Part shown: one piece after another, positions 1 to 64,000 of the stretch | Layout of the letters: every line of letters begins with the position of its first letter | Numbering within the stretch: position 1 is the stretch's first letter | From: Hyphomicrobium sp. | GTDB taxonomy: Bacteria > Pseudomonadota > Alphaproteobacteria > Rhizobiales > Hyphomicrobiaceae | DNA length: 64,000 nt | Assembly: GCA_002928515.1 (NCBI GenBank) | Contig: PERI01000003.1 | Coordinates: forward strand, 434,001 to 498,000 | Direction: 5' to 3' | The notes under the pieces: model-generated | The model's database searches: none | Seen by the model: the letters and a program-made list of their open reading frames with translations, nothing else | What the model was told of the DNA's origin: nothing | Program-made: the position numbers and the translations under genes

Positions 1-29
1 CGATTTGAACCGGCTCACGCTTGTCTCAC

Positions 30-69
30 TTTCAAAAATGATATGAAAAATGATCGAAAAATTCGATCA
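30..69 (-). terminator. Rho-independent terminator of the WD40 gene
   Basis: A perfect 8-bp stem with a 3-nt loop lies at 51-69 and overlaps the stop codon of the leftward WD40 gene. Read on the minus strand it is followed by a T-rich run (TTTTTCAT and onward). This is the layout of an intrinsic terminator for the leftward transcript. Confidence 0.6.
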
Positions 70-1185
70 CTTACTAGCTTGTCCCGCGACTGCAGCCAAA
101 TCCCACACGCGGGCATGGCCGTCATAAGAGGCTGTTACGACATGCGAGCCATCGGGTGAAAATTCTGCATCTTCGACTTCCATGAGATGGCCGCCCAAAG
201 TGTACAAAAGTGCACCCGAATTGGCATCCCAAATACGGGCTGTTTTGTCGTGCGATGAGGTCACCAATTGCGAGCCATCCGGACTGAGAGACATGCGCAT
301 CACATAACGACGGTGCCCTGAAAACGTGGCAAGTGTTGCTGCCGACTTGATGTCCCATAGACGTGCCGTCTTATCACTGGAAGCGGTATATATCCGCTCG
401 CCTTTTGCATCGAACATGACGCGCAAAATCCCGCGTTGGTGACCTTTGAGTTCGGTCAAGAGAGTGCCGCTCGATGCATCCCAAATGCGTGCCGATTTAT
501 CGCTCGAACCTGTGACGACCTTTGCATCATCTGGTGAGAACGCAACGCTTGCCACCATGCCACCATGAGTGCTGAGCGTTGCAATTTCTGCGCCGGTCAT
601 TGCATCCCAGATTTTGGCTGTGCGATCTTGCGAACCCGTCACGATACGATTGCCATCACGGCTATAGGCAATATCCGTCACGCTTCCTTCGTGACCAGAT
701 AGTTTGAAAACTTGCTGCCCTGTCGCGATATCCCAAACGCGGGCAGTCATATCAATAGAACCGGTTGTGACGTGCTTGCCAGATGGGGAAAATGCGAGAG
801 CTTCGACCATGCTTTCGTGTCCGCTGAGGACCGCAATTTCACGGCCTGTCGCGGCGTCCCAAATGCGACCCGTACCATCGCGAGATACAGTGACAATGCG
901 CGAGCCATCTAGGCTGAAGGCGGCATTACGCACGCCTTCGGTATGACCTGACAAAGTTGCGATTTCAGTTCCCGAAGCTGCATCCCAAATACGCGCTGTT
1001 TTATCGCTCGATCCGGTTAGAATGACTTTCCCATCTGGACTGTACACCGCGCTCCACAGATCGCTGGTGTGCCCCTTCAGCGTTAATTTCGGTTCGGTGA
1101 GTTCTGAGCCCTCAGCGTAAACTTGAGTTGGCAAAAGAAAACTCGCGCAGACGACCGAGCCAATCCATCGCTTGATTTTGTGCAC
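67..1185 (-). CDS. Secreted eight-repeat WD40 protein
   Basis: The protein carries eight consecutive WD40 repeats of about 42 residues, each with the GH...WD pattern (for example GHTSDLW...ARIWDAASG), enough for one closed beta-propeller. Such propellers are protein-interaction platforms; the partner cannot be told. I place the start at a GTG at 1185 because a GGGAGA ribosome site lies about nine bases upstream and the protein then begins with a signal peptide (VHKIKRWIGSVVCASF, cleavage probably after VYA). A longer reading from an ATG at 1320 would add a basic, unconvincing leader. The propeller is therefore expected in the periplasm. The repeats are also visible as a DNA repeat of about 126 bp. 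Neighbouring genes to 5596 are likewise secreted. Confidence 0.85.
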   Translation of the reverse strand: MHKIKRWIGSVVCASFLLPTQVYAEGSELTEPKLTLKGHTSDLWSAVYSPDGKVILTGSSDKTARIWDAASGTEIATLSGHTEGVRNAAFSLDGSRIVTVSRDGTGRIWDAATGREIAVLSGHESMVEALAFSPSGKHVTTGSIDMTARVWDIATGQQVFKLSGHEGSVTDIAYSRDGNRIVTGSQDRTAKIWDAMTGAEIATLSTHGGMVASVAFSPDDAKVVTGSSDKSARIWDASSGTLLTELKGHQRGILRVMFDAKGERIYTASSDKTARLWDIKSAATLATFSGHRRYVMRMSLSPDGSQLVTSSHDKTARIWDANSGALLYTLGGHLMEVEDAEFSPDGSHVVTASYDGHARVWDLAAVAGQASK

Positions 1186-1407
1186 GCGCTGATGTCTCCC
1201 AGGTTGATGGGCATAGAAACAACGATACCGGTGCAACCGCTGCCAGCAATGGGAATTGTTCCCATTCTCTCGGCATCCGTGAATTTTCAAGGACAGAATA
1301 ATTTCAATTGTGAAGCTCATTAAAAAGGAAAAAGTCCTGCCTTGTACGGCAAAATGTTGCGTGTAAGGTCGCGCACCAAAATAGAAAAATCTTCGGAGGA
1401 TATATCA

Positions 1408-1926
1408 ATGCGTCGGCCTTTCGCGTTGCTTGTGACACCTGCTGCCAGCGTATTGATGGTCACGATTTCTCTTGCCTATGCCGACAGTACTACGCTGCCA
1501 CAACGCAAAGCAGGGCTGTGGGAGTTGAATACCACCATGGATGAAGGCGGCAGCAGCAGAGATCAGTCGATGAAAATCTGTATCGATGGCGATATGGAAA
1601 AAAATACTGTCCAAGCTAGCCTTGAAGATCACCGCAAAGCCTGCACGACGTACGATATCAAAGTTGCAGACGGCACAACGACAGTCGATGCCGATTGTTT
1701 GTTCTCGACGCGCAAAGTGATATCGCAAACCAAAATGTCGGGCGACTTTCAGAAAACTTTTGAAGTCAAAATTGAAAGCACAACATCAGGCGTCGAAGGC
1801 AACGCGCAGACCATTGTCGTCAAGCGCGTCATCACACAAAACGGAAAGTATCTCGGCGAGAGCTGCGGCGATCTCAAAGGCGGCGAGGCTGAAGGGTCTG
1901 ACGGCACGCGCATGCTCGTGCAATAA
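1408..1926 (+). CDS. Secreted DUF3617-family protein
   Basis: The protein starts with a signal peptide (MRRPFALLVTPAASVLMV, cleavage near AYA) and then shows the start of the DUF3617 domain (RKAGLWELNTTMD), with a cysteine-bearing KICID segment. DUF3617 proteins are small periplasmic proteins without an assigned activity. The ATG at 1408 is chosen because GGAGGA lies seven bases upstream; an in-frame extension to 1342 has no comparable site. It is 15 bp from the next gene and probably co-transcribed with it. Confidence 0.75.
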   Translation: MRRPFALLVTPAASVLMVTISLAYADSTTLPQRKAGLWELNTTMDEGGSSRDQSMKICIDGDMEKNTVQASLEDHRKACTTYDIKVADGTTTVDADCLFSTRKVISQTKMSGDFQKTFEVKIESTTSGVEGNAQTIVVKRVITQNGKYLGESCGDLKGGEAEGSDGTRMLVQ

Positions 1927-1941
1927 AATACGAGAGCTGAA

Positions 1942-3033
1942 ATGCGCATCGTCGTGATCCGACAGTTGTTGGTCGTGTGCATGATCGTTATGGGGCTGAT
2001 CGCATTTTTGGCGGTTGTGCAACATGATCGCGCGCACGCCACATCGTCTGCACAAAGCTTGCAACGTGAACTCGATACCAATCCGGAGCGTCGCCAAGCC
2101 ATTACGGAGCAGGCGCGTGCATTGGGATTTGATATCATCGAGGTTCGGACTGGTCCTCAAAGCGATGAGAAGCAGCGTGCTCTTGTTACCGGTGGTGCAA
2201 CTGTCTTTACTGACTGCGCGCTGCCGACACCTTGTCCAGACATGGTTGTCATTCCCAGTTCACCTGCCAATTTCAAAGTCGGTTCGCCGGAAAGCGAACC
2301 CAAACGGTTGTCATCTGAAGCACAACAGTCAGTCGCGATCAAAGCCTTCGCGATTGGACGATATGAAGTGCGTGTGTCTGAGTACCTAGCCTGCGTCACA
2401 GCCGGCGCTTGTCGGCACCCTGAATGGCTTGAGCCAGGCGGTCAGCACAACATCGAAACGGGCAGCGGCGTCACATATAAAAGTCTCGGCAGCAAGATCA
2501 GCGGCGCAGATCAGCCAATCGTCGGCATCAGCTGGGAAGACGCTTCAGCTTATGCCACATGGCTCAAAACACTGACCGGACGCCATTACCGACTCCCTTC
2601 TGAGGCTGAGTGGGAATTTGCGACACGGGCAGGCACGACCACAGCCTATTGGTGGGGTCATGAGCCGACCCGAGATGGATCGACGATGGCGTGCTGTCGG
2701 ACCTGTGGCAGTGACGAAGATGGCAAGGGCTTTCTGCCTGTTACGGCACTGCAGGCCAACGCATGGGGCTTGCACAATGTCCATGGCAATGTCTGGGAAT
2801 GGGTCGCCGATTATTATTGTGAAAGCTACGCATCGGGGCCGAAGGATGGCACTGCGCGCGTCGATTCCAAGTGCGGTGAGCCGCAATCGTCGCCCGAAGG
2901 TTTGCGAATTTTTCGCGGCGGGTCTTGTTTCTTTGAGACGCAGCAAATGCGTGCGGCCATGCGACTGCGCAATTGGCCAACATTTCGAAATCAGACCGTT
3001 GGCTTTCGCGTTGCGCGCGATCTCATGCCGTAA
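1942..3033 (+). CDS. FGE-sulfatase (SUMF1) domain protein, membrane-anchored or secreted
   Basis: A single hydrophobic segment near residues 8-28 anchors or exports the protein. Residues from about 95 on match the formylglycine-generating-enzyme fold: DMVVIPSSPANFKVGS, then GRYEVRVSEYLACV, VGISWEDASAYATWL, RLPSEAEWEFATRAG, HGNVWEWVADYY, RGGSC and a C-terminal GFRVARD. The fold is shared by sulfatase-activating enzymes, ergothioneine and nonheme-iron oxygenases, and many non-catalytic proteins. I do not see the cysteine pair of true formylglycine-generating enzymes in its usual context, so a formylglycine role is unlikely. No sulfatase gene is present in the window. It follows the DUF3617 gene closely. 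Confidence 0.8.
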   Translation: MRIVVIRQLLVVCMIVMGLIAFLAVVQHDRAHATSSAQSLQRELDTNPERRQAITEQARALGFDIIEVRTGPQSDEKQRALVTGGATVFTDCALPTPCPDMVVIPSSPANFKVGSPESEPKRLSSEAQQSVAIKAFAIGRYEVRVSEYLACVTAGACRHPEWLEPGGQHNIETGSGVTYKSLGSKISGADQPIVGISWEDASAYATWLKTLTGRHYRLPSEAEWEFATRAGTTTAYWWGHEPTRDGSTMACCRTCGSDEDGKGFLPVTALQANAWGLHNVHGNVWEWVADYYCESYASGPKDGTARVDSKCGEPQSSPEGLRIFRGGSCFFETQQMRAAMRLRNWPTFRNQTVGFRVARDLMP

Positions 3034-3130
3034 ATTCCCAGGACAGTTTCACATTTTTACAATCTGATGAAACAGTCCAAGTCAAAATGGCGAATGCGAA
3101 TTCGGGAACTGCTGCAACAAGGAACATTCC

Positions 3131-4213
3131 ATGCAACCGAGAATACTTCCCGACTTTGAACCGAGCTCGACACTCTTGAAAATTACGAGAGCGATGCTCG
3201 TCTTCTGCGCACTGGCTATGTCGTCACCGACATTTGCCGATGTCGATGCGAGTAAAGCGGAGTTCGGCGGCACCTGTGCCATGGGCCTTGCTGAAGGGAA
3301 ATCTATCCGCACCGATTGTTCCGTGAATTGGACGGCGCCGGATGGCAAACTTTACTGTTTTGGGAACGAGGACTCAAAGGCGGTATTTCTCAAAGACCCG
3401 GATGGCTATCTCGCCAAGGCTCAAGAAACTTATGCCGCTGCCGATACCATGAAAACTGGCAGTGACATGGGTGCCTTCACAGCGACTGATGTGCAAACGT
3501 TCATCGAAGCCGAAATCAAAGCGGCACAAGACAAAAATAACGGCGTGTTCGAAGTGGCCGATGCCATGGCTGGGCAAACGCTGGCCGTTAAATTCGATAA
3601 GGTCGATTTTGTTCGCACGCTACACGGCTATGGCTTTTTTCCAGACGTCCTTTTTCGCGACAAAGACACCCCAGACAAAACTTATCTGATCGATTTCTGG
3701 GTGCGTCCTGAAGGCGGTAAACTCAAAATCGTCGATACGCGCGTGTACAAAGCTCCACGCAAAGAAGGTGATAAATGGATCATGATTACGCGCTTGCCTA
3801 AGCCGTGGTGGTGGATCCCGGCTTCCGAGCATCCCGGTGAAAGCGAAACGAAACGCGGATGGGAAATCATGAGCGGGCTGCATGAACACATTGCCGCCGA
3901 ACGCGCGAAAAACGGAGGCTTATATATTATCAAAGACGATAAGACCGGCGAAGAGATCAAGATGGACTTCGTGGGTATTCATCAGCCCGTGCGGCGTCTC
4001 AAGGAAGATGGTCGTTTCTTTGCATGTACCGATTTCCGTCGCGCTGGCAGCAAGGAAGAATATTACGATATCGATTTCTGGATGGACGAAAAGAACGGGA
4101 AAATTACGGTTGGCAGTGTGCGGTTACACAAGGCTCCCGAGCTCGCCGATGGCAATTTCATCCAGATGCCGCGCTATCAATTCGATCCCAAAAGTTTTGA
4201 CGTGGTGCCATGA
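3131..4213 (+). CDS. Secreted protein with a YHS-like domain and a duplicated C-terminal module
   Basis: After a signal-peptide-like stretch (MLVFCALAMSSPTFA, residues 22-36) comes a YHS-like segment (GGTCAMGL...YCFGNED...FLKDPDGYL), a small cysteine-bearing fold often tied to metal handling. The remaining 240 residues contain two related modules: one with TYLIDFWVRPEGGKLKIVDT followed by RVYKAP, the other with YYDIDFWMDEKNGKITVGSV followed by RLHKAP. This suggests an internal duplication. The ATG at 3131 has AAGGAA six bases upstream; a TTG or ATG start just before the hydrophobic segment (3176 or 3194) would give a more usual signal peptide. Function unknown. Confidence 0.6.
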   Translation: MQPRILPDFEPSSTLLKITRAMLVFCALAMSSPTFADVDASKAEFGGTCAMGLAEGKSIRTDCSVNWTAPDGKLYCFGNEDSKAVFLKDPDGYLAKAQETYAAADTMKTGSDMGAFTATDVQTFIEAEIKAAQDKNNGVFEVADAMAGQTLAVKFDKVDFVRTLHGYGFFPDVLFRDKDTPDKTYLIDFWVRPEGGKLKIVDTRVYKAPRKEGDKWIMITRLPKPWWWIPASEHPGESETKRGWEIMSGLHEHIAAERAKNGGLYIIKDDKTGEEIKMDFVGIHQPVRRLKEDGRFFACTDFRRAGSKEEYYDIDFWMDEKNGKITVGSVRLHKAPELADGNFIQMPRYQFDPKSFDVVP

Positions 4214-4298
4214 GTGTGAAGTGCCGCGCTCAGGCTGATCCACGACACATTGCATATTCGTAATATCAGCGGCATTGAACGCCATATGGGAGAGAGCA

Positions 4299-4838
4299 AT
4301 GACAACGTCCACCAACGTGCGGGTAGGTTTCTTTTGTCTTGCTCTCTTTTCGGCGACGCCTGCGAGTTTGGCGGCACTTCCGGAACCCGAGACGGTTGTG
4401 CTCTTGCCGCCGTCATCGACCGGTCCAAAAGACGAGTGCGGTGTTCGTGCTGAGTACAATATCAACGGCTCCATCTTGCGCGTTGAGTTATCTGGCGCGC
4501 GCGCCAATGATAAAATTCGCATCTATATTCGCGCTTATACGCCAACATCTGTTGGGCCACTTATGCGTGATTTGTGGCTTAAGACGACGACGCTGTTCAC
4601 GCTTGGAAACTTTAAGCCCGCCAGGGAAAACTCCCAGGGAATTCTTGAAACGACTGGAGATGTTTCCCTTGCTGAGGGTGCACGCACGCTGATGGAAATT
4701 GCAGATGGCGATGCTGAGATTTCTGTGATCTTCGATGGCGTGCTGCCGGCTGCGCGACTTCCGCTGGGATTGCCTACACCGCTCCCTCCTGACGTCACAG
4801 CGTCCATCAACGATTGTGCCCGCGCGCTCGAAAAATAG
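4299..4838 (+). CDS. Hypothetical secreted protein
   Basis: I do not recognise the family. The ATG at 4299 is preceded by a GGGAGAG ribosome site and begins a clear signal peptide (MTTSTNVRVGFFCLALF, cleavage near SLA). The mature part of about 160 residues has two cysteines (DECGV and NDCARAL) that may form a disulfide, and the segment SGARANDKIRIYIRAYTP. It is the last of a run of four rightward genes for exported proteins and meets the VWA gene tail to tail six bases away. Confidence 0.6.
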   Translation: MTTSTNVRVGFFCLALFSATPASLAALPEPETVVLLPPSSTGPKDECGVRAEYNINGSILRVELSGARANDKIRIYIRAYTPTSVGPLMRDLWLKTTTLFTLGNFKPARENSQGILETTGDVSLAEGARTLMEIADGDAEISVIFDGVLPAARLPLGLPTPLPPDVTASINDCARALEK

Positions 4839-4843
4839 TTGCG

Positions 4844-5596
4844 CTATTCATTGAGTGTTTGTGCAAAACATTGTGCAGCCAATTTGATTGGCGGCTCTAA
4901 TGGGGCGCGGCGCTCTGTTAAAAACGGACAGCCCAAAGTTTTGCGTAAAGCTGCTATGAGTTCATCTGTCGTCTCGACAGCCGTGTACTGCCCGCCGGTT
5001 GCATCGGCCATACAGCGTGAGCCGAAAGCGCCGCCCGCAGCTAATGGATCCTTATAGCCGATGACATGAATGGTCAGATCTTTTGCTTCGCGCTTGAGTT
5101 GCGCGGCGACACCACAAGGATTGCCACCACAGGTTTCTTCACCATCTGTAATTAAAATGATGGTTGCTGGCTTATCGCGATAGGCCAGCGCATCCGCCGC
5201 AAGTTTGACACCAGCAGTCAGCGGCGTGCGGCCAGCTGGTACCAGGGCGGTGACTTCAGCCATGATGGTTTCAGTTGCATCGAGGACCGGCTTCAATCGC
5301 AATTCTACGCTATCGCAATTGTTGCCGTAGCCAGGACCATAAACGGTCAATCCTATGGGACGAATGGGGGCCACCTCTGGCAGAACCTGCGCCAATGCTT
5401 TGCGCACTTTGCCGATACGGGGGGTCACGCTATTCATATCGGTGCCACCCATGGAGCCTGACGCATCGAATACGATCATGGCGTCGTGGTTGCAGGCTGG
5501 GTTTTGTTCTTGTGAAAGCGCAGGCCCAACGCATATAGGTGATAAGGTCGCCGTTATGGCTACGATTGCTGCCCAGTGTCGCGCGGTCAAGACCAT
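4844..5596 (-). CDS. Secreted von Willebrand factor A domain protein
   Basis: A signal peptide (cleavage near ALS) precedes a VWA domain with the metal-ion-dependent adhesion site DASGSMGG near residue 45, the PAGRTPL threonine loop and the LITDGEE strand. The motif is complete, so divalent metal binding is expected. Such periplasmic VWA proteins mediate protein contacts; the ligand is unknown. There are cysteines at CNHDA, NNCDS, TCGGNPCG, RCMAD and GCPF, so several disulfides are possible. It is transcribed leftward against the preceding cluster. Confidence 0.8.
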   Translation of the reverse strand: MVLTARHWAAIVAITATLSPICVGPALSQEQNPACNHDAMIVFDASGSMGGTDMNSVTPRIGKVRKALAQVLPEVAPIRPIGLTVYGPGYGNNCDSVELRLKPVLDATETIMAEVTALVPAGRTPLTAGVKLAADALAYRDKPATIILITDGEETCGGNPCGVAAQLKREAKDLTIHVIGYKDPLAAGGAFGSRCMADATGGQYTAVETTDELIAALRKTLGCPFLTERRAPLEPPIKLAAQCFAQTLNE

Positions 5597-5761
5597 CCGA
5601 ATTCTCCCCTGGGTCGATGCAATACGTTACGTCAACGCAGGTGTTTGTGTTTCAGACTTCTGGCGGCATTCCATAGCGTCTATGACCCATGCTAACTGAA
5701 TCCAATTCAGACTGATTGTCGACGGCGCAACCGACGGCCCGTGCGAGGAGTACCATAGACT

Positions 5762-6298
5762 TTGTCCGAACAATCCCAACATCAAGAAATGGTCATTCTC
5801 GTCGATGAGCACGACCGTGAGACTGGTCGCGCCGAAAAGCTCGATGCACATCAGCGTGGAGTGCTACATCGCGCATTTTCGGTGATGGTGTGGGATGGGC
5901 GCGGCCGCTTGCTGTTGCAGCGGCGAAGCATTGGCAAATATCATTCGGGTGGACTTTGGACCAATGCTTGCTGCGGGCATCCTCGGCCAGGCGAACTTGT
6001 GGCTAACGCTGCTTTGCGTCGTCTCCAAGAAGAGATGGGATTTCAATGCCCACTCAATTTACTGGGCACGTTTCAGTACCGCGCTGACTTGGATCACGGA
6101 CTGATTGAACATGAACTCGTGCATATTTTTCGAGGTCAGTTTGACGGTGCCATCGTCGCCAACCCTGATGAGTGCGACGGCTTCACCTGGGCGATGCCAG
6201 AGGAAATCATGCGTGATGTTCAGTCGAAACCAGAACGCTTCAGCGCATGGTTTCAAAAATATTGTTCTGCGGCTTGGCCCGTTGCGCCAACAGCTTAA
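5762..6298 (+). CDS. idi: Isopentenyl-diphosphate delta-isomerase, type I
   Basis: The enzyme interconverts isopentenyl and dimethylallyl diphosphate in isoprenoid synthesis. The Nudix fold of type I isomerases is complete: VLHRAFSVMVWD, the catalytic cysteine in TNACCGHPRPGE, the Nudix-like helix AALRRLQEEMGF, and the catalytic glutamate in HELVHIF. The length of 178 residues is normal. The start is a TTG at 5762 preceded by GAGGAG eleven bases away. Among alphaproteobacteria a type I idi is typical of lineages with heavy isoprenoid demand (carotenoids, bacteriochlorophyll, hopanoids), but no such genes lie nearby here. Confidence 0.92.
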   Translation: MSEQSQHQEMVILVDEHDRETGRAEKLDAHQRGVLHRAFSVMVWDGRGRLLLQRRSIGKYHSGGLWTNACCGHPRPGELVANAALRRLQEEMGFQCPLNLLGTFQYRADLDHGLIEHELVHIFRGQFDGAIVANPDECDGFTWAMPEEIMRDVQSKPERFSAWFQKYCSAAWPVAPTA

Positions 6299-6388
6299 CG
6301 TACTGCCGCTACTGTTGGGGAGCAGGGCGTCATTGCGCGCACTAGTGTAGTGGAAGACGCAAAAATTCGAATTTTGATCTCAGTCAAA

Positions 6389-6473
6389 TGGTGGAGAGGG
6401 CTGGATTCGAACCAGCGTAGGCGAAGCCAACGGATTTACAGTCCGTCCCCTTTAGCCACTCGGGCACCTCTCC
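6389..6473 (-). tRNA. tRNA-Tyr (GTA)
   Basis: The reverse strand folds as a class II tRNA of 85 nt including an encoded CCA. The acceptor GGAGAGG pairs with CCTCTCC, the anticodon loop is CTGTAAA with anticodon GTA, there is a long variable arm, and the T arm contains GGTTCGAATCC. The long arm and anticodon fit tRNA-Tyr. Confidence 0.95.
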
Positions 6474-6507
6474 ATACCGCTTTAGACCCAGCGCCCAGTT
6501 AAACAGG

Positions 6508-6545
6508 TCCAAAAACGAAAGCGCCCCGCCAGAGCCGGCAGGGGC
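6508..6545 (-). terminator. Leftward intrinsic terminator-like hairpin
   Basis: Read on the minus strand, a GC-rich stem (GCCCCTGCC pairing with GGCGGGGC) is followed by GCTTTCGTTTTTGG. It stands 50 bp upstream of tRNA-Tyr with no leftward gene in front of it, so it may insulate the tRNA gene from antisense transcription. Confidence 0.45.
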
Positions 6546-6634
6546 ACCACGCCTTATGTTCATGTGGCCCTTTCCTGTCAACCCGAAAAGCGGCAGATTG
6601 GGCAAATCAGGCTGTGGGGGACACGACTGCGCAC

Positions 6635-7198
6635 ATGACAAAATGGCTGACACATCACAATCTCAAAACGGCTGCGATATTTTGTGCAATCCCAATGATT
6701 GCGGCCTACATTGCTGCGCGACAGGGTTATCTTAACGCCAACTATCATCTATCGACCTGGAAAGGCGGTGGCATGGGCATGTTTGCCGGTGCCGATAGCG
6801 GTGATACGCGATTTACCCGCATTTTCATCGAGACTGCCGACGGCAAGCGACAACCCATTGTCAAACTCCTGCCTGCGCAAACCCGTCAACACCAAAAAGC
6901 GATCTGGTATCCGACGCGCGAAAATTTTGAGCCGTTAGCGATGAGCTTGCGAAGGACGTCATTCGTCGCGTCGAACGAGGCCAGCAAAGTTTACAAAATT
7001 GACAAGGACAGCAACACGCGTGAGGCCATGGAGCAATCGCATTATTTGCTTCATGCCCGTGGTCCGAGACCCGGTGGCGACGATGCAGACTGGACGTTGG
7101 TCATCGAGTATTGGGAAATTTCTTACGATGGCAGCAAGCGTGAAGCGCGCGCCACTTTGACCGAGACGATGCGATTTGCAAAAGGGTCAGGCTCATGA
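6635..7198 (+). CDS. Hypothetical membrane-anchored protein
   Basis: I do not recognise the family. One membrane segment (TAAIFCAIPMIAAYIAARQG) sits near residues 11-30, followed by about 155 polar residues including STWKGGGMGMFAG and VIEYWEISYDG. The ATG at 6635 is preferred over a GTG at 6614. It overlaps the next membrane gene by four bases (ATGA), and that gene overlaps the DCC gene in the same way, so the three are translated together. In HTTM/DCC operons an unknown anchored protein of this kind may be an accessory subunit. Confidence 0.65.
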   Translation: MTKWLTHHNLKTAAIFCAIPMIAAYIAARQGYLNANYHLSTWKGGGMGMFAGADSGDTRFTRIFIETADGKRQPIVKLLPAQTRQHQKAIWYPTRENFEPLAMSLRRTSFVASNEASKVYKIDKDSNTREAMEQSHYLLHARGPRPGGDDADWTLVIEYWEISYDGSKREARATLTETMRFAKGSGS

Positions 7199-8097
7199 GC
7201 ACTGATACCATCGATGAGCTATCGCCTCTGGCGCGCGCTGAAAAGTGGTTTGATGAGATACGACTGATTGATGCGGTCTCGGCATTGACACTGATGCTGG
7301 CGGTTTTCTTCGGCTTTGAGCAACCGCTGTTCAAACTCGGTATTCAAGCCGCACTTTTGGGTGTTCTCCTGCGTCCTTCCCTCATCAAGAGCCCGCTGAT
7401 GTGGCTGATGTTGTCGGTGTTCGCGACCATTGTTCTGATAGAAACCTGGAGTACCTCTGATAATCACAAGTATCTTTTCGTGTATTGGTTCTGGGTTGTC
7501 ACGATTGCGCGTTGGGTTGAGCCGCAAGGTCAGGACGAAGCAGTTTTGCGCTCTCACGCGCGATTTTTTCTAGTCTTTGTGTTTCTAGTTGCGGCTGCAC
7601 AAAAGCTTGCATCGCCGACCTATATGTCGGGCGAAATGTTTGAACTCAAACTTCTGCTGGATGAACGCTTCAAAGCCTTCGGCCATCTGCTTGGTATCGA
7701 CCGATCTATTCCAGAGGCAGCGCGACTTGAAATCGTGAACCTCAAAAGTCCGCTGTCTGTTTATACCGACAATGCAATTCCGATTTCATCGACCGATCTC
7801 GTTCATTCATTGGCGCAGGCCATCACATGGTACGACCTGCTGGTGCAGATTGCCATCGGGCTGTTGTTTATTCCAGGCAAGCGGATGACCGATGTTTTGG
7901 GGCACGCCGTGTTGTTGTTCTTCATTTTTACAACCTATTTGCCCGCACCCGTATTCGGTTTCGGTTGGACGTTGGCAATTTACGGGTTGACCTTAGCGAA
8001 GGGACAATATCGGTTTATGGCCCTCCTCTACGCAACAGCATTTTTAGCTATTCTCGCTTATCAAGCGCCGTGGCGAGATTGGGTTCTGGAGACATGA
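7195..8097 (+). CDS. Polytopic membrane protein, HTTM-like
   Basis: The protein has about seven to eight hydrophobic segments (for example SALTLMLAVFFGF, FFLVFVFLVAAAQ, VLLFFIFTTYLPAPVFGF). The arrangement resembles HTTM proteins, the family related to vitamin-K-dependent gamma-carboxylase, but I cannot prove homology by eye. It overlaps both neighbours by four bases. The downstream partner is a DCC-motif thiol protein, a recurrent companion of HTTM proteins, which supports the assignment. A quinone- or redox-linked membrane reaction is an inference only. Confidence 0.6.
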   Translation: MSTDTIDELSPLARAEKWFDEIRLIDAVSALTLMLAVFFGFEQPLFKLGIQAALLGVLLRPSLIKSPLMWLMLSVFATIVLIETWSTSDNHKYLFVYWFWVVTIARWVEPQGQDEAVLRSHARFFLVFVFLVAAAQKLASPTYMSGEMFELKLLLDERFKAFGHLLGIDRSIPEAARLEIVNLKSPLSVYTDNAIPISSTDLVHSLAQAITWYDLLVQIAIGLLFIPGKRMTDVLGHAVLLFFIFTTYLPAPVFGFGWTLAIYGLTLAKGQYRFMALLYATAFLAILAYQAPWRDWVLET

Positions 8098-8498
8098 GCA
8101 CAATCGATAGCTGGCTCGTAGCCCCTGGATTGTTCGTCGTATATGATGGACTTTGTCCATTCTGTTCCGCGTATATCAAGATGCTTCGCTTGCGACGTTC
8201 TGTCGGCCAAGTCTCGTTGATTGATGCCCGTTCCGACCCACAACTGGTCAAGGACTTCGCAGATCGCGGGCTCGATCTCAACGATGGCATGGCGGTCATT
8301 TACGGATCGCGGATTTATTACGGGAGCGAAGCCATGACTATACTTTCATGCCTCACAACGTCATCAGGCATTGCCAATCAAAGCATGGCTGCGATCCTTC
8401 GCAATCCAAAGGTTGCCCGAGCTCTCTATCCAGTGTTACGCAGCGGCAGAGCCATAACATTGGCGCTATTGCGCCGTCCGTCGCTGCGGTCATCGTAA
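8094..8498 (+). CDS. DCC-family (DUF393) thiol-disulfide protein
   Basis: This is a 134-residue protein with the family signature VVYDGLCPFC near residues 15-24, a DxxCxxC thioredoxin-like active site, followed by LIDARSDPQL and YYGSEAM. The start is the ATG at 8094 overlapping the stop of the membrane gene; a longer in-frame reading from 7827 lies inside that gene and is rejected. DCC proteins are small thiol oxidoreductases, often paired with HTTM-type membrane proteins, as here. Confidence 0.82.
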   Translation: MSTIDSWLVAPGLFVVYDGLCPFCSAYIKMLRLRRSVGQVSLIDARSDPQLVKDFADRGLDLNDGMAVIYGSRIYYGSEAMTILSCLTTSSGIANQSMAAILRNPKVARALYPVLRSGRAITLALLRRPSLRSS

Positions 8499-8528
8499 CG
8501 CGGACACGTACGCTTCGGCTTAGCCGTC

Positions 8529-9344
8529 ATGAGAGCAAGTATGAAACCTTATCAACGTCGCTCGGGTGCACGTGACAGCGGCAGGCTTCACGGCAAAAGC
8601 GTTAGCGGTGGCGATGAACAATTGCGGCTGTTTGGTTTGCATCCTGTCGAAGCGGCGCTGCAAAATCCGGCGCGCATCGTCAAACGACTGCATGCCACAG
8701 AGAATGCCGAGCGCCGCCTGATCGATGCCATTGGACCTTTGACGTGTGCGGTAGAGCGCGTGTCGCCTCGCGATCTCGATCGCATCTTGGGGCCAGACGC
8801 TGTGCACCAAGGCGTGATGTTAGAGACCGAACCGCTGGATGAACCCGATTTTGCAACCTTAATCGAGGCTGCAAACGGGCATCCTTTAATCGTGCTCGAT
8901 CAGGTTACAGATCCGCACAATGTCGGTGCAATTTTGCGTTCAGCGGCTGTGTTTGGCGCGGCTGGACTGGTTATGACGCGGCGTCACAGTCCGCCGCTCA
9001 ATGGTGTCCTGGCGAAATCAGCGTCTGGCGCGCTGGAACTCGTGCCCGTTGCGCTGGTAGGCAATCTTTCTCAAGCCCTACTGGAGCTCCGTAATGTCGG
9101 CTTCACTTTGATCGGCTTAGACGGCAGTGCTGAGACGGCTCTTGAGACCACAGATTGGTCGCAACCAACGGCTCTCGTCATGGGGGCAGAGGGCAAAGGC
9201 TTACGTGAACTCACGCAAAAAACGTGCGATACGTTAGCGCGCATCACGACCGATGGTCCGATTGCAAGTCTCAATGTTTCGAATGCTGCTGCGATTGCAT
9301 TGCATACAGCAGCACTCGCACGGCTTGGTGCCAAGTCGCATTAA
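8529..9344 (+). CDS. rlmB: 23S rRNA (guanosine-2'-O)-methyltransferase of the SpoU family
   Basis: The protein methylates the 2' hydroxyl of a guanosine in 23S rRNA, position 2251 in the E. coli enzyme. An N-terminal substrate-binding domain (LRLFGLHPVEAALQNP) precedes the SPOUT knot with its three motifs: HNVGAILRSAAVFGA, LVMGAEGKGL and ASLNVSNAAAIALH. The start may be the ATG at 8529 or the ATG at 8541, the latter having GAGAG five bases upstream. It lies near tRNA-Tyr and stands alone. Confidence 0.9.
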   Translation: MRASMKPYQRRSGARDSGRLHGKSVSGGDEQLRLFGLHPVEAALQNPARIVKRLHATENAERRLIDAIGPLTCAVERVSPRDLDRILGPDAVHQGVMLETEPLDEPDFATLIEAANGHPLIVLDQVTDPHNVGAILRSAAVFGAAGLVMTRRHSPPLNGVLAKSASGALELVPVALVGNLSQALLELRNVGFTLIGLDGSAETALETTDWSQPTALVMGAEGKGLRELTQKTCDTLARITTDGPIASLNVSNAAAIALHTAALARLGAKSH

Positions 9345-9376
9345 CAGACAAACTTCATCGCGTGTGCGGATGCGCC

Positions 9377-9763
9377 TTACCAATCACCGCGACGGTGACC
9401 GCCGTAGTGACGGCGATGCCATTTGACGTGACGGTAGTGGCGCTTTGGAGCGCCCCATGCTGCATAGTACGGAGGCAAGGCGCCTCTATAACGCTTGATG
9501 CGCGGCGGACCCCAATAGTGCGAGTTGTAGTAGGGATAGTAGCCACGCGGCGTGTAGGAATACCGGTAAGGGTCGGTCACGCGATGCGAAACATAAACAT
9601 GATGATAGCGGGGATAATAGACCCAATGGCGCACTGTGCGCTCGCGACCCCAGCCCGCTGGTTGATCGGGACGATCCCAGCCGAATGCTGATGCCGGTTG
9701 CGAAACGGCTAGCGTCATCGCAAAGGCGGTTGCAAAGATCGCAACGATGGACTTCAGACGCAT
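9377..9763 (-). CDS. Small secreted protein rich in Tyr, His and Arg
   Basis: A clean signal peptide (MRLKSIVAIFATAFAMTL, cleavage at ASA) precedes about 100 residues unusually rich in aromatic and basic residues (YYPRYHHVYV, YYPYYNSHYWGPP, KRHYRHVKWHRRHYGGHRR). I recognise no domain; low-complexity envelope proteins of this type are common in Hyphomicrobiales. The strong positive charge suggests binding to anionic envelope polymers or metals, an inference. It is a single gene, tail to tail with rlmB. Confidence 0.65.
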   Translation of the reverse strand: MRLKSIVAIFATAFAMTLAVSQPASAFGWDRPDQPAGWGRERTVRHWVYYPRYHHVYVSHRVTDPYRYSYTPRGYYPYYNSHYWGPPRIKRYRGALPPYYAAWGAPKRHYRHVKWHRRHYGGHRRGDW

Positions 9764-10104
9764 GACAAAGACCTCAAATCGGTGCTGGCGATCACGGTTG
9801 TTCCAGCCTGCTTACGCCTCGTTAGATAGCTATTAAAATCTAACAGAACATGAAATGAATGCGAGACAAGGTTGCAACCGCAACGACTGTCATCGATCCC
9901 AGTGTTGCTCCAAGTGCCCTGTACTGGCCAAAATCGTGATGGTCTGGCAACACTTTCTGCATATCCCCTAGTCAAATCCACTGCTTAGAGGTCTTCTCTT
10001 GGTGCGAATCTCGTGATTCGTGCGGCTCATTTTGAGCCGAGCGACTCGGCCACATTCCGTTATGCGTCAGCAGTGCCGACGGCTCACCTTCAAGGGCGGA
10101 CGAC
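9764..10104. other. Intergenic region with three consecutive stem-loops
   Basis: I see no gene in this 341-bp stretch. It must hold the divergent promoters of the leftward secreted-protein gene and the rightward ABC exporter operon. Near the operon start there are three adjacent stem-loops: 10005-10020 (CGAATC/GATTCG), 10023-10039 (CGGCTCA/TGAGCCG) and 10037-10049 (CCGAG/CTCGG). The last two overlap and cannot form together. Confidence 0.45.
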
Positions 10105-12255
10105 GTGGCGCGACGGCAAGAAAAAAAAATCGACGAGCTCGTGCGCATGACGGCGGCCGTGGAGCGTCTTGAGCACCTCGTGGACGATGCCGACAGTGGC
10201 ATCCTTGCAGGTCATGGCAAAACTGAATCCGTTAAACCAGACACAACAGTGAAAAGGCGCTCTGCTCGTGTGACGCGACCGGTGCAGCGCAATTCTTTAG
10301 AACTTGAAATTCCAAATATTGCAGACAGTTGGGACGCCCGTCTTTCGGTTGAACCTAAAACACCGCCAGCAAAGCCGAAAGCGATTTCGGACTTTGTACT
10401 GCCGACTTTGCAAGCTCACCCACGGCACGTCGAGAGTGCGAGACCCGCGCAACCAAAGCGCGGGCTTGTCGAGCGCATACTTGCTTACTTGCTTGGTGCT
10501 GAAGCCAGTGCACTCAAGTCGGCACTGTCTGCCAGTGTGCGTCCGCTTGCGACGCTGATGCTGTTTAGTTTGGCGATCCATCTGCTGATAGTTTCGGCCG
10601 CTATTGTGACGATGATGATTATTGATCGGGCTGTCACAGCTCATTCGTTTCATGTGCTGGCGGAATGGGTGGTCTTCGGCCTCGCGCTGTGTGGTGCGTA
10701 TGCCGCATTGGACTTGTCACGACATCGCATCTGCGTGCGCATTGGCGACGATATCGATCGCCAGATTCATCGCGCAATTTTTGCGACAGAATTGCGGAAT
10801 GCCGTTCAAGCACGAAGTTCAAAAAACAGTGCGTCAGATGACCTCGAAGGCTTGCTTTACCCCTTTTCCAGCATGTCGCTGTTAGGCTTTCTTGATGCCT
10901 TGTGCGCGCCTGTTTTGATTGCTGCCATTTTCGCGTTGAGCATTCCTCTTGGTATATTCGCCGTTGCAGCAATCATGATCACCATGATGATCGTTCGTGC
11001 GTTACGGCGCTATTCGAAGAAGCTCAAAGCAGCACAGTCCGATTCTGGTGCGCGCGCCAAAGCGTTTACCCGAGATCTACACTCGCATGCTGAAACTTTT
11101 AGTGTGATGGGGACAATTGCGAGGCCATTGCATCGTTGGCATTCGTTGTATGATCAGTGGCGAAGCGCCCGATTAAAAAATTCTGACCAGATAGGCACTC
11201 TATTAACGACGCTTGCATCGCTCAGAATTTTACTAACGATACTTTTTGGCACGATGGCTGCTGGGTTGGCGTTGGTGCAAACTCTTTCGATCGGCGCGTT
11301 CATCGCGTCCGTTTTGCTGTTTGCTTGTGCCTTAGACATGATGGCGCGGCCCACACGCCGCATGTCGCATTTGAGCGAAGCGCTTTTGCACGCCCGACGA
11401 TTGAATGGCGTGCTTGCTACCAGCCAGGCCGTGACATCAACAACACATTGGCCACGACCATCCGGGCAGTTCGACGTGCAGAAATTGCGACTTGCTGCTC
11501 CCGGTACGGGTCGTCTCATCGTCAACGGCGCTTCATTCACAGTTGGTCCTGGTCAAATACTAGCGATCACAGGATCCAGTGGTTCTGGCAAATCAACGGT
11601 GCTTAAGGCGCTCGCGGGTCAGTGGCCTATCTTCGGTGGCAGCATTGGGTTGGATGGTCGTCGCGTCGATCACAGCATCGGAGATTCAATCGGACAGCAT
11701 ATCGGTTATTTGGCGCAAGGTGCGAAATTGATGCCCGGTAGTGTGGCAGAGAATATCAGCTCATTCCGGGTTAGCGACGCGACTGACGATGTGATCAAAG
11801 CCGCCGAGGCTGCTGACGCTCATCGCTTTGTAAAAAAACTGCCGAATGGATACGACACGGATATCGATGTCGATAGCGCATGTCTGACGCATGGTCAGAT
11901 GCAACGTATCGCGCTTGCGCGTGCATATTATAACACGCCGCAGCTCGTACTCCTCGATAACCCGGATGCAAACCTTGACCATCCGGGACGGCTGGCGCTT
12001 TTGTCGGCATTGCACGGCATGCGCAAGAATGGGCAAACCATCATACTCGTAACACAGCATGCCGATGTTCTTGCCGTTGCTGACCTGGTTGTCTGGCTCG
12101 ACGCGGGTCGGCAACGCGCATCCGGTGCGCCCGAGGACGTTCTCCGGCGGCTGCATGATGACGAGACAAGCAGTGTCGCAACAAAGCCAGTTCACAGTGT
12201 CGAAAAAGCCGACGACGAAGAATTAGAAGATCCCTACGACAGGATGAGCGCATGA
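10105..12255 (+). CDS. ABC transporter, membrane-ATPase fusion of the type I secretion kind, with altered catalytic motifs
   Basis: After about 120 polar residues comes a six-helix exporter domain (residues about 135-400) and a nucleotide-binding domain. Walker A is intact (GSSGSGKST, about residue 490). The signature is LTHGQ instead of LSGGQ (about 593). Walker B reads LVLLDNPDANLD (about 617), with asparagine where the catalytic glutamate is expected. The switch is VTQH. The overall pattern resembles PrtD/HlyB-like exporters, and the next gene is an HlyD-type adaptor overlapping by four bases, so together they would form an inner-membrane export complex. No outer-membrane TolC-like gene is nearby. 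The changed motifs suggest slow or altered ATP hydrolysis. The start is a GTG; the extended N-terminus makes its exact position uncertain. Confidence 0.8.
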   Translation: MARRQEKKIDELVRMTAAVERLEHLVDDADSGILAGHGKTESVKPDTTVKRRSARVTRPVQRNSLELEIPNIADSWDARLSVEPKTPPAKPKAISDFVLPTLQAHPRHVESARPAQPKRGLVERILAYLLGAEASALKSALSASVRPLATLMLFSLAIHLLIVSAAIVTMMIIDRAVTAHSFHVLAEWVVFGLALCGAYAALDLSRHRICVRIGDDIDRQIHRAIFATELRNAVQARSSKNSASDDLEGLLYPFSSMSLLGFLDALCAPVLIAAIFALSIPLGIFAVAAIMITMMIVRALRRYSKKLKAAQSDSGARAKAFTRDLHSHAETFSVMGTIARPLHRWHSLYDQWRSARLKNSDQIGTLLTTLASLRILLTILFGTMAAGLALVQTLSIGAFIASVLLFACALDMMARPTRRMSHLSEALLHARRLNGVLATSQAVTSTTHWPRPSGQFDVQKLRLAAPGTGRLIVNGASFTVGPGQILAITGSSGSGKSTVLKALAGQWPIFGGSIGLDGRRVDHSIGDSIGQHIGYLAQGAKLMPGSVAENISSFRVSDATDDVIKAAEAADAHRFVKKLPNGYDTDIDVDSACLTHGQMQRIALARAYYNTPQLVLLDNPDANLDHPGRLALLSALHGMRKNGQTIILVTQHADVLAVADLVVWLDAGRQRASGAPEDVLRRLHDDETSSVATKPVHSVEKADDEELEDPYDRMSA

Positions 12256-13637
12256 TGATGCGTGGCGACATCACGTCATCGACAGACGTTTTGTCATTGA
12301 CGCATGTGCCGTCGTTATCGCGCCGTGATCCTTGGGCTCGTCTCGGATTTGCTACAATTGCGTTTGTTTGCATAGCTATCTGGGCCGTGACGCGATCGTT
12401 CAACGCGCCCGAAACTTTTGCAGTTTCTGGAACGATACAAGATTTGGGCGACAGTATTCCGGTCAAGGTGCCGGATGGTGCCAAAGTATCGCGACTTCTG
12501 GTGCGCAACGGCGATCGCGTATCCGCAGGACAGCCGCTGGCTCACATTGATGATGCAGATATCCGGCGCGACTTTGAAGTTGCATCGACCCGAGTGACGG
12601 ACCTGCTGATTTCCGAACAACGTATTCTTGCACAACGCGATAAGACACAGTCTCTGACACTACCGGCAGGCATCGACCTGACCGATCCGGCGACTGCCAA
12701 ATTATTCTCTGAACATCGCGATAAGCTGGCAAAATCCCTTGCTTCGGCATCGGAAGAAAAAGCGTCACTTCGTGACATGCTCAAGCGAACTCAGTCAGAG
12801 GCTGCTGATGTCGCCAAGCAGTTGGCCGCTCGCCTCAAGGAACGAGATTTGAACGAGCGGGAATTGGCTAACTCACAACCTTTGTTTGAACGTAGTAGCG
12901 TCAATCGTCTGCGCTTTGGACAGTTGGAACGTGAGTCGATTCGTATCGGGACTGACATCGCAAAATTGCGTGCAGAGACGGCAAAAATTAAAGCTACCCG
13001 TGCTGATTTAGAAGCGCGCCTGGCACACGCAGACATTGATATCAGCCAAAGTGCCGTCCCTGAATTGGATCGCGTTCGCGATTTGCTCATGGATGCGACC
13101 GAGGCGCGAAATAATCTTGCGGCGCGACTTGAGCTGAGTAAAATTTTATCGCCCACCAGCGGGGTCGTTCGCGGGATCAAGGACATCGATGAAAGTGTGC
13201 GAAAATCACCGGACCCAGAACTAATGCGTATTTCATCTGGTAACGAAACTATTGTCATTGAAGCAACTATTGCGTCCAACCAGGTTGGAAAACTGCACGT
13301 TGGCGAAATTGTCTCTGTTGAATTTGCATCGTCGGCTAACGGTCAAACCGATACGGTTCGCGTTCCTATATCGGAGATTGGCGCAGCGCATGCAAAATCA
13401 CCGACCTCGTCGGCCATCAGTGCAGTGCCGATAAAAATCTCGATCCCTCACAGTCAGATTCAGAATCTTGAAAAAGAACCTCGCTGGCCCGCAGATAAGT
13501 CTGTGAAAATTGTTTTCGGATCTCGCTCCACCCCAACTCTTGCCGAAGTTACGCGTCCACTGGGCGATGGCCTAGCGTTCGTCTTCGATGCCGTTTCACC
13601 AGGAACGCCGCTCGCGACCGATCAATTCCGTCATTAA
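12252..13637 (+). CDS. HlyD-type periplasmic adaptor (membrane fusion protein)
   Basis: One membrane segment (LGFATIAFVCIAIWAV, near residue 35) is followed by a lipoyl-like half motif (VPDGAKVSRLLVRNGDRV), a long coiled coil of about 170 residues rich in Arg, Glu, Ala and Leu, the second lipoyl half (SPTSGVVRGIKDID), and a beta-barrel part. This order is typical of adaptors that link an inner-membrane ABC exporter to an outer-membrane channel. Its ATG overlaps the stop of the ABC gene (ATGA). Confidence 0.85.
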   Translation: MMMRGDITSSTDVLSLTHVPSLSRRDPWARLGFATIAFVCIAIWAVTRSFNAPETFAVSGTIQDLGDSIPVKVPDGAKVSRLLVRNGDRVSAGQPLAHIDDADIRRDFEVASTRVTDLLISEQRILAQRDKTQSLTLPAGIDLTDPATAKLFSEHRDKLAKSLASASEEKASLRDMLKRTQSEAADVAKQLAARLKERDLNERELANSQPLFERSSVNRLRFGQLERESIRIGTDIAKLRAETAKIKATRADLEARLAHADIDISQSAVPELDRVRDLLMDATEARNNLAARLELSKILSPTSGVVRGIKDIDESVRKSPDPELMRISSGNETIVIEATIASNQVGKLHVGEIVSVEFASSANGQTDTVRVPISEIGAAHAKSPTSSAISAVPIKISIPHSQIQNLEKEPRWPADKSVKIVFGSRSTPTLAEVTRPLGDGLAFVFDAVSPGTPLATDQFRH

Positions 13638-13675
13638 CTACGTTGTTTTGACTTTCATCACACCGTCCATTTTTC

Positions 13676-15484
13676 GTGATCAATTTGATGTGGTGCGGTC
13701 CGTTCTGGTCGTGCCGATCGTGTCAGCATTCATCACCAGCACTTGCGTTCCAGGAAAATTTAACTGACGTTTCGAGCCTTGTGTGGCCGAGTGCGTCTTA
13801 TATGTCCGCAGCATCAATTCTAGGACTGGATTTTGACGATCGGTTGCGCAGTAGTTCGCAACCGGGCGTTACTGATCGCATTGGAATTGAGTTAACTTCT
13901 GCGCTGAAACTGTTGTGCTTGTTGATTTGTTTGGCCGTGACACTTCCGGTTCAGGGTGCCTCCATTCAATCTGATGCTCTGGCTCCTCGCACACAGCACG
14001 AGCACGGTCACTCCAAGTATGCCGAAGCAACAGAGCAGGGAACAATTGCCTCAAAATCTCAAGTTGGAGCTGACGATGCTGTCCGAAATCAAACTCGCAG
14101 AATTCTCCAGAAGACATATGAGCAGTTGCTCGCTGCGCAAAATGCAAATGGCAATCTAGAAGTCTTGCAACGTGTTTCGCTTACTGGGCCAGTGTCGCGT
14201 CTTCGGACTAAATTGATAGCTGCCATTCGATATGAGCGATCGCTCGATAAAGTTTTGAAACACAAACATCCCGATCTCATCCAGGCCCGTGCCGAATTGA
14301 GAGCTATCAATGCTCAATTCGTTTCACGATTAAGGCCGTTGGTCCGCCGCGCGAAAGCTGAATGGCTGGCCGCTGATGCCGCCGTGGTCACGAAAAGCCA
14401 ACGTCCCTCGATGGAAGTTGCTCGGCGTTATCAAGCACTGACCAACGAAGCCGACAGCTTGGTGAGTAGCGAGCAAGAAACAGACATACCAGATCTTAGC
14501 AAGCCGGTGGCTGCTACAGTCAGTGAGCCAGACCTGCAGCCTCCGCAGCCATCGACCCCACTTCAGAAGGAGACTTTAGATCCCATTTCTATGTCGCAAT
14601 CAGCATCGCCATCGCATCCAATACTTATTTTGTCGCTTGGATTTCTTGCAGGGCTTTGCCTCGGCATCCTATCGGCGCGCGTCAAGGATACATGGGAGCG
14701 TCACGTCACGTCGTCGGCGCGGCTGGCTTTGGTTTCTGGCTACCCCGTTTTGCCTGCCATACCCAGACATGACGCGGTTGGCTTGCCCGCAGCGTGGTAT
14801 CATTCGAAGAACAAACACATCGAAGCCGGTCCATATTCAGATTTGCTGAGTGCGCTAGCTGGAACATTCGATGATGATGGTGCAAACTATAGGCTCGCCA
14901 TATCGCGCCTTCTCACTCGCATCAAAAGCCATCGACGACCCGGGCGTCCACACTGCATTCTATTTGCTTCGCCGCGAACCGGTGTCGGAAATTCAGCTCT
15001 CACACTCTCCCTCAGTTATGCCGCTGCTCTCGAAGGAGCGCGCGTCCTTGTTGTCGATGCGACATCCAAGTCGCCGAGTATTGCGCAAGCGTTTGGCGCT
15101 TCGCTCAAAAGCGATGGCGTGATTGCTCTCGATAGTAAGGAACAGCTTAGTCAGATTATTTTTGTAGATGGTTCATCGGGTCTGTCAATTTTACCCATCT
15201 CGTTATTAGGACTTGATGCACTGACCGATGCACAGCGGCGGCGGCTCGTCGCTGGCCTCAATAAAGTGAGCCAGAACTACGACCTCATCTTTGTGGATTG
15301 TGGTGGGCTACTCGGGGGCGAATGGTCTAGTTTTCTGCTGGATTATGCAGACCAAATTGTATTCGTTGCCCGCGCTCGTGTCACTACAGTTGCTGACGTT
15401 CTACAAACCATGGCACTCATTGAGCCATCGCGATCCCGAATTTCCGGCGCTGTCCTGACTTACTCGTCCGAGGTTGACTGCTAA
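13676..15484 (+). CDS. Wzz/BY-kinase-like protein with a defective P-loop
   Basis: The C-terminal third resembles the cytoplasmic ATPase domain of bacterial tyrosine kinases and chain-length regulators (ILFASPRTGVGNSALTLSLS, RVLVVDATSKSPSIAQAFG, YDLIFVDCGG). The P-loop lysine is replaced by asparagine (GVGNSA, about residue 435), so ATP binding or kinase activity is doubtful. There is a hydrophobic segment near residue 85 (LLCLLICLAVTLPVQGAS), a helical middle region, a proline-rich linker, and a second membrane helix (ILILSLGFLAGLCLGILSAR). There is no tyrosine-rich tail. The start is uncertain (GTG at 13676, ATG at 13688 or 13802). It follows the adaptor gene by 38 bp, so the three genes probably form one operon for export of a polymer or protein. 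Confidence 0.65.
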   Translation: MINLMWCGPFWSCRSCQHSSPALAFQENLTDVSSLVWPSASYMSAASILGLDFDDRLRSSSQPGVTDRIGIELTSALKLLCLLICLAVTLPVQGASIQSDALAPRTQHEHGHSKYAEATEQGTIASKSQVGADDAVRNQTRRILQKTYEQLLAAQNANGNLEVLQRVSLTGPVSRLRTKLIAAIRYERSLDKVLKHKHPDLIQARAELRAINAQFVSRLRPLVRRAKAEWLAADAAVVTKSQRPSMEVARRYQALTNEADSLVSSEQETDIPDLSKPVAATVSEPDLQPPQPSTPLQKETLDPISMSQSASPSHPILILSLGFLAGLCLGILSARVKDTWERHVTSSARLALVSGYPVLPAIPRHDAVGLPAAWYHSKNKHIEAGPYSDLLSALAGTFDDDGANYRLAISRLLTRIKSHRRPGRPHCILFASPRTGVGNSALTLSLSYAAALEGARVLVVDATSKSPSIAQAFGASLKSDGVIALDSKEQLSQIIFVDGSSGLSILPISLLGLDALTDAQRRRLVAGLNKVSQNYDLIFVDCGGLLGGEWSSFLLDYADQIVFVARARVTTVADVLQTMALIEPSRSRISGAVLTYSSEVDC

Positions 15485-15613
15485 ATACAGCGAACTTTGC
15501 GACGTGTGACTAATCTGCGCAGGGCTAGCGAACACAAACCAATCAGGTTATAAGCCCGCACACTTGGACATGCCTCTCAAACTTGAGATCAGAGTAGAAG
15601 GTTTCAGGCTTTA

Positions 15614-15688
15614 GCCGACTTAGCACAGTGGTAGTGCACCTGATTTGTAATCAGGGGGTCGGGGGTTCAAATCCCTCAGTCGGCACCA
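15614..15688 (+). tRNA. tRNA-Thr (TGT)
   Basis: This is a 75-nt cloverleaf with encoded CCA: acceptor GCCGACT pairs with AGTCGGC, the anticodon stem CCTGA/TCAGG encloses loop TTTGTAA with anticodon TGT, and the T arm contains GGTTCAAATCC. It precedes an AT-rich glycosyltransferase gene, but I found no duplicated 3' end that would mark an island. Confidence 0.95.
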
Positions 15689-15860
15689 CTTTTGTTGGTT
15701 TCAGATGGCTCATGATTGCTTTGCCCATTAACGGCAAAAATTATGCGCACAAAAACTTAGCTTTCGTCAATTTCATTGATTGCATTATTGTTTGTTTCAG
15801 CAGTCATTAACTTTTGAAGATTGCTCTGTCGTCGATTGTCTAAACACCAAGAGTTCTTCG

Positions 15861-16922
15861 ATGCTTGCTCCTAGTTATTTCGATGTATTTGGATGTGACT
15901 CTCCAGATATCAAAATCGATGCGACAAGACCTGTCGTTATTTGTGTGGTACGCAACGAAGCACTCAGGCTTCCTTATTTTTTACAACATCATCGCGCGAT
16001 AGGTGTGAGGCAGTTTTTTATTATTGATGATGGGTCGCAGGATGCGACTCCTGATATTCTAAATAGTGCGCCTGATGTCATTAGGATTTCGGCGCGAGGC
16101 TCATTTCGTGACCATAAACGTCACTGGGTCTCGGCCGTCGCCAATACATACTTGAATAATCGCTGGGCTTTGTTCTTGGATGCCGATGAATTGCTGGTCT
16201 ATCCTGGCTGGCCTGATCGTTCTCTAATAGATCTCGTAACCACACTCGAAAATCATGGAGAAGAGGCTTTCTTTGTAAGCCTTGTAGATATGTATGGTTA
16301 TGGTGATTTGGATTCGCTTAACTACCTAGCTGGTGCTCCTTTTCTTTCTTATTGTCCGCTATTTGATTCAGAGGGATACATCCTAGTTCCGCGCGATATC
16401 AATCGGCGCGAGGACTTAACACCGCCTGAGTACATAATTGGTGGCACAAGGCAGCGGCTGTTCTTCGAGAAACGCGCTCCAAACTATTTTGAGCGAACTT
16501 TAATCAGAAAGTTTTTCTCATTAGAGCGCAGGCATAATCTCGGACACTTACAAGCGCCTTTGGCATGGGTTACATGGCGTGCTGTTAAGTCAAGATTAGC
16601 CAAAGCGCGGCCTGCAATGAGTAAAGTTCCCTTGTTTCGTTGGCAATTGAGCGACGAAATTTGTAAAGGATATCATTCTGTCAGACGAGCCATGACCCTA
16701 TCTAAAGAATGGGGTTCTCTGCTTCATTTCAAGTATTTACAGGATTTTGAGTCACGAGCCATCAACGGCGCTGTTGAAGGTCAGCTTGGTTTTCACTACC
16801 GACATTACCAAGATAGGCTTATGACTGAAAAACTAGAAAAGATCGCGCACCCTCGGTCACGTCGCTTTGAAGGTGTTCAGTCCCTTATCGATGTGGGGCT
16901 GATGCGCGAGCGCAGTCATTGA
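15861..16922 (+). CDS. Glycosyltransferase family 2-like protein (Glyco_tranf_2_4 type)
   Basis: The N-terminal domain has the features of this group: VVICVVRNEALRLPYFLQHH, FFIIDDGSQDATPDIL and the metal-binding DADELL (ALFLDADELLVYPGW). These resemble the DUF23/GT92-like glycosyltransferases that add sugars to surface polysaccharides. The start at 15861 gives an N-terminus just before the domain; an in-frame extension to 15780 lacks a ribosome site. The gene is visibly AT-richer than its surroundings and stands alone between tRNA-Thr and a HAD gene, which suggests horizontal acquisition. The acceptor is unknown. Confidence 0.78.
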   Translation: MLAPSYFDVFGCDSPDIKIDATRPVVICVVRNEALRLPYFLQHHRAIGVRQFFIIDDGSQDATPDILNSAPDVIRISARGSFRDHKRHWVSAVANTYLNNRWALFLDADELLVYPGWPDRSLIDLVTTLENHGEEAFFVSLVDMYGYGDLDSLNYLAGAPFLSYCPLFDSEGYILVPRDINRREDLTPPEYIIGGTRQRLFFEKRAPNYFERTLIRKFFSLERRHNLGHLQAPLAWVTWRAVKSRLAKARPAMSKVPLFRWQLSDEICKGYHSVRRAMTLSKEWGSLLHFKYLQDFESRAINGAVEGQLGFHYRHYQDRLMTEKLEKIAHPRSRRFEGVQSLIDVGLMRERSH

Positions 16923-17041
16923 ATAGCTGCGGCACATGCAAATGCTAATTTATGATTCCTCTCAAGGCATAATAGTCTTGCAAGCCCGGTTGCTGCTGTA
17001 TAACTCAGCAAAACTAGTCACCTTCCTGTAGATCTCTAACA

Positions 17042-17935
17042 TTGCCAACATCCCAACATCGTCCGCTTGAAGGGCTGCCGCCGATCATCGCTCATGCAGG
17101 TGATCTTTTGCAGCATTACGATGTGTTGTTCTGCGATGTGTGGGGCGTGGTTCATAATGGCATAACGGCGTTTTCTGGGGCGTGCGAAGCTCTGCAAAAA
17201 TTTCGCCATGGTGGTGGTATCGTCATTCTTGTTTCTAACGCACCTGTGCCGAAACATCGCGTCGAGGCTATGTTGGCGAGCCGCCACGTCCCGCGTGATG
17301 CGTGGGACGATATCGTCTCATCGGGAGATATTGCCCTCGCTCATGTCGCCGCCCGTGGCTTCAAGAAACTCTATTGCATTGGGCCGCAAGACCGCGATCA
17401 GGCTTTGTTTGGTGCGCTCTCTGGAAAGTCCGTCCCTCTTGATGAAGCTGAGGCCATCATCTGCACAGGTTTGACGGATGACCGTCATGAAGTGCCGGAC
17501 CATTACATACCCTTGCTTGAGCGCGCGAAAGCGCTGCGCCTGCCATTCGTGTGCGCCAACCCGGATTTTGTCGTCGATGTTGGCGGTACGCTGCTGTATT
17601 GCGCAGGCGCTATCGCCGATCTTTACGTGCAGATGGGCGGCGACGTCTATTGGGCTGGAAAGCCGTATCTCAGCGCTTATGAGACGGCACACGCACGTGC
17701 TGAAGCGTTGAAGGATGCGAACATTGCGCGCAGCAAAGCGCTGGTGATCGGTGACGCTGTGCGCACAGACTTAAAGGGTGCTGAGAACTTTGGTTGCGAT
17801 GCTTTATTTGTTGCCTCCGGCATCCATCGTCATGAAACGATGGATGGCGAAACGTTATCGCTTGAGAAGCTTGCAAAACTTTTTACTGCAGACGCACCTA
17901 AAGCCATCGCTGCGATGATCAAACTGGCTTGGTAA
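17042..17935 (+). CDS. HAD hydrolase, class IIA (TIGR01459-like)
   Basis: The motifs of a HAD phosphatase are present: FCDVWGVVHNG (motif I, residues about 29-39, with the nucleophile aspartate), VILVSNAP (motif II), GKPYLSAY (motif III lysine) and VIGDAVRTDLKGAENFG (motif IV). The large class IIA cap and the length of 297 residues match the alphaproteobacterial TIGR01459 group, relatives of NagD with unknown natural substrate. The start is a TTG at 17042 with no strong ribosome site, so it is tentative. Confidence 0.85.
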   Translation: MPTSQHRPLEGLPPIIAHAGDLLQHYDVLFCDVWGVVHNGITAFSGACEALQKFRHGGGIVILVSNAPVPKHRVEAMLASRHVPRDAWDDIVSSGDIALAHVAARGFKKLYCIGPQDRDQALFGALSGKSVPLDEAEAIICTGLTDDRHEVPDHYIPLLERAKALRLPFVCANPDFVVDVGGTLLYCAGAIADLYVQMGGDVYWAGKPYLSAYETAHARAEALKDANIARSKALVIGDAVRTDLKGAENFGCDALFVASGIHRHETMDGETLSLEKLAKLFTADAPKAIAAMIKLAW

Positions 17936-17944
17936 TTCGGCTTT

Positions 17945-18952
17945 CTATTCCTTTGGCGCAACGGTGGGTGGTGGCTCATTTTTCGGTCGCTTCGGGTGGG
18001 GGCCATCCGAGAAGCTATTGAACACGACATCGGGCGATGTCGTGTTGTGCTGTGATGGTGACAGCCGACCTGTCCAAATGTCGGTGGCTCTCGCAGTTCC
18101 AAATGTCATGATGTTATCTTCGCGCCAGCCTTTAGCGCCTGGCTCTCGCACCGCGATGCGCGCGACATCGTTATTGAATTCCGTCACATACATCGAACGC
18201 AGCATGGCGAATGGGCCTTTATCGATGGCGCGATCGAACGCGACATCTAATGCAAGCCGGTTGCTATCGACGCTGGCCATTTTCACCGTTGCCGAGCCCC
18301 CACTCTCAAAATGCAGTGTAAACGTGCGCGATTTTGGATCGAACACTACTTCTTTGAATTTCACGATGGGGCGCCCTTCGACTTCGACTGGGCCAACGAG
18401 AAACGACGATCCGTATCCGGTGTTACGCATGTTGGGTGGCGTCATGGGGCGTGGGCGCCAATAGCCATCTTGCGGGTAAAGCACGAGCACTTCTTCCGCT
18501 CCATCCGACCGCAAAACCCAGACTTGTAACAGGTGAAGGCCCTTCTCTACCCTGTCGCCGATCCGAACGATGGCATTCGACGGACGCCAAAAAGCTGGGA
18601 ATGCGTAGCCGACGACCCACAATTCAGTTTCTTCGTACAAGGTGACTTTGCGCGGCTGTCCCGGTGCTGCGTAAGAAGGATCAGCGCTCATATCGCAGGC
18701 TGTCCAGTCGGCTTCAAAATTTTGCCGCATGCCCGCGGAGAGATAAACCGGATGCGCAGCTTCGATACGGAATGACCGCACATTCTTGTTGGTGAGCGCG
18801 AGAGCGACATTGTCTTTTTCGGCACATAGAACTTGCTCGCTCTCGTTTTTAACGTCAACGGCAAGACCGTCGAGCGAAGCTGCCATTGACGGGCGTACGT
18901 CCAGCGCTAATGCTGCGAACAGAGCAAATGCTATTGATAAATTTATGCGCAT
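17945..18952 (-). CDS. Hypothetical secreted protein
   Basis: I do not recognise the family. The ATG at 18952 has GGAG about eight bases upstream and opens a good signal peptide (MRINLSIAFALFAALALD, cleavage near SMA). The mature protein contains VYLSAGMRQNFEADWTAC, WVVGYAFPAFW, GYWRPRPMTPPN and a proline-rich tail (KRPKNEPPPTVAPKE); the central part looks beta-rich. It lies downstream of the FkbM and opgH genes on the same strand, so a role in periplasmic glucan or envelope biology is possible but unproven. Confidence 0.6.
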   Translation of the reverse strand: MRINLSIAFALFAALALDVRPSMAASLDGLAVDVKNESEQVLCAEKDNVALALTNKNVRSFRIEAAHPVYLSAGMRQNFEADWTACDMSADPSYAAPGQPRKVTLYEETELWVVGYAFPAFWRPSNAIVRIGDRVEKGLHLLQVWVLRSDGAEEVLVLYPQDGYWRPRPMTPPNMRNTGYGSSFLVGPVEVEGRPIVKFKEVVFDPKSRTFTLHFESGGSATVKMASVDSNRLALDVAFDRAIDKGPFAMLRSMYVTEFNNDVARIAVREPGAKGWREDNIMTFGTARATDIWTGRLSPSQHNTTSPDVVFNSFSDGPHPKRPKNEPPPTVAPKE

Positions 18953-18998
18953 ACCAAACTCCGAGACGATGAAGCATCTTGTGCTTCTTATCAGGAGT

Positions 18999-19748
18999 TT
19001 AGTCGGCATCAAGGCGGATGGCGTAAATATCGCCGGAGTTCGCGGCATGCGGCAAATCGCGAATGAAATGTGCCATCTCTAATTCATTCACCCACCGACC
19101 AAACTTGAGGACTTGGCTTTCCCCGTGTGCAAAATCAAACCCGTACGTGCCTATTTTTGATAGCTGCGCGAGACATTCAACGGCGACATCGCGCGCGATC
19201 GTGGTGAGTTCAAATGAAAGGGCGGGAATTGGCGTCGATAGTCCCTCCAGCACAGCATGTTCGAAGCCTTCGACGTCGATCTTTATAAATGAGGGCAATC
19301 CATACGTGGAAATGAGATGATCTAGAGTGGTGCATTCAACGGCCATCGCGCCATCCCAATTCTGCCCTTGCCAGCCTTCTTTTCCTGAGGCGTTGGCAAC
19401 AAATTCTGATGAGGCCGTCGATACCGTTGGATTATTAGAATTGATACGCAGCGTGAGTTGACCGCCACTGTTGGAAGCGGCTTTTTGGAGCAAGACAACA
19501 GAGTCGTCGTGGCCATGGATTAAACGCAAGGCACGAAACATCAATGGTTGCGGTTCCATTGCGATCACGCGCGCGCCAAGTCTGCGAAACGATGAGATGC
19601 GGTCGCCCGCGTGCGCTCCCACGTCGAAGACGAGGTCGCCTGGCTTGATGAACTTTCGATACAGCGCGTCCATGGCAGCCTTTGGCGCATCCGCGCCATG
19701 ATAGAGGCGGAGGGATGTGTAAACGCCTTGTAGAGCCGTCGAGACCAC
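18999..19748 (-). CDS. FkbM-family methyltransferase
   Basis: A Rossmann methyltransferase fold is visible: GDLVFDVGAHAGDR (SAM-binding motif I, about residues 37-50), ARVIAMEPQPLMFRALR (motif II), and the FkbM hallmark FIKIDVEGFEHAVLEGL. FkbM enzymes O-methylate sugars or polyketides. The gene sits three bases downstream of opgH on the same strand and is likely co-transcribed, so it may methylate the glucan or another saccharide; that is an inference from position. Confidence 0.85.
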   Translation of the reverse strand: MVSTALQGVYTSLRLYHGADAPKAAMDALYRKFIKPGDLVFDVGAHAGDRISSFRRLGARVIAMEPQPLMFRALRLIHGHDDSVVLLQKAASNSGGQLTLRINSNNPTVSTASSEFVANASGKEGWQGQNWDGAMAVECTTLDHLISTYGLPSFIKIDVEGFEHAVLEGLSTPIPALSFELTTIARDVAVECLAQLSKIGTYGFDFAHGESQVLKFGRWVNELEMAHFIRDLPHAANSGDIYAIRLDAD

Positions 19749-19751
19749 TGG

Positions 19752-21584
19752 TTAGCGCTCCGCCTGAAGCGTATGGGCCTTACGAGACATCATGAGAATT
19801 TCTTGCGGTGGCGCAAAGTCTTCTGGTATTCCAACCAGTCTGTGACGTTGCATCCACTGACCTAAGCACGGGTCGGCTGTGATGACCGCGAATGGAATGG
19901 CGAGCAGATATCCAGCGGTGAGCGGCAAACTCCAAAGAAGTGTCTCTTGCGAGATCAATAGCAACGCACCCCAGACCCAAAGTCCGAAAATCAATTGAGG
20001 CCACAGCGCTGCGGTCGCAGCCGACCACGACAGACCACGCGCATCACGCTGTTGTCCGCTCCAGACGATCGACTTGCCAAATATCAATCCAATCATGAAG
20101 AGCGATGTTCGGATGGTTGTGACAGCGCCTTGTAGAAACGCAAATATGACTTCCACCCCACAGCTCAATGCAAAGCGCCATGCACCACCAAAGCGGCGAA
20201 CTTCGCCAGGTGTCAGAATGGCATCGATGGTGCCGGCGATTTTGGGGCTGAGATACATCAACAGAAAAGTCACATAGAGGGCTTGGGCTGAGGCGACGGG
20301 AAAGTCGGCGATGGTTTGGGCTTGTGCGGCGGCAAACGGCAAAGCTGCAATCATCAATGTCCATGCCGGGATGCCGACAAACATCAAGATCGCCCACACA
20401 AGTTGGAAGCGGCTCACGCATTTCAAACCTGGAGAATTGAGGAGTTTGAGATACTGCATATTGCCTTGGCACCAGCGCACATCGCGACGAATGAATTCCA
20501 AAGCGTCGGGTGGATTATCTTCATACGATCCCCCTTCAACCGGCATCACACGCACTTCGAAACCGGCACGTCGCATCAATGTCGCTTCGACCTGATCGTG
20601 CGACAGCACATGCCCACCCAATGGCGGTGAACCCGGTAGAATTGGCAAGGCGCAGTGTTCAAGAAACGGTTTGATGCGAACAACTGCGTTGTGCCCCCAG
20701 AACGGGCCGCAGTCGCCAACCCACCATGCTTGACCCATCGTATAGGCGCGCATGCCCAAACGCATCCCGAACTGGAAAATGCGCGCGAACGCAGACGACG
20801 ATGGCGTACCGACGACGAGACTTTGGAGTATGCCGATTTTTGGATACGCTTGCATGATGCGCACGAGCTTGACGATGTCATGCCCGACCATCAAGCTGTC
20901 CGCATCCAGCGGCAGCATCAGTTCGAAATCGCCACCCCAGCGTTGGCAAAAATCGCGAACGTTCCCGGCTTTGAAGCCAGTATTTGAAGCGCGTCGGCGA
21001 TAGATGATACGCGCATTATCGGGGTCGGAAGCGCGCCAACCTGCAACGGCCTTCTGTTCCGCGTCCCCGACTGAAGCGATGTCGGTGTCACTCAGTACAA
21101 AATATGAAAAATGCCGCCCCTCGCCTGTGGCATCGAGACTCTCTTTTACGATTTTAAGCCGCTCGATCGCGCGCTCCGGCGCTTCGTTTCGCAGCGTCAT
21201 CAATACGGCTGTTTTTGCGATGACAGGCGTTGGCCCATCGCCGGCGGCGACAAATGGAGCGACATTCGAAATACCGTCGCGGACTGCGTGCAACTGAAAT
21301 AGGCCGATTGCGGCGTTCCAAAATCCGAGCACTAACCATGGCGTGCCAATCATGAAGCAAGCGAAAAGCAGCACATCCAATGCCGACAACCCGCCCGCAC
21401 TTAGAATTGTCCAGGCCCACCCTAGCAAGCCGAACCACGTCGTGACATTCAAGATTAAGACTAACCAACGTCGGCGAACGAGCGTGGCGTTTGCCTGAAT
21501 GCCTGCGGGTGTCGTAAGGGGTGTCGGTGTCGTGCTGATTGCATCAGCGGTTGCCGCATCGGCGATTTTTTGAACGTCAACCAT
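19752..21584 (-). CDS. opgH: Glucans biosynthesis glucosyltransferase H
   Basis: This inner-membrane processive GT2 polymerises glucose from UDP-glucose into osmoregulated periplasmic glucan. Two N-terminal helices (LVLILNVTTWFGLLGWAW and the next) lead into the catalytic domain with AVLMTLRNEAPERAIERL, LPLDADSLMVG (aspartates near residue 227) and the RRDVRWCQGNMQYL motif (near 365). Several membrane segments follow. The usual partner opgG is absent from the window. The start is only 21 bp from the divergent dehydrogenase gene, so promoters must overlap the coding ends. Confidence 0.92.
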   Translation of the reverse strand: MVDVQKIADAATADAISTTPTPLTTPAGIQANATLVRRRWLVLILNVTTWFGLLGWAWTILSAGGLSALDVLLFACFMIGTPWLVLGFWNAAIGLFQLHAVRDGISNVAPFVAAGDGPTPVIAKTAVLMTLRNEAPERAIERLKIVKESLDATGEGRHFSYFVLSDTDIASVGDAEQKAVAGWRASDPDNARIIYRRRASNTGFKAGNVRDFCQRWGGDFELMLPLDADSLMVGHDIVKLVRIMQAYPKIGILQSLVVGTPSSSAFARIFQFGMRLGMRAYTMGQAWWVGDCGPFWGHNAVVRIKPFLEHCALPILPGSPPLGGHVLSHDQVEATLMRRAGFEVRVMPVEGGSYEDNPPDALEFIRRDVRWCQGNMQYLKLLNSPGLKCVSRFQLVWAILMFVGIPAWTLMIAALPFAAAQAQTIADFPVASAQALYVTFLLMYLSPKIAGTIDAILTPGEVRRFGGAWRFALSCGVEVIFAFLQGAVTTIRTSLFMIGLIFGKSIVWSGQQRDARGLSWSAATAALWPQLIFGLWVWGALLLISQETLLWSLPLTAGYLLAIPFAVITADPCLGQWMQRHRLVGIPEDFAPPQEILMMSRKAHTLQAER

Positions 21585-21605
21585 AACCGGACCTATTAAC
21601 CTGCA

Positions 21606-22661
21606 ATGAATGACCAGGACGACACATTAGGGACCCGTCGTGCTGCTGCTAGGCGCAGCCAAGGCCAGATCGTCGTCGCCCGAGCGCTTTGGTACGTCAA
21701 GGCTGGCGTCGCAGAACTTCGGACGGAGCGGCTGAACCCGCCACGAGGCGATGAGGTCCGGGTCGCCACGCGCTACAGCGCCCTCAGTCGAGGTACTGAA
21801 CGTCTGGTATCTCTGGGCGAAGTTCCTCAAAGCGAATGGAGCCGCATGCGTGCCCCCATGCAATCGGGCGAATTTCCATTCCCTGTCAAATACGGCTATT
21901 CGGCGACAGGCGTTGTTACTGCAGGCGCGGAAACCCTGATAGGCCAGCGCGTATTTGCCTTGCATCCGCACCAAGACCATTTTCAAGTTTCGGCCAATGC
22001 GGTCGTCGCTTTGCCAGATTCTGTGTCCGACAAGCGCGCTACGCTTGCCGCCAATATGGAAACCGCTCTGAACGCGCATTGGGATGCTGGAACTGCGCCC
22101 GGCGACAAAATTCTGGTCGTCGGTGCTGGAATCTTGGGTTTGCTCACCGCTTATCTCGCGCGTCGCATTGCCGGAGCTGATGTCACTTTGACGGATATTG
22201 ACGGATCGCGCGCAGCACTTGCGGCTTCGTTAGGCATTCCATTTGTTCCCCTGCGCGATGTTCGCGATGACAACCAGATTGTCTTTCATACCAGCGCGAC
22301 CGGAGCCGGATTGCAGACGGCACTTGATGGAGCAGGATTCGAAGGCCGAATTATCGATTTGAGTTGGTATGGCACGCGCCCGATAAGCATTAACTTAGGC
22401 GGCGCATACCATAGTCGTCGATTACAATTGATTTCGTCTCAAGTTGGGCATGTTTCGCCTCGACAACGTGCAACTACGAGCCATCGGGCGCGTTTGATTA
22501 AAGCAATCTCTTTCCTGGACGACCCCGACCTCGATGTTCTGGTTTCTGACGAAATTGGCTTTGATGATTTAGCTGTCGCTTTGCCACGCATATGGTCAGG
22601 AGTTGAGGGCAGCTTGCCGCCTGTCATTCGCTATCTCGCCGACGAAAGGATCGCTCCGTAA
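21606..22661 (+). CDS. Medium-chain dehydrogenase/reductase lacking zinc ligands
   Basis: The nucleotide-binding motif VVGAGILGLLTAYLAR (about residues 173-188) and the N-terminal half (VRVATRYSALSRGTERLV, FPVKYGYSATGVV) identify the MDR superfamily. The protein has no cysteine at all, and the GHE motif is replaced by KYGYSATG, so neither catalytic nor structural zinc can be bound in the usual way. It is the first of four rightward genes: its stop overlaps the PTPS-like start by one base, and the GT and MT genes follow with overlaps. I infer a reductase step on a shared small-molecule substrate; the substrate is unknown. Confidence 0.78.
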   Translation: MNDQDDTLGTRRAAARRSQGQIVVARALWYVKAGVAELRTERLNPPRGDEVRVATRYSALSRGTERLVSLGEVPQSEWSRMRAPMQSGEFPFPVKYGYSATGVVTAGAETLIGQRVFALHPHQDHFQVSANAVVALPDSVSDKRATLAANMETALNAHWDAGTAPGDKILVVGAGILGLLTAYLARRIAGADVTLTDIDGSRAALAASLGIPFVPLRDVRDDNQIVFHTSATGAGLQTALDGAGFEGRIIDLSWYGTRPISINLGGAYHSRRLQLISSQVGHVSPRQRATTSHRARLIKAISFLDDPDLDVLVSDEIGFDDLAVALPRIWSGVEGSLPPVIRYLADERIAP

Positions 22662-23065
22662 TGTATTCCGTTGAAGTCCGCGACCGGATCATGATTGCAC
22701 ACTCCCTGCCCGATCCGTTCTTTGGCCCGGCTCAATATATGCATGGCGCAACATTCGTGGTTGACGTGGCTTTCTTTCGCGAATCCCTCACGGCGCAGAA
22801 TGTGGTCGTCGATATTGGCGCAGCACTTGACGTACTCAGTCAAACACTCAAACCGCTGAACTATCAAAATCTCGACGCTTTACCCCAATTCAAAAACATT
22901 CTGACGACAACAGAATACCTCAGTAAATATATCTTCGATGCCATGTCCCTTGCCGCACGCTCGGGAGCACTCGGCGTTGATGGGCAAGGGCTTGCTAAAA
23001 TTCGAGTGACGCTGTCTGAAACGGATTTGGCACGCGCCACCTTTGAGGGACCAGCCGGTGCCTGA
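22661..23065 (+). CDS. 6-pyruvoyl-tetrahydropterin synthase/QueD-like protein, catalytically atypical
   Basis: The 134-residue protein has the T-fold layout of PTPS/QueD: IAHSLP (H14 aligns with the first zinc histidine), MHGATF (H28 keeps the second, but the third of HGH is alanine, A30), VVVDIGAALD, TTEYLSKYIFD (E85) and a pterin-anchoring LSET (E120). The catalytic cysteine is missing and the LDHH segment with the catalytic histidine reads LNYQN. The pterin pocket therefore seems kept while standard lyase chemistry should be lost. It overlaps the glycosyltransferase gene by 8 bp. I infer a new activity or a binding role on a pterin-like molecule. Confidence 0.78.
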   Translation: MYSVEVRDRIMIAHSLPDPFFGPAQYMHGATFVVDVAFFRESLTAQNVVVDIGAALDVLSQTLKPLNYQNLDALPQFKNILTTTEYLSKYIFDAMSLAARSGALGVDGQGLAKIRVTLSETDLARATFEGPAGA

Positions 23066-24104
23066 GGCCATTTTTGCAATTCCTGGCGACTTGAGAAGTC
23101 CGACAGGCGGCTATGAATACGATCGCCGATTGATCGAACTACTTCCGGCATTCGGCGTCAGTGTACAGCATGTCGCCTTGCCTGCATCATTTCCAAATCC
23201 AAATGCTGCGGATATCAAAACCACTGCTGGTTTGCTCAATGGTCATGACGAGGACGCCACACTCCTCATCGATGGATTGGCTTATGGCGCATTCCCCCGC
23301 CCATTGCTGTCCCAACTGAAGGGCCGCGTCATTGCGCTCGTCCACCATCCGCTATTTTTGGAAACCGGCCTACCACATGCGCGCAAAGTGGAACTCAAGA
23401 CGTGCGAAGGTATCGCTTTGTCGCGTGCCGACCACATCATCGTCACCAGTCGTGCCACTGGGCGTATTCTGATTGAGAACATGGCAATTGATCGGGAAAT
23501 GGTGACGGTCGCAGAACCAGGTACGGATCCAGCCAGCCGCGCGACAGGTACCGGTTCACCATTGCATATATTGGCGGTCGGTGCGGTGTTACCGCGCAAA
23601 GGTTATGATCTCTTGGTCGAGGCGCTTGCTCCACTGACCGATCTCGATTGGCGGTTGACTATTGCAGGTGCTCTGGACCGACACCCTGCAGCGGTCGAAA
23701 CAGTGCAATCTCTAATCGATAAGCATAAGCTGAACGATCGCGTGGTGCTTGCAGGGAAAGTCGTGCCCGCGACGTTGCAGCGATATTATGAAAGCGCTGA
23801 TCTCTTCGTGTCAGCGTCTTTATTTGAAGGCTACGGTATGGTTCTAGCCGAGGCGATGGCGCGCGGTCTTCCTATCGTGACAGCGACGGGCGGTGCTGCT
23901 GGTGATACGGCTGGCAAGGCGGCTGCCCTCCACGTCGAAGCTGGCAACGTCGAAGAACTCACGATCACACTACGGCGCGCGCTCACCGACAAAAAGTTGC
24001 GCGACCGTCTGGCCGATGCGGCATGGGAAGCGGGTCGCACTTTGCCTACTTGGCATGAGACAGCACGGCGCGTTGCCGCCGTTATTCTTGGTCTTCGACC
24101 ATGA
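23058..24104 (+). CDS. Glycosyltransferase family 4
   Basis: A GT-B enzyme with the GT4 C-terminal domain: ILAVGAVLPRKGYDLLVEAL, VVLAGKV, YYESADLFVSASLFEGYGMVLAEAMARGLPIV, which holds the donor-binding E-x7-E. The N-terminal domain includes SPTGGYEYDRRL. The GTG at 23058 with GAGGG eight bases upstream is chosen as start and overlaps the PTPS-like gene. In cyanobacteria a GT4 enzyme glycosylates tetrahydrobiopterin, which makes its pairing with a PTPS-like gene suggestive. The donor is not predictable from sequence. Confidence 0.87.
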   Translation: MPEAIFAIPGDLRSPTGGYEYDRRLIELLPAFGVSVQHVALPASFPNPNAADIKTTAGLLNGHDEDATLLIDGLAYGAFPRPLLSQLKGRVIALVHHPLFLETGLPHARKVELKTCEGIALSRADHIIVTSRATGRILIENMAIDREMVTVAEPGTDPASRATGTGSPLHILAVGAVLPRKGYDLLVEALAPLTDLDWRLTIAGALDRHPAAVETVQSLIDKHKLNDRVVLAGKVVPATLQRYYESADLFVSASLFEGYGMVLAEAMARGLPIVTATGGAAGDTAGKAAALHVEAGNVEELTITLRRALTDKKLRDRLADAAWEAGRTLPTWHETARRVAAVILGLRP

Positions 24105-24943
24105 CAACGTTTTCGTCCGAATGGCTGAAATTACGTGAAGCAGCAGACATCAAGGCGCGCAATCGCGAGGTGTCGAACGCACTGTCCGCTCGCTTTGCAC
24201 AACGCAACGAAGTCAGCGTCGTCGATCTTGGCTCTGGCACAGGCTCCAATTTGCGTGCTACCGCGCCGCTTCTTCCCAATCTGCAAACTTGGACACTGGT
24301 CGATCACGACAGCGCGCTCTTGGACAGTGCGCGGCGTGCGTTAAGTTCTTGGGCTGACACGGCGCAGCCTCACGCAGACTATGCTGCGGGCCTAACATTG
24401 ACCAAGGGATACGCGACAATTCACGTCCATTTTCTGCAATGCAATTTGGCCAGCGATCTCCATACGGCTTTATCTCAACGCGTCGATCTCGTCACGGCTT
24501 CAGCTCTGTTCGATCTCGTGTCCGCTGATTTTGTACGTGCGTTTGCCCATGCCATCGCAGACCGCCGCGCGGTTTTTTACGGCGCACTGACTTATAATGG
24601 CATTCAACGCTGGCAGCCGCATCGGCCAACCGATAGCCAAATGACGAGCGCCTTTCATCGGCATCAGTTGGGTGACAAAGGATTTGGTCCGGCATTGGGG
24701 CCGATGGCATCCGCCCACCTCGCCGATCAGTTTCGCCTCAATGGCTATCTTGTGCTTGAAGGCGAAAGCCCATGGCAGCTTTCGCGCAATGATCGGATGT
24801 TGATCGACGAATTGGTGCGCGGCCACGCCATGGCTGTGGCTGAGACCGGTGCCGTCGATATCAAAACCATCGAAGCTTGGGTCAAAGTCCAGCGGACCGG
24901 GGCAGAAACCGGTCACACTGACATTTATGCGGTGCCGACCTGA
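24101..24943 (+). CDS. Class I SAM-dependent methyltransferase
   Basis: The SAM-binding motif VVDLGSGTGSNLRA lies near residues 39-52 and the acidic motif II WTLVDHDSALLDSARR follows. The rest (VDLVTASALFDLVSADFV, WQLSRNDRMLIDELV) fits small-molecule methyltransferases of about 280 residues. It overlaps the GT4 gene by four bases (ATGA), so it is translationally coupled and likely acts on the same product. Confidence 0.87.
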   Translation: MTTFSSEWLKLREAADIKARNREVSNALSARFAQRNEVSVVDLGSGTGSNLRATAPLLPNLQTWTLVDHDSALLDSARRALSSWADTAQPHADYAAGLTLTKGYATIHVHFLQCNLASDLHTALSQRVDLVTASALFDLVSADFVRAFAHAIADRRAVFYGALTYNGIQRWQPHRPTDSQMTSAFHRHQLGDKGFGPALGPMASAHLADQFRLNGYLVLEGESPWQLSRNDRMLIDELVRGHAMAVAETGAVDIKTIEAWVKVQRTGAETGHTDIYAVPT

Positions 24944-24950
24944 GCCCGGA

Positions 24951-25550
24951 TCAGACTATCCGTTTTGGTAGCATCCGCTCGACAACGCGATCTTTGCGCA
25001 CCGCGCGATGATAGATAGCGGCGGCAAAGTGCAACGCAATTAAAGCCAACAGCGCCCAGCCCAAATACTCGTGATAGGCAAAGACTTGCTCTGAGAATTT
25101 TTCATCTTTTGCTGTAACCGCCGGCAACGGAATGCCAAACGCAGATAGTGCGCCGTAATAAGAGACGCCGATGTAACCTGCAATCGGTACTGCGAGTAGC
25201 AACAGATAAATCGACCAGTGCGTCAGATGACTGATGCCGACCAGTGCAGGCGGCACGGAATTGTCAGATGGCGGAGCACCTGCCGTTAAGCGGTAAAACA
25301 GACGCAAAACAACCAACGACAAAATTGTAATGCCCAAAAGTTTATGGCCGTCGTAGAGGTTGCCCGTGGTGGCATCAAACAATCCCGTTTTGGTTTCGCC
25401 TGCCGGGTCGGTGTAGACCATCTGATACCCGCGGTACGTCATATACATGCCGAGCGGAAACTGAATGAGCAAAAGCACTACCGTCAGCCAATGAAAGCCG
25501 CGCGCTGCGGGTGAGTAAACGGGAATGTCATAGTCGCGATGTTGGGCCAT
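24951..25550 (-). CDS. Cytochrome b561-type membrane protein
   Basis: Four membrane helices with the histidines that bind b hemes are visible: ARGFHWLTVVLLLIQF (H20), DGHKLLGITILSLVVLRL, HLTHWSIYLLLLAVPIAGY and HEYLGWALLALIALHFAAAIYHRAV. Such proteins pass electrons from quinol or to periplasmic partners. The ATG has AAGGAT in the final codons of the upstream RibD-like gene six bases away, so the two are translationally coupled. This suggests, without proof, an electron supply for the same pathway. Confidence 0.85.
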   Translation of the reverse strand: MAQHRDYDIPVYSPAARGFHWLTVVLLLIQFPLGMYMTYRGYQMVYTDPAGETKTGLFDATTGNLYDGHKLLGITILSLVVLRLFYRLTAGAPPSDNSVPPALVGISHLTHWSIYLLLLAVPIAGYIGVSYYGALSAFGIPLPAVTAKDEKFSEQVFAYHEYLGWALLALIALHFAAAIYHRAVRKDRVVERMLPKRIV

Positions 25551-25556
25551 GGGCGC

Positions 25557-26345
25557 TTATCCTTCGGACTTTCCACTCAGATCACAATCGAACACCACAT
25601 CCCCATCGTCAAGAACATGTACGCGCGTGGGGGGGCGCAAAGCGTGCTCAAGTTTGGCGATAGGTGCGAGTGACAATCCTGTGACGCCTGAACCGAGGAT
25701 CATCGGCGCCATCAGAATATGCAAGCGATCTACAGCGTCGGCATCGATAAATCGCGAAACTGTCGATGCTCCGCCTTCAACAAGAATTTTACCCAACCCG
25801 AGCTTAAACAGACCCTGCATGATGGCTCGCGGCGCAAGACCGCCGTTCGTTGACGGAATGATAAGCGTCTCGGCCGCATAGGCGACGGGAAGATGGTCCC
25901 CGCGCACCACGATGCAGCGTTCGCCGTCATCGGCCAAGCATTTGGCTTCAGGCGTCAGTTTACCGTTGGGATCGATGATGACGCGCGCCGGACTTCGACC
26001 AGGAACGCGACGCACGGTGAGACGCGGATTGTCCGCAAGCACGGTACCGATGCCGACGACGACAGCGTCCACGTGCGATCGGAGCCGATGCACATGATCG
26101 AGCGCGGATTTGCCGTTGATCCAGCGCGACTCTCCTGACGGGGTCGCGATACGTCCGTCGAGCGACTGGCCGAGTTGGGCGATGACATAGGGTCGATCGC
26201 TCGGTGCATTGATGAGCGGCAGCAGAAGATCGTCGTAAGACGATAGAAGAGTCGAGGCCGCTTTGGTGTTGGGGGGCTCTGTTGGCTGCGACGGCATGAG
26301 CGGCGTGACGACCTTGATGTTTCGCAGGCGCGCGGTGATAACCAC
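25557..26345 (-). CDS. RibD C-terminal (reductase) domain protein
   Basis: Only the NADPH-dependent reductase domain of riboflavin enzyme RibD is present, not the deaminase: YVIAQLGQSLDGRIAT, SRWINGKSALDHVHRLR, AVVVGIGTVLADNPRLTVR, KILVEGGASTVSRFID and LMAPMILGSG. The fold reduces aminopyrimidine ribose phosphates and is related to dihydrofolate reductase. A stand-alone domain near a GTP cyclohydrolase II gene (30492-31127) points to a pteridine or pyrimidine side pathway or to a split riboflavin enzyme. The start is a GTG at 26345, or an ATG at 26297. Confidence 0.85.
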   Translation of the reverse strand: MVITARLRNIKVVTPLMPSQPTEPPNTKAASTLLSSYDDLLLPLINAPSDRPYVIAQLGQSLDGRIATPSGESRWINGKSALDHVHRLRSHVDAVVVGIGTVLADNPRLTVRRVPGRSPARVIIDPNGKLTPEAKCLADDGERCIVVRGDHLPVAYAAETLIIPSTNGGLAPRAIMQGLFKLGLGKILVEGGASTVSRFIDADAVDRLHILMAPMILGSGVTGLSLAPIAKLEHALRPPTRVHVLDDGDVVFDCDLSGKSEG

Positions 26346-26383
26346 TTTGGCTTAGTCGATACCTATATGGCCCGGACGGGGAC

Positions 26384-28705
26384 ATGCGCGAAAGTGATAG
26401 TCGGTTCAGCGGGCTGGAACAAGGCAAGTGGGCCTTTGTGTATGTCGCTTTAATTATCGCCTGGGCCATCTTGGCTTGGCCATGGTTGTCGGGACGGGTG
26501 ACCATTCCATGGGACGCTAAGGCGCATTTTTTACCGCAACTGCAATTTCTGGCCGATAGCTTTGCAAAAGGTGAAAGCCCATTCTGGACGCCGTTCGTAT
26601 TCTCCGGCCATCCTCAAATTGCCGATCCGCAATCGCTGATTTTCTCGCCACCGTTTGTGGTGTTGGCTTATTTCGATCCGACACCGACAGCGTGGGCGGC
26701 CGACGCCACACTGTTTGCCATGTTGCTGGTGAGTGCCTGCGCGATGGTGTTGTGGTTGTCTGACAAAGGCTGGCATCCGGCAGCCGCACTCCTGTCAGCT
26801 TTAAGTTTTGTGTTCGGTGCCGCGATGGCATGGCGTGTTCAACATGTCGGGCAAGTGATGAGCCTTGCGTATTTGCCAATCGTTCTGCTGTGCTTGGATC
26901 GGGCACTCGTGAGGCGATCGGTCGGCACCGCCATCGCAGCAGGCGTGGTTGCTGCGTTTCTGGTTTTGGGGCGCGATCAGGTCGCCCTTTTGTCGATATA
27001 TTTTTTGATCGGTTATGTCGTTGCGCACTGGCTGCAAAATTCTGATCGCACGGCTGCGGTGCGCACATCGATCAAACCGTTGGCGATCGCGAGTGTCAGC
27101 GGATTGGCCATTATCGCGATCCCGATTGTGTTGACCATACTTGTTGCCGCCGATAGCAATCGTCCTGTGATTGACTTGGAAGGTGCCGGGCGCGGATCGC
27201 TTCATCCCGCACACGGTCTCACTCTATTTGCACCCGATGTCTTTAATGCGTCTGGCGCAATGGGTGACTATTGGGGGCCTCCGAGTTCTCACTGGGGCGA
27301 TACTGGTCTTTTTCTCGCACAAAACATGGGCCAGCTTTATCTCGGTGCATTGCCTGCCCTGTTGCTGATCTGGGGCCTAGCAAGCGGCACGCTTTGGCAA
27401 CGGGAGGCGCGTGTATTTTCTATCGCGCTCGTACTGGCTTCGTTTTACGCGCTTGGTTGGTACACCCCCATTTTCAGTCTCATGCATGCGGCAGTTCCTG
27501 GCGTCGATCTTTATCGGCGGCCGGCCGATGCGGTTTTTCTGATAGGATTTTTAGCGAGTGTTCTTGCTGGTCACACGCTGCAAAACATTTCGGAACAGCC
27601 GATGCTTCAGCAGAAGCCATCGATGCGCGCTGTGGCTTTGACATTCATCATCGTTAACTGTGCCTTCGCGGTCATGATCGCCCTCGCCGTTCAGCATGAG
27701 ATGACCGCGACTGTCTGGCAGGGCATCGGCATCCCAGCGGCACTGTTTGCCATGGCCGCCGTTGCGCTCCTGGCACTCCCGCGGTTGATCCAGGAAAAAT
27801 CTGTCATGGCAACAGCTCTGGTTGCCATTTTTCTGACCGCCGATCTTGCGTGGTCGAACGGTCCGGGAAATGCCACAGCGTTGCCGCCTGAGACATATGC
27901 GGAACTCGATCCGGCCAGCCAGAACGAAACCATTGCCATTCTCAAACAAAAAGTGAGTGAAGGCCGATCCGATACACGACGCGACCGCATCGAACTCGTC
28001 GGCTTTGGTTTTCATTGGCCGAACGCGAGCCTCACGCATGGCTTGGAGAATACGCTTGGCTACAATCCGCTGCGTCTTGGCCATTATGCGCGCGCGACCG
28101 GCGCTGGTGACCACGTTGGACTGCCCGATCAAAAGAACTTTTCGGCCCTTTTTCCAAGATATCGCTCTCCGCTCGCCGATCTACTCGGCTTGCGCTATAT
28201 CGCGAGCAGCGTACCACTTGTTGATATCGACAAGGCGCTAGGAACAGATGACCTTCAGCTCATTGCGCGAACGAAAGACGGATACGTCTATGAGAATACC
28301 CGCGCGCTCCCCCGCGTGATGTTTGCCACACAATCTCTTCAAGCTAATTTCGATACATTGATAGACACTGGCCAGTTGCCTGAAGTCGATTTCAACACGC
28401 AAGTACTTTTGCAGACGCCGCCGGACACTCGACAGCGTGCACCGGGTCGCGTTCGCATCACATCGTACAATAACACTTTCGTCACGATTGATGTCGATAG
28501 CCCCGACGGCGGCTGGGTCGTCTTGAACGATATCTGGCAGCCATGGTGGGTTGCATCGCTTGACGGTGCCGATACTCCATTGCTGCGCGCGAACGTTATA
28601 TTCCGCGCAGTTGCCGTTCCGCCCGGCCAACATCGCGTTACATTCACTTTCGAGCCAGTGCGCGGCGCCATTCAACAGATGAGCGGCGGTCTACATGCCG
28701 ACTGA
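26384..28705 (+). CDS. YfhO-like GT-C family membrane protein
   Basis: The protein is 773 residues with about a dozen hydrophobic helices and a C-terminal globular part. Features include IPWDAKAHFLPQLQFLADSF, SPFWTPFVFSGHPQIADPQS and LYRRPADAVFLIGFLAS, as in YfhO-type proteins that transfer sugars from polyprenyl carriers to polymers outside the membrane. The C-terminal beta region (VTIDVDSPDGGWVVLNDIW, PGQHRVTFTFEP) is also typical. It overlaps ndvA by 11 bp. Its acceptor is unknown; a role in decorating glucan or surface polymers is an inference. Confidence 0.78.
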   Translation: MRESDSRFSGLEQGKWAFVYVALIIAWAILAWPWLSGRVTIPWDAKAHFLPQLQFLADSFAKGESPFWTPFVFSGHPQIADPQSLIFSPPFVVLAYFDPTPTAWAADATLFAMLLVSACAMVLWLSDKGWHPAAALLSALSFVFGAAMAWRVQHVGQVMSLAYLPIVLLCLDRALVRRSVGTAIAAGVVAAFLVLGRDQVALLSIYFLIGYVVAHWLQNSDRTAAVRTSIKPLAIASVSGLAIIAIPIVLTILVAADSNRPVIDLEGAGRGSLHPAHGLTLFAPDVFNASGAMGDYWGPPSSHWGDTGLFLAQNMGQLYLGALPALLLIWGLASGTLWQREARVFSIALVLASFYALGWYTPIFSLMHAAVPGVDLYRRPADAVFLIGFLASVLAGHTLQNISEQPMLQQKPSMRAVALTFIIVNCAFAVMIALAVQHEMTATVWQGIGIPAALFAMAAVALLALPRLIQEKSVMATALVAIFLTADLAWSNGPGNATALPPETYAELDPASQNETIAILKQKVSEGRSDTRRDRIELVGFGFHWPNASLTHGLENTLGYNPLRLGHYARATGAGDHVGLPDQKNFSALFPRYRSPLADLLGLRYIASSVPLVDIDKALGTDDLQLIARTKDGYVYENTRALPRVMFATQSLQANFDTLIDTGQLPEVDFNTQVLLQTPPDTRQRAPGRVRITSYNNTFVTIDVDSPDGGWVVLNDIWQPWWVASLDGADTPLLRANVIFRAVAVPPGQHRVTFTFEPVRGAIQQMSGGLHAD

Positions 28706-30491
28706 GCAGCTTACACTTTTTGATATCTACAAACGCGCGCTCGGACTTTTGAGCTCGGAAAAATATCTGGCTACGTCTCTTGCGGCCGCTGGCGTTGTCA
28801 TCGCCGCCATTCAACTCGCAGAACCCATCTTGTTTGGGCGTATCGTCGATGCGCTTTCCAAGCGCGAAAATGCTTATGGCTACATCGCATTGTGGGCTGC
28901 ACTCGGGCTGTTTGGAATTCTCGCTGGCGTCGTGGTCGCGGTTTATGCTGACCGGCTCGCACACCGACAAAAACTATTGCATATGGCCAACGTGTTTGAG
29001 CGCGCCATAGCGTTGCCGCAGACGTATCACGCCGATATTGGATCAGGCGCGGTCATCCGCACAATTCTTTCGGGCACGAGTTCGCTGTTTTGGCTGTGGC
29101 TCGGTGCGATGCGCGATCAGCTGACGGCACTGTTCGGGATCATCCTGATGGTGCCGACCGCGATCAGTATGGATGCGCGTATGGCGCTGATCCTGCTGAT
29201 ACTAGCGGCGACGTACACTCTGCTCAACGTCATCGTCATGCGCAAGACATCAGCGGGACAAGGTGCCGTTGAGAGCTACGAATCTGCTCTTTCAAGTCGG
29301 GTTGTGGACGTCATCGGCAATGTGACTGTTGTGCAAAGCTATGCTCGATTGAATGCAGAGGCGCAGGCATTACGCGCGTTGATGCAAGACTTGCTCACAG
29401 CACAGTATCCGGTTTTGACATGGTGGGGCGTGCTCGCCGTTCTCCAGCGCGCTGCTGCGACGCTAACAATGGTGGCGATTTTCATCGCCGGTGTTGTGCT
29501 GTCGCAGTCAGGCGATCTGACCGTCGGAGAAATTGTGAGTTTTGTCGCGTTTGCGACGCTGCTCATCGGCAAGCTCGATCAGTTGTCGAGTTTCGTCGTG
29601 CGCATTCACCAGCAAGCGCCAACGCTGCGGGCATTGTTTGCCATGATGGATCAGCCGGAATCTGTGAGCGACAGAGTAGGCGCTCAGCCGCTTTCATCGG
29701 TCGAAGGCCATCTTCAATTTCATGGCGTCAGCTTTCGTTACGGGTCAGGTCCGCAAGGTATTTTTGATGTCAGCTTTTCAGGCAAGACCGGAGATACTGT
29801 CGCGCTCGTGGGGCCGACCGGGTCGGGTAAGTCCACGACGATTGCCCTGTTGCAACGCTTTCGAGCGCCAGATAGCGGACGCATTACACTTGACGGCGTA
29901 GATATCGCCGACGTCACGATACAGTCGTTGCGCCAATCCATCGCCGTCGTCTTCCAAGACGCAGGCTTGTTCAACCGATCGATTGGCGACAATATCAGAA
30001 TCGGAAAGCCTGATGCCAGCCAAGCCGAGGTTGAGCGTGCAGCAAAGCTCGCCGAAGCCCATGACTTTATTGCGCGTAAGCCCGAGGGCTATGACACCAT
30101 GATCGGTGAACGCGGCGCATCGCTATCGGGCGGAGAGCGCCAGCGGATCGCCATCGCGCGGGCCATTCTGAAGGATGCGCCGATACTCATTCTCGATGAG
30201 GCAACCAGCGCGCTCGATGCCGAAACGGAAGCGAAAATCAAACGCGCTTTAGATACGCTTCGACACAACCGCACGACTTTTGTGATCGCGCATCGGCTTT
30301 CTACGGTTGCCGATGCGGATCAAATCCTCGTGCTGGATCAAGGCCGCATCGTCGAGCGAGGTCGGTTTGGCGATCTTGCGGAAGGCGATGGATTGTTTGC
30401 GCGACTTGTGGCTGAAGGCGGGTTCACGGTTCCAAAAACGACGGAACAAGCTGGCGCGGTGCCACAGACCGCCAGCTCAGTCCTTCCGTGA
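28695..30491 (+). CDS. ndvA: Beta-glucan ABC exporter (NdvA/ChvA type)
   Basis: Six membrane helices precede a full ATPase domain: Walker [10 protein letters not shown] (near residue 373), Q-loop [12 protein letters not shown], signature LSGGERQR (near 476), Walker [12 protein letters not shown] and switch histidine VIAHRLS. Similarity is strongest to NdvA/ChvA, which export cyclic beta-1,2-glucan, with the family segments [17 protein letters not shown] and [16 protein letters not shown]. No cyclic glucan synthase is present in the window, but OpgH is encoded 8 kb away and might supply the substrate. The stop abuts that of ribA. Confidence 0.88.
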
Positions 30492-31127
30492 TTAGATTTT
30501 ATGAGCCATGCGAGAGCGTTTGGTTTCCAAATAGCGCTTATTGAATTTGTTGGGTTCGACGACGATAGGAAGACGTTCAACGACCCGTATGCCTAAAGCT
30601 TTCAGCGCTTGTTCTTTGGCTGGATTGTTAGAGAGTAATTTTATCTCACTGATACCCAAGTCGCCCAGAGCCCGAGCTGCCAAGCGATAGTCGCGGCTGT
30701 CGATCGGCGCGCCGACTTCGATATTGGCCTCAATGGTATCGAGGCCTTCATCTTGCAACGCATAGGCCTGAATTTTCTTGAACAGACCGATGCCTCGCCC
30801 CTCATGGTAAGGTACGTAAATCAACACGCCCAGCGGGGCTGTCGTAATTACCTTCAAGGCTGCTTGGAGTTGCTGATAGCAATCGCAGCGCAACGAATGG
30901 AAAATGTCGCCTGTTACGCAGCCGGAATGCACGCGAACAATCGGAATCTCATTCTGACTGTCATCTTCAGTGCGATGGACGAGAGCCAGCACCTGCTCTT
31001 CCTCTGCGTCACCTTGATAGGCGTGCGCTTCGAAGACGTGCTCGCGACCTTCGAATTCGATCGGAAGAATCGTTTCGATGGTCCAATCGACAGGTAACTT
31101 CACGGGTTTCAGGACGCTGGTCGTCAT
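30492..31127 (-). CDS. ribA: GTP cyclohydrolase II
   Basis: The enzyme opens the imidazole ring of GTP with loss of formate and pyrophosphate, the first step to riboflavin. The zinc ligands are C70, C81 and C83 (SGCVTGDIFHSLRCDC), and the active-site segment YHEGRGIGL and the GTP-binding tail LLSNNP are in place. The ATG at 31127 is taken because GGGAGAAG lies just upstream; an extension to 31172 is less likely. It is not fused to a RibB domain. Given the nearby PTPS-like, RibD-reductase, GT and MT genes, this copy could serve a special pteridine pathway instead of, or besides, riboflavin. Confidence 0.92.
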   Translation of the reverse strand: MTTSVLKPVKLPVDWTIETILPIEFEGREHVFEAHAYQGDAEEEQVLALVHRTEDDSQNEIPIVRVHSGCVTGDIFHSLRCDCYQQLQAALKVITTAPLGVLIYVPYHEGRGIGLFKKIQAYALQDEGLDTIEANIEVGAPIDSRDYRLAARALGDLGISEIKLLSNNPAKEQALKALGIRVVERLPIVVEPNKFNKRYLETKRSRMAHKI

Positions 31128-31388
31128 ATCTTCTCCCAACGATTGGCAGCCAGCGGAGTGGCCGCCTGCCATCGCAGATTACTTCATGCATGAATTGCAT
31201 CGACGTGACTGGCTTGTGTCATCTCATAGTTGGAGACTGGCTCAACAGATCACTCTAATGCAAGATGGTGTAAAAATTAGGTCACAGATGCGGCGTTGCC
31301 CAGTACGAACGCGCCAGAATTGGATATGGATATCCGTCATATAGGGCACAAGGTGTGCGGCATTGTCCTATGCCTTGTTCTGTTAAGC

Positions 31389-31835
31389 CTAAATGTCACT
31401 TTTGCGCAGCCTTGCGGCTTCGATCTTTGGACAGCGATCCATCACGACGGTAATCCCCGCATCCCGTGCATGCTGTGCGGCCTGCTCATTGATAACACCC
31501 ACTTGCATCCACACGACTTTGATCGATAGCGGTTCTTTAAGCGCGATGACGTCAATGACCACGGCAGCAGCAGCGTCGGAGTTTCGAAAGACATCGACGA
31601 CATCGACCGGTGATGGAACGTCAGCCAAAGTTGCGTACACCGTACGCCCTTGAATCATTTGCCCGGCATGTCCCGGATTGACAGGATGTACCTGGTAGCC
31701 GCTAGCAATGAGAAATTCCATCACGCCATAGCTGGGTCGCAATGGATTGGCGCTCGCGCCGATTAAGGCAAATGTCTTTGCTGTTTTTAAAATTTCGACA
31801 ACCTGCGTGTCGTTTAATCCATCAACGTCGGTCAT
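31389..31835 (-). CDS. CoA-binding domain protein (YccU-like)
   Basis: A Rossmann-type CoA-binding domain of about 148 residues: FALIGASANPLRPSYGVMEFL, GYQVHPVNPGHAGQ, VDVVDVFRNSDAAAAVV, VVWMQVGVINEQAAQHA and MDRCPKIE. Its role in cells is not established. The start overlaps the end of the VOC gene by four bases (ATGA). Confidence 0.85.
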   Translation of the reverse strand: MTDVDGLNDTQVVEILKTAKTFALIGASANPLRPSYGVMEFLIASGYQVHPVNPGHAGQMIQGRTVYATLADVPSPVDVVDVFRNSDAAAAVVIDVIALKEPLSIKVVWMQVGVINEQAAQHARDAGITVVMDRCPKIEAARLRKSDI

Positions 31836-32263
31836 GCGGGTGGTGGCAATGTAATGTGACCAGCTTCATTCAATGGAGCCATCGGGTTGTAGGCAACTTC
31901 CCATAGATGGCCATCGGGATCGGCAAAATATCCTGAATACCCGCCCCAGAAAACTTTCTGACCCGGCTTCAATAATTGAGCACCCGCATTAACAGCTTCT
32001 GCGAGAACGGTATCGACTTCGGACTCGGAGCCTACGTTGTGTGCCAATGTGATGCCGGAAAAAACTGATTTGCTATTCATGACATGCGCATCGTCGGCGA
32101 GCGACTGACGTCCGTAAAGCCCGAGGACGACGCCGCCTGCCGCAAAGAATGTTACGCTCTCTTGACTTGCCGACGACGCTTGAAATCCGAGTGCTTCATA
32201 AAAGCGGCGCGCGCGAGGCATATCTTCAACACCTAGCGTCACGAGTGTCAGGCGCGGCTGCAT
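31832..32263 (-). CDS. VOC-family (glyoxalase-like) protein
   Basis: A small metal-binding-fold protein of 143 residues with the two beta-alpha-beta-beta-beta modules: LTLVTLGVEDMPRARRFYEA at the N-terminus and KVFWGGYSGYFADPDGHLWE at the C-terminus. The family includes glyoxalases, dioxygenases and resistance proteins; I cannot name the substrate. It lies between the enoyl-CoA hydratase and CoA-binding genes on the same strand and probably shares their transcript. Confidence 0.85.
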   Translation of the reverse strand: MQPRLTLVTLGVEDMPRARRFYEALGFQASSASQESVTFFAAGGVVLGLYGRQSLADDAHVMNSKSVFSGITLAHNVGSESEVDTVLAEAVNAGAQLLKPGQKVFWGGYSGYFADPDGHLWEVAYNPMAPLNEAGHITLPPPA

Positions 32264-32266
32264 GTT

Positions 32267-33088
32267 TCATTGATCCTTCCAAACGGGATCTCTCTTTTCA
32301 ATGAAGGCACAGATACCCTCGTTGGCATCCCATGACATCATGTTAGCGACCATGATGGCGGACGCGTCTTCATAGGCTTGATACAATGGAGCTTCGATCT
32401 GACGATAAAAGGCTGCTTTGCCGACAGCGACAGTGGATTTCGATTTTGCCGCTATGCGTCGGGCATAATCAAGGGCCGTGGCGCTCACTTGGTCGGATGC
32501 AACCATGCGGTTGACCAAGCCATAGGTTGCCGCATCTTGTGCTGACAACGCTTCGCCCAACAGCAGCATCTCCATCGCGCGTTTGCGGGGTACGTTGCGC
32601 GATAAGGCGACCATAGGTGTGGAACAGAACAAACCGATATTCACGCCCGGCGTCGCAAATTGCGCGGTATCGGCAGCAACCGCAAGGTCTGCGCTGGCGA
32701 CGAGCTGGCATCCGGCGGCCGTCGCGGTCCCTTGGACTACGGCTATGATCGGCTTGGGACATGCCACTATGGCTTGCATCATAGCGCTGCAAGCCGTCAT
32801 CGTTTGCTGAAAAAACGCGCGCCCGCCGTCGGCATCCGCACGATGCGCGGTCAGTTCTTTGAGATCGTGACCGGAGCTGAAGACTGATCCGGTCGCGGCC
32901 AGAATGATCGCTGCACATGTGTCGTCATCGCCCAGCGCCAGCAGCGCTGCGTGCACGTCTAGGATCAATGGCAGAGATAGCGCATTGCGCGCTCCTGGTC
33001 GGTTGAGCGTCAAAACCGCTATTTGCGGCTCTGGTCTGGTGATTAAAAGATGGGGATCGTCGGTCGCTAAAGGTCGAGGTTGCGTCAC
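32267..33088 (-). CDS. Enoyl-CoA hydratase/isomerase family protein
   Basis: A crotonase-fold protein of 273 residues: IAVLTLNRPGARNALSL, the oxyanion-hole segment FSSGHDLKEL, VVQGTATAAGCQLVASADLA and FATPGVNIGLFCSTP. The TATAAGCQLV and GLFCSTP pattern resembles the ECHDC3-like branch rather than FadB-type hydratases. The reaction is likely on a CoA thioester, but the substrate is open. First gene of a three-gene leftward operon. Confidence 0.85.
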   Translation of the reverse strand: MTQPRPLATDDPHLLITRPEPQIAVLTLNRPGARNALSLPLILDVHAALLALGDDDTCAAIILAATGSVFSSGHDLKELTAHRADADGGRAFFQQTMTACSAMMQAIVACPKPIIAVVQGTATAAGCQLVASADLAVAADTAQFATPGVNIGLFCSTPMVALSRNVPRKRAMEMLLLGEALSAQDAATYGLVNRMVASDQVSATALDYARRIAAKSKSTVAVGKAAFYRQIEAPLYQAYEDASAIMVANMMSWDANEGICAFIEKRDPVWKDQ

Positions 33089-33123
33089 GATCCACCATCA
33101 TTGCCCGCGGACAGAATACAATT

Positions 33124-33642
33124 TTATTGCAGAGCTTTTTCAATCTCGGCGCGGTTGTTCTTGACGACGTCGATGTTCTCTTTGAACTGCAACGGCGGCG
33201 TGGTCTTGATCGCTTCGTTCAGTTCGTCCACGAGTTGTTTTTTATCGGCTTCTGGAATGCTCGCGTCCTTCTGGACGTCTTCGAGTTCCTTTTGCAGCGC
33301 TTCGATAGGATCGACAAAATTGCCGGTCTGCGCGTCTAGTCCCGCCATGACAATCGAGATGTTAGCTGCAACGTCATCGAGTTCGGCGAAATCCTTGAAC
33401 TTGTATTTTTGGGCGATACCTTCGAGTTCTTTCTCAAGCGCCGGGTCTGGCTTCTCGCCTGCTGCCTGGATCTTGGAAGCAATCGTCGCTAGATCGGCCT
33501 GCGCCAAAATGAAGTTTTTGACTTGATCTTCGGACAACTTGATCTGCTTGACCTCTTGCGCCGAGGCGCTCGCAAGGGCGAGCCACATACTGGCCGTCGC
33601 GAGGCCAAGCCACTGCAATCCACGTTTAATACCGACCACCAT
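33124..33642 (-). CDS. Hypothetical secreted helical protein
   Basis: The ATG at 33642 follows GAGGAGGAGCC, a strong ribosome site, and opens a signal peptide (MVVGIKRGLQWLGLATASMW, cleavage near ASA). The mature protein of about 145 residues is charged and helical (IKLSEDQVKNFILAQADLAT, DPALEKELEGIAQKYKFK, KKQLVDELNEAIKTTP). I recognise no named domain; similar small exported helical proteins are frequent in Hyphomicrobiales. It is transcribed away from rplM. Confidence 0.7.
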   Translation of the reverse strand: MVVGIKRGLQWLGLATASMWLALASASAQEVKQIKLSEDQVKNFILAQADLATIASKIQAAGEKPDPALEKELEGIAQKYKFKDFAELDDVAANISIVMAGLDAQTGNFVDPIEALQKELEDVQKDASIPEADKKQLVDELNEAIKTTPPLQFKENIDVVKNNRAEIEKALQ

Positions 33643-34034
33643 GAGTGGCTCCTCCTCAGAATTCATTCCGCGACATTAACCGCTGTGCGCGACGGCACCC
33701 TGACACCGCGACTTGGACAACATTAAGAAGCAAGCACGGATAACGCACGGTCAGAGCAAATCATGATTTGCTGAACTGTGCACGCTGTCAGATTTTTTGG
33801 CGCGGCATTTAGATGACAAAGTAACCTTTGTTAAATAAGGTAATATATTACCTTATAAAGGTATTATATTACCTTATTTTTATGCTATTGATTTTGTTAT
33901 ATATTTTTACATTGTATTTTTTGCCATTGCTAGATTATCTAGTTCCGCGTATCACCCGCGCACGTTCGCAATGCACAGAGCGATGCGTTTCATCCAGCAC
34001 CGGAACATCCGTCCGCCAGGAGCCTGAAGTTAGA
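33643..34034. promoter_or_regulatory. Divergent promoter region of rplM with an AT-rich palindrome block
   Basis: There is no convincing gene here. Between the leftward secreted-protein gene and rplM the sequence turns very AT-rich from about 33826 to 33940. It contains two near-identical palindromes. In-frame codons upstream of rplM would encode a run of Ile, Leu, Tyr and Phe and are an artefact of this composition. The region must carry the rplM-rpsI promoter. Confidence 0.5.
33835..33875. repeat. Tandem pair of 18-22 bp palindromes upstream of rplM
   Basis: A perfect 22-bp palindrome (33835-33856, core AAGGTAATATATTACCTT) is followed by a second, imperfect copy (33858-33875, AAGGTATTATATTACCTT). 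The centres are 21 bp apart, two helical turns. The pair can also be read as a 21-bp direct repeat or as one long hairpin. The layout fits cooperative binding of a dimeric regulator. Confidence 0.6.
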
Positions 34035-34496
34035 ATGTCAACTTATGTCGCCAAGCCGGCCACAGTGGAAAAGAAATGGATCGTCATCGATGCCCAAGGG
34101 CTCGTTGTCGGCCGCCTTGCCACGATCATCGCCACGCGCTTGAAGGGAAAGCACAAGGCCACGTACACGCCGCATGTCGATTGCGGTGACAACGTGATTG
34201 TCATCAACGCTGAGAAGGTCGTCTTCACCGGCGCCAAGCGCGAAGACAAAGTCTATTATCGCCATACCGGATATCCGGGCGGCATCAAGGAGCGTTCGCC
34301 GCGTCAAATTTTGGATGGCAAGCATCCTGAGCGCGTTGTCGAAAAGGCTGTTGAGCGTATGCTCGCACGCGGACCGCTCCAGCGCCAATTGATGCGCAAT
34401 TTGCGCATCTACAAAGGCACCACCCATCCCCATGAGGCGCAGAACCCAGTAGCGTTCGACGTCGCCAAGTTGAACCGTAAGAACGTGAGGGTCTAA
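34035..34496 (+). CDS. rplM: 50S ribosomal protein L13
   Basis: The protein has the usual L13 length of about 154 residues and conserved blocks: [52 protein letters not shown] and [20 protein letters not shown]. The ATG at 34035 is the real start; the open frame continues upstream through AT-rich non-coding DNA. It is followed after 5 bp by rpsI, the normal pairing. Confidence 0.97.
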
Positions 34497-34501
34497 GTCC
34501 A

Positions 34502-34990
34502 ATGGCAACCGAAACAAAGACCTTCGCCGACCTCGGTGGCGTCAAGGGTACCGCTGCTCCGGTTCCTGAAGCCGCGCCAGTGCGCACTCAGAAGCTCGAC
34601 AAGCTCGGCCGCGCCTATGCTACGGGCAAGCGCAAAGACGCCGTTGCGCGCGTTTGGATCAAGCCCGGCAAAGGCATGATCACGATCAACAAGAAAGACT
34701 TCAAAGCTTACTTCGCGCGCCCGGTGTTGCAGATGTTGCTCCAGCAGCCCTTGAACATAGCAAATCGTGCGACGCAGTATGACATTCGCGTGTCGGTTGC
34801 GGGCGGCGGACTTTCGGGACAGGCTGGCGCTGTGCGTCACGGCATCTCGAAGGCGCTGACCTACTTCGAACCGGACCTTCGTGGCGTTCTGAAAAAGCAG
34901 GGCTTCCTGACCCGCGACAGCCGCACGGTCGAACGTAAGAAATACGGCCGCGTGAAAGCTCGTAAATCGTTCCAGTTCTCCAAGCGCTAA
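34502..34990 (+). CDS. rpsI: 30S ribosomal protein S9
   Basis: Conserved S9 features are present: [20 protein letters not shown], the middle block [20 protein letters not shown] and the basic C-terminus ending in FQFSKR, which reaches the P-site tRNA. The N-terminal 35 residues form the acidic extension found in alphaproteobacterial S9. An intrinsic terminator follows. Confidence 0.97.
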
Positions 34991-35017
34991 ACTTGGAACT
35001 AACTATCGTTTGTTCAG

Positions 35018-35050
35018 ACAGCCCGCCTCTTGGCGGGCTGTTCTGTTTTT
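35018..35050 (+). terminator. Terminator of rplM-rpsI
   Basis: A stem of ten base pairs (ACAGCCCGCC against GGCGGGCTGT) is followed by TCTGTTTTT. It lies 27 bp after the rpsI stop and reads rightward. Confidence 0.9.
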
Positions 35051-35152
35051 GGCGATGAAACGGTTGCCGCGAAGCCGTCGCGATGCCACATAGACGCCGC
35101 GTTCGCAAAAACCCACATCTTCCGAAATACGTTCGCGACATACCGGAGCTTC

Positions 35153-35911
35153 ATGATGGATTGGCTGATCACAAACCTCGGGACGTTGTTCTCGATCCTC
35201 TCGGTCGAGATCGGCCATATGATGTCGGCTGAGTGGTGGCAGGCCAATTGGGTCGCGCTTGTCAATATTTTGATCATCGATCTGACGCTTGCTGGCGACA
35301 ACGCGATCGTGGTTGGTATGGCTGCTTCGCGCGTGCGCCCTGACATGCGCGCGAAGGTTATCTTCTGGGGCATCGCCGGTGCGGTCATTCTGCGCATTCT
35401 GTTTTCTGGCATTACTCAGCAAATGCTGCAGGTCATCGGCCTGACACTGGCGGGCGGCTTGTTGCTGTTGTTCGTGTGCTGGAAAATGTATCGCCAGATC
35501 GTTGACGGCGAAGCGCACTCTATCGACGACGTTGAAAAAAATCTCGCGTCCAACACCACACCTGCCAACGAAGCAAGCTTCTGGAGCGCGATGTGGACCA
35601 TCATTCTCGCCGACTTGTCGATGTCACTCGACAACGTGTTGGCGGTTGCGGGCGCAGCCGGTGATTCCACCCTCGTCCTCGTGATTGGCCTGGCCGTTGC
35701 GATTATCTTGATGGCTGTCGCATCGGCTTACATTGCGCGATTGCTTGTGAAGTATCCTTGGATTGCATGGGTTGGTTTGGTCATTATTCTGTATGTCGCG
35801 CTCGACATGATCTATCGCGACAGCCACAAGGTCGCGTGCGCCTACTATCAAATTGGTTGTTCAGAAACGATCTGGGAAGGCGTCAAACATCGGTTGGGGT
35901 TTGGCGGGTGA
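35153..35911 (+). CDS. TerC-family membrane protein
   Basis: A polytopic inner-membrane protein of about 252 residues with the two TerC metal-binding helices: LIIDLTLAGDNAIVVGMAAS and ADLSMSLDNVLAVAGAAG, each carrying the acidic residue and asparagine typical of the family. Members export manganese or related ions, often alongside secretory metalloenzymes. The ATG at 35153 has GGAG just upstream; an in-frame extension to 35030 would run through the rpsI terminator. argC begins one base after its stop. I saw no yybP-ykoY-type element ahead of it. Confidence 0.88.
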   Translation: MMDWLITNLGTLFSILSVEIGHMMSAEWWQANWVALVNILIIDLTLAGDNAIVVGMAASRVRPDMRAKVIFWGIAGAVILRILFSGITQQMLQVIGLTLAGGLLLLFVCWKMYRQIVDGEAHSIDDVEKNLASNTTPANEASFWSAMWTIILADLSMSLDNVLAVAGAAGDSTLVLVIGLAVAIILMAVASAYIARLLVKYPWIAWVGLVIILYVALDMIYRDSHKVACAYYQIGCSETIWEGVKHRLGFGG

Positions 35912-35912
35912 T

Positions 35913-36875
35913 ATGACTTCGCGGGCAAATTCTGACACATCGCAGCTCAGCGTTTTTATCGACGGCGAAGCCGGCACAACCGGCTTGCAAATTCGCGAGC
36001 GTCTCGCAGCGCTTGCCGATGTTGAGGTGAGAAGCATAGATCCGACTTTGCGCAAGGATGAAGCAGCGCGCCTCGACATGATGCGCAATGTCGATTTGGT
36101 TGTGTTGTGTTTGCCGGACGATGCGGCCAAGGAAGCCGTCGCGCTCGCCGATACCCTCGGCAACGACGCCCCGAAAATCGTCGATGCTTCGACGGCTCAT
36201 CGCGTTGCGCCTGGGTGGATTTATGGCTTCGCGGAATTGGATGCCAAACAAGCCGACACCATTCGCCATGCCAAACGCGTGAGCAATCCTGGCTGCTATC
36301 CAACCGGCGCTATCGCTTTGCTACGGCCGTTGATTGCGGGTGGCATTGTGGCACCCGATCATCCGATTACCGTCAATGCCGTGTCGGGTTATTCGGGTGG
36401 CGGCAAGTCCATGATCGAGTCTTATGAAGTCTCAAAAACGGCACCTGCTTTTGAGTTGTATGGATTGGGTCTCGATCATAAACACGTGCCCGAACTGATG
36501 GCGTATTCCGGTCTGACGCGGCGGCCGATTTTTGTGCCGAGCGTCGGCAATTTCCGCCAAGGCATGCTTGTTTCCATTCCGCTGCATCTTGATCTGTTGC
36601 CGGGCAAGCCGAGTGCTCAGGACATCCATAAAACGCTTGCGCAGTTTTATGTCGGTTCGGAGCGCGTGCATGTCATGCCGTATGCCACTGGCGCGCGCAT
36701 CGAGCCTGAAGCGTTGAACAATTCTGACCAGCTTGAGCTTTTCGTCTATGGCAACAAAACTGGCGATCAGGCTGTTCTGGTTGCGCGGCTTGATAATCTT
36801 GGAAAAGGCGCGGCAGGTGCCGCCGTTCAGAATTTGCAATTGATGCTGGGGCTGGACACGCCTTCACGCGCTTAG
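35913..36875 (+). CDS. argC: N-acetyl-gamma-glutamyl-phosphate reductase, short (type 2) form
   Basis: The enzyme reduces N-acetylglutamyl phosphate to the semialdehyde in arginine synthesis. Motifs: SVFIDGEAGTTGLQIRERL (NADP-binding GxxGxxG), catalytic cysteine in SNPGCYPTGAI, and VSGYSGGGKSMIESYE. The length of about 320 residues is the short class. The ATG at 35913 is one base after the terC-like stop; the last four bases overlap the stop of ctaA on the other strand. Confidence 0.95.
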   Translation: MTSRANSDTSQLSVFIDGEAGTTGLQIRERLAALADVEVRSIDPTLRKDEAARLDMMRNVDLVVLCLPDDAAKEAVALADTLGNDAPKIVDASTAHRVAPGWIYGFAELDAKQADTIRHAKRVSNPGCYPTGAIALLRPLIAGGIVAPDHPITVNAVSGYSGGGKSMIESYEVSKTAPAFELYGLGLDHKHVPELMAYSGLTRRPIFVPSVGNFRQGMLVSIPLHLDLLPGKPSAQDIHKTLAQFYVGSERVHVMPYATGARIEPEALNNSDQLELFVYGNKTGDQAVLVARLDNLGKGAAGAAVQNLQLMLGLDTPSRA

Positions 36876-37957
36876 TTGCGGCTTATAACGCCCGCTCGAT
36901 GCGTCGCATGCAAATGCCAGACAGCAGCCGCTAACACGAGCGCTCCTCCACCTTGATGAAGCAGTCCAAGCGATAGTGGAACCTGCGCGAGCAGCGTCCA
37001 TATCCCAATGATCATCTGCGCCACAACGGCGACGGCCAGCACAATAGCGGAATGTCGAATGCGGTCGTAATAGGGGCGACGCACTACGAACCAGACATAG
37101 AACAAAGTTACGAACCCGAGTAGATACGCCGTCATGCGATGATTGAATTGGACGGCAGCGTGGCTTTCGAAAACGCTCAAAATCGCTGGCGTAGTTGACC
37201 AATAGTCACTCGGTACGAATGCACCATTCATGTCCGGCCATGTGTTGTAGATCAGTCCGGCTTTTAAGCCTGCTACAAAGGCGCCAAGCACTACTTGCAA
37301 AAGTACCAAACCAACAATCGCCGCCGCAGCGGTGCGCACGCTTGGCGTCGCCGCCTCACCTGTCACCGGCACGAGCCGAGCGCCTTGGTCTCGTGCGAGC
37401 CATACCAAAAGCCCGAAAATGAGAAACGCCGTCGTGAGATGTAGGGCTAAGCGATACTGACTGACGTCAACGCGATCCGCTAAGCCGGACTTGACCATGT
37501 ACCAGCCGATGACGCCTTGCAGCGCACCGAGCGCAAGCACACCGACTAACTTGATCGGCAATCCGCGACGCAATTGCCCACGCATCCAAAACCAAAGCAG
37601 CGGTAGCGCGAAGGCGACGCCAATGATGCGTCCAAGAAAGCGATGTGACCATTCCCACCAATAAATGAACTTGAACGCTTCGAGCGACATGCCCTTATTG
37701 ACGATTTGGTACTCTGGGATTTGACGATATTTATCGAACGCGATGAGCCAGTCAGCCTCGCTCAACGGCGGAATGGCTCCCAGCAGAGGCTGCCATTCGG
37801 TGATTGAAAGCCCGCTATCGGTCAGACGTGTCGCGCCACCGACGACGATCATGGCAAACACGAGCCCGGCCACGATCCACAACCACAGCGCTACGGCGAC
37901 GTTCCCATGGCCATTCGCTTCAACTTGGTTGTTAGTGGCGGCTATCGTGGCGGTCAT
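36872..37957 (-). CDS. ctaA: Heme A synthase (COX15/CtaA)
   Basis: This eight-helix inner-membrane enzyme oxidises the C8 methyl of heme O to make heme A for aa3-type oxidases. Heme-ligand histidines sit in WEWSHRFLGRIIG, LHLTTAFLIF, FNHRMTAYLLGF and GLLHQGGGALVL; MIVVGGATRLTDSGLSITEW is the classic start. The ATG at 37957 with GAGGAC upstream is preferred over an extension to 38083. The position between argC and DUF2842 is conserved in Hyphomicrobiales. Confidence 0.94.
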   Translation of the reverse strand: MTATIAATNNQVEANGHGNVAVALWLWIVAGLVFAMIVVGGATRLTDSGLSITEWQPLLGAIPPLSEADWLIAFDKYRQIPEYQIVNKGMSLEAFKFIYWWEWSHRFLGRIIGVAFALPLLWFWMRGQLRRGLPIKLVGVLALGALQGVIGWYMVKSGLADRVDVSQYRLALHLTTAFLIFGLLVWLARDQGARLVPVTGEAATPSVRTAAAAIVGLVLLQVVLGAFVAGLKAGLIYNTWPDMNGAFVPSDYWSTTPAILSVFESHAAVQFNHRMTAYLLGFVTLFYVWFVVRRPYYDRIRHSAIVLAVAVVAQMIIGIWTLLAQVPLSLGLLHQGGGALVLAAAVWHLHATHRAGVISRN

Positions 37958-38074
37958 GAGATCAAAATGTCCTCGCGCAGTCCATCGTCCGCTGTGATAC
38001 TCAAGCCCAACATACTCCGACAATGCGCCACTCGGGCGCGGATCTAATACCCATCGGGACCGTATAAGCGCGAT

Positions 38075-38284
38075 ATGACCCAACGACGGCGTAAATTGGT
38101 TGGCACAATCGGAATGTTTGTTCTGGTGATCTTGTATGCCTTGTTGGCATTGGCGGTCGCTGTGGTGTTGCAGGTCAACAATGCCAGCAAGTTTGTCGAG
38201 CTTATCTATTATTTTGTCGCGGGCCTGTTGTGGGTCATTCCAGCCGCCATGCTGATTTCATGGATGCAAAAGCCGGACGCGTAG
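38075..38284 (+). CDS. DUF2842-family small membrane protein
   Basis: This 69-residue protein has two membrane helices (GTIGMFVLVILYALLALAVA and FVAGLLWVIPAAMLISWM) and the DUF2842 signature YYFVAGLLWVIPA. It is a conserved alphaproteobacterial protein of unknown function and regularly neighbours ctaA. Confidence 0.88.
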   Translation: MTQRRRKLVGTIGMFVLVILYALLALAVAVVLQVNNASKFVELIYYFVAGLLWVIPAAMLISWMQKPDA

Positions 38285-38309
38285 GTCGTAGGGCATTCAC
38301 CCGCACGGC

Positions 38310-39398
38310 TTATATTTGAGACGTTCTGGCAACATCACGGAAGCGCTGCGGCACCAACGATTGCCAAGCATGTAGGGCAGCAAACGGCGCGCCCGACAGC
38401 AAGACCTTCACGAAACGGCTGTCCTGAAACCCGCCGTTGAGCGAGAGACGTGGCAATGCCGTCAGATGATCTGTGTGCGAGCGATAGAGCAAGCCCTTGC
38501 GCGTCGTCACGGCGGTCGCCATGCCGAGCTCGCGCGCTACATCGAATTCGCGCTGCCCTGCGCTGTGTTCACATCCATACGGATAACTGAAGTGGCGGCA
38601 TGGGCTGCCAAGCTCAGTGCTTAAACGGGCGACGCTGTCTTGCATTTCTTCCCGCGCCTCCGCGGCACTGAGTTTAGCCAACGCATAATGCGTGCGGGTA
38701 TGCCCACCAATCGTCACAAGAGGATCTCTGGCAAGCGCGCGAATTTCGTCCCACGTCATCACGAGGTCGCGACAGAGTTGCCTCTGATCGTAGTGAGCGT
38801 CTTGTGCCAGCCTTTGCACTACGTCGCGCGCTTGACGCTCTGGCAGTTGACGCAGCCAACCGTAGATCACGTCAAAGGCCAAGTCTTTTTCAGATGTCGT
38901 ACGAAGTTGGAATTCGCGCGTTGTGCCGCTCATTTCGATGCGCGTTACACTCAGTCGGCGTAGAGCTTCCTCAAGCACCAGCCACCAGAGTTCACCGTTG
39001 CCGTCAGCAAAGTCGGTTGGAATGTAGATGGTGAAAGGGACGTTGTGGCGCTTGAAAATGGGATAGGCGTAGTCGCGGTTATCTTTGTAGCCATCGTCAA
39101 GTGTGAAAGCCGCGAACGGCTTTTCCTGGGCGCGTGATTCAAGACGCTTGGGGATATCATCTAACGAAATGAAATCGAACCCTGCGTTGCGAACTTGGCC
39201 AATGACGTCATCGAGAAATTCAGGCGTCACTCTCAAGTGTCCGTTAGGGTCGAAGTCTTGTGGTGGTGTCGGCGTGACATGATGCAACATGAAAACAACG
39301 CCATTGACCTGCGAAAATCGCGCCAACAATCCATCGGCCCGCATCACGTGCATGGCTGATAAGGCTGCTCTAATGATTTTTTTTGAGCGTCTAGGCAT
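38310..39398 (-). CDS. Polysaccharide deacetylase (NodB-fold)
   Basis: NodB motifs are visible: FTLDDGYKDN (motif 1, catalytic aspartates, near residue 98) and IGGHTRTHYAL (motif 2, the HxxxH zinc ligands, near 231), plus HFSYPYGCEH (motif 3). The enzyme should remove N-acetyl groups from a polysaccharide. There is no clear signal peptide, so it may act on cytoplasmic intermediates or be exported otherwise. It stands downstream of the Wzc-like gene on the same strand at the edge of the exopolysaccharide locus. Confidence 0.88.
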   Translation of the reverse strand: MPRRSKKIIRAALSAMHVMRADGLLARFSQVNGVVFMLHHVTPTPPQDFDPNGHLRVTPEFLDDVIGQVRNAGFDFISLDDIPKRLESRAQEKPFAAFTLDDGYKDNRDYAYPIFKRHNVPFTIYIPTDFADGNGELWWLVLEEALRRLSVTRIEMSGTTREFQLRTTSEKDLAFDVIYGWLRQLPERQARDVVQRLAQDAHYDQRQLCRDLVMTWDEIRALARDPLVTIGGHTRTHYALAKLSAAEAREEMQDSVARLSTELGSPCRHFSYPYGCEHSAGQREFDVARELGMATAVTTRKGLLYRSHTDHLTALPRLSLNGGFQDSRFVKVLLSGAPFAALHAWQSLVPQRFRDVARTSQI

Positions 39399-39542
39399 AT
39401 AGATTGAATCGTCTTGTTTGGGATATTTAACTGCGGGTCATCATCATTGATCTGGCCATGCAGTCTTGCGATCTAATATGCAAAAAATGTACGCACGTCG
39501 GCGCCCATTTACCCAATACCGTGCGCCAAGCTTAACAGATCG

Positions 39543-41816
39543 TTAAGAGTTCGCCGCCTCACCGTTGGCTACCAGCCCCGCGCGTATAGATTGAAACGTC
39601 GGGTCCGCATTTTTTGTCGGTCGCGAACCGCTTTTCTCCCTGTTGGTGATCGCACCGGCTTTACGTTCGAAGCGTATGACGTCGATATCTGCCACTTCAA
39701 AGCCGAGGAATGACACGGCGTCGCCATTCGACGGTTTCGTATCGGATTTGCCATCTGTCACGAGAATGCCTGCATCAAAGCGGCCTTCTATGGCTTCGAA
39801 TAAGACGTGGGCGTCGTCGTACATTCCATAGACGACGATATGATCGTAGGCTTCATCCAACGCATCCAATACGAGATTGAGTTGATCGGGATCGACGTCT
39901 GCGTCGGTCTCATCGAGCGAAGCGCCACGGGCAATGAAGTGAACCGAGCACCCAGGTATTTTCTGGATGACATCCTCAAAGCCACCAGAGCCGGTCAAGA
40001 GTTCGGTCAAGCCCGGTTTGGTTTCGACACCGAGCATTGACGCAAGACCTTCCGATGACGGGCTCCAGTCAACGAGAATAACTTCGGCGTTCTCTTGTGC
40101 CATGGCTTTGACAAGGGCGATGGCATCTTGTGCGGCAACGGTGGACTGATTTTCTCCGGTTATCAAAGCACGATGACCACCAACACTGGCGCGTTGCTTT
40201 AGCATTCGCTGTGCCAGATCGGGAATTGATGTTGCAACTCTAATGGCTGTGGCCTGACCGCTTTCATCGCGATCCTCTCCAAGTCCGTTCTTGACCGGCG
40301 CTGTTGCCAGTTGCGGCTCGAACTTGACCTTCGGCGCAACCAGGATTGGCGTTGTTGGTTCAAAACTGGGTGCGAGCGGTCTGGTCTGGTGAGATGTTCG
40401 CACAGTACCGCTTCGTGCACCGACAAATAGCTCACGCGTGATTGTCCATGCCATACCCAAGATAAATGTTGCGACGGAAACAAGCAGCGCGAGCGAGGTC
40501 TTCTTTGGAGCGACCGGCACACTTGATGCCTGTGCTTTGGAAATCAATTGTGCTTCGACCGGCTGGGCGCGCGTGTCGAGTTTTTTTCTGTTCGATTCTA
40601 ATTGAGTTTGCAGATTTTCTAACTCAAAGCGTTTGGCCTTGGCATTCGATTCAAGTTGCCGAAGTTTGACTTCTTCCGGCGCATTCAAAACGACGCGGTT
40701 TTTGATATCGTCGAGGCTCTTTTTAATGCTGTCCTCGCGGCCTTGGGCTACGCGCGCTTCTTTGTCGAGACTATCGACGATTTTGGAAATTTCGCCTTTC
40801 AATTGACCCTTCAATCCCGACAGATCCGCATTAAGTTGCTGCATGCGCGGATGGCGCGGGAGCAGCGTTGCAGACAGCTCGGAAATTTGTCGTTCGATGC
40901 GCACGCGCTGTTGCACCAAGTTCTGGATCAATGGCGATTTCTGCACGTCCGGCAACGCGTCGGCCGAGCCCAATTTCATCATTTCGCGCGCCGATCTAGA
41001 GCGCGCTTCGGCCTCGCCACGGGACGCTTTTGCACGCGTCAGTTCGGCGGTCAGCTCAGAGAGCTGCTGTTCGTTCAATCCGGTATTCTGCGCGCCGCCT
41101 TTAAAGGCGTTGATTTGCCCACGATAGCGTTCAACTTCGGTCTCGATGGAAGCCAGTTCTGGAACCAGCTTTTCGATTTTGCCGCGCAATATATGTTGCT
41201 GGTCGTCGATTTCAGTGACGACCTGAGTTGCCAGCGATGCGCGATAGACATCGGCGATTTGGTTGGCGATCTGGGCTGCGAGTTGCGGGTCCATCGATGT
41301 CACTTGCACACCGATGAAGCGACTTTCTTTCTCCGAATAGACCTCAAGTTGCTCAGTCAATACATTGAGAACGCGATCGCGCTCCGTTTCTCCTCGGCGC
41401 GCATTTCCCATGCCGATCAGATTGAGAATTTGACCCGCGGTATCGGCTGGCCCCAGCGCAGAATTGTACTCTTTCTTGTCCTTGAGCTTTAGATCGGCGG
41501 CAATTTTTTCCAGCAGATCAGGAGATTTCAGGGCGCGTACGTGCGTATTGACCGCTTCTTTATCCATGCGTGTTGTGACGGCATCGAAGCTGGCACCCTG
41601 CGATTTTGAATCCAGGTATGGGCTGGTGGGGCCCTTGGCAACAATCGCTAGCTGCGCTTGGCTCTGATATTTCGGTGCAACCGTGCTCACACCGGCATAA
41701 GCCAGTGCACCAAATATGGCGCTCACCAACAGAAGTTTGGGCAGCTTTCTTTGCACATTTTTGAAGATCGACGCCATGTCGATGTCATCAGGCGAAGCGA
41801 CACGAATTGCGGGCAT
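39543..41816 (-). CDS. Wzc/ExoP-like polysaccharide chain-length protein with a defective ATPase site
   Basis: A Wzz domain lies between two membrane helices (LLLVSAIFGALAYAGV near residue 35, LALLVSVATFILGMAW near 440), with a long coiled coil and the conserved PRHPRMQQL segment before the second helix. The C-terminal part (from about 540) resembles BY-kinases (AEVILVDWSPSSEGLASMLG, YDHIVVYGMYDD), but the P-loop reads ITGENQSTVAAQ and lacks the GKS lysine. No tyrosine cluster closes the protein. It probably controls export and chain length without being a working kinase. It is divergent from wza. Confidence 0.85.
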   Translation of the reverse strand: MPAIRVASPDDIDMASIFKNVQRKLPKLLLVSAIFGALAYAGVSTVAPKYQSQAQLAIVAKGPTSPYLDSKSQGASFDAVTTRMDKEAVNTHVRALKSPDLLEKIAADLKLKDKKEYNSALGPADTAGQILNLIGMGNARRGETERDRVLNVLTEQLEVYSEKESRFIGVQVTSMDPQLAAQIANQIADVYRASLATQVVTEIDDQQHILRGKIEKLVPELASIETEVERYRGQINAFKGGAQNTGLNEQQLSELTAELTRAKASRGEAEARSRSAREMMKLGSADALPDVQKSPLIQNLVQQRVRIERQISELSATLLPRHPRMQQLNADLSGLKGQLKGEISKIVDSLDKEARVAQGREDSIKKSLDDIKNRVVLNAPEEVKLRQLESNAKAKRFELENLQTQLESNRKKLDTRAQPVEAQLISKAQASSVPVAPKKTSLALLVSVATFILGMAWTITRELFVGARSGTVRTSHQTRPLAPSFEPTTPILVAPKVKFEPQLATAPVKNGLGEDRDESGQATAIRVATSIPDLAQRMLKQRASVGGHRALITGENQSTVAAQDAIALVKAMAQENAEVILVDWSPSSEGLASMLGVETKPGLTELLTGSGGFEDVIQKIPGCSVHFIARGASLDETDADVDPDQLNLVLDALDEAYDHIVVYGMYDDAHVLFEAIEGRFDAGILVTDGKSDTKPSNGDAVSFLGFEVADIDVIRFERKAGAITNREKSGSRPTKNADPTFQSIRAGLVANGEAANS

Positions 41817-41979
41817 GATTTTGCTCTGGCCGTAAGAGAGGTCTTGATTCGCAAGTAAGCGGGTCTTGCAGTTAGCAAGTCGTTAAGCGTTTCAAAAAAA
41901 GTCACGAACTTAGAATTTCTTAACCCCCGCACGCCTACAGTCCGCATGACATATTCTTTTGTGTGGGGAAGACTGCGTG

Positions 41980-42741
41980 ATGTGGGTGCGCTTTAAATTG
42001 ATCGTCGTGTGCGCTGGAGCCGCGCTTATGGCTGGCTGCGCTTCAGGACCAGACCACATAGCCATCGCGGATGCTCAGATCAGTGCGGATACGCAGGGAT
42101 CTATTAAAGACCCCGCTTTGGTGACGAGCGAAGATGTGCATCCGGTACCGATTTCAAGTGCGGCTGCACATCCAGCGGACGATAGCGCCCATCCTGTAAT
42201 GGCTGTTGCCACTTCCTCTTGGGGTGAACCTGGCCATTTGCCGAGTGACGTGATTGGGCCGCAAGCGGTTGCGGATACAGACGGGCCCTACCTTCTGGAT
42301 ACCGGCGATCGATTGCGTATTTTTGTTTATGGCCAACCCAACTTATCGCGACAGTATGTGGTCGATCATGACGGCCGGATCGCCGTACCGCTGATCGGTC
42401 AAGTTTATGCGCGCGGCAAAACGACATCGGAATTGCAAGGCAACATTCGCGCGCGACTTGGTGCCGACTATGTGAAAGATCCGCAGGTCACCGTCGATAT
42501 CCAGCAGAACCGACCATTCTTTATTCTGGGTGAAGTGCGCTCAGCAGGGCAGTATCCGTATGTTTCAGGCATGACGGTCGAGACGGCGATTGCCATTGCC
42601 GGTGGATATACTGAGCGCGCCAGCGACCGCAAGTTTCGCATCACAAGACGCGTCAATGGATTTGTCGAACAGGTTGAAGCGCCCGGTGACTATGTCGTCA
42701 AGCCTGGCGATACGATTCATGTCTTCGAGCGGTTCTTATAG
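41980..42741 (+). CDS. Outer-membrane polysaccharide export lipoprotein (Wza type)
   Basis: A lipoprotein signal (LMAGC, cysteine at residue 20) starts the protein. The Poly_export domain follows (LLDTGDRLRIFVYGQPNLSR, VDHDGRIAVPLIGQVYARG) and then an SLBB-type domain (RPFFILGEVRSAGQYPYVSG). These form the octameric outer-membrane channel for exopolysaccharide. The ATG at 41980 has GGGGAAGA upstream. It is divergent from the Wzc-like gene, a typical pairing. Confidence 0.92.
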   Translation: MWVRFKLIVVCAGAALMAGCASGPDHIAIADAQISADTQGSIKDPALVTSEDVHPVPISSAAAHPADDSAHPVMAVATSSWGEPGHLPSDVIGPQAVADTDGPYLLDTGDRLRIFVYGQPNLSRQYVVDHDGRIAVPLIGQVYARGKTTSELQGNIRARLGADYVKDPQVTVDIQQNRPFFILGEVRSAGQYPYVSGMTVETAIAIAGGYTERASDRKFRITRRVNGFVEQVEAPGDYVVKPGDTIHVFERFL

Positions 42742-42786
42742 AACCGCACTCCTCTTTCGATTGACGACAAGACCGAGTAGCTGATC

Positions 42787-43902
42787 ATGCGCATTGTCCA
42801 TTGTTTCCGATCGCCCATCGGCGGCCTGTTCCGCCACGTTCTGGATTTGGCGGCCGAGCAATCCAGAATGGGTCATGAGGTTGGAATTTTGGCGGATAAT
42901 CTCGCTGAAGATCAACTGACAGCGATGCATTTCGAGCGCGTGAATGACATCATGTCATTAGGGGTGACACGCACTCCGATGGGTCGCCAACCTGGCGTTG
43001 GCGATTTGATCGCCACTAAGACAGTCTTCAAAAACACACGACACCTCGATCTCGACGTTTTGCATGGCCATGGCGCAAAAGGTGGACTGTACGCGCGCTT
43101 GGCGGCACGCGCTTTGCGATCAACAGGTCAGCGCGTGCGCGCGTTCTATACGCCTCATGGAGGCAGTCTGCATTTTGATCCAGCAAGTCTCGAAGGTAAG
43201 TTGTATTTGAACGTCGAGCGTCAACTGGAGCGCTTCACGGCGGGGCTTATTTTCGAAAGTGGCTTTGCCTGCAAGGCTTACAAAGCGCGTGTTGGCGCAC
43301 CGACAACCGCATACCGCGTCATTCACAATGGATTGGGGCCTGATGATTTTTCACCGATCACGCCACGTCCCAATGCATCCGATTTACTGTTCATCGGCAT
43401 GCTGCGCGATTTAAAGGGCGTCGAAGTTTTGCTTAACGCCATTGCTGAATTGAGACAGGAACGTCCTATTACGGCGACGATCGTCGGTTCGGGGCCCGAT
43501 AGCGAAAAGTTCAAGCAGCAATGCGCACGGCTTCAACTCAATGATTGTGTGACATTCACCGGTGAACTCCCTGTCAAAGAAGCGTTCTCGCTCGGGCGCT
43601 TAAAGGTCATTCCATCTCTTAAGGATAGTTTTCCGTATATCGTTCTGGAAACTGCAGCCTCTGGAATTCCGATGATTGCCACTTCGGTCGGTGGCATTCC
43701 TGAGATGGTCCTAGGAACGGATACGGAGCTCATAGAGGCGGGCTCTGTAACGGCCCTGACCTCTGCAATCAGACGCGCACTCGTCGATCCTGAGGCCGCC
43801 TTAGAGCGCACTGCGCGGCTTCGCAGGCATGTGCAAAAAACGTTTACGATTTCTGCCATGACGTCATCAGTGCTCGACTTTTATACAACCGCCACGCGGT
43901 AA
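42787..43902 (+). CDS. Glycosyltransferase family 4 of the exopolysaccharide locus
   Basis: GT-B architecture with GT4 motifs: MRIVHCFRSPIGGLFRHVLD (acceptor-side glycine-rich loop), FYTPHGGSLHF, LLFIGMLRDLKGVEVLLNAI and FPYIVLETAASGIPMIATSV, which holds the donor-binding E-x7-E-like segment. It probably adds a sugar to the lipid-linked repeat unit made with the transferase encoded downstream. Confidence 0.9.
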   Translation: MRIVHCFRSPIGGLFRHVLDLAAEQSRMGHEVGILADNLAEDQLTAMHFERVNDIMSLGVTRTPMGRQPGVGDLIATKTVFKNTRHLDLDVLHGHGAKGGLYARLAARALRSTGQRVRAFYTPHGGSLHFDPASLEGKLYLNVERQLERFTAGLIFESGFACKAYKARVGAPTTAYRVIHNGLGPDDFSPITPRPNASDLLFIGMLRDLKGVEVLLNAIAELRQERPITATIVGSGPDSEKFKQQCARLQLNDCVTFTGELPVKEAFSLGRLKVIPSLKDSFPYIVLETAASGIPMIATSVGGIPEMVLGTDTELIEAGSVTALTSAIRRALVDPEAALERTARLRRHVQKTFTISAMTSSVLDFYTTATR

Positions 43903-44001
43903 CCTTAATCAGCACTGCATGCTCGCGTTAACGCAACTTGGCACGTTGGATGCCTTCACACTCGTAAGTCCACTCGAATTAGGACATGCGGGTTTCATTC
44001 A

Positions 44002-45531
44002 ATGCCGACTTCACATCAACGCACTGCTCACTTGGAAGAATTTAACGCGCTAAACGCTCCGGTTTTGTCTGTTGTGCGAAACCCAAGTTTGTTGCTGGAT
44101 TTGCGCGCGGCTGCTCAATCGAAACCGATATCTGCTGCACTGGTTCGTGGTTTTGCTCGGATTGTCGATGTCGTTCTTATCGCCATCATCGGGTTGGTAG
44201 TCGCACATAGCTACGTCGGTAGCTCCAACGTCGTCGGAGTTGGAAGTTACCTACTACCGATCACGCTTGTCAGCTTACTTTCGGTCGCGGCATTCGAGCT
44301 ATTGGGTCTTTACTCGCTTCGCTCCTTGGCGAGCTATATCCGGAAATTGCCGAGCCTGATGCTCGGTTTAACGATCGCATTCGGCACACTCGTCGTCAGT
44401 TTGTTTTTCCTCAAGCGCGGGACGGATGTATCACGCGTTTGGATCGCAATTTGGTACGCGATGAGCGGTGTCGCGATTTTACTTGCGCGCTTATCGATTG
44501 CGACCGCGATCAGTCGATGGGCTAAAGATGGTCGGCTTCAGTTGCGTGCTGCGATTTATGGCTCAAGCCCCATTACGGAAACATTGCTGCATGAACTTGA
44601 ATCCGATCACGATCAACTGATCCGGATTGCTGGAATTTTTGACGATCGCGATCCCACACGCGCACCGCGCCAAATTGCCGGTTATCCGCATTTAGGCGGT
44701 ATCGATGCTCTCATATCGATGAGTAGGAGTGCACGCTTCGACTTGGTCATCGTCGCCCTCCCGCTCACGGCAGAAGATCGCCTGCAATCCGTTGCGTATA
44801 AATTGTCGGTCTTGCCCGTGGATATCAAGTTGCCTGCAAGCGTGTCGGCTATTCGATTTTCACCGCGCCTTTATACGCGCGTGGGTTCGGTGGCGATGAT
44901 CGACCTTCATGACCGACCCATTACGGATTGGAATGCGGTCTCGAAGTGGCTGTTCGATAAGATTATTGCCTCGGTGGCAGTGGTCTTGTTAGCGCCGGTT
45001 CTAGCGCTCGTGGCCCTTGCCGTTAAATTGGAAAGCAAAGGTCCCGTGCTGTTTCGCCAGAAACGCTATGGCTTCAACAACGAACTGATCGAAGTTTATA
45101 AATTTCGATCTATGTACATTGAACAGTGCGATCCTGAAGCGCTTAAACTCGTGACGCGGAACGATAAGCGCGTCACGCGCGTCGGCCGCTTCATTCGCAA
45201 AACCAGTTTGGATGAGCTGCCGCAACTTTTTAACGTCATTCTAGGTGATATGTCGCTGGTCGGTCCGCGTCCGCATGCCATGCAAACCAAGGTTGATACG
45301 CAATTGCTCGATCAAGTTGTCGATCGCTATTACGCGCGCCATAAAGTGAAGCCCGGCATAACGGGATGGGCGCAGATTAACGGTTGGCGTGGCGAAACCG
45401 ATACTGAAGAAAAGATCCAGAAGCGCGTCGATTGCGATCTCTACTACATTGAGAATTGGAGCGTGTTCTTCGATTTGTACATTCTTCTCAAGACACCGTA
45501 CTCCCTGCTTAACACCAAGAACGCCTACTGA
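44002..45531 (+). CDS. Undecaprenyl-phosphate sugar-1-phosphate transferase (WcaJ-like)
   Basis: This membrane enzyme starts exopolysaccharide repeat units by moving a sugar-1-phosphate, often glucose, to undecaprenyl phosphate. Four helices and a CoA-binding-like domain ([17 protein letters not shown]) precede a fifth helix and the catalytic region with [46 protein letters not shown] and [19 protein letters not shown]. The length of 509 residues is typical of WcaJ-type proteins rather than short PssY-only forms. Confidence 0.92.
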
Positions 45532-45606
45532 TTTCAGAAGCCAGCCAACCGCACGGCAGGCGGCAACTTACTATTTTCGCTGACCTTAACGCGGCGCATT
45601 GTTTGC

Positions 45607-46068
45607 ATGGTTGTTGACATGGAACAGACGCGACCGGTTTCGGCGGCGAACTTGGGACGGTACAGCCTCATGTCGAGACACTTTGTTTCTCCTTATCGGA
45701 TATCAATGGACTGCTTGAGCAGAGCACGCTTGAAGTGTGTTTTTACGAGGACTTTGGCCATCACTGGCTCGTTGGTTTTCAGTGCATTTGTATTGGCATC
45801 CCAGTCACCCATCCATGCCAACACAGATCATTCGATAACGACCCTTTCAGTTGCTCAACGCAGTTTCGCTGAACGTCCGGCGATTGCCGTGATCGTGCGC
45901 AAGGCGTCCGTTTCAGAAGGACAGACATCGCGCGATGTTGCTCAATCGCGTTCCAGCTTCTTGACGATTGCGCATCTGTTTGGGGCGCTCATCGTTTTGG
46001 GCTTTCTCTTGCACACGCATGTGCGCTTTCGGAGACATGTCCAAGTTATGTCTAGGCGCTTGGACTAG
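45607..46068 (+). CDS. Hypothetical small membrane protein
   Basis: I do not recognise this 153-residue protein. It has a signal-anchor-like segment (TRTLAITGSLVFSAFVLAS) and a second hydrophobic segment near the end (IAHLFGALIVLGFLLHTHV). It lies between the sugar-phosphate transferase and the polymerase gene, three bases from the latter, which argues that it is expressed. The start is uncertain (candidate ATGs at 45607, 45619 and 45670). Confidence 0.5.
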   Translation: MVVDMEQTRPVSAANLGRYSLMSRHFVSPYRISMDCLSRARLKCVFTRTLAITGSLVFSAFVLASQSPIHANTDHSITTLSVAQRSFAERPAIAVIVRKASVSEGQTSRDVAQSRSSFLTIAHLFGALIVLGFLLHTHVRFRRHVQVMSRRLD

Positions 46069-46071
46069 CAC

Positions 46072-47538
46072 ATGTCAGATACCCTCGCCTCCTCATCTGT
46101 CGCCGATTATAACTTGGTCAGCAGGCCAAGTGAAAAAGGCGTGGCGCATGCGCTTTCGCTTTTTGCCGTTTGGCTGACGATTGCTATCAGCGCCCTAGTG
46201 TTTATGGAGCCTGCCCCGGTCGATCTTTTGACCATGGGGCTCATGGTGCTGTTACCCGTAGTCGGTTTGACGCGGCTTGATCCGAAACTACTTTTCGGTT
46301 TTTCAATCTGGTTGATTATTTTTGCACTTGGTATTGTCAGCGCTGCTGTATCGCGCGACGCGCCGACCGCGACCGTACACATGTTCGTGTCGCTTTATTT
46401 GTATGGTGCCTGCTTCCTGTTTGCGTCGTTCGTTGCCAAAAATCCAGAGGCGCACACGAAGCTCATTTTGAACGGGTATCTTGTCGCCAGCGTCGGTGCT
46501 GCATGTATTGGTATTGCTGGCTATCTCGACCTGTTTCCCGGTGCCTTTGATCACTTCACGCGTTATGGCCGTGCCACTTCAACCTTCAAAGATCCCAACG
46601 TCTTCGGCCCCTTCCTAGTTTGCGGGCTGCTGACGTCTCTGCATTTGTGGCTATCAAAACCGTTGCGGGCAGGACTTGTTCTCATCTTGCCGGCAACGCT
46701 TATCATGCTCGGTATTTTCTTTAGCTTTTCTCGCGGAGCGTGGGCTGCCGCTACTTTGGCATGTTCAATCTACGGCTTTCTTTATTTGGTGACAGCAAAG
46801 AAAAATAATCAGCGCGTGAAACTGATTGCGCTGTTCTTGCTTGCTGCGTTTGTTGCTGTCTTGTCGATTATGGTCGCTTTGCAATCCGACAAGATTGCAC
46901 AGATGTTGGAAGAACGCGCCGTCCTTGCGCAATCCTATGACACGGGTGTTGATGGTCGCTTCGGTGGCCAGAACAAAGCGATAGAAATTCTCATCGACAA
47001 TCCTCTCGGCATCGGTGCGCTGACGTTCTTTCGTTTTTATCATCCCGAGAACGTCCACAATATTTATCTCAATATGTTTTTGAGTACGACATGGTTGGGT
47101 GGGTTGCTCTATTTGATCGTTTGTTTGGGGACGTTGGTGTTCGGTTTCCAACACGCGCTGAAGTCGAGAAAAACTCAGCCGCTCTTTTTGATCGTCTATT
47201 CGGCGCTGGCCGCTAACATTGCGCTTGGTGTGATCATCGATACCGATCACTGGCGTCATTACTATCTGTTGATGGGTGTGGTGTGGGGGTTGATGGCGTC
47301 CGACCGCATGGCGCCGATGGAGGCAAGACGGACATCGCGCATTTTATCGCCGCAGCTGAATGTTGCCAGCATAGAAGGCTTATCATTGACCGACACGCAT
47401 CATCGCGGCCGTATTCTCAACCGATTATCTCAGCCCATTCTCAGCGTTCCGACGATGTGTCGGGGGAGGATTGTGCGTCGGCTACAACGAAGAGCTAAGC
47501 GACTGATTGTGAAGCACGTAACGGCATCGCATCGCTAA
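46072..47538 (+). CDS. O-antigen ligase/Wzy-like polymerase
   Basis: A polytopic protein with about eleven helices. The Wzy_C-type features are STFKDPNVFGPFLVCGLL, FFSFSRGAWAAATLACS and a periplasmic loop with NPLGIGALTFF and ENVHNIYLNMFL, whose histidine is conserved in ligases. It should polymerise or ligate lipid-linked repeat units in the periplasm. It is the last gene of the rightward exopolysaccharide cluster. The basic C-terminal tail (residues about 430-488) is unusually long. Confidence 0.85.
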   Translation: MSDTLASSSVADYNLVSRPSEKGVAHALSLFAVWLTIAISALVFMEPAPVDLLTMGLMVLLPVVGLTRLDPKLLFGFSIWLIIFALGIVSAAVSRDAPTATVHMFVSLYLYGACFLFASFVAKNPEAHTKLILNGYLVASVGAACIGIAGYLDLFPGAFDHFTRYGRATSTFKDPNVFGPFLVCGLLTSLHLWLSKPLRAGLVLILPATLIMLGIFFSFSRGAWAAATLACSIYGFLYLVTAKKNNQRVKLIALFLLAAFVAVLSIMVALQSDKIAQMLEERAVLAQSYDTGVDGRFGGQNKAIEILIDNPLGIGALTFFRFYHPENVHNIYLNMFLSTTWLGGLLYLIVCLGTLVFGFQHALKSRKTQPLFLIVYSALAANIALGVIIDTDHWRHYYLLMGVVWGLMASDRMAPMEARRTSRILSPQLNVASIEGLSLTDTHHRGRILNRLSQPILSVPTMCRGRIVRRLQRRAKRLIVKHVTASHR

Positions 47539-47773
47539 ACCTCAGGCATGGGAATAATTCCTGATATTTACCTGATTATTTCCTGTTTATTAGCGTCGCA
47601 TCCTTGGTGGGGCCCTGACATCCATCCGTATGTCTTTCATTGGCAAGCTGTTCAGCATCGTCGCTTCACTTCAAGCCCTGCATTCGAATTGAATTTTCAA
47701 AGCGTCACAATCGGTATTGCCGCGGCGGACTGAAGACAGTTACTAAGTAACAATCTGGAGACCGATTTTACCT

Positions 47774-49141
47774 ATGCCATTGCGCCGACGACTTTTATTT
47801 TTGATTTCACTCGTGCTGATCGTTTGTCTGATCGGCGGCGGTGTTCTGACCTATTGGCATGGCGTGCGCAAAATCGATCTCGAAATGTCGTCCGCTATAA
47901 ATGTGGGCGAAACCGCCATGGAAGATGCCATCGCCGCATTGGCAGCATCGAACGATGGTACGCACACGATTGGGCGCATTGTCGTGTCGTTCAACGGCGA
48001 TCGACATTTGCGCGCCAAATTGTTAGCGCCTGACGGGACAATCGCTCGTTCCTCTAGCGTTCGCCTGCCTACAGACCCTGCACCGACTTGGCTTTATGAT
48101 TTGCTCGTCAGCAAACCACAAGTTGTCAGCTTCGATTTGCCCGGCGAGTACAAATCTTTAGGCCGTCTTTCGATAGAAACCGATCCGCTCAACGAAGTGA
48201 GTGAAGTTTGGGAAGACATGAAGCTCAAGCTGATCATTGTGTCAGCTTTTTGTAGTCTCGTTCTCGCATTGGTTTATGTCACGGTGGGGCGCGCGTTGCG
48301 TCCGCTGGAGAATTTATCGACGGCGATTGGGCGCGTTGCAGGCGGCGATTTCCAAGCACAAGTGTCAGAAACCGGACCGCAAGAGTTGGCTGTCATTTAC
48401 AAACAGTTCAACGAGATGGCGGAACAGCTTGCGCGCGTCGAGCATCAAAACTTGCGTCTCCATGAGCAGCTCTCGACAGTGCAAGAAGAAGAGCGTGCTG
48501 AAATAGCCCGTGATTTACATGATGAAATCGGACCGTTTCTTTTTGCGGTCGATGTCGATGCTCAGACCATTCCGCCGCTTTTGATGCGCGGCGATAACGA
48601 AGATGTGCGAGAGCGGGCCAATGCTATTCGGCAATCTGTCGGGCATATGCAAACGCATTTGCGCGCCATCTTGAGCCGTCTGCGCCCTGCAACACTCGTC
48701 GATTTAGGTCTCAGCCACGCGGTCGATCAACTGATTGCGTTCTGGAAAGCGCGGCGGCCCGGCATCGTGTTCGAAATGGATATTACGGAAGTCAGTTTCG
48801 GCGCTGCACTCGATGCGCTGGCATTCCGCATATTCCAAGAAGGCACAAGCAATGCCGTGCGCCATGGTGCACCCAATCGCATTGTGCTGTCTGCGCGTCG
48901 CACCGAGAACAATCGTTTGCGTATCAGTGTTGTCGATAACGGCACTGGATTGAAGGCCACGGCATCGCGCGGATTTGGATTAACCGGCATGCGCGAACGC
49001 GTTACGGAAAAAGGTGGTTCTCTAGTCATCACCGAAGCATCTGGCAAATCTGGCGTTGTCCTCGTCGCCGAATTGCCTATTACACCTTCCAACCCAATTT
49101 TGGCTCATGCCAATGACGACACCAGAGCGGGCGCTGCATGA
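47774..49141 (+). CDS. Sensor histidine kinase, NarX/DegS type (HisKA_3)
   Basis: Two membrane helices (LLFLISLVLIVCLIGGGVL and LIIVSAFCSLVLALVYVTV) flank a periplasmic sensor of about 120 residues. A HAMP domain (RALRPLENLSTAIGRVAGGD), the phospho-acceptor H in EIARDLHDEIGPFLF (near residue 250) and a HATPase domain (EGTSNAVRHG, VVDNGTGL, RGFGLTGMRERV) follow. It overlaps the response-regulator gene by four bases. Its position just after the polymer locus suggests control of exopolysaccharide, an inference. Confidence 0.92.
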   Translation: MPLRRRLLFLISLVLIVCLIGGGVLTYWHGVRKIDLEMSSAINVGETAMEDAIAALAASNDGTHTIGRIVVSFNGDRHLRAKLLAPDGTIARSSSVRLPTDPAPTWLYDLLVSKPQVVSFDLPGEYKSLGRLSIETDPLNEVSEVWEDMKLKLIIVSAFCSLVLALVYVTVGRALRPLENLSTAIGRVAGGDFQAQVSETGPQELAVIYKQFNEMAEQLARVEHQNLRLHEQLSTVQEEERAEIARDLHDEIGPFLFAVDVDAQTIPPLLMRGDNEDVRERANAIRQSVGHMQTHLRAILSRLRPATLVDLGLSHAVDQLIAFWKARRPGIVFEMDITEVSFGAALDALAFRIFQEGTSNAVRHGAPNRIVLSARRTENNRLRISVVDNGTGLKATASRGFGLTGMRERVTEKGGSLVITEASGKSGVVLVAELPITPSNPILAHANDDTRAGAA

Positions 49142-49755
49142 AAATTCTACTCGTCGATGACCACGGCGTTGTGCGCGAAGGTTTGCGCCGGTTACTCTCC
49201 ATTCATTTCAATGCGACGATCTTCGATGCCGCCGATGTCGAAAGCGCGCTTGAAATCTACAAACGCGATTGGCCGGATGTCATCGTCCTTGATCTTAATC
49301 TTGAGGGCACGGGCGGGCTGGAAATGTTACGGCGCGTTCTTGTGACCGACGACAACGCAAAAATTATCATTTTCAGTATGCATCATGAACCGGTGTATGC
49401 CGTGCGTGCGTTACGTAGTGGAGCGCGGGGCTACATTTCCAAGAGCGCGCCGGTCGATGAATTGATTACGGGTATTCGCAAGGTCGCTGACGGCGGGCAA
49501 TATATCGATAGAGATTTGGCATCGCGTATCGCTGTCAGCCAGATATCAACCGACGATCCGCTGAAATCCTTATCGATCCGCGAGATAGAAATTTTGCGGC
49601 TTCTTGGCCAAGGCAAAAGCATGACGACGATTTCCGAAAATCTCGGCATTGCTTATAAAACAGTGGCTAACATTTGCACGCAGATGAAGGTCAAGCTCGG
49701 CGTCGATCGCACGGCAGACCTCATTCGGCTTGCTGTGGAAACTCTCAAAAGTTGA
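49138..49755 (+). CDS. NarL/LuxR-type response regulator
   Basis: A receiver domain with D7, D8 and phospho-acceptor D52 (VIVLDLNLEG) and the conserved lysine in YISKSAPVDE is joined to a LuxR-type helix-turn-helix (SIREIEILRLLGQGKSMTTI, YKTVANICTQMKVKLG). It is translationally coupled to the sensor kinase and so its cognate partner. Target promoters are unknown. Confidence 0.93.
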   Translation: MKILLVDDHGVVREGLRRLLSIHFNATIFDAADVESALEIYKRDWPDVIVLDLNLEGTGGLEMLRRVLVTDDNAKIIIFSMHHEPVYAVRALRSGARGYISKSAPVDELITGIRKVADGGQYIDRDLASRIAVSQISTDDPLKSLSIREIEILRLLGQGKSMTTISENLGIAYKTVANICTQMKVKLGVDRTADLIRLAVETLKS

Positions 49756-49783
49756 GCGCACCAGACGCTTGCATGGCGCGAAT

Positions 49784-50935
49784 TTATTTGCGCCAGCGCA
49801 ATTTATCGCGGGTGAGTTCTGACACGTTGCTGCACCCCATCAGCATCATGTCGCGCTCTATTTCAGTGCGAAGATTTGAAAGCGCCTTTTCAACGCCGGC
49901 TTGTCCGGCAGCAGCGAGCGCATACAGATACAGCCGACCTCCCGAGCAGGCTTTGGCGCCGACTGCGAGGGCTTTCAAGACATGGGTGCCGCGCGTGATA
50001 CCGCCGTCGCAGATCACGTCGATTTTGTCGCCGACAGCATCGACGATTTCAGCGAGTTGATCGAATGGGCTTCTTGAGCCATCCAGTTGTCGGCCGCCAT
50101 GATTGGAGACCATGATGGCGTTGGCGCCAATATCGACGGCACGCTTTGCGTCCTCAACACTCATCACGCCTTTAAGACAGAACGGGCGGCCCCAACGCTT
50201 GCGCACATCTTCGGCGTCTTTCCAGCTCATTGTCGGGTCCAGCATGTTGCTGAAATAGTCGCTGACCGACACCGAGATACTGGAACCTTCTTGGACGTGG
50301 GTATTCAATTGAGGAAGATCAAATTTCTCATGGGTGAAATAATTGAAAGCCCACGCGGGATGGAGTGCAAAACTCACTAAGCTGTTGAGGGTGAGGCGCG
50401 GCGGCGATGTAAATCCTGTCCGCAAGTCTCGTTCGCGGTTGCCGCCGGTGATGGTATCGACTGTCAGCGCCATGCAATCGAAGTTTGCAGCAAGGCATCG
50501 ATCGATCATACTGTTCGTAAGTCCGCGATCCTTGTGAAAGTAGAGCTGGAACATTTTTGGCGTTTTGATCGCAGCGCCGATTTCTTCGATGCTCACCGTG
50601 CCCAATGAGGAAATGCCAAACATCGTGCCGAATTTTTCTGCGGCCCGTGCCACCGCCCTTTCGCCATCGTGATGAAACAAGCGCTGGAGTGCAGTTGGAG
50701 CACAGAACAATGGCATGGCCAGCTTTTGGCCCATGACAGTGGTTGAAAGATCGACGCCGTTGAGCCCCGCTAAGACATTCGGAACCAAGTCGCACTGATC
50801 GTAAGCGTCAGTATTTCGTCGGCGTGTGATTTCATCGTCTGCTGCGCCATCGATATAATGAAATATCGGTCCAGGCAGACGACGCTTGGCTAGATTTCGA
50901 AAGTCATCGATATTTCGGCATCGTTCAATGCGCAC
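49784..50935 (-). CDS. lldD: FMN-dependent L-lactate dehydrogenase (alpha-hydroxy acid oxidase family)
   Basis: The enzyme oxidises L-lactate to pyruvate and passes electrons to the quinone pool. The conserved FMN and substrate residues are present: YIDGAADDE, FCAPTALQRLFHHDGE, QLYFHKDRGL, the catalytic histidine in SNHGGRQLDGSRSP, and CDGGITRGTHVLKALAVGA. The length of 383 residues is standard. It follows lldR on the same strand by 50 bp, with lldP divergent. Confidence 0.92.
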   Translation of the reverse strand: MRIERCRNIDDFRNLAKRRLPGPIFHYIDGAADDEITRRRNTDAYDQCDLVPNVLAGLNGVDLSTTVMGQKLAMPLFCAPTALQRLFHHDGERAVARAAEKFGTMFGISSLGTVSIEEIGAAIKTPKMFQLYFHKDRGLTNSMIDRCLAANFDCMALTVDTITGGNRERDLRTGFTSPPRLTLNSLVSFALHPAWAFNYFTHEKFDLPQLNTHVQEGSSISVSVSDYFSNMLDPTMSWKDAEDVRKRWGRPFCLKGVMSVEDAKRAVDIGANAIMVSNHGGRQLDGSRSPFDQLAEIVDAVGDKIDVICDGGITRGTHVLKALAVGAKACSGGRLYLYALAAAGQAGVEKALSNLRTEIERDMMLMGCSNVSELTRDKLRWRK

Positions 50936-50985
50936 CCTTGGCTCCTTGTTGCCAGTATAGATTTATTTCTGGCAACGCGCGTTCA

Positions 50986-51747
50986 CTACGCAAGGAAATC
51001 GCTCCGGCCAACACGCATGAGGGAGGTTTTGAGCCTTTTGCTGTCGCGCTGAATGTCCTCCACGGTTCCGAAAACGAAAAGAATATGATCAGCCGCTGCT
51101 TTCTCAGCACGATCGGGATTTCCAGAAATGACCGCTTCACCAATGGCGATATGTTGCTGGAGTAATTTCTCTCGCACGCCTGAACGGCGATAGAGATTTT
51201 CGCGATTGAAGAAAATATTATTTCGCAGAAGCTCACTCAATGCGCGCATCACATGCAGGACGATGGCATTGTGTGCGGCCTCATACACGGTGATGTGCAA
51301 TTTGACGTCGGCTTGCGCCTCTTGCGTTGGGTCCGATATTTTATGTGCTTTTCGCATTTCGCTCAGACAAGCTCGGATTGCGGCTTTATCGACTTCCGTT
51401 GCGCGGATGGCCGCTGATCTTGCCGCTTGGGCTTCTACCCATTTGCGAAATTCGAAATAATCAGCAGCCGCATTGTCGTTGCCGCGATAGAGGCTCGCCA
51501 ATGGCTGCATCATTGGGCCCAGAAACTCGGTGATAAACGTACCTGTGCGCTTTGTCGTGAGGAGGCCGCGTTCCGCCAAAATTTCAATGGCTTCACGCAG
51601 GGACGGGCGCGAGACATCGAGTTTCGATGCTAGGTCGCGTTCAGGTGCCAGCTTTTCACCTGGCCTCAGCGCACCTTCAAGAATGAGGGTCTCAATGTGC
51701 AAGGCTATCACATCGGCAATCTTCTGCGTGCGGAGCGCCTGGATCAT
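50986..51747 (-). CDS. lldR: FadR-subfamily GntR regulator, probable lactate regulator
   Basis: An N-terminal winged helix (LASKLDVSRPSLREAIEILA, GLLTTKRTGTFI) is followed by the all-helical FadR-type ligand domain (FRKWVEAQAARSAAI, DVKLHITVYEAAHNAIV, QQHIAIGEAVISGNPDRAEK) with its metal-binding histidines. Its position between lldD and lldP points to lactate-responsive control. The ATG at 51747 follows a GAGAGGG site; an upstream TTG at 51765 is possible. Confidence 0.85.
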   Translation of the reverse strand: MIQALRTQKIADVIALHIETLILEGALRPGEKLAPERDLASKLDVSRPSLREAIEILAERGLLTTKRTGTFITEFLGPMMQPLASLYRGNDNAAADYFEFRKWVEAQAARSAAIRATEVDKAAIRACLSEMRKAHKISDPTQEAQADVKLHITVYEAAHNAIVLHVMRALSELLRNNIFFNRENLYRRSGVREKLLQQHIAIGEAVISGNPDRAEKAAADHILFVFGTVEDIQRDSKRLKTSLMRVGRSDFLA

Positions 51748-51843
51748 GCACTCAATCCCTCTCAACCTTGCACAGCATGGGCCGTTATGCTGATGGCCCA
51801 GCTATGATGACAATATAGGCAAGACCGTCTGCACGGAAGGGTT

Positions 51844-51870
51844 TTGACCGCGAATTGTTCTTGGTATAAT
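51844..51870 (+). promoter_or_regulatory. Probable sigma70-type promoter of lldP
   Basis: A perfect -10 box TATAAT (51865-51870) lies 57 bp ahead of the lldP start. TTGACC (51844-51849) stands 15 bp upstream, or TTTTGA at 17 bp, as the -35 element. The -10 region overlaps TTGGTATAATTAAATGACC, whose GGT...ACC ends resemble a GntR-type operator, so LldR could act here. Confidence 0.5.
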
Positions 51871-51926
51871 TAAATGACCTGGGAAGCGCGATGCCTTAGC
51901 ATCGATTACAATGGGGAAAGACTCGC

Positions 51927-53576
51927 ATGTGGTCGCAAGTCTATGACCCATTCGACAACATGCTTCTGTCTGCGGCCGTGGCTGCCATTCCAGTTTTTGT
52001 ACTTCTAGGTGCGATTGGCCTGTTTGAAGTCCGCGCTCATCTTGCTGCCATCATGGGATTGGCGGCTGCACTTTTGGTTTCCATCATTGCTTACGGAATG
52101 CCGCCGCACATGGCTGGTATGGCCGCTGCGTATGGTGCAGCGTTCGGTCTTTTGCCCATTGGCTGGATCATTCTCAATGTTATTTTTCTCTACCAACTCG
52201 CGCAGGAAAAAGGCGAGTTCGAAGTTCTCCAACGCTCGATTGGGGCCATCAGCGACGATAAGCGGATGCAATTATTGTTTGTTGCATTTTCGCTGGGCGC
52301 ATTTTTCGAAGGTGCGGCAGGGTTCGGTACACCAGTTGCTGTATCGGCGGCGATGTTGATCGGTCTTGGCTTCTCGCCACTGGCAGCGTCAGGCTTGTCG
52401 CTCATAGCCAACACTGCGCCCGTTGCGTTCGGTGCATTGGGCACGCCCATCATCGCGCTGGCGGCTGTCACGGGCCTCGATTTGCATGAGTTGAGTGGGA
52501 TGGTTGGACGTCAGCTTCCTTTCTTCTCGGTGCTGGTGCCGTTTTGGCTGATCTGGGCGTTCGTCGGTTTTCGCAAGATGCTTGAAGTCTGGCCGCCAAT
52601 CCTCGTCGCTGGCTTATCCTTTGCAATCCCACAGTACCTCGTTTCTAATTTTCACGGGCCTTGGCTCGTCGATATCGTGGCCGCTATGGTTTCGATGGCG
52701 TGTTTGGCGCTCTTCCTGCGCAACTGGAGACCGGCTCGCACCATGACCGAAGTGCGCGATGCAGAGCACGGGCCATCATCGTTGCAACCCGCAGCCCAGA
52801 TGGTGACTGATAGTTCGGCCGCTGTGCGTCGGGCATGGACACCTTGGGTCATCTTGGCGGTATTTGTTTTCTTGTGGGGCACGCCTCAGGTTCGCGCTTC
52901 CCTCGATAATGTTTGGGTTGAGAAAGTGCCCGTCGCTGGGTTGCACGCACTTGTGCAAAAAGTACCCCCCGTCGTGGCTGCACCGCACACCGAAGCTGCG
53001 ATCTTCAATCTCAATCTGCTGTCGGCGACGGGAACCGGCATATTCATCGCGGCGATTATTTCAGGTTTGTATCTGGGATATAGCCTTGGCGGGCTCGTGC
53101 GCATGTATGCGCGAACGTTTTGGCTGGTCCGTTACTCGCTCATCACCATCGCCTGCATGATGGCGATTGGCTTTATCACGCGTTATGCCGGTACAGACGC
53201 CACTCTTGGGTTGGCGTTGGCTAACACCGGTTGGGCGTATCCATTTTTTGGCACGCTCATCGGTTGGCTCGGCGTGGCGCTGACGGGCTCGGATACATCA
53301 TCGAATGTCTTGTTCGGCGGTTTGCAGCGCATAACGGCTGAGCAGCTCAATATCGATCCTGTTCTCATGGCTGCCGCCAATAGTTCTGGCGGCGTGATGG
53401 GTAAAATGATCGATGCGCAATCGATCGTCGTCGCATCGACCGCGACCAAATGGTACGGCCACGAAGGCACTATCCTTCGCTTTGTATTCTTCCATTCGGT
53501 GGCGCTTGCTTCACTCGTTGGTTTATTCGTCATGGGGCAAGCGTATGTTTGGCCTTTCACACTGCTGGCCCGTTAG
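51927..53576 (+). CDS. lldP: L-lactate permease
   Basis: A secondary transporter with about 13 membrane segments and LctP-family blocks: FFEGAAGFGTPVAVSAAMLI, ANTAPVAFGALGTPIIALA, LTGSDTSSNVLFGGLQ and AANSSGGVMGKMIDAQSIVV. The length of 549 residues is normal. It is divergent from lldR-lldD and completes a lactate uptake and oxidation module. Confidence 0.94.
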   Translation: MWSQVYDPFDNMLLSAAVAAIPVFVLLGAIGLFEVRAHLAAIMGLAAALLVSIIAYGMPPHMAGMAAAYGAAFGLLPIGWIILNVIFLYQLAQEKGEFEVLQRSIGAISDDKRMQLLFVAFSLGAFFEGAAGFGTPVAVSAAMLIGLGFSPLAASGLSLIANTAPVAFGALGTPIIALAAVTGLDLHELSGMVGRQLPFFSVLVPFWLIWAFVGFRKMLEVWPPILVAGLSFAIPQYLVSNFHGPWLVDIVAAMVSMACLALFLRNWRPARTMTEVRDAEHGPSSLQPAAQMVTDSSAAVRRAWTPWVILAVFVFLWGTPQVRASLDNVWVEKVPVAGLHALVQKVPPVVAAPHTEAAIFNLNLLSATGTGIFIAAIISGLYLGYSLGGLVRMYARTFWLVRYSLITIACMMAIGFITRYAGTDATLGLALANTGWAYPFFGTLIGWLGVALTGSDTSSNVLFGGLQRITAEQLNIDPVLMAAANSSGGVMGKMIDAQSIVVASTATKWYGHEGTILRFVFFHSVALASLVGLFVMGQAYVWPFTLLAR

Positions 53577-53674
53577 ACGATTTCATAAGGATCACTTTTT
53601 ACGTCACGACCTAAGAGACCTTACTATTGAAAGCGGCACCACCATTGCCGCTCTGGCAAAAGGAGAGCGTCATT

Positions 53675-54127
53675 ATGCCAACCATCACTGTCAACGGCAC
53701 TGCCAAAGAATTCAATGGCGATGCGGATATGCCTCTGCTTTGGTTTCTGCGAGATGACCTCAATCTCACGGGCACCAAATACGGCTGCGGTGCAGGTGTG
53801 TGTGGTGCTTGCACTGTGCACATCGACGGCGTTGCCGTGCGCTCGTGCCAGACATCGGCCGCATCGGCCGCAGGCAAAGCGGTCACGACGATCGAAGGCT
53901 TGAGTGCCGATGGTGAGCATCCGGTTCAAAAAGCGTGGCGTCAACTCAGCGTGCCACAGTGTGGCTACTGCCAAGCTGGTCAGATTATGCAGGCCAGTGC
54001 GCTCCTGAGTAAGAACCGCGCGCCAACGGACGAGCAAATCGTCGAAGAGATGGCTGGCAACTTATGTCGATGCGGCTGTTATCAGCGCATTCACGAAGCC
54101 GTTCGCCTCGCAGCCGGAGGAGTATGA
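53675..54127 (+). CDS. Two-[2Fe-2S] small subunit of a molybdenum hydroxylase
   Basis: The subunit carries the plant-type cluster (KYGCGAGVCGACTVHIDG) and the helical-domain cluster (PQCGYCQAGQIM and NLCRCGCYQRI). This is the IorA-like small subunit of isoquinoline or aldehyde oxidoreductases. The ATG at 53675 has AAGGAGAG upstream; an extension to 53627 is rejected. It overlaps the large-subunit gene by four bases. Confidence 0.92.
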   Translation: MPTITVNGTAKEFNGDADMPLLWFLRDDLNLTGTKYGCGAGVCGACTVHIDGVAVRSCQTSAASAAGKAVTTIEGLSADGEHPVQKAWRQLSVPQCGYCQAGQIMQASALLSKNRAPTDEQIVEEMAGNLCRCGCYQRIHEAVRLAAGGV

Positions 54128-56490
54128 TCATGTTGCATTATTTTGAGAATGAAGCGCGCACTGCTCGGCCATCTGCGAGCACCGCTTGGATCGAGAACGT
54201 GAGCCGCCGCGGTGTGCTCGGTGGTATGTTATCAGGCGCAGGATTGGTGCTCGCAATGCATACCTCTCCGGCCAATGCGCTAGAGCCGCTCAAGCCCTAC
54301 CCTACAGGTGCCGATGGTATGCCGCACAAAACGGTTGCCGATCCCAACGTTTTCATCGCGATCGATCCGGATGGCACGCTGACCATCGTCACGCATCGCG
54401 CGGAAATGGGCACTGGCATTCGCACAAGTCTGCCCATGGTGATCGCTGATGAAATGGGTGCTGACTGGGCGCGCGTTAAACTCGTGCAAGCTCCAGGCGA
54501 CGAACCGAAATACGGTAATCAAGACACTGACGGTTCGCGCTCCATGCGCCATTTCATTCAGCCGATGCGTCAGTGCGGCGCTGCCATGCGCCATATGCTG
54601 GAAGCTGCTGCTGCCACGACGTGGGGTGTTGATGCAAAGCTGTGCCGCGCTGGTGGACATAAAGTCGTTCTGCTCGACAAAGCTGGCAAGGAAACTGGCA
54701 AATCGCTCGGCTTTGGCGAACTCGCATTGGCGGCGATGAAACAGCCCGTACCTGCGCAAGACAAACTTCTCTACAAGACGCCGAGCGAGTTCACACTGAT
54801 CGGCAAAGGCACAACGCCGATTGTCGATTTGCATGACATTACGACGGGTAAAGCACAGTATGGCTCGGACGTGCGACTGCCGGGCATGAAATACGCTGTC
54901 ATGGCACGACCTGCTGTTCTCGGCGGGAAAGTCAAAAAATTCGACAGTGCAAAGGCTTTGAAAATTCCAGGCGTTGAATCCGTGCACGAAATCGAGGGCG
55001 TATTCAAAAACCCGCGCGGTTTTGGAATTCTCGGCGGCATCGCCGTCGTCGCGACTTCAACTTATGCCGCCATGCGCGGTCGCGACGCGCTTGAGATTGA
55101 ATGGGAGGATGGCCCAAACGCCAGCTATGAGTCTGTTGCTTACGATAAAGAGATGACGGAGACGGCATCAAAGCCCGGCAAAGTCATTCGTAATCAGGGT
55201 GATCCTGACGCGGCTTTTGCCAATGCCAAACAGGTGTTTTCAGCCGACTATCATGCGCAGCATTTGGTCCCGGCCGCCCTGGAGCCGTTGGTTTCTGTGG
55301 CGCGTATCGCCGATGGCAAACTTGACGTATGGGCGCCGATACAAAGCCCATACGGTGCACGCAAAGATCTCGCCGAAGCTTTGAAGATGCCGATCGAGAA
55401 CGTCACAGTGAATGTGACGCTGCTTGGCGGTGGCTTCGGTCGCAAATCGAAGTGGGACTTCATGGTCGAGGCCGCGCTCGTGTCGCAAAAAATCGGCGGT
55501 GCGCCGGTGATGTTGCAGTGGACGCGCGAAGACGACATGCGTCACTGCTTCTATCATACGGTTTCTGTCGAGAGGATCGAGGCGGCGATCGATGACAAGG
55601 GCAAGGTGACAGGCTGGCGTCATCGAACGGTTGCGCCGTCGATTATTTCGACCTTCAAAGAAGACGATGGATATTCGTTCCCCATCGAATACGGAATGGG
55701 TTTCGTTAATACACCGTTTGAAATTCCCAACGTGCGTTGCGAAAATGGGAAAGCGATGGCGCATACGCGGATCGGCTGGTATCGCTCCGTATCGACCATT
55801 CCCCATACATTTGCCGTTCAGTCGGCGGTGACGGAGATTGCCGATCAGCTTGGGCGCGATCCGAAAGACTTTTTACTTGAGTTGATCGGAAGCGACCGCA
55901 AGCTCGATCCCAAAGCTCTCGGTTTCCCCGAAGACTTCTGGAACTATGGCGATCCCTACGAAGCGTTCCCAATCGATACGGCTCGCTTGAAACACGTCAT
56001 CAGACTGGCGGCTGAAAAAGCCGGATGGGGCAAGAAGCTTCCTGCGCGTCAGGGTTTGGGCATTGCTGCGCATTGTGCGTGGTCAAGTTATGTTGCCACC
56101 GTGGTTCACGTCAGCATCGACGAAGATGGTACTTTCCGCGTACCAGAAGTGACGACCGCTATCGACTGCGGGCTCTACGTCAACCCAGAACGTATTCGAT
56201 CGCAGTTGGAAGGTGCCGCTGTGATGGGCATGTCCAACACTGTCTATAGTGGCATTACGTTCAAGGGCGGGGCGGTGGAGCAATCGAACTTCACCGATTT
56301 TGCCATTGCGCGGATGAGCAATTATCCAAAGAAGGTCAATGTGCATATCGTCGATGCACCAAACGGTACGCATTCTGGTGGGGTCGGAGAACCCGCCGTT
56401 GCACCGTTCAGTGCCGCGCTTTGCAACGCGGTCTATGCAGCCTCGAAAAAACGTTTCAGGAGCATGCCGACTGGCGACACTGTTGCGTGA
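54124..56490 (+). CDS. Molybdopterin-binding large subunit, Tat-exported (IorB-like)
   Basis: A twin-arginine signal (NVSRRGVLGGMLSGAGLVLA, residues about 25-44) directs folded export. The molybdenum hydroxylase domains follow: VTHRAEMGTGIRTSLPMVIA, KAQYGSDVRLPGMKYAV, VTLLGGGFGRKSKWDF (loop near the cofactor), QWTREDDMRHCFYHTV and the catalytic glutamate region GGVGEPAVAPFSAALCNAVY. The two-gene form without an FAD subunit is typical of periplasmic enzymes that pass electrons to a cytochrome. The substrate, an aldehyde or N-heterocycle, is unknown. The last 190 bp reappear, damaged, at 57765. Confidence 0.9.
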   Translation: MIMLHYFENEARTARPSASTAWIENVSRRGVLGGMLSGAGLVLAMHTSPANALEPLKPYPTGADGMPHKTVADPNVFIAIDPDGTLTIVTHRAEMGTGIRTSLPMVIADEMGADWARVKLVQAPGDEPKYGNQDTDGSRSMRHFIQPMRQCGAAMRHMLEAAAATTWGVDAKLCRAGGHKVVLLDKAGKETGKSLGFGELALAAMKQPVPAQDKLLYKTPSEFTLIGKGTTPIVDLHDITTGKAQYGSDVRLPGMKYAVMARPAVLGGKVKKFDSAKALKIPGVESVHEIEGVFKNPRGFGILGGIAVVATSTYAAMRGRDALEIEWEDGPNASYESVAYDKEMTETASKPGKVIRNQGDPDAAFANAKQVFSADYHAQHLVPAALEPLVSVARIADGKLDVWAPIQSPYGARKDLAEALKMPIENVTVNVTLLGGGFGRKSKWDFMVEAALVSQKIGGAPVMLQWTREDDMRHCFYHTVSVERIEAAIDDKGKVTGWRHRTVAPSIISTFKEDDGYSFPIEYGMGFVNTPFEIPNVRCENGKAMAHTRIGWYRSVSTIPHTFAVQSAVTEIADQLGRDPKDFLLELIGSDRKLDPKALGFPEDFWNYGDPYEAFPIDTARLKHVIRLAAEKAGWGKKLPARQGLGIAAHCAWSSYVATVVHVSIDEDGTFRVPEVTTAIDCGLYVNPERIRSQLEGAAVMGMSNTVYSGITFKGGAVEQSNFTDFAIARMSNYPKKVNVHIVDAPNGTHSGGVGEPAVAPFSAALCNAVYAASKKRFRSMPTGDTVA

Positions 56491-56535
56491 CGTTTGCTCG
56501 ATAGCGCCGATGGGCAAAATTGCTCATCGGCGTTA
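56296..56535 (+). repeat. Copy 1 of a diverged direct repeat (3' end of the large-subunit gene plus hairpin)
   Basis: This stretch, from GATTTTGCCATTGCGCG to the hairpin after the stop, recurs at 57765-57999 at high but imperfect identity. This copy is intact and in frame with the molybdenum hydroxylase gene. The two copies bracket the GT2 gene and an AT-rich stretch. Confidence 0.85.
56505..56532 (+). terminator. Hairpin after the molybdenum hydroxylase gene
   Basis: A near-perfect 12-bp stem (CGCCGATGGGCA against TGCTCATCGGCG) with an AAAT loop lies 15 bp after the stop codon. The T-tail is weak (TTAAAG). It may terminate the operon and perhaps also the convergent GT2 transcript. Confidence 0.6.
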
Positions 56536-56553
56536 AAGACATGAGCGAAGTTG

Positions 56554-57525
56554 CTACTTAGGTAGAAAACTGAAGCTTTTTCTAATTGAGCGGTTCCACT
56601 TTTGCAGCAAATTGAGATTCTTTTTCTTCTTGCGGACGAAACGATCAAGTTGCTCGCCACCACCATTGTGACGGATAGCATCGATCACATCGACAAGTAG
56701 CTCAGGAGCATCTTCTTTGCGACCAGCGCGGCCACTTTTTTGAGAACTCGAGTATATTTCTGAAGTCATCCAGCAATTGGCATTATGCAACCCGCGATAA
56801 ACGAGCGGCGACGTAACGAAGATTGTACCACCGAGCCGGTGCAAACCTTGAGCTAGGTAGGCGTCAGTAGAGTTTCTGCATGAAAGCTGTCGATATGGAC
56901 GGGCTAGGTTTACTGCCGCTCTGCGAAACATGATGGCGGAAGATGTCGTCCAATTCCAACCTTCCACACCCGCCGGAATATAGTATTGCGAGACTGAAGG
57001 CTGCGCTGGCAGTTCAAAAAATCCATTATTTTTTACAAGAAATCGCTTTTTGAGATGTGTATTCATACCGCTGATCACCGACCCGTTTTTAAAGAGTCGC
57101 TGATCGCATGAAGCCAAAGGACAAAATATCATCTCATGAAGATGAGCTTCCAACATTTTTTCTATGAATACTGGTGCATAACGATCGTCTGGATCTAATA
57201 GACAAACAAACTCTCCGGATGTCGTTTCAAAGCCTTTGAAGAATGTTAGCGTCTGTCCAAGATTTTCTTCAGTGCTAATCAGCCGGATCTTTCTAGAACC
57301 TATTTTATTAATGATCCTCTCTAACTCGATCCGATGCTCTGCGTTAGAACAATCATCGACAACCACGCACTCCCAATTCTGATGGGTTTGGGACAGGACA
57401 GAAAGTAGTGCGTCTTGAATATGATCTGAATAATTAAAATGCGTGACAATAATTGAAACAAGAGGATCGTGTAGCTTTGCGCAATCGAAATCGCATATAT
57501 TATCTTGATTAGGCTTTTCGGTCAT
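56554..57525 (-). CDS. Glycosyltransferase family 2, AT-rich
   Basis: GT-A motifs are clear: VSIIVTHFNYSDHIQDALLS, CVVVDDCSNAEHRIELE and the metal-binding FVCLLDPDDRYAPVFIE near residue 110, followed by an acceptor-side region (VEGWNWTTSSAIMFRRAAV). The gene has much higher AT content and different codon use from its neighbours, and it lies between two diverged copies of the end of the adjacent gene. Horizontal acquisition is likely. It is probably a surface-polysaccharide enzyme, but no polymer gene is adjacent. Confidence 0.85.
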   Translation of the reverse strand: MTEKPNQDNICDFDCAKLHDPLVSIIVTHFNYSDHIQDALLSVLSQTHQNWECVVVDDCSNAEHRIELERIINKIGSRKIRLISTEENLGQTLTFFKGFETTSGEFVCLLDPDDRYAPVFIEKMLEAHLHEMIFCPLASCDQRLFKNGSVISGMNTHLKKRFLVKNNGFFELPAQPSVSQYYIPAGVEGWNWTTSSAIMFRRAAVNLARPYRQLSCRNSTDAYLAQGLHRLGGTIFVTSPLVYRGLHNANCWMTSEIYSSSQKSGRAGRKEDAPELLVDVIDAIRHNGGGEQLDRFVRKKKKNLNLLQKWNRSIRKSFSFLPK

Positions 57526-57764
57526 GCATATGGCCTACGTACTTAAGCTATACTCGCCGTGTCATTTGATGAGTAGTGATTCTATCACGTAGCTATACTT
57601 TGATGTTAGCAAACAGCAAGACTAACGAAGAAACAACTCTGCTGCTGCCATTCCTAAAATTGTCGGTGTCTAAAATGCATGATCCCAGCGCGCGACATTT
57701 CTTGAGCAGCAGAGTTGTTGTATTCCTATAGACCATTTATTTCTTTACGCCGTTTAGTAACTGA
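57526..57764. other. AT-rich intergenic stretch with a long inverted repeat
   Basis: No gene is visible. It should contain the promoter of the leftward GT2 gene. Its most striking content is a 15-bp perfect inverted repeat (arms 57632-57646 and 57705-57719), listed separately. Confidence 0.4.
57632..57719. repeat. 15-bp perfect inverted repeat, 58-nt spacer
   Basis: The arms are AACAACTCTGCTGCT and its exact reverse complement, enclosing 58 bp without an open frame. An 88-bp unit with such ends resembles a miniature inverted-repeat element or the footprint of a mobile element, though no target duplication is evident. Confidence 0.55.
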
Positions 57765-57953
57765 GATTTTGCCATTGCGCGAATGAGCAATTATTTAAGG
57801 AAGGTCAATTTTCATATCGTCGATGCACCCCACGCATGTAGGTGGGGTCGGAGAACCAGCCGTCGCACCATTCAGCGCCACACTCTGCAACGCCGTCTAT
57901 GCAGACTCGAAAAAGCGTTTCAGGAAAATGCCAACTGGCGACACTGTTGCGTG
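57765..57953 (+). pseudogene. 3' remnant of a second molybdenum hydroxylase large-subunit gene
   Basis: The sequence matches the last 190 bp of the large-subunit gene (56296-56490), including MSNYLRKVNFHIVDAPH and, after a frameshift, the coding of VGEPAVAPFSA and the stop followed by the same hairpin. About five bases are missing near 57830, which breaks the frame, and the upstream part is absent. It is non-functional. It is either the displaced end of the original gene or the leftover of a tandem paralogue. Confidence 0.85.
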
Positions 57954-57968
57954 ATGTTCGCTCGATAG

Positions 57969-57996
57969 CGCCGATGGGCAACATTGCTCATCGGCG
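57969..57996 (+). terminator. Second copy of the molybdenum hydroxylase hairpin
   Basis: Same stem as at 56505-56532 (CGCCGATGGGCA and TGCTCATCGGCG), loop ACAT, followed by TTGTTTCG. It is part of the duplicated segment. Confidence 0.6.
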
Positions 57997-58133
57997 TTGT
58001 TTCGCGATGGTGGCAAAGCCCATCGTTTTTGATGATGCGGAATTTTGGATTTGCGGCTGATAGGCCGGTTGAGTGCGGTGTCTTGGCTGAGATGTTTAGC
58101 GATACGTCGCTGAAATCAAGGACTAGAGGTTAT

Positions 58134-58186
58134 TGGTCGGAGCGAGAGGATTTGAACCTCCGACCCCCAGTCCCCCAGACTGGTGC
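58134..58186 (-). tRNA. Truncated tRNA-Pro (GGG), 3' part only; likely attachment-site remnant
   Basis: On the minus strand this has the anticodon arm CCAGT-CTGGGGG-ACTGG (anticodon GGG), variable loop, T arm with GGTTCAAATCC, the 3' acceptor strand CGCTCCG, discriminator A and CCA. The D arm and 5' acceptor strand are missing; the sequence to the right is unrelated. A displaced tRNA 3' part next to a tyrosine integrase is the usual trace of site-specific integration. Confidence 0.8.
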
Positions 58187-58365
58187 AAGGCGTTTTCGGC
58201 GTGCAACGCTGCCGAACAAAGAAGCGCCATTTTATCAGTTATAATAGGTTGTTATGCGGATTTGCCAGCACATGGCTGAACTTCCAACCGCGCTCATTCT
58301 GCTTCCCATGTGCTTCCCAAATTAACTCTCAGTCTTTGGCGTTATCATCAGACCACTGGCTTCCC

Positions 58366-59556
58366 ATGACCCAAGCTCCCTTCAGCGATCTCTTCCTGCG
58401 CAAGGTGAAGGCACCGGCCTCAGGCCGGGTCGAATTCTACGATGGGCGCACGCCAGGATTTGGTGTGCGCGTCAGTGCGCGGGGCACCAAGACATTCTTC
58501 CTTCTCGGCCGGCATCGCAGCGGCTTCCGGCGCATTACGCTTGGCCGCTACCCCACCTTGAGCCTGGAGAAGGCCCGCAGGCGGGCGAATGACGCATTGA
58601 ACGCGCTTTCGGATGGCATCGATCCACAGCAGGAAAAGCGTTCTGCGCGCATCAAGCTGGATGATCAGTTCAAGGCCGTCATGGCCGCTTATGTGGAAAC
58701 CTACTGCAAGCGTCACAACCGCCCGAACACCGCGAACGAAACGGAGCGGCTGCTCAATGCGGTGTTCATGCCGAAATGGTCTATGCGAAAGATCAACGAG
58801 ATCGGCAAGGCCGACGTGCTTACGGTTATCGACGCCATCATGGCCGAAGGCAAGCCGAGCGCTGCGCGTCATGCCTTCGCGGCTATCCGGAAATTCTTCA
58901 ACTGGTGTGTCGAGCAGGGGCGTCTTGACCAGAGCCCTTGTCTTGCCCTGAAGCCTCCGGCCAAAGCCAGCAACCGTGATCGCGTCCTGAGCGATCTGGA
59001 ACTGGGCGCGGTCCTGAATGCCGCCAAGAGTGTCGGATGGCCATTCGGCCCAATCGTTCAACTGCTCGCCTGCACAGCGCAACGCCGCGGCGAGGTCGTC
59101 GGCATGCAATGGAACGAGCTTGATCTCGAGGCCCGTCTCTGGACGATCCCTTCAGATCGAACAAAGAACCACCGGACACATATCGTTCCACTGACGGCGT
59201 CCGCCCTTGCCGTCATCAAGAACCTGCCCCGCGTCGGCGACGGTCCCTTCGTGTTTCCGGCGCGCCGATATAGCGACCGTGCCTACTCCGGCTATTCAAA
59301 GGGCAAGCGCGCACTGGACGCGCACGCGGAGCAGCACGACTGGACGCTGCACGATCTGCGCAGGACGGCTGCAACGGGGATGGCCAAGGCAGGTGTCGCA
59401 CCGCACGTCGTCGAGAAAATTCTCAATCATGTTTCCGGTACGTTTGGCGGCGTTGCCGGCGTTTACAACCGCTTCGGTTATCTCGATGAGATGCGAGAGG
59501 CCCTGACTATGTGGGAAGCCCATGTAGACGGTCTCATGAAGAAATCTGCGAAATAA
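58366..59556 (+). CDS. int: Tyrosine-type site-specific integrase, P4-like with DUF4102 N-terminus
   Basis: The N-terminal arm-binding domain is recognisable (FYDGRTPGFGVRVSARGTKT, ITLGRYPTLSLEKARRRAND). The catalytic set is complete: R in AQRRGEVVGMQW (near 239), HxxR in LHDLRRTAATG (near 327), H in ILNHVSG (near 353) and the tyrosine nucleophile in GVYNRFGY (near 365). The ATG at 58366 is chosen because the domain begins just after it; the open frame upstream to 58183 includes antisense tRNA sequence. The stop lies ten bases before a tRNA 3' fragment. It should integrate the element at a tRNA gene. Confidence 0.93.
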   Translation: MTQAPFSDLFLRKVKAPASGRVEFYDGRTPGFGVRVSARGTKTFFLLGRHRSGFRRITLGRYPTLSLEKARRRANDALNALSDGIDPQQEKRSARIKLDDQFKAVMAAYVETYCKRHNRPNTANETERLLNAVFMPKWSMRKINEIGKADVLTVIDAIMAEGKPSAARHAFAAIRKFFNWCVEQGRLDQSPCLALKPPAKASNRDRVLSDLELGAVLNAAKSVGWPFGPIVQLLACTAQRRGEVVGMQWNELDLEARLWTIPSDRTKNHRTHIVPLTASALAVIKNLPRVGDGPFVFPARRYSDRAYSGYSKGKRALDAHAEQHDWTLHDLRRTAATGMAKAGVAPHVVEKILNHVSGTFGGVAGVYNRFGYLDEMREALTMWEAHVDGLMKKSAK

Positions 59557-59565
59557 ATGGGCCAA

Positions 59566-59609
59566 TCGCACTGCAGAGGTCAGGAGTTCGATCCTCCTCG
59601 GCTCCACCA
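59566..59609 (+). tRNA. tRNA-Ala-like 3' half (anticodon CGC), truncated
   Basis: Starting in the anticodon loop (TCGCAC), the sequence continues with the 3' anticodon stem TGCAG, variable loop AGGTC, a perfect T arm (AGGAG-TTCGATC-CTCCT), acceptor strand CGGCTCC, A and CCA. The 5' half is absent, replaced by the integrase end. It is either a second attachment-site scar or the tRNA-matching part of an older attP. Confidence 0.75.
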
Positions 59610-59842
59610 ATTGAATCAGATGCTTAACACGCTCTCCAAAAATCGACGATCTGCCGTTCACGCTGGGTTCACGCAGTGGGACGGCGTAATCCGGTGTTGC
59701 GACGTCACTTTAGCTAGGATCTCCTCAACTGGCGGCGGTGCGTCGGTCCATGAGAAAGGCGCCTGCGAGTAAGCAGGCGCCTTCAGGTTATGGCGCTACA
59801 GCTGCGGTCGCTCGCCCCGAGTCGAGACGAGTCGCAAGCCTA
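59610..59842. other. Non-coding stretch downstream of the integrase and cargo operon
   Basis: I see no gene. The region has a strong bidirectional terminator (59756-59783) that probably ends the leftward cargo operon. Confidence 0.45.
59756..59783. terminator. Terminator hairpin of the cargo operon
   Basis: A perfect 11-bp stem (AAGGCGCCTGC against GCAGGCGCCTT) with a GAGTAA loop. On the minus strand it is followed by TCTCATGG, so the U-tract is poor; it may rely on stem strength. It lies 60 bp beyond the GRDP-like stop. Confidence 0.6.
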
Positions 59843-60349
59843 TTAGATTGGCGGTGTCAGGCGAGGGCGTTCCTCGCCCTGAGGAAACGGGCTACGCCAC
59901 GAACCGCTGCAATCAGAGCAGGAACTCGCAGCTTCTTCGTTGGACCATTCAGTTCTCAACGCCCCGAATTCGTCTCGGGCATTTTCTCCGTACTGACCCT
60001 GCATAATCTCGTTGGTCTCTTCGAACGCTTGCCGCAGTGCGCGAGCGTCGTCGGCCCCGCGAAGCCCGAAGTAAGGGAAGTGGTGCAGGAACTCGCCGAA
60101 TGCTGAGTTGCAATCGTCAGCATACTTGCGCGTGTCGAGAATGTGGTGGTGCCACATCTCGTCGACTGGCTCCGGGATGACGATCGCGCGATCGGGATAC
60201 TTCCAAGCCAGGAAGAGGAACCGCCGGTACCACTTTTCAGTGAGGGCGATCTCGTCATTCGTAAAGTTGGATGCTTTGGCGAGCTTGAACTTGATTGGCT
60301 CAAGGTCGAGCTTGTCGATGCGGCTTTGAACGTCTGAGTCGGCGTGCAT
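59843..60349 (-). CDS. GRDP-like (DUF1399-type) protein
   Basis: The 168-residue protein contains the block EPVDEMWHHHILDTRKYADD (three histidines at 67-69, aspartate 72), C80, LHHFPYFG and a C-terminal CSDC pair. The VDEMWHHHILDT motif is what I know from the glycine-rich-domain-protein-like family, found in plants and scattered bacteria; no reaction is established. The clustered histidines, aspartates and cysteines suggest metal binding. The gene starts seven bases after the cupin stop, with GAGGA in that gap, so the two are translated together and probably act together. Confidence 0.65.
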   Translation of the reverse strand: MHADSDVQSRIDKLDLEPIKFKLAKASNFTNDEIALTEKWYRRFLFLAWKYPDRAIVIPEPVDEMWHHHILDTRKYADDCNSAFGEFLHHFPYFGLRGADDARALRQAFEETNEIMQGQYGENARDEFGALRTEWSNEEAASSCSDCSGSWRSPFPQGEERPRLTPPI

Positions 60350-60356
60350 GGTGTCC

Positions 60357-61277
60357 TCAACTAAGATCGAAGCGGTTGGTTCTTCCCAGCCCAGCTTGGT
60401 ACTCCTGCAAGTACTGCTGGAGTGTGGTCGGTGAGACCTCTTCCGATATCAGGGCACTTAGTACGGCGGCATAGTTTGCTCGGTGCTCATCAGCGTCGAC
60501 GGCGCTCTCGATCTGGTGAAAGGGAATGTCCTTTCGGGCCGTTGGTCGAGATTCCAGCCGCTTCATAATCCAGCCAAGAAAATCCAGGCCAGTGGGATAC
60601 TGCGCGGCGCACGTCAAATGCAGCGATACGTCTTCAAGGGCTTCTGCTGCGTGCCAGTAGCCTCTCGGAACATATAGCATATCGCCTGCCTGCAGCACAA
60701 TTTCCCGAATCTGCGCCGAGGGCGGATCGCGTTTCTGATCCGGCGGAACGGCAATAGGCGCCGCTTCGGTCATTCCGAAGAGCCGCCACCGCTTCTTACC
60801 CGCGATCTGCATGACGAAAACATCGTGCCCGTCCCAATGCGTCGCAAACCCGCGCGACTCTGCAAGAGCCGCGTGCAGGTTGATTTGCACGCGGGCCGTG
60901 AGTTGGGGTTCAAGTTCAGCAGCAAACCGGGCCAGTGGCTCCCACGTTTCCTGGAGGCTGGTGATGTGCAGCATGGCACCTTGCTTCATCTCGGATGCGA
61001 CAACATCGGAGCGGTGGGTCGTGTAAACATTGCCTCGGCGATCAGAACCAAGAGTGATGTAGCCTGCGGGAGGGACGACTTTTCCGCGACGAACGAGGCG
61101 CAGGCGAGGAAAGTCAAATCGCTGGGTTGAGAGAATAGTTTGAAGGGCAGTCCAGCTGAACAGTTCCGCATAACGGCTCTCGTCAGCAGTGACCAATAGG
61201 CAGTCCTTGCCCCAAAAATCGTTGGTGAACTGCGTTAAAGGTGTATTGCCGAGCAAGCGTTTCACCGCGGTTTGCAT
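60357..61277 (-). CDS. JmjC/cupin-type 2-oxoglutarate oxygenase (RoxA/YcfD-like)
   Basis: A double-stranded beta-helix oxygenase with the iron triad visible as HWDGHDVFVMQIAGKKRW (H147 and D149) and DMLYVPRGYWHAAEA (H209). The N-terminal part (PLTQFTNDFWGKDCLLV, VPPAGYITLG) matches cupin_4/JmjC proteins such as ribosomal oxygenases, which hydroxylate protein side chains. About 306 residues is slightly shorter than YcfD. The ATG at 61277 is preferred; a TTG at 61301 also exists. It is co-transcribed with the GRDP-like gene inside a mobile element, so its target may be a peptide or protein carried by the element; that is an inference. Confidence 0.85.
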   Translation of the reverse strand: MQTAVKRLLGNTPLTQFTNDFWGKDCLLVTADESRYAELFSWTALQTILSTQRFDFPRLRLVRRGKVVPPAGYITLGSDRRGNVYTTHRSDVVASEMKQGAMLHITSLQETWEPLARFAAELEPQLTARVQINLHAALAESRGFATHWDGHDVFVMQIAGKKRWRLFGMTEAAPIAVPPDQKRDPPSAQIREIVLQAGDMLYVPRGYWHAAEALEDVSLHLTCAAQYPTGLDFLGWIMKRLESRPTARKDIPFHQIESAVDADEHRANYAAVLSALISEEVSPTTLQQYLQEYQAGLGRTNRFDLS

Positions 61278-61291
61278 TGCGGCACCTGTGG

Positions 61292-61384
61292 TTAGAGACA
61301 AATGTGGATGGTAACGTATCCCAAGTATGTAACTTTGTGTTGAGGTCCACAGTCAATCGCGAGTCTGGTCGTTCCTGCGAACAT
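61292..61384 (-). CDS. Possible 30-residue peptide between relaxase and oxygenase genes
   Basis: An ATG at 61384 starts two bases after the relaxase stop, with GGGAG and AAGGA in the overlapping end, and runs 30 codons to a TAA 14 bp before the oxygenase start. The product begins MFAGTTRLAIDCGPQHKV and contains two cysteines, two histidines and two tyrosines. Tight packing supports translation. It could be a substrate peptide, a leader for coupling, or nothing. Confidence 0.25.
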   Translation of the reverse strand: MFAGTTRLAIDCGPQHKVTYLGYVTIHICL

Positions 61385-61388
61385 ATCC

Positions 61389-62780
61389 TTACATCTCCCG
61401 ACCGAAGTCGCGCCCGGGATTACGCTTCCGCCACTCTTCCATCTGCTGTTTGATCTTCTCGACCTGCGCCATCTGGGCGGGCGAGCGCGTGTTGACGGCT
61501 GTGTTGAACGCGGATGCGGGCGCGGGTAGCGCTTCGAGCGCTTGTTGTTCCGGCGGACTGTCGTTTGCCGGCTGCCGGTCTGCAGTGAGCGATTCCTTCG
61601 CGAGCGCAAACGTGACGACGGTCCGCAGATGTGCTTCGCGCTCGCGCACCATCGCAAAGCGTTCTTCTTTCTGCTGCTCCCTGACCGTATCGATCCGCGT
61701 TCTGTACTGAAGCCACAGCCGCTCCGAGATCTGCTTCTTGTCGGCCTTCTCGGCCCGGGCCAGCGACCGCCGCTCCTTGTTCTGGATCGCCTCGACCCTC
61801 TGTAACAGGCGATCAGGCTTCATGATGAGCTGGAACATCTGCCGGATGGTGAGCGGCTTCCCGTTGCCCAGCCGTTGGCGCTGCGAATAGACGAACACTG
61901 CCCGCTCGAAGGGGTGGGTCGCCGCGCGAAGCAGGTGTTTTGTTTCTGATTTATGCGCCCGGTAGAGATCACGCCATTGCGGGCGGTAGCGCGCGAACAC
62001 CGAAGATCGTGCATGATCGACGGCGGCCACCGTGCCCTGATAAAGAGCCTCACGGTCGGCCCTATGCTGCGCGGTCATCGCCTTGCGGATCTCGGGGTTC
62101 GGTTGCGGCATGAGAGGGCGGATCTCTGCCCGAAGTTCCTTCATTCGCTCCAGCAGCACCTTCTTGTCGAACCACTCTGCGCGCGCGGTCTGCTGATGCT
62201 TGACGGCTACGAACTCACGTGACGGATCGGCCTGCCTTGCCGCCGCGATCTCTTTGCGCTTCTCGTTGTTCGCAATCCTCTGCTCGCAATGCACGCCGTG
62301 CTCGCGCTCATACGCTTCTGCCCACCGGGACAGATGTTCCTTGGTGTATTTGAGCTGGGCCGTCATGCCCGTCACGGGATGGATTGTATTGACCACGATA
62401 TGGACGTGCAGGTGGTCCTTGTCGGAATGGGCGGCCATGACAGCCTGATGGCCATCGAGCCCCAGAGCCTTGAGGCTCGATAGGGCGGTCTCCCGCATGT
62501 GCTGCGGCGTGGGGTTCTCCCCGATAGCCCAGGAAAGGGTGTAATGCAGCACGGGTTTGGTATTCTTGCGGCCTCTCGCGTCTTGTCCTGATTGCCGCTT
62601 AAGTTCGGCCTGGTCGCGCGCGGTCGCGAACATCTCGAACCAGGCGTCATCTGGCGTCGAGATGAGATTTTGTGTTTCGCTCCAGAGGACGCGGTCACGG
62701 GAAGTCTTCTGGGCGTCGTGCAGGATGTACCCGCACGCTCCTTTGAAAGACGTCCCGCGCTTGTGGAGGCGGGGAATCAT
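61389..62780 (-). CDS. mobA: Relaxase/mobilisation nuclease (VirD2/MobA-like)
   Basis: The protein nicks oriT and leads the strand into a recipient. Tyrosine 18 in FKGACGYILHDA is the probable nucleophile, and the three-histidine metal site is HSDKDHLHVHIVVNTIHP (H123, H125, H127). A long, basic, helical C-terminal region follows (residues about 190-460). The ATG at 62780 is taken because related relaxases begin MIPRLHKRGTSFKG. It overlaps mobC by 86 bp in another frame, so translation is coupled. Confidence 0.9.
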   Translation of the reverse strand: MIPRLHKRGTSFKGACGYILHDAQKTSRDRVLWSETQNLISTPDDAWFEMFATARDQAELKRQSGQDARGRKNTKPVLHYTLSWAIGENPTPQHMRETALSSLKALGLDGHQAVMAAHSDKDHLHVHIVVNTIHPVTGMTAQLKYTKEHLSRWAEAYEREHGVHCEQRIANNEKRKEIAAARQADPSREFVAVKHQQTARAEWFDKKVLLERMKELRAEIRPLMPQPNPEIRKAMTAQHRADREALYQGTVAAVDHARSSVFARYRPQWRDLYRAHKSETKHLLRAATHPFERAVFVYSQRQRLGNGKPLTIRQMFQLIMKPDRLLQRVEAIQNKERRSLARAEKADKKQISERLWLQYRTRIDTVREQQKEERFAMVREREAHLRTVVTFALAKESLTADRQPANDSPPEQQALEALPAPASAFNTAVNTRSPAQMAQVEKIKQQMEEWRKRNPGRDFGREM

Positions 62781-63159
62781 GGGCAGCAATCTTCGCTCTG
62801 AGGGTTGCCAGTCGTTGCGATAGAAGCTCGTCCGAGAGCAGGGCGCTCATCAGGTTGTTGACGCTGCGCCATGCGAACATCACGTCCGTCGGCAGGTTGC
62901 TGTTGGTGGCGTGCGCAATCTGGTTCACGTTGTTGCCGATGCGCCGCAACTCGGTGAACAGCGCCGGGTCCATGGCGCGGTAGCTGGGGCGCGCGCTCAT
63001 ATCGACCTTGCCGGTCAGCACCAGGCTTTCGCACAGGCCGGAGACGGTCAGGCCCAGTTCCTTGGCCTGCGCAGCTTTGAGCGCATAGTCGTCATCGGTC
63101 ATGCGGATGCAGACCATGCGGCTGCGCGTTGCCTTCGCGTGTGTGCGTCGTCGCGGCAC
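62695..63159 (-). CDS. mobC: MobC-like relaxosome accessory protein
   Basis: A 154-residue basic protein: RSRMVCIRMTDDDYALKAAQ resembles a ribbon-helix-helix DNA-binding start, and FTELRRIGNNVNQIAHATNS is the MobC signature. It helps the relaxase open oriT. The start is a GTG at 63159 with GAGG upstream. The proline-rich C-terminus overlaps the relaxase start. Confidence 0.88.
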   Translation of the reverse strand: MPRRRTHAKATRSRMVCIRMTDDDYALKAAQAKELGLTVSGLCESLVLTGKVDMSARPSYRAMDPALFTELRRIGNNVNQIAHATNSNLPTDVMFAWRSVNNLMSALLSDELLSQRLATLRAKIAAHDSPPPQARDVFQRSVRVHPARRPEDFP

Positions 63160-63259
63160 GTGTTCGCCTCATCAAGGTTGGGTTCGGGTCGCGCGGCAGC
63201 GCGACCTGACCGGAGGGGTCCAGGGGAGTGGCGGAGCGCTCTCCCCGGCGAGAGGGATC

Positions 63260-63299
63260 TTGATATCGATATCGGCGTAAGCCGTAATATCGATATCAA
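63260..63299. repeat. 13-bp perfect inverted repeat with nested stem
   Basis: TTGATATCGATAT and ATATCGATATCAA enclose an inner CGGC-GTAA-GCCG stem. The GATATCGATATC core repeats ATCGAT-type half sites. It is a candidate relaxosome or regulator binding site upstream of mobC. Confidence 0.6.
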
Positions 63300-63569
63300 A
63301 TCCACATCTCGCTACTCCGAGCTTTAAACTACGTGCTTCACTTGCGTGCTCCACATAGGCTGCGTTTAGTTATTCCCAACTTTAATAAGCTGCATTCATA
63401 ACAAAGCGCAATTCTGCTTATTTTCAGAACATGGACGCTCATTCGCAACCAAGGCAGAATTTCGCATAACATCTGGCGCGAAAATAATTTCGCTAATCAT
63501 GCAAAATTCAGTCCCGACTTTCACTGATGATGCCGTCGCGCGCGCGTCGGGCAAGGCTGGCCTGCGCCC

Positions 63570-63594
63570 ACCCATGCGCTTAACGCGCATGGGT
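63570..63594. repeat. Perfect 10-bp stem-loop
   Basis: ACCCATGCGC and GCGCATGGGT enclose TTAAC. There is no T-run next to it, so a structural or binding role is more likely than termination. Confidence 0.5.
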
Positions 63595-63737
63595 CCCTGC
63601 GGCTCGGCCACCGCTTACAGCGGCTGGCGGCCTTGCCCTTTGCTGGCCCGCGATCGGCGATGTGATGTTGTGGGTCGGGACGGAAGGATGGGCTTTCCCG
63701 GTCGAACAAAAGGATGTGACCAGAAAGCAACAAGCAA

Positions 63738-63768
63738 TGCGCCCGCGAGCCGTAAGGCTGCGGGCGCA
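63738..63768 (-). terminator. Leftward terminator of the right-edge gene
   Basis: A stem of 13 base pairs with one bulge (TGCGCCCGC and AGCC against GGCT and GCGGGCGCA) is followed on the minus strand by TTGCTTGTTGCTTTCTG. It begins six bases after the stop of the gene at the window edge. Confidence 0.55.
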
Positions 63769-63774
63769 GCGGCG

Positions 63775-64000
63775 TCAATCGCTGGTCAGGATCATGTCGT
63801 GCAGGACGGAAACGCGCTCCATCAACGCGATTGCTTCGCTAGCGTAGCGCTTTGCGAATTGAAGGAACTCGTCTGCAATTTCGAGGTCGTGCTTATTAAG
63901 GACATTCCCGGCCTCACGTGTCCAGTGACACGTGTGTTCCAGACGTTGCTCGATTGCGGTCATAAGCGCGACGATAGCGACACCTGTCGGTTCGCTCAGG
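63775..64000 (-). CDS. C-terminal part of a hypothetical protein, cut by the window edge
   Basis: The frame is open from the right edge to a stop at 63775, and no stop separates the ATG at 63963 from the edge, so the gene probably begins outside the window. The visible end (IEQRLEHTCHWTREAGNVLN, IADEFLQFAKRYASEAIALM) is helical and unrecognised. If the ATG at 63963 is used the protein has only 62 residues. It belongs to the mobile element. Confidence 0.45.
   Translation of the reverse strand, partial: LSEPTGVAIVALMTAIEQRLEHTCHWTREAGNVLNKHDLEIADEFLQFAKRYASEAIALMERVSVLHDMILTSD

Follow-up and report, generated by a model that had tools for sequence, protein, structure and literature searches.

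A conserved four-gene locus in Alphaproteobacteria and a candidate pathway branching from early riboflavin synthesis

What might be made by four overlapping genes that lie beside a RibD-type reductase, and near a GTP cyclohydrolase II, in the genome of a Hyphomicrobium species? An earlier note, made from the sequence of a 64,000-nucleotide stretch of this genome (here referred to as "the window"), proposed a glycosylated, methylated pteridine-like compound. Our search of the literature, which included few subscription journals, found no account of the gene cluster. Here, we compared the locus with its relatives across genomes and plasmids. The four-gene unit and its tie to the reductase stand; the pteridine ring is plausible, and a ribityl-pyrimidine fits equally well. 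We consider it probable that the locus encodes a dedicated biosynthetic pathway, one that leaves riboflavin synthesis at its first steps.

A four-gene unit and its neighbors

The features of the locus, with coordinates in the window, are as follows.

19752..21584, minus strand: MdoH glucan glucosyltransferase, a divergent, recurrent neighbor outside the core (NCBIfam equivalog, above cut-off)
21606..22661, plus strand: Zn-less MDR dehydrogenase, core gene 1 (open reading frame [ORF] with stop codon TAA)
22661..23065, plus strand: PTPS-family T-fold protein without PTPS/QueD signature residues, core gene 2 (PF01242, E 2.1e-19)
23043..24104, plus strand: GT4 glycosyltransferase, core gene 3 (PF00534, E 1.5e-28)
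24101..24943, plus strand: class I SAM methyltransferase (MT), core gene 4 (weak Pfam matches to Methyltransf_25/12)
24951..25550, minus strand: cytochrome b561, an optional neighbor beside RibD_C (PF01292, E 5.1e-30)
25557..26345, minus strand: RibD_C reductase of a core-associated subfamily, without a deaminase domain (PF01872, E 5.8e-42)
30492..31172, minus strand: GTP cyclohydrolase II RibA, with an alternative ATG start at 31127 (Pfam GTP_cyclohydro2, E 5.4e-52)

The Pfam matches of the MDR and MT proteins all fall under the curated cut-offs. An Rfam search returned three tRNAs, one of them at threshold, and nothing else. Overlaps of 1, 8, and 4 bp had been taken as the sign of a unit, and all three are present: the end of the MDR gene and the ATG of the T-fold gene share 1 bp at 22661, the ATG of the MT gene at 24101 precedes the GT4 end at 24104 (4 bp), and the 8-bp overlap between the T-fold and GT4 genes holds with a GTG start at 23058, the TTG at 23043 giving 23 bp instead. 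A 6-bp gap separates the b561 and RibD_C genes.

In a survey of 385 alphaproteobacterial genomes, the T-fold gene and the MDR gene matched an identical set of 45 genomes, and 40 of these 45 core loci were fetched and scored with a linkage window of 9.5 kb. In 39 of the 40 loci the GT4 gene fell inside this distance from the T-fold gene, and in 35 the MT gene lay near the core. Median pairwise identities range from 37% (MT, 65 loci) to 53% (T-fold protein, 79 loci), so that the genes remain together despite a divergence at which chance is not a sufficient explanation. The four core genes thus form a unit, as the earlier note had held. The set was also found beyond the Alphaproteobacteria and on actinobacterial plasmids, and two small genomes (G220, 1.6 Mb, and G318, 1.4 Mb) carry it as a compact seven-gene block that includes a creatininase. 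Lone T-fold members occur on three Streptomyces plasmids, and no relatives of the methyltransferase were found in the viral contigs searched. Retention in genomes of 1.4 to 1.6 Mb, carriage on plasmids, and occurrence in two phyla suggest that the bacteria making the compound probably benefit from it.

The neighbors are less constant. Cytochrome b561, to which the earlier note had tentatively extended the pathway, is present in 44 of 58 loci of at least 20 kb from named relatives, yet in just 9 of the 40 class-survey loci, and is an optional, lineage-specific extra. No photolyase was recognized by eye among the 28 largest ORF clusters from 79 loci. The setting of the core, between MdoH and ChvA (both above-cut-off NCBIfam equivalogs, and genes of periplasmic glucan synthesis and export) and with a YfhO-type membrane protein also in between, raises the alternative that the core modifies a cell-envelope glycan, with GT4, MT, and MDR acting on sugars and RibD_C and RibA being riboflavin bystanders. 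CDP-alcohol phosphotransferase, flippase-like, and sulfatase genes near the core in other lineages could be read in the same way. MdoH accompanies the core in 52 of 58 named loci but in 10 of 40 class-survey loci; it was not found in the other 30 or in seven actinobacterial plasmid loci, whereas RibD_C co-occurs with the core genome-wide. A T-fold/PTPS protein is not known to have any role in glucan synthesis, and we regard the glycan explanation as unlikely.

The RibD_C reductase and the supply of riboflavin precursors

The inclusion of RibD_C was conjectural in the earlier note, and the link is now strong. A distinct RibD_C subfamily, set apart by a score gap (197.5 versus 151.9 bits), is present in 39 of the 45 core genomes versus 1 of the 340 others (raw counts, in which shared ancestry is not factored in). 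The six core genomes without this type are G123 (68% complete), G155, G234, G290, G292, and G330. The gene lies near the core in 32 of 40 class-survey loci, 9 of 14 opened plasmid loci, and 14 of 17 fetched phylum-survey loci, and is scarcer among the 80 named relatives (23 of 58 loci of at least 20 kb).

The best Protein Data Bank (PDB) match of the window protein is 6p8c, annotated as a 2,5-diamino-6-ribosylamino-4(3H)-pyrimidinone 5'-phosphate reductase of the archaeal type. Like the reductase domain of RibD, the window protein is a member of the RibD_C family, but it lacks both the deaminase domain and the reductase-motif Lys of bifunctional RibD; no deaminase motif pair was found among 78 cluster RibD_C ORFs. 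Where the reductase motif was readable (69 of the 78), the position holds Q in 52 and H in 17, versus K in the three rib-operon RibDs that were read (L131, L133, and L136) and N in 6p8c and 2azn.

RibA, in contrast to RibD_C, did not hold up as a dedicated member. Linked to the core in 16 of 40 class-survey loci, it matches Escherichia coli RibA at Cys54, Cys65, Cys67, Arg49, Glu92, Tyr105, Asp126, Arg128, and Lys154 and differs at Gln91 (His) and Thr149 (Ser). It thus has the residues expected of a GTP cyclohydrolase II, namely the three Zn cysteines, Tyr105, Asp126, and Arg128, and the presence of Tyr105 presumably points to full deformylation to the diamino product. The protein scores 210.4 bits against NF001591 (cut-off, 148) and 199.1 bits against TIGR00505 (cut-off, 205.85). 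A second riboflavin gene set, a question that the earlier note had raised, does exist elsewhere in the genome, where RibD, RibE, and RibH (above NCBIfam cut-offs) share one operon with a RibBA. The ribA part of that RibBA is weak (47.7 bits, cut-off 205.85; cysteine motif absent), which leaves the window RibA as the sole cyclohydrolase II in its genome that looks intact by sequence; it therefore presumably also serves riboflavin and is not exclusive to the core pathway. G025 keeps the same kind of RibA without the core. Elsewhere, G220, G074, G275, and G441 have a linked RibA plus a stronger-scoring cyclohydrolase II in another part of the genome, and in 6 of 23 core genomes checked (G245, G166, G223, G194, G087, and G277) the best cyclohydrolase II is unlinked.

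These enzymes could also form a second riboflavin or flavin module, in which RibA and RibD_C supply a secreted flavin or lumazine and GT4 and MT decorate the finished molecule. Both are riboflavin-type enzymes, and in Sinorhizobium meliloti flavin synthesis has been proposed to be modular, with one branch serving secretion (PMC9478397). However, the cluster RibD_C ORFs are devoid of deaminase motifs, RibE or RibH lies near the core in just 1 of 79 loci (BLAST, with proteins of the Hyphomicrobium genome as queries), and the T-fold protein is left unexplained, making this a quite improbable account.

In S. meliloti, the creatininase-family protein BrbF deformylates the RibA intermediate (PMC9478397), and 7 of the 40 class-survey loci have creatininase-like genes close to the core. 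None is beside the core in the window, and the core-linked creatininases have low similarity to the two encoded by the Hyphomicrobium genome. Membership in PF02633 was seen for L141, L213, and L214 only, and BrbF-type activity is putative. We rejected the notion that a creatininase marks a RibA whose reaction ends at the formylated intermediate, taking Met at the Tyr105 position as the sign of such an enzyme: where a creatininase is linked, the residue is Met in both Streptomyces loci and Tyr in all eight other loci checked (five alphaproteobacterial and three from beyond the class).

The T-fold protein and its partner enzymes

The best PDB match of the T-fold protein is 3d7j, SCO6650 of Streptomyces coelicolor (E 8e-51). 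With a 13-sequence profile, the match reaches 174.8 bits over 129 positions, near full length, and the two proteins share the segments FGPAQ..HGATF and LNY.NLD; by sequence, then, it is assigned to this subfamily. SCO6650 is an "uncharacterized protein" in the PDB, and no pathway assignment was found in the accessible literature; SCO6655 is mentioned once in PMC2853524. The locus places an orphan protein family of solved structure in the context of a pathway.

The T-fold protein shares with QueD and PTPS a common family, His14, His28, and the Glu of an ET(D) segment. Unlike them, it has no LDH segment and none of the PTPS-I, PTPS-II, and PTPS-III (COG0720) signatures, given as CxxxHGH, CxxxxxHGH, and ExxHGH in PMC5041015, reading HGA where HGH is expected. 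The pattern A-x-x-x-H-G-A is found in 154 of 155 T-fold ORFs and likewise, by eye, in the last of them, from L145, and Ala occupies the Cys and third-His positions of the PTPS signature in all 155 (a count that includes repeated genomes). A second PTPS-family gene in the same genome retains HGH and LDH; it appears QueD-like but short of a confirmed QueD, with NARIHGH lacking the Cys and a score of 78.7 bits (query minus its first two residues). PF01242 membership and plasmid records that annotate a 6-carboxytetrahydropterin synthase or 6-pyruvoyl tetrahydropterin synthase notwithstanding, the lost signature residues, the 27.4 bits against NCBIfam QueD TIGR03367 (cut-off, 89.25), and the presence of this other gene led us to reject the T-fold protein as a queuosine or biopterin enzyme, abandoning the PTPS/QueD chemistry first proposed and making a queuosine/7-deazapurine or tetrahydrobiopterin-type pathway extremely improbable. 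What is tied to the RibD-type reductase subfamily is thus a PTPS relative devoid of the signature residues.

The MDR protein had been described as cysteine-free, which holds for the window protein (zero cysteines); several relatives do have cysteine. The motifs S-R-G-T-E and K-Y-G-Y are invariant in 12 aligned sequences, the window one included, and sit where Zn-dependent MDRs carry their Zn ligands (Cys and His-Glu); those ligand motifs of Zn-dependent MDR alcohol dehydrogenases are absent. Its best NCBIfam profile is BchC (TIGR01202, E 4.7e-17), although its 62.1 bits, with the cut-off at 291.25, do not make it a BchC, and a fold comparison gave generic MDR matches only. The predicted structure of the methyltransferase (pLDDT, 96.1) resembles many class I methyltransferases in the PDB, with TM of about 0.4 to 0.6 and no specific one. 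Sequence matches of GT4 in the PDB are 3c4q, 3c48, and 6kih, structures of MshA and sucrose-phosphate synthase.

A proposed pathway

The gene unit and its co-occurrence were observed, as were the distinct RibD_C subfamily and the missing PTPS signature residues. What each enzyme does, in which order, and what the candidate riboflavin-branch pathway makes are inferred from these observations. Our best reading is that a GTP-derived ribityl-pyrimidine or pteridine would be diverted and then methylated and glycosylated. RibA, joined in some lineages by a formamidase of the creatininase family, would open GTP to yield 2,5-diamino-6-ribosylamino-4(3H)-pyrimidinone 5'-phosphate, and the cluster RibD_C, having no deaminase domain, would reduce the ribosyl to a ribityl chain while the 2-amino group stays. 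The SCO6650-type T-fold protein may bind this heterocycle, or a pteridine derived from it, via the retained Glu and would catalyze something different from the lyase reaction of PTPS and QueD. A side-chain alcohol or carbonyl may be oxidized or reduced by the Zn-less MDR, a methyl group would be added by the SAM enzyme, and GT4 would attach a sugar. A search for the metabolite is directly testable in Hyphomicrobium, Methylosinus, and Streptomyces strains.

Bacterial pterin glycosides join a GTP-derived heterocycle to a sugar, a likeness of idea only: pterin glycosides of cyanobacteria are mentioned in PMC13259868, and a Chlorobium pteridine glycosyltransferase has tetrahydrobiopterin as its substrate, according to PMC5683033. 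The cluster, unlike those systems, pairs with a cyclohydrolase II and RibD_C and has no recognizable PTPS.

A very doubtful extension of the riboflavin-branch pathway would have it make a redox-active ribityl-pterin anchored in the membrane, that is, a phospholipid or glycolipid with a methylated, glycosylated GTP-derived head group. It is suggested by a CDP-alcohol phosphotransferase, an MprF-like flippase-domain protein, YceI, and sometimes b561, which recur beyond the relatives of the window, and if true, it would define lipid redox cofactors of a new class. YceI, presumably a lipid-binding protein, is a recurrent neighbor among the 28 largest ORF clusters of the 79 loci clustered.

Gene unit and its distribution

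The earlier note had placed four overlapping genes in the window with b561, RibD_C and RibA genes nearby, and this arrangement is borne out:

21606-22661 (+), MDR
22661-23065 (+), PTPS-family T-fold protein
23043-24104 (+), GT4
24101-24943 (+), SAM methyltransferase (MT)
24951-25550 (-), b561
25557-26345 (-), RibD_C
30492-31172 (-), RibA (cyclohydrolase II)

The first four, here referred to as the core, overlap by 1 bp (MDR/PTPS), 8 bp (PTPS/GT4) and 4 bp (GT4/MT); the second value depends on the GT4 start, being 8 bp from GTG 23058 and 23 bp from TTG 23043. This gene unit is real and widespread and, as far as our searches reach, undescribed. The note's idea of a pathway to a glycosylated, methylated pteridine-like compound is right in outline, but its PTPS chemistry was wrong, b561 was included too readily and RibA is shared with riboflavin synthesis.

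Among 385 alphaproteobacterial genomes, the T-fold profile matched 45 (worst match 2.2e-37; threshold 1e-15) and the MDR profile the identical 45 (worst 4.6e-95; threshold 1e-30; set equality checked); per genus, each was found in 34 of 277. The cluster RibD_C profile matched 40 genomes, all scoring at least 197.5 bits, with the next match, where RibD-like proteins begin, at 151.9 bits. Thirty-nine of these 40 are core genomes, the one outside (G186) being 74% complete, and the profile search found no cluster-type RibD_C in six of the 45 core genomes (G123, 68% complete, and G155, G234, G290, G292 and G330). Fisher tests of co-occurrence with the T-fold gene, which ignore shared ancestry, gave 7e-46 for RibD_C and 8e-60 for MDR. 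Across the six families, pairwise distance matrices show correlations of r 0.58 to 0.87, values that common descent could also produce by itself.

The surrounding region was retrieved for 40 of the 45 core genomes (all except G000, G112, G123, G264 and G396), and neighbors were counted out to 9.5 kb if they scored at least 100 bits (creatininase, at least 50). MDR and GT4 each occur in 39 of these loci, MT in 35, RibD_C in 32 and RibA in 16, followed by CDP-alcohol phosphotransferase (12), MdoH (10), b561 (9) and creatininase (7). With 39 RibD_C matches counted across 15 genomes, simple arithmetic gives an estimate of ∼1% per locus for chance RibD_C linkage.

Closer to the window, the T-fold gene was found in 35 of 60 relatives (E 0.001 or better). 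A second sample, the best 80 of 520 confirmed loci, also comes from close relatives and overlaps in part with the 60 genomes, so the two are not independent. In the 58 of these loci that are at least 20 kb long, PTPS, GT4 and MT are each present in all 58 and MDR in 54, alongside MdoH (52), b561 (44), RibA (36) and RibD_C (23). Three Bosea loci that we inspected have RibA and, among the matches listed, no RibD_C between b561 and RibA.

Across the phylum, 27 of 398 genomes carry the T-fold gene, 11 of them outside Alphaproteobacteria. Counted over the full length of the regions fetched for 17 of the 27 (seven of them from outside the class), the genes present were MDR (17), GT4 (16), RibD_C (14), MT (13), CDP-alcohol phosphotransferase and MdoH (8 each), RibA (7), flippase-like (6), b561 (5) and creatininase (4). 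A T-fold relative is also present in 20 plasmid records, of which 14 were examined at the locus level: MDR lies nearby in 11, GT4 in 10, MT likewise in 10, and RibD_C, CDP-alcohol phosphotransferase and RibA in 9, 7 and 6, respectively. Their hosts are Methylosinus, Rhizobium, Allorhizobium, Agrobacterium, two Rhodobacterales, Thiodictyon, Streptomyces, Microbacterium and Arthrobacter, and the actinobacterial occurrences seen here are all on plasmids. On three Streptomyces plasmids (L145, L149 and L151) the SCO6650-type T-fold gene is solitary, with no MDR, GT4 or MT nearby; YbaB/EbfC and discoidin-domain genes adjoin it in L149 and L151. Two Rhodobacterales plasmids (L144 and L150) lack the GT4 that elsewhere separates PTPS from MT, and carry ribokinase/PfkB-type genes beside the core.

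Motifs and folds of the core proteins and RibD_C

The PTPS/QueD chemistry earlier attributed to the T-fold protein is not borne out. Its closest solved structure is SCO6650 (3d7j; E 8e-51), an uncharacterized protein, whereas PTPS/QueD entries match at 6.6e-6 or worse. The T-fold profile reads hGatf where a PTPS has hGhny, and plnyqnld where it has pldhknld. Ala replaces both the Cys and the third His, residues that we take to be catalytic. This holds by pattern for 154 of 155 T-fold ORFs, repeated genomes included, and by eye for the remaining one (L145). SCO6650 reportedly lacks both zinc and PTPS activity, yet has a pterin-like pocket. The window's own genome encodes a second PTPS-family protein (L265:294-680, contig C3; 100.1 bits) that keeps HGH and LDH, has Asn at the QueD catalytic Cys position and, lacking the first two residues in the query, scored 78.7 bits against the QueD profile (cut-off 89.25); judged from its sequence, it is QueD-like. 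Predicted structures of MT (pLDDT 96.1) and MDR (pLDDT 89.2) have, respectively, no close solved relative and a generic MDR fold.

The best PDB match of the window RibD_C is 6p8c, annotated as a 2,5-diamino-6-ribosylamino-4(3H)-pyrimidinone 5'-phosphate reductase. At the position of RibD's K, presumably one that discriminates substrates, 52 of the 69 cluster RibD_C ORFs with a readable motif have Q and 17 have H; in the other 9 of 78 the pattern matched elsewhere or nowhere. The three rib-operon RibD proteins read (L131, L133 and L136) have K, whereas 6p8c and 2azn have N. The deaminase motif pair was found in none of the 78 ORFs.

Supply from riboflavin synthesis

The window RibA keeps 9 of 11 checked positions, including three cysteines, Tyr105, Asp126 and Arg128, with His for Gln91 and Ser for Thr149. 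A riboflavin set elsewhere in its genome (2.92 Mb, 20 contigs) is partly in place: RibD, RibE and RibH of the rib operon exceed NCBIfam cut-offs, and the ribB part of its RibBA (L131:4797-5945, contig C5) appears intact at 235.9 bits (cut-off 177.45), but the ribA part, at 47.7 bits against 205.85 and with no cysteine motif by eye, is degenerate. Because PF00925 has only two matches in this genome, the window RibA presumably also serves riboflavin, for which the genome seems, from these scores, to depend on it. Among 23 core genomes compared, four (G220, G074, G275 and G441) have a linked cyclohydrolase II plus a stronger copy elsewhere, two (G318 and G396) have the linked one as their sole strong copy, and six (G245, G166, G223, G194, G087 and G277) have their best copy unlinked; G288 has a single match (126 bits), and in the remainder the linked one scores highest. 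RibA is thus shared with riboflavin synthesis and sometimes duplicated, rather than dedicated to the pathway.

That early riboflavin steps feed the core and late ones do not is indicated most clearly by a minimal set in G220 (L213, 1.6 Mb) and G318 (L214, 1.4 Mb), where creatininase, MDR, PTPS, GT4, MT, RibD_C and RibA adjoin one another, together with the detection of RibE/RibH near the core in 1 of 79 loci (BLAST with own-genome proteins as queries, 1e-8). Core-linked creatininase-like genes occur in several lineages, with PF02633 confirmed for L141, L213 and L214. Tyr105 of RibA is Met, which we take to mark a formyl-retaining enzyme, in both Streptomyces loci with creatininase and RibA, and is kept in eight other such loci (L039, L189, L190, L213, L214, L249, L251 and L253). 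Two creatininase-family genes (L223 and L224) are present in the window's own genome. PMC9478397 describes BrbF, of the creatininase family, as deformylating the RibA intermediate in S. meliloti and proposes a “yet to be discovered” cyclohydrolase partner. A stand-alone RibA of the window type (30492-31172) is a candidate for that partner.

Accessory genes

CDP-alcohol phosphotransferase (PF01066), LPG-synthase-TM/flippase-like (PF03706), YceI (PF04264), FkbM methyltransferase, sulfatase, MdoH and b561 genes vary with lineage, and none of them is universal; b561, earlier suggested as a pathway part, is such an accessory. A YceI-family gene lies near the core in 14 of 79 loci (L193, L194, L196, L198-L204, L207, L211, L250 and L251). 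These genes point to the envelope or to lipid, and on that basis the product could conceivably be a membrane-anchored, redox-active ribityl-pterin, a lipid with a GTP-derived head group, which we consider quite improbable. Glucan synthesis/export genes, MdoH (19752-21584) and ChvA-type (28695-30488), lie on either side of the window cluster.
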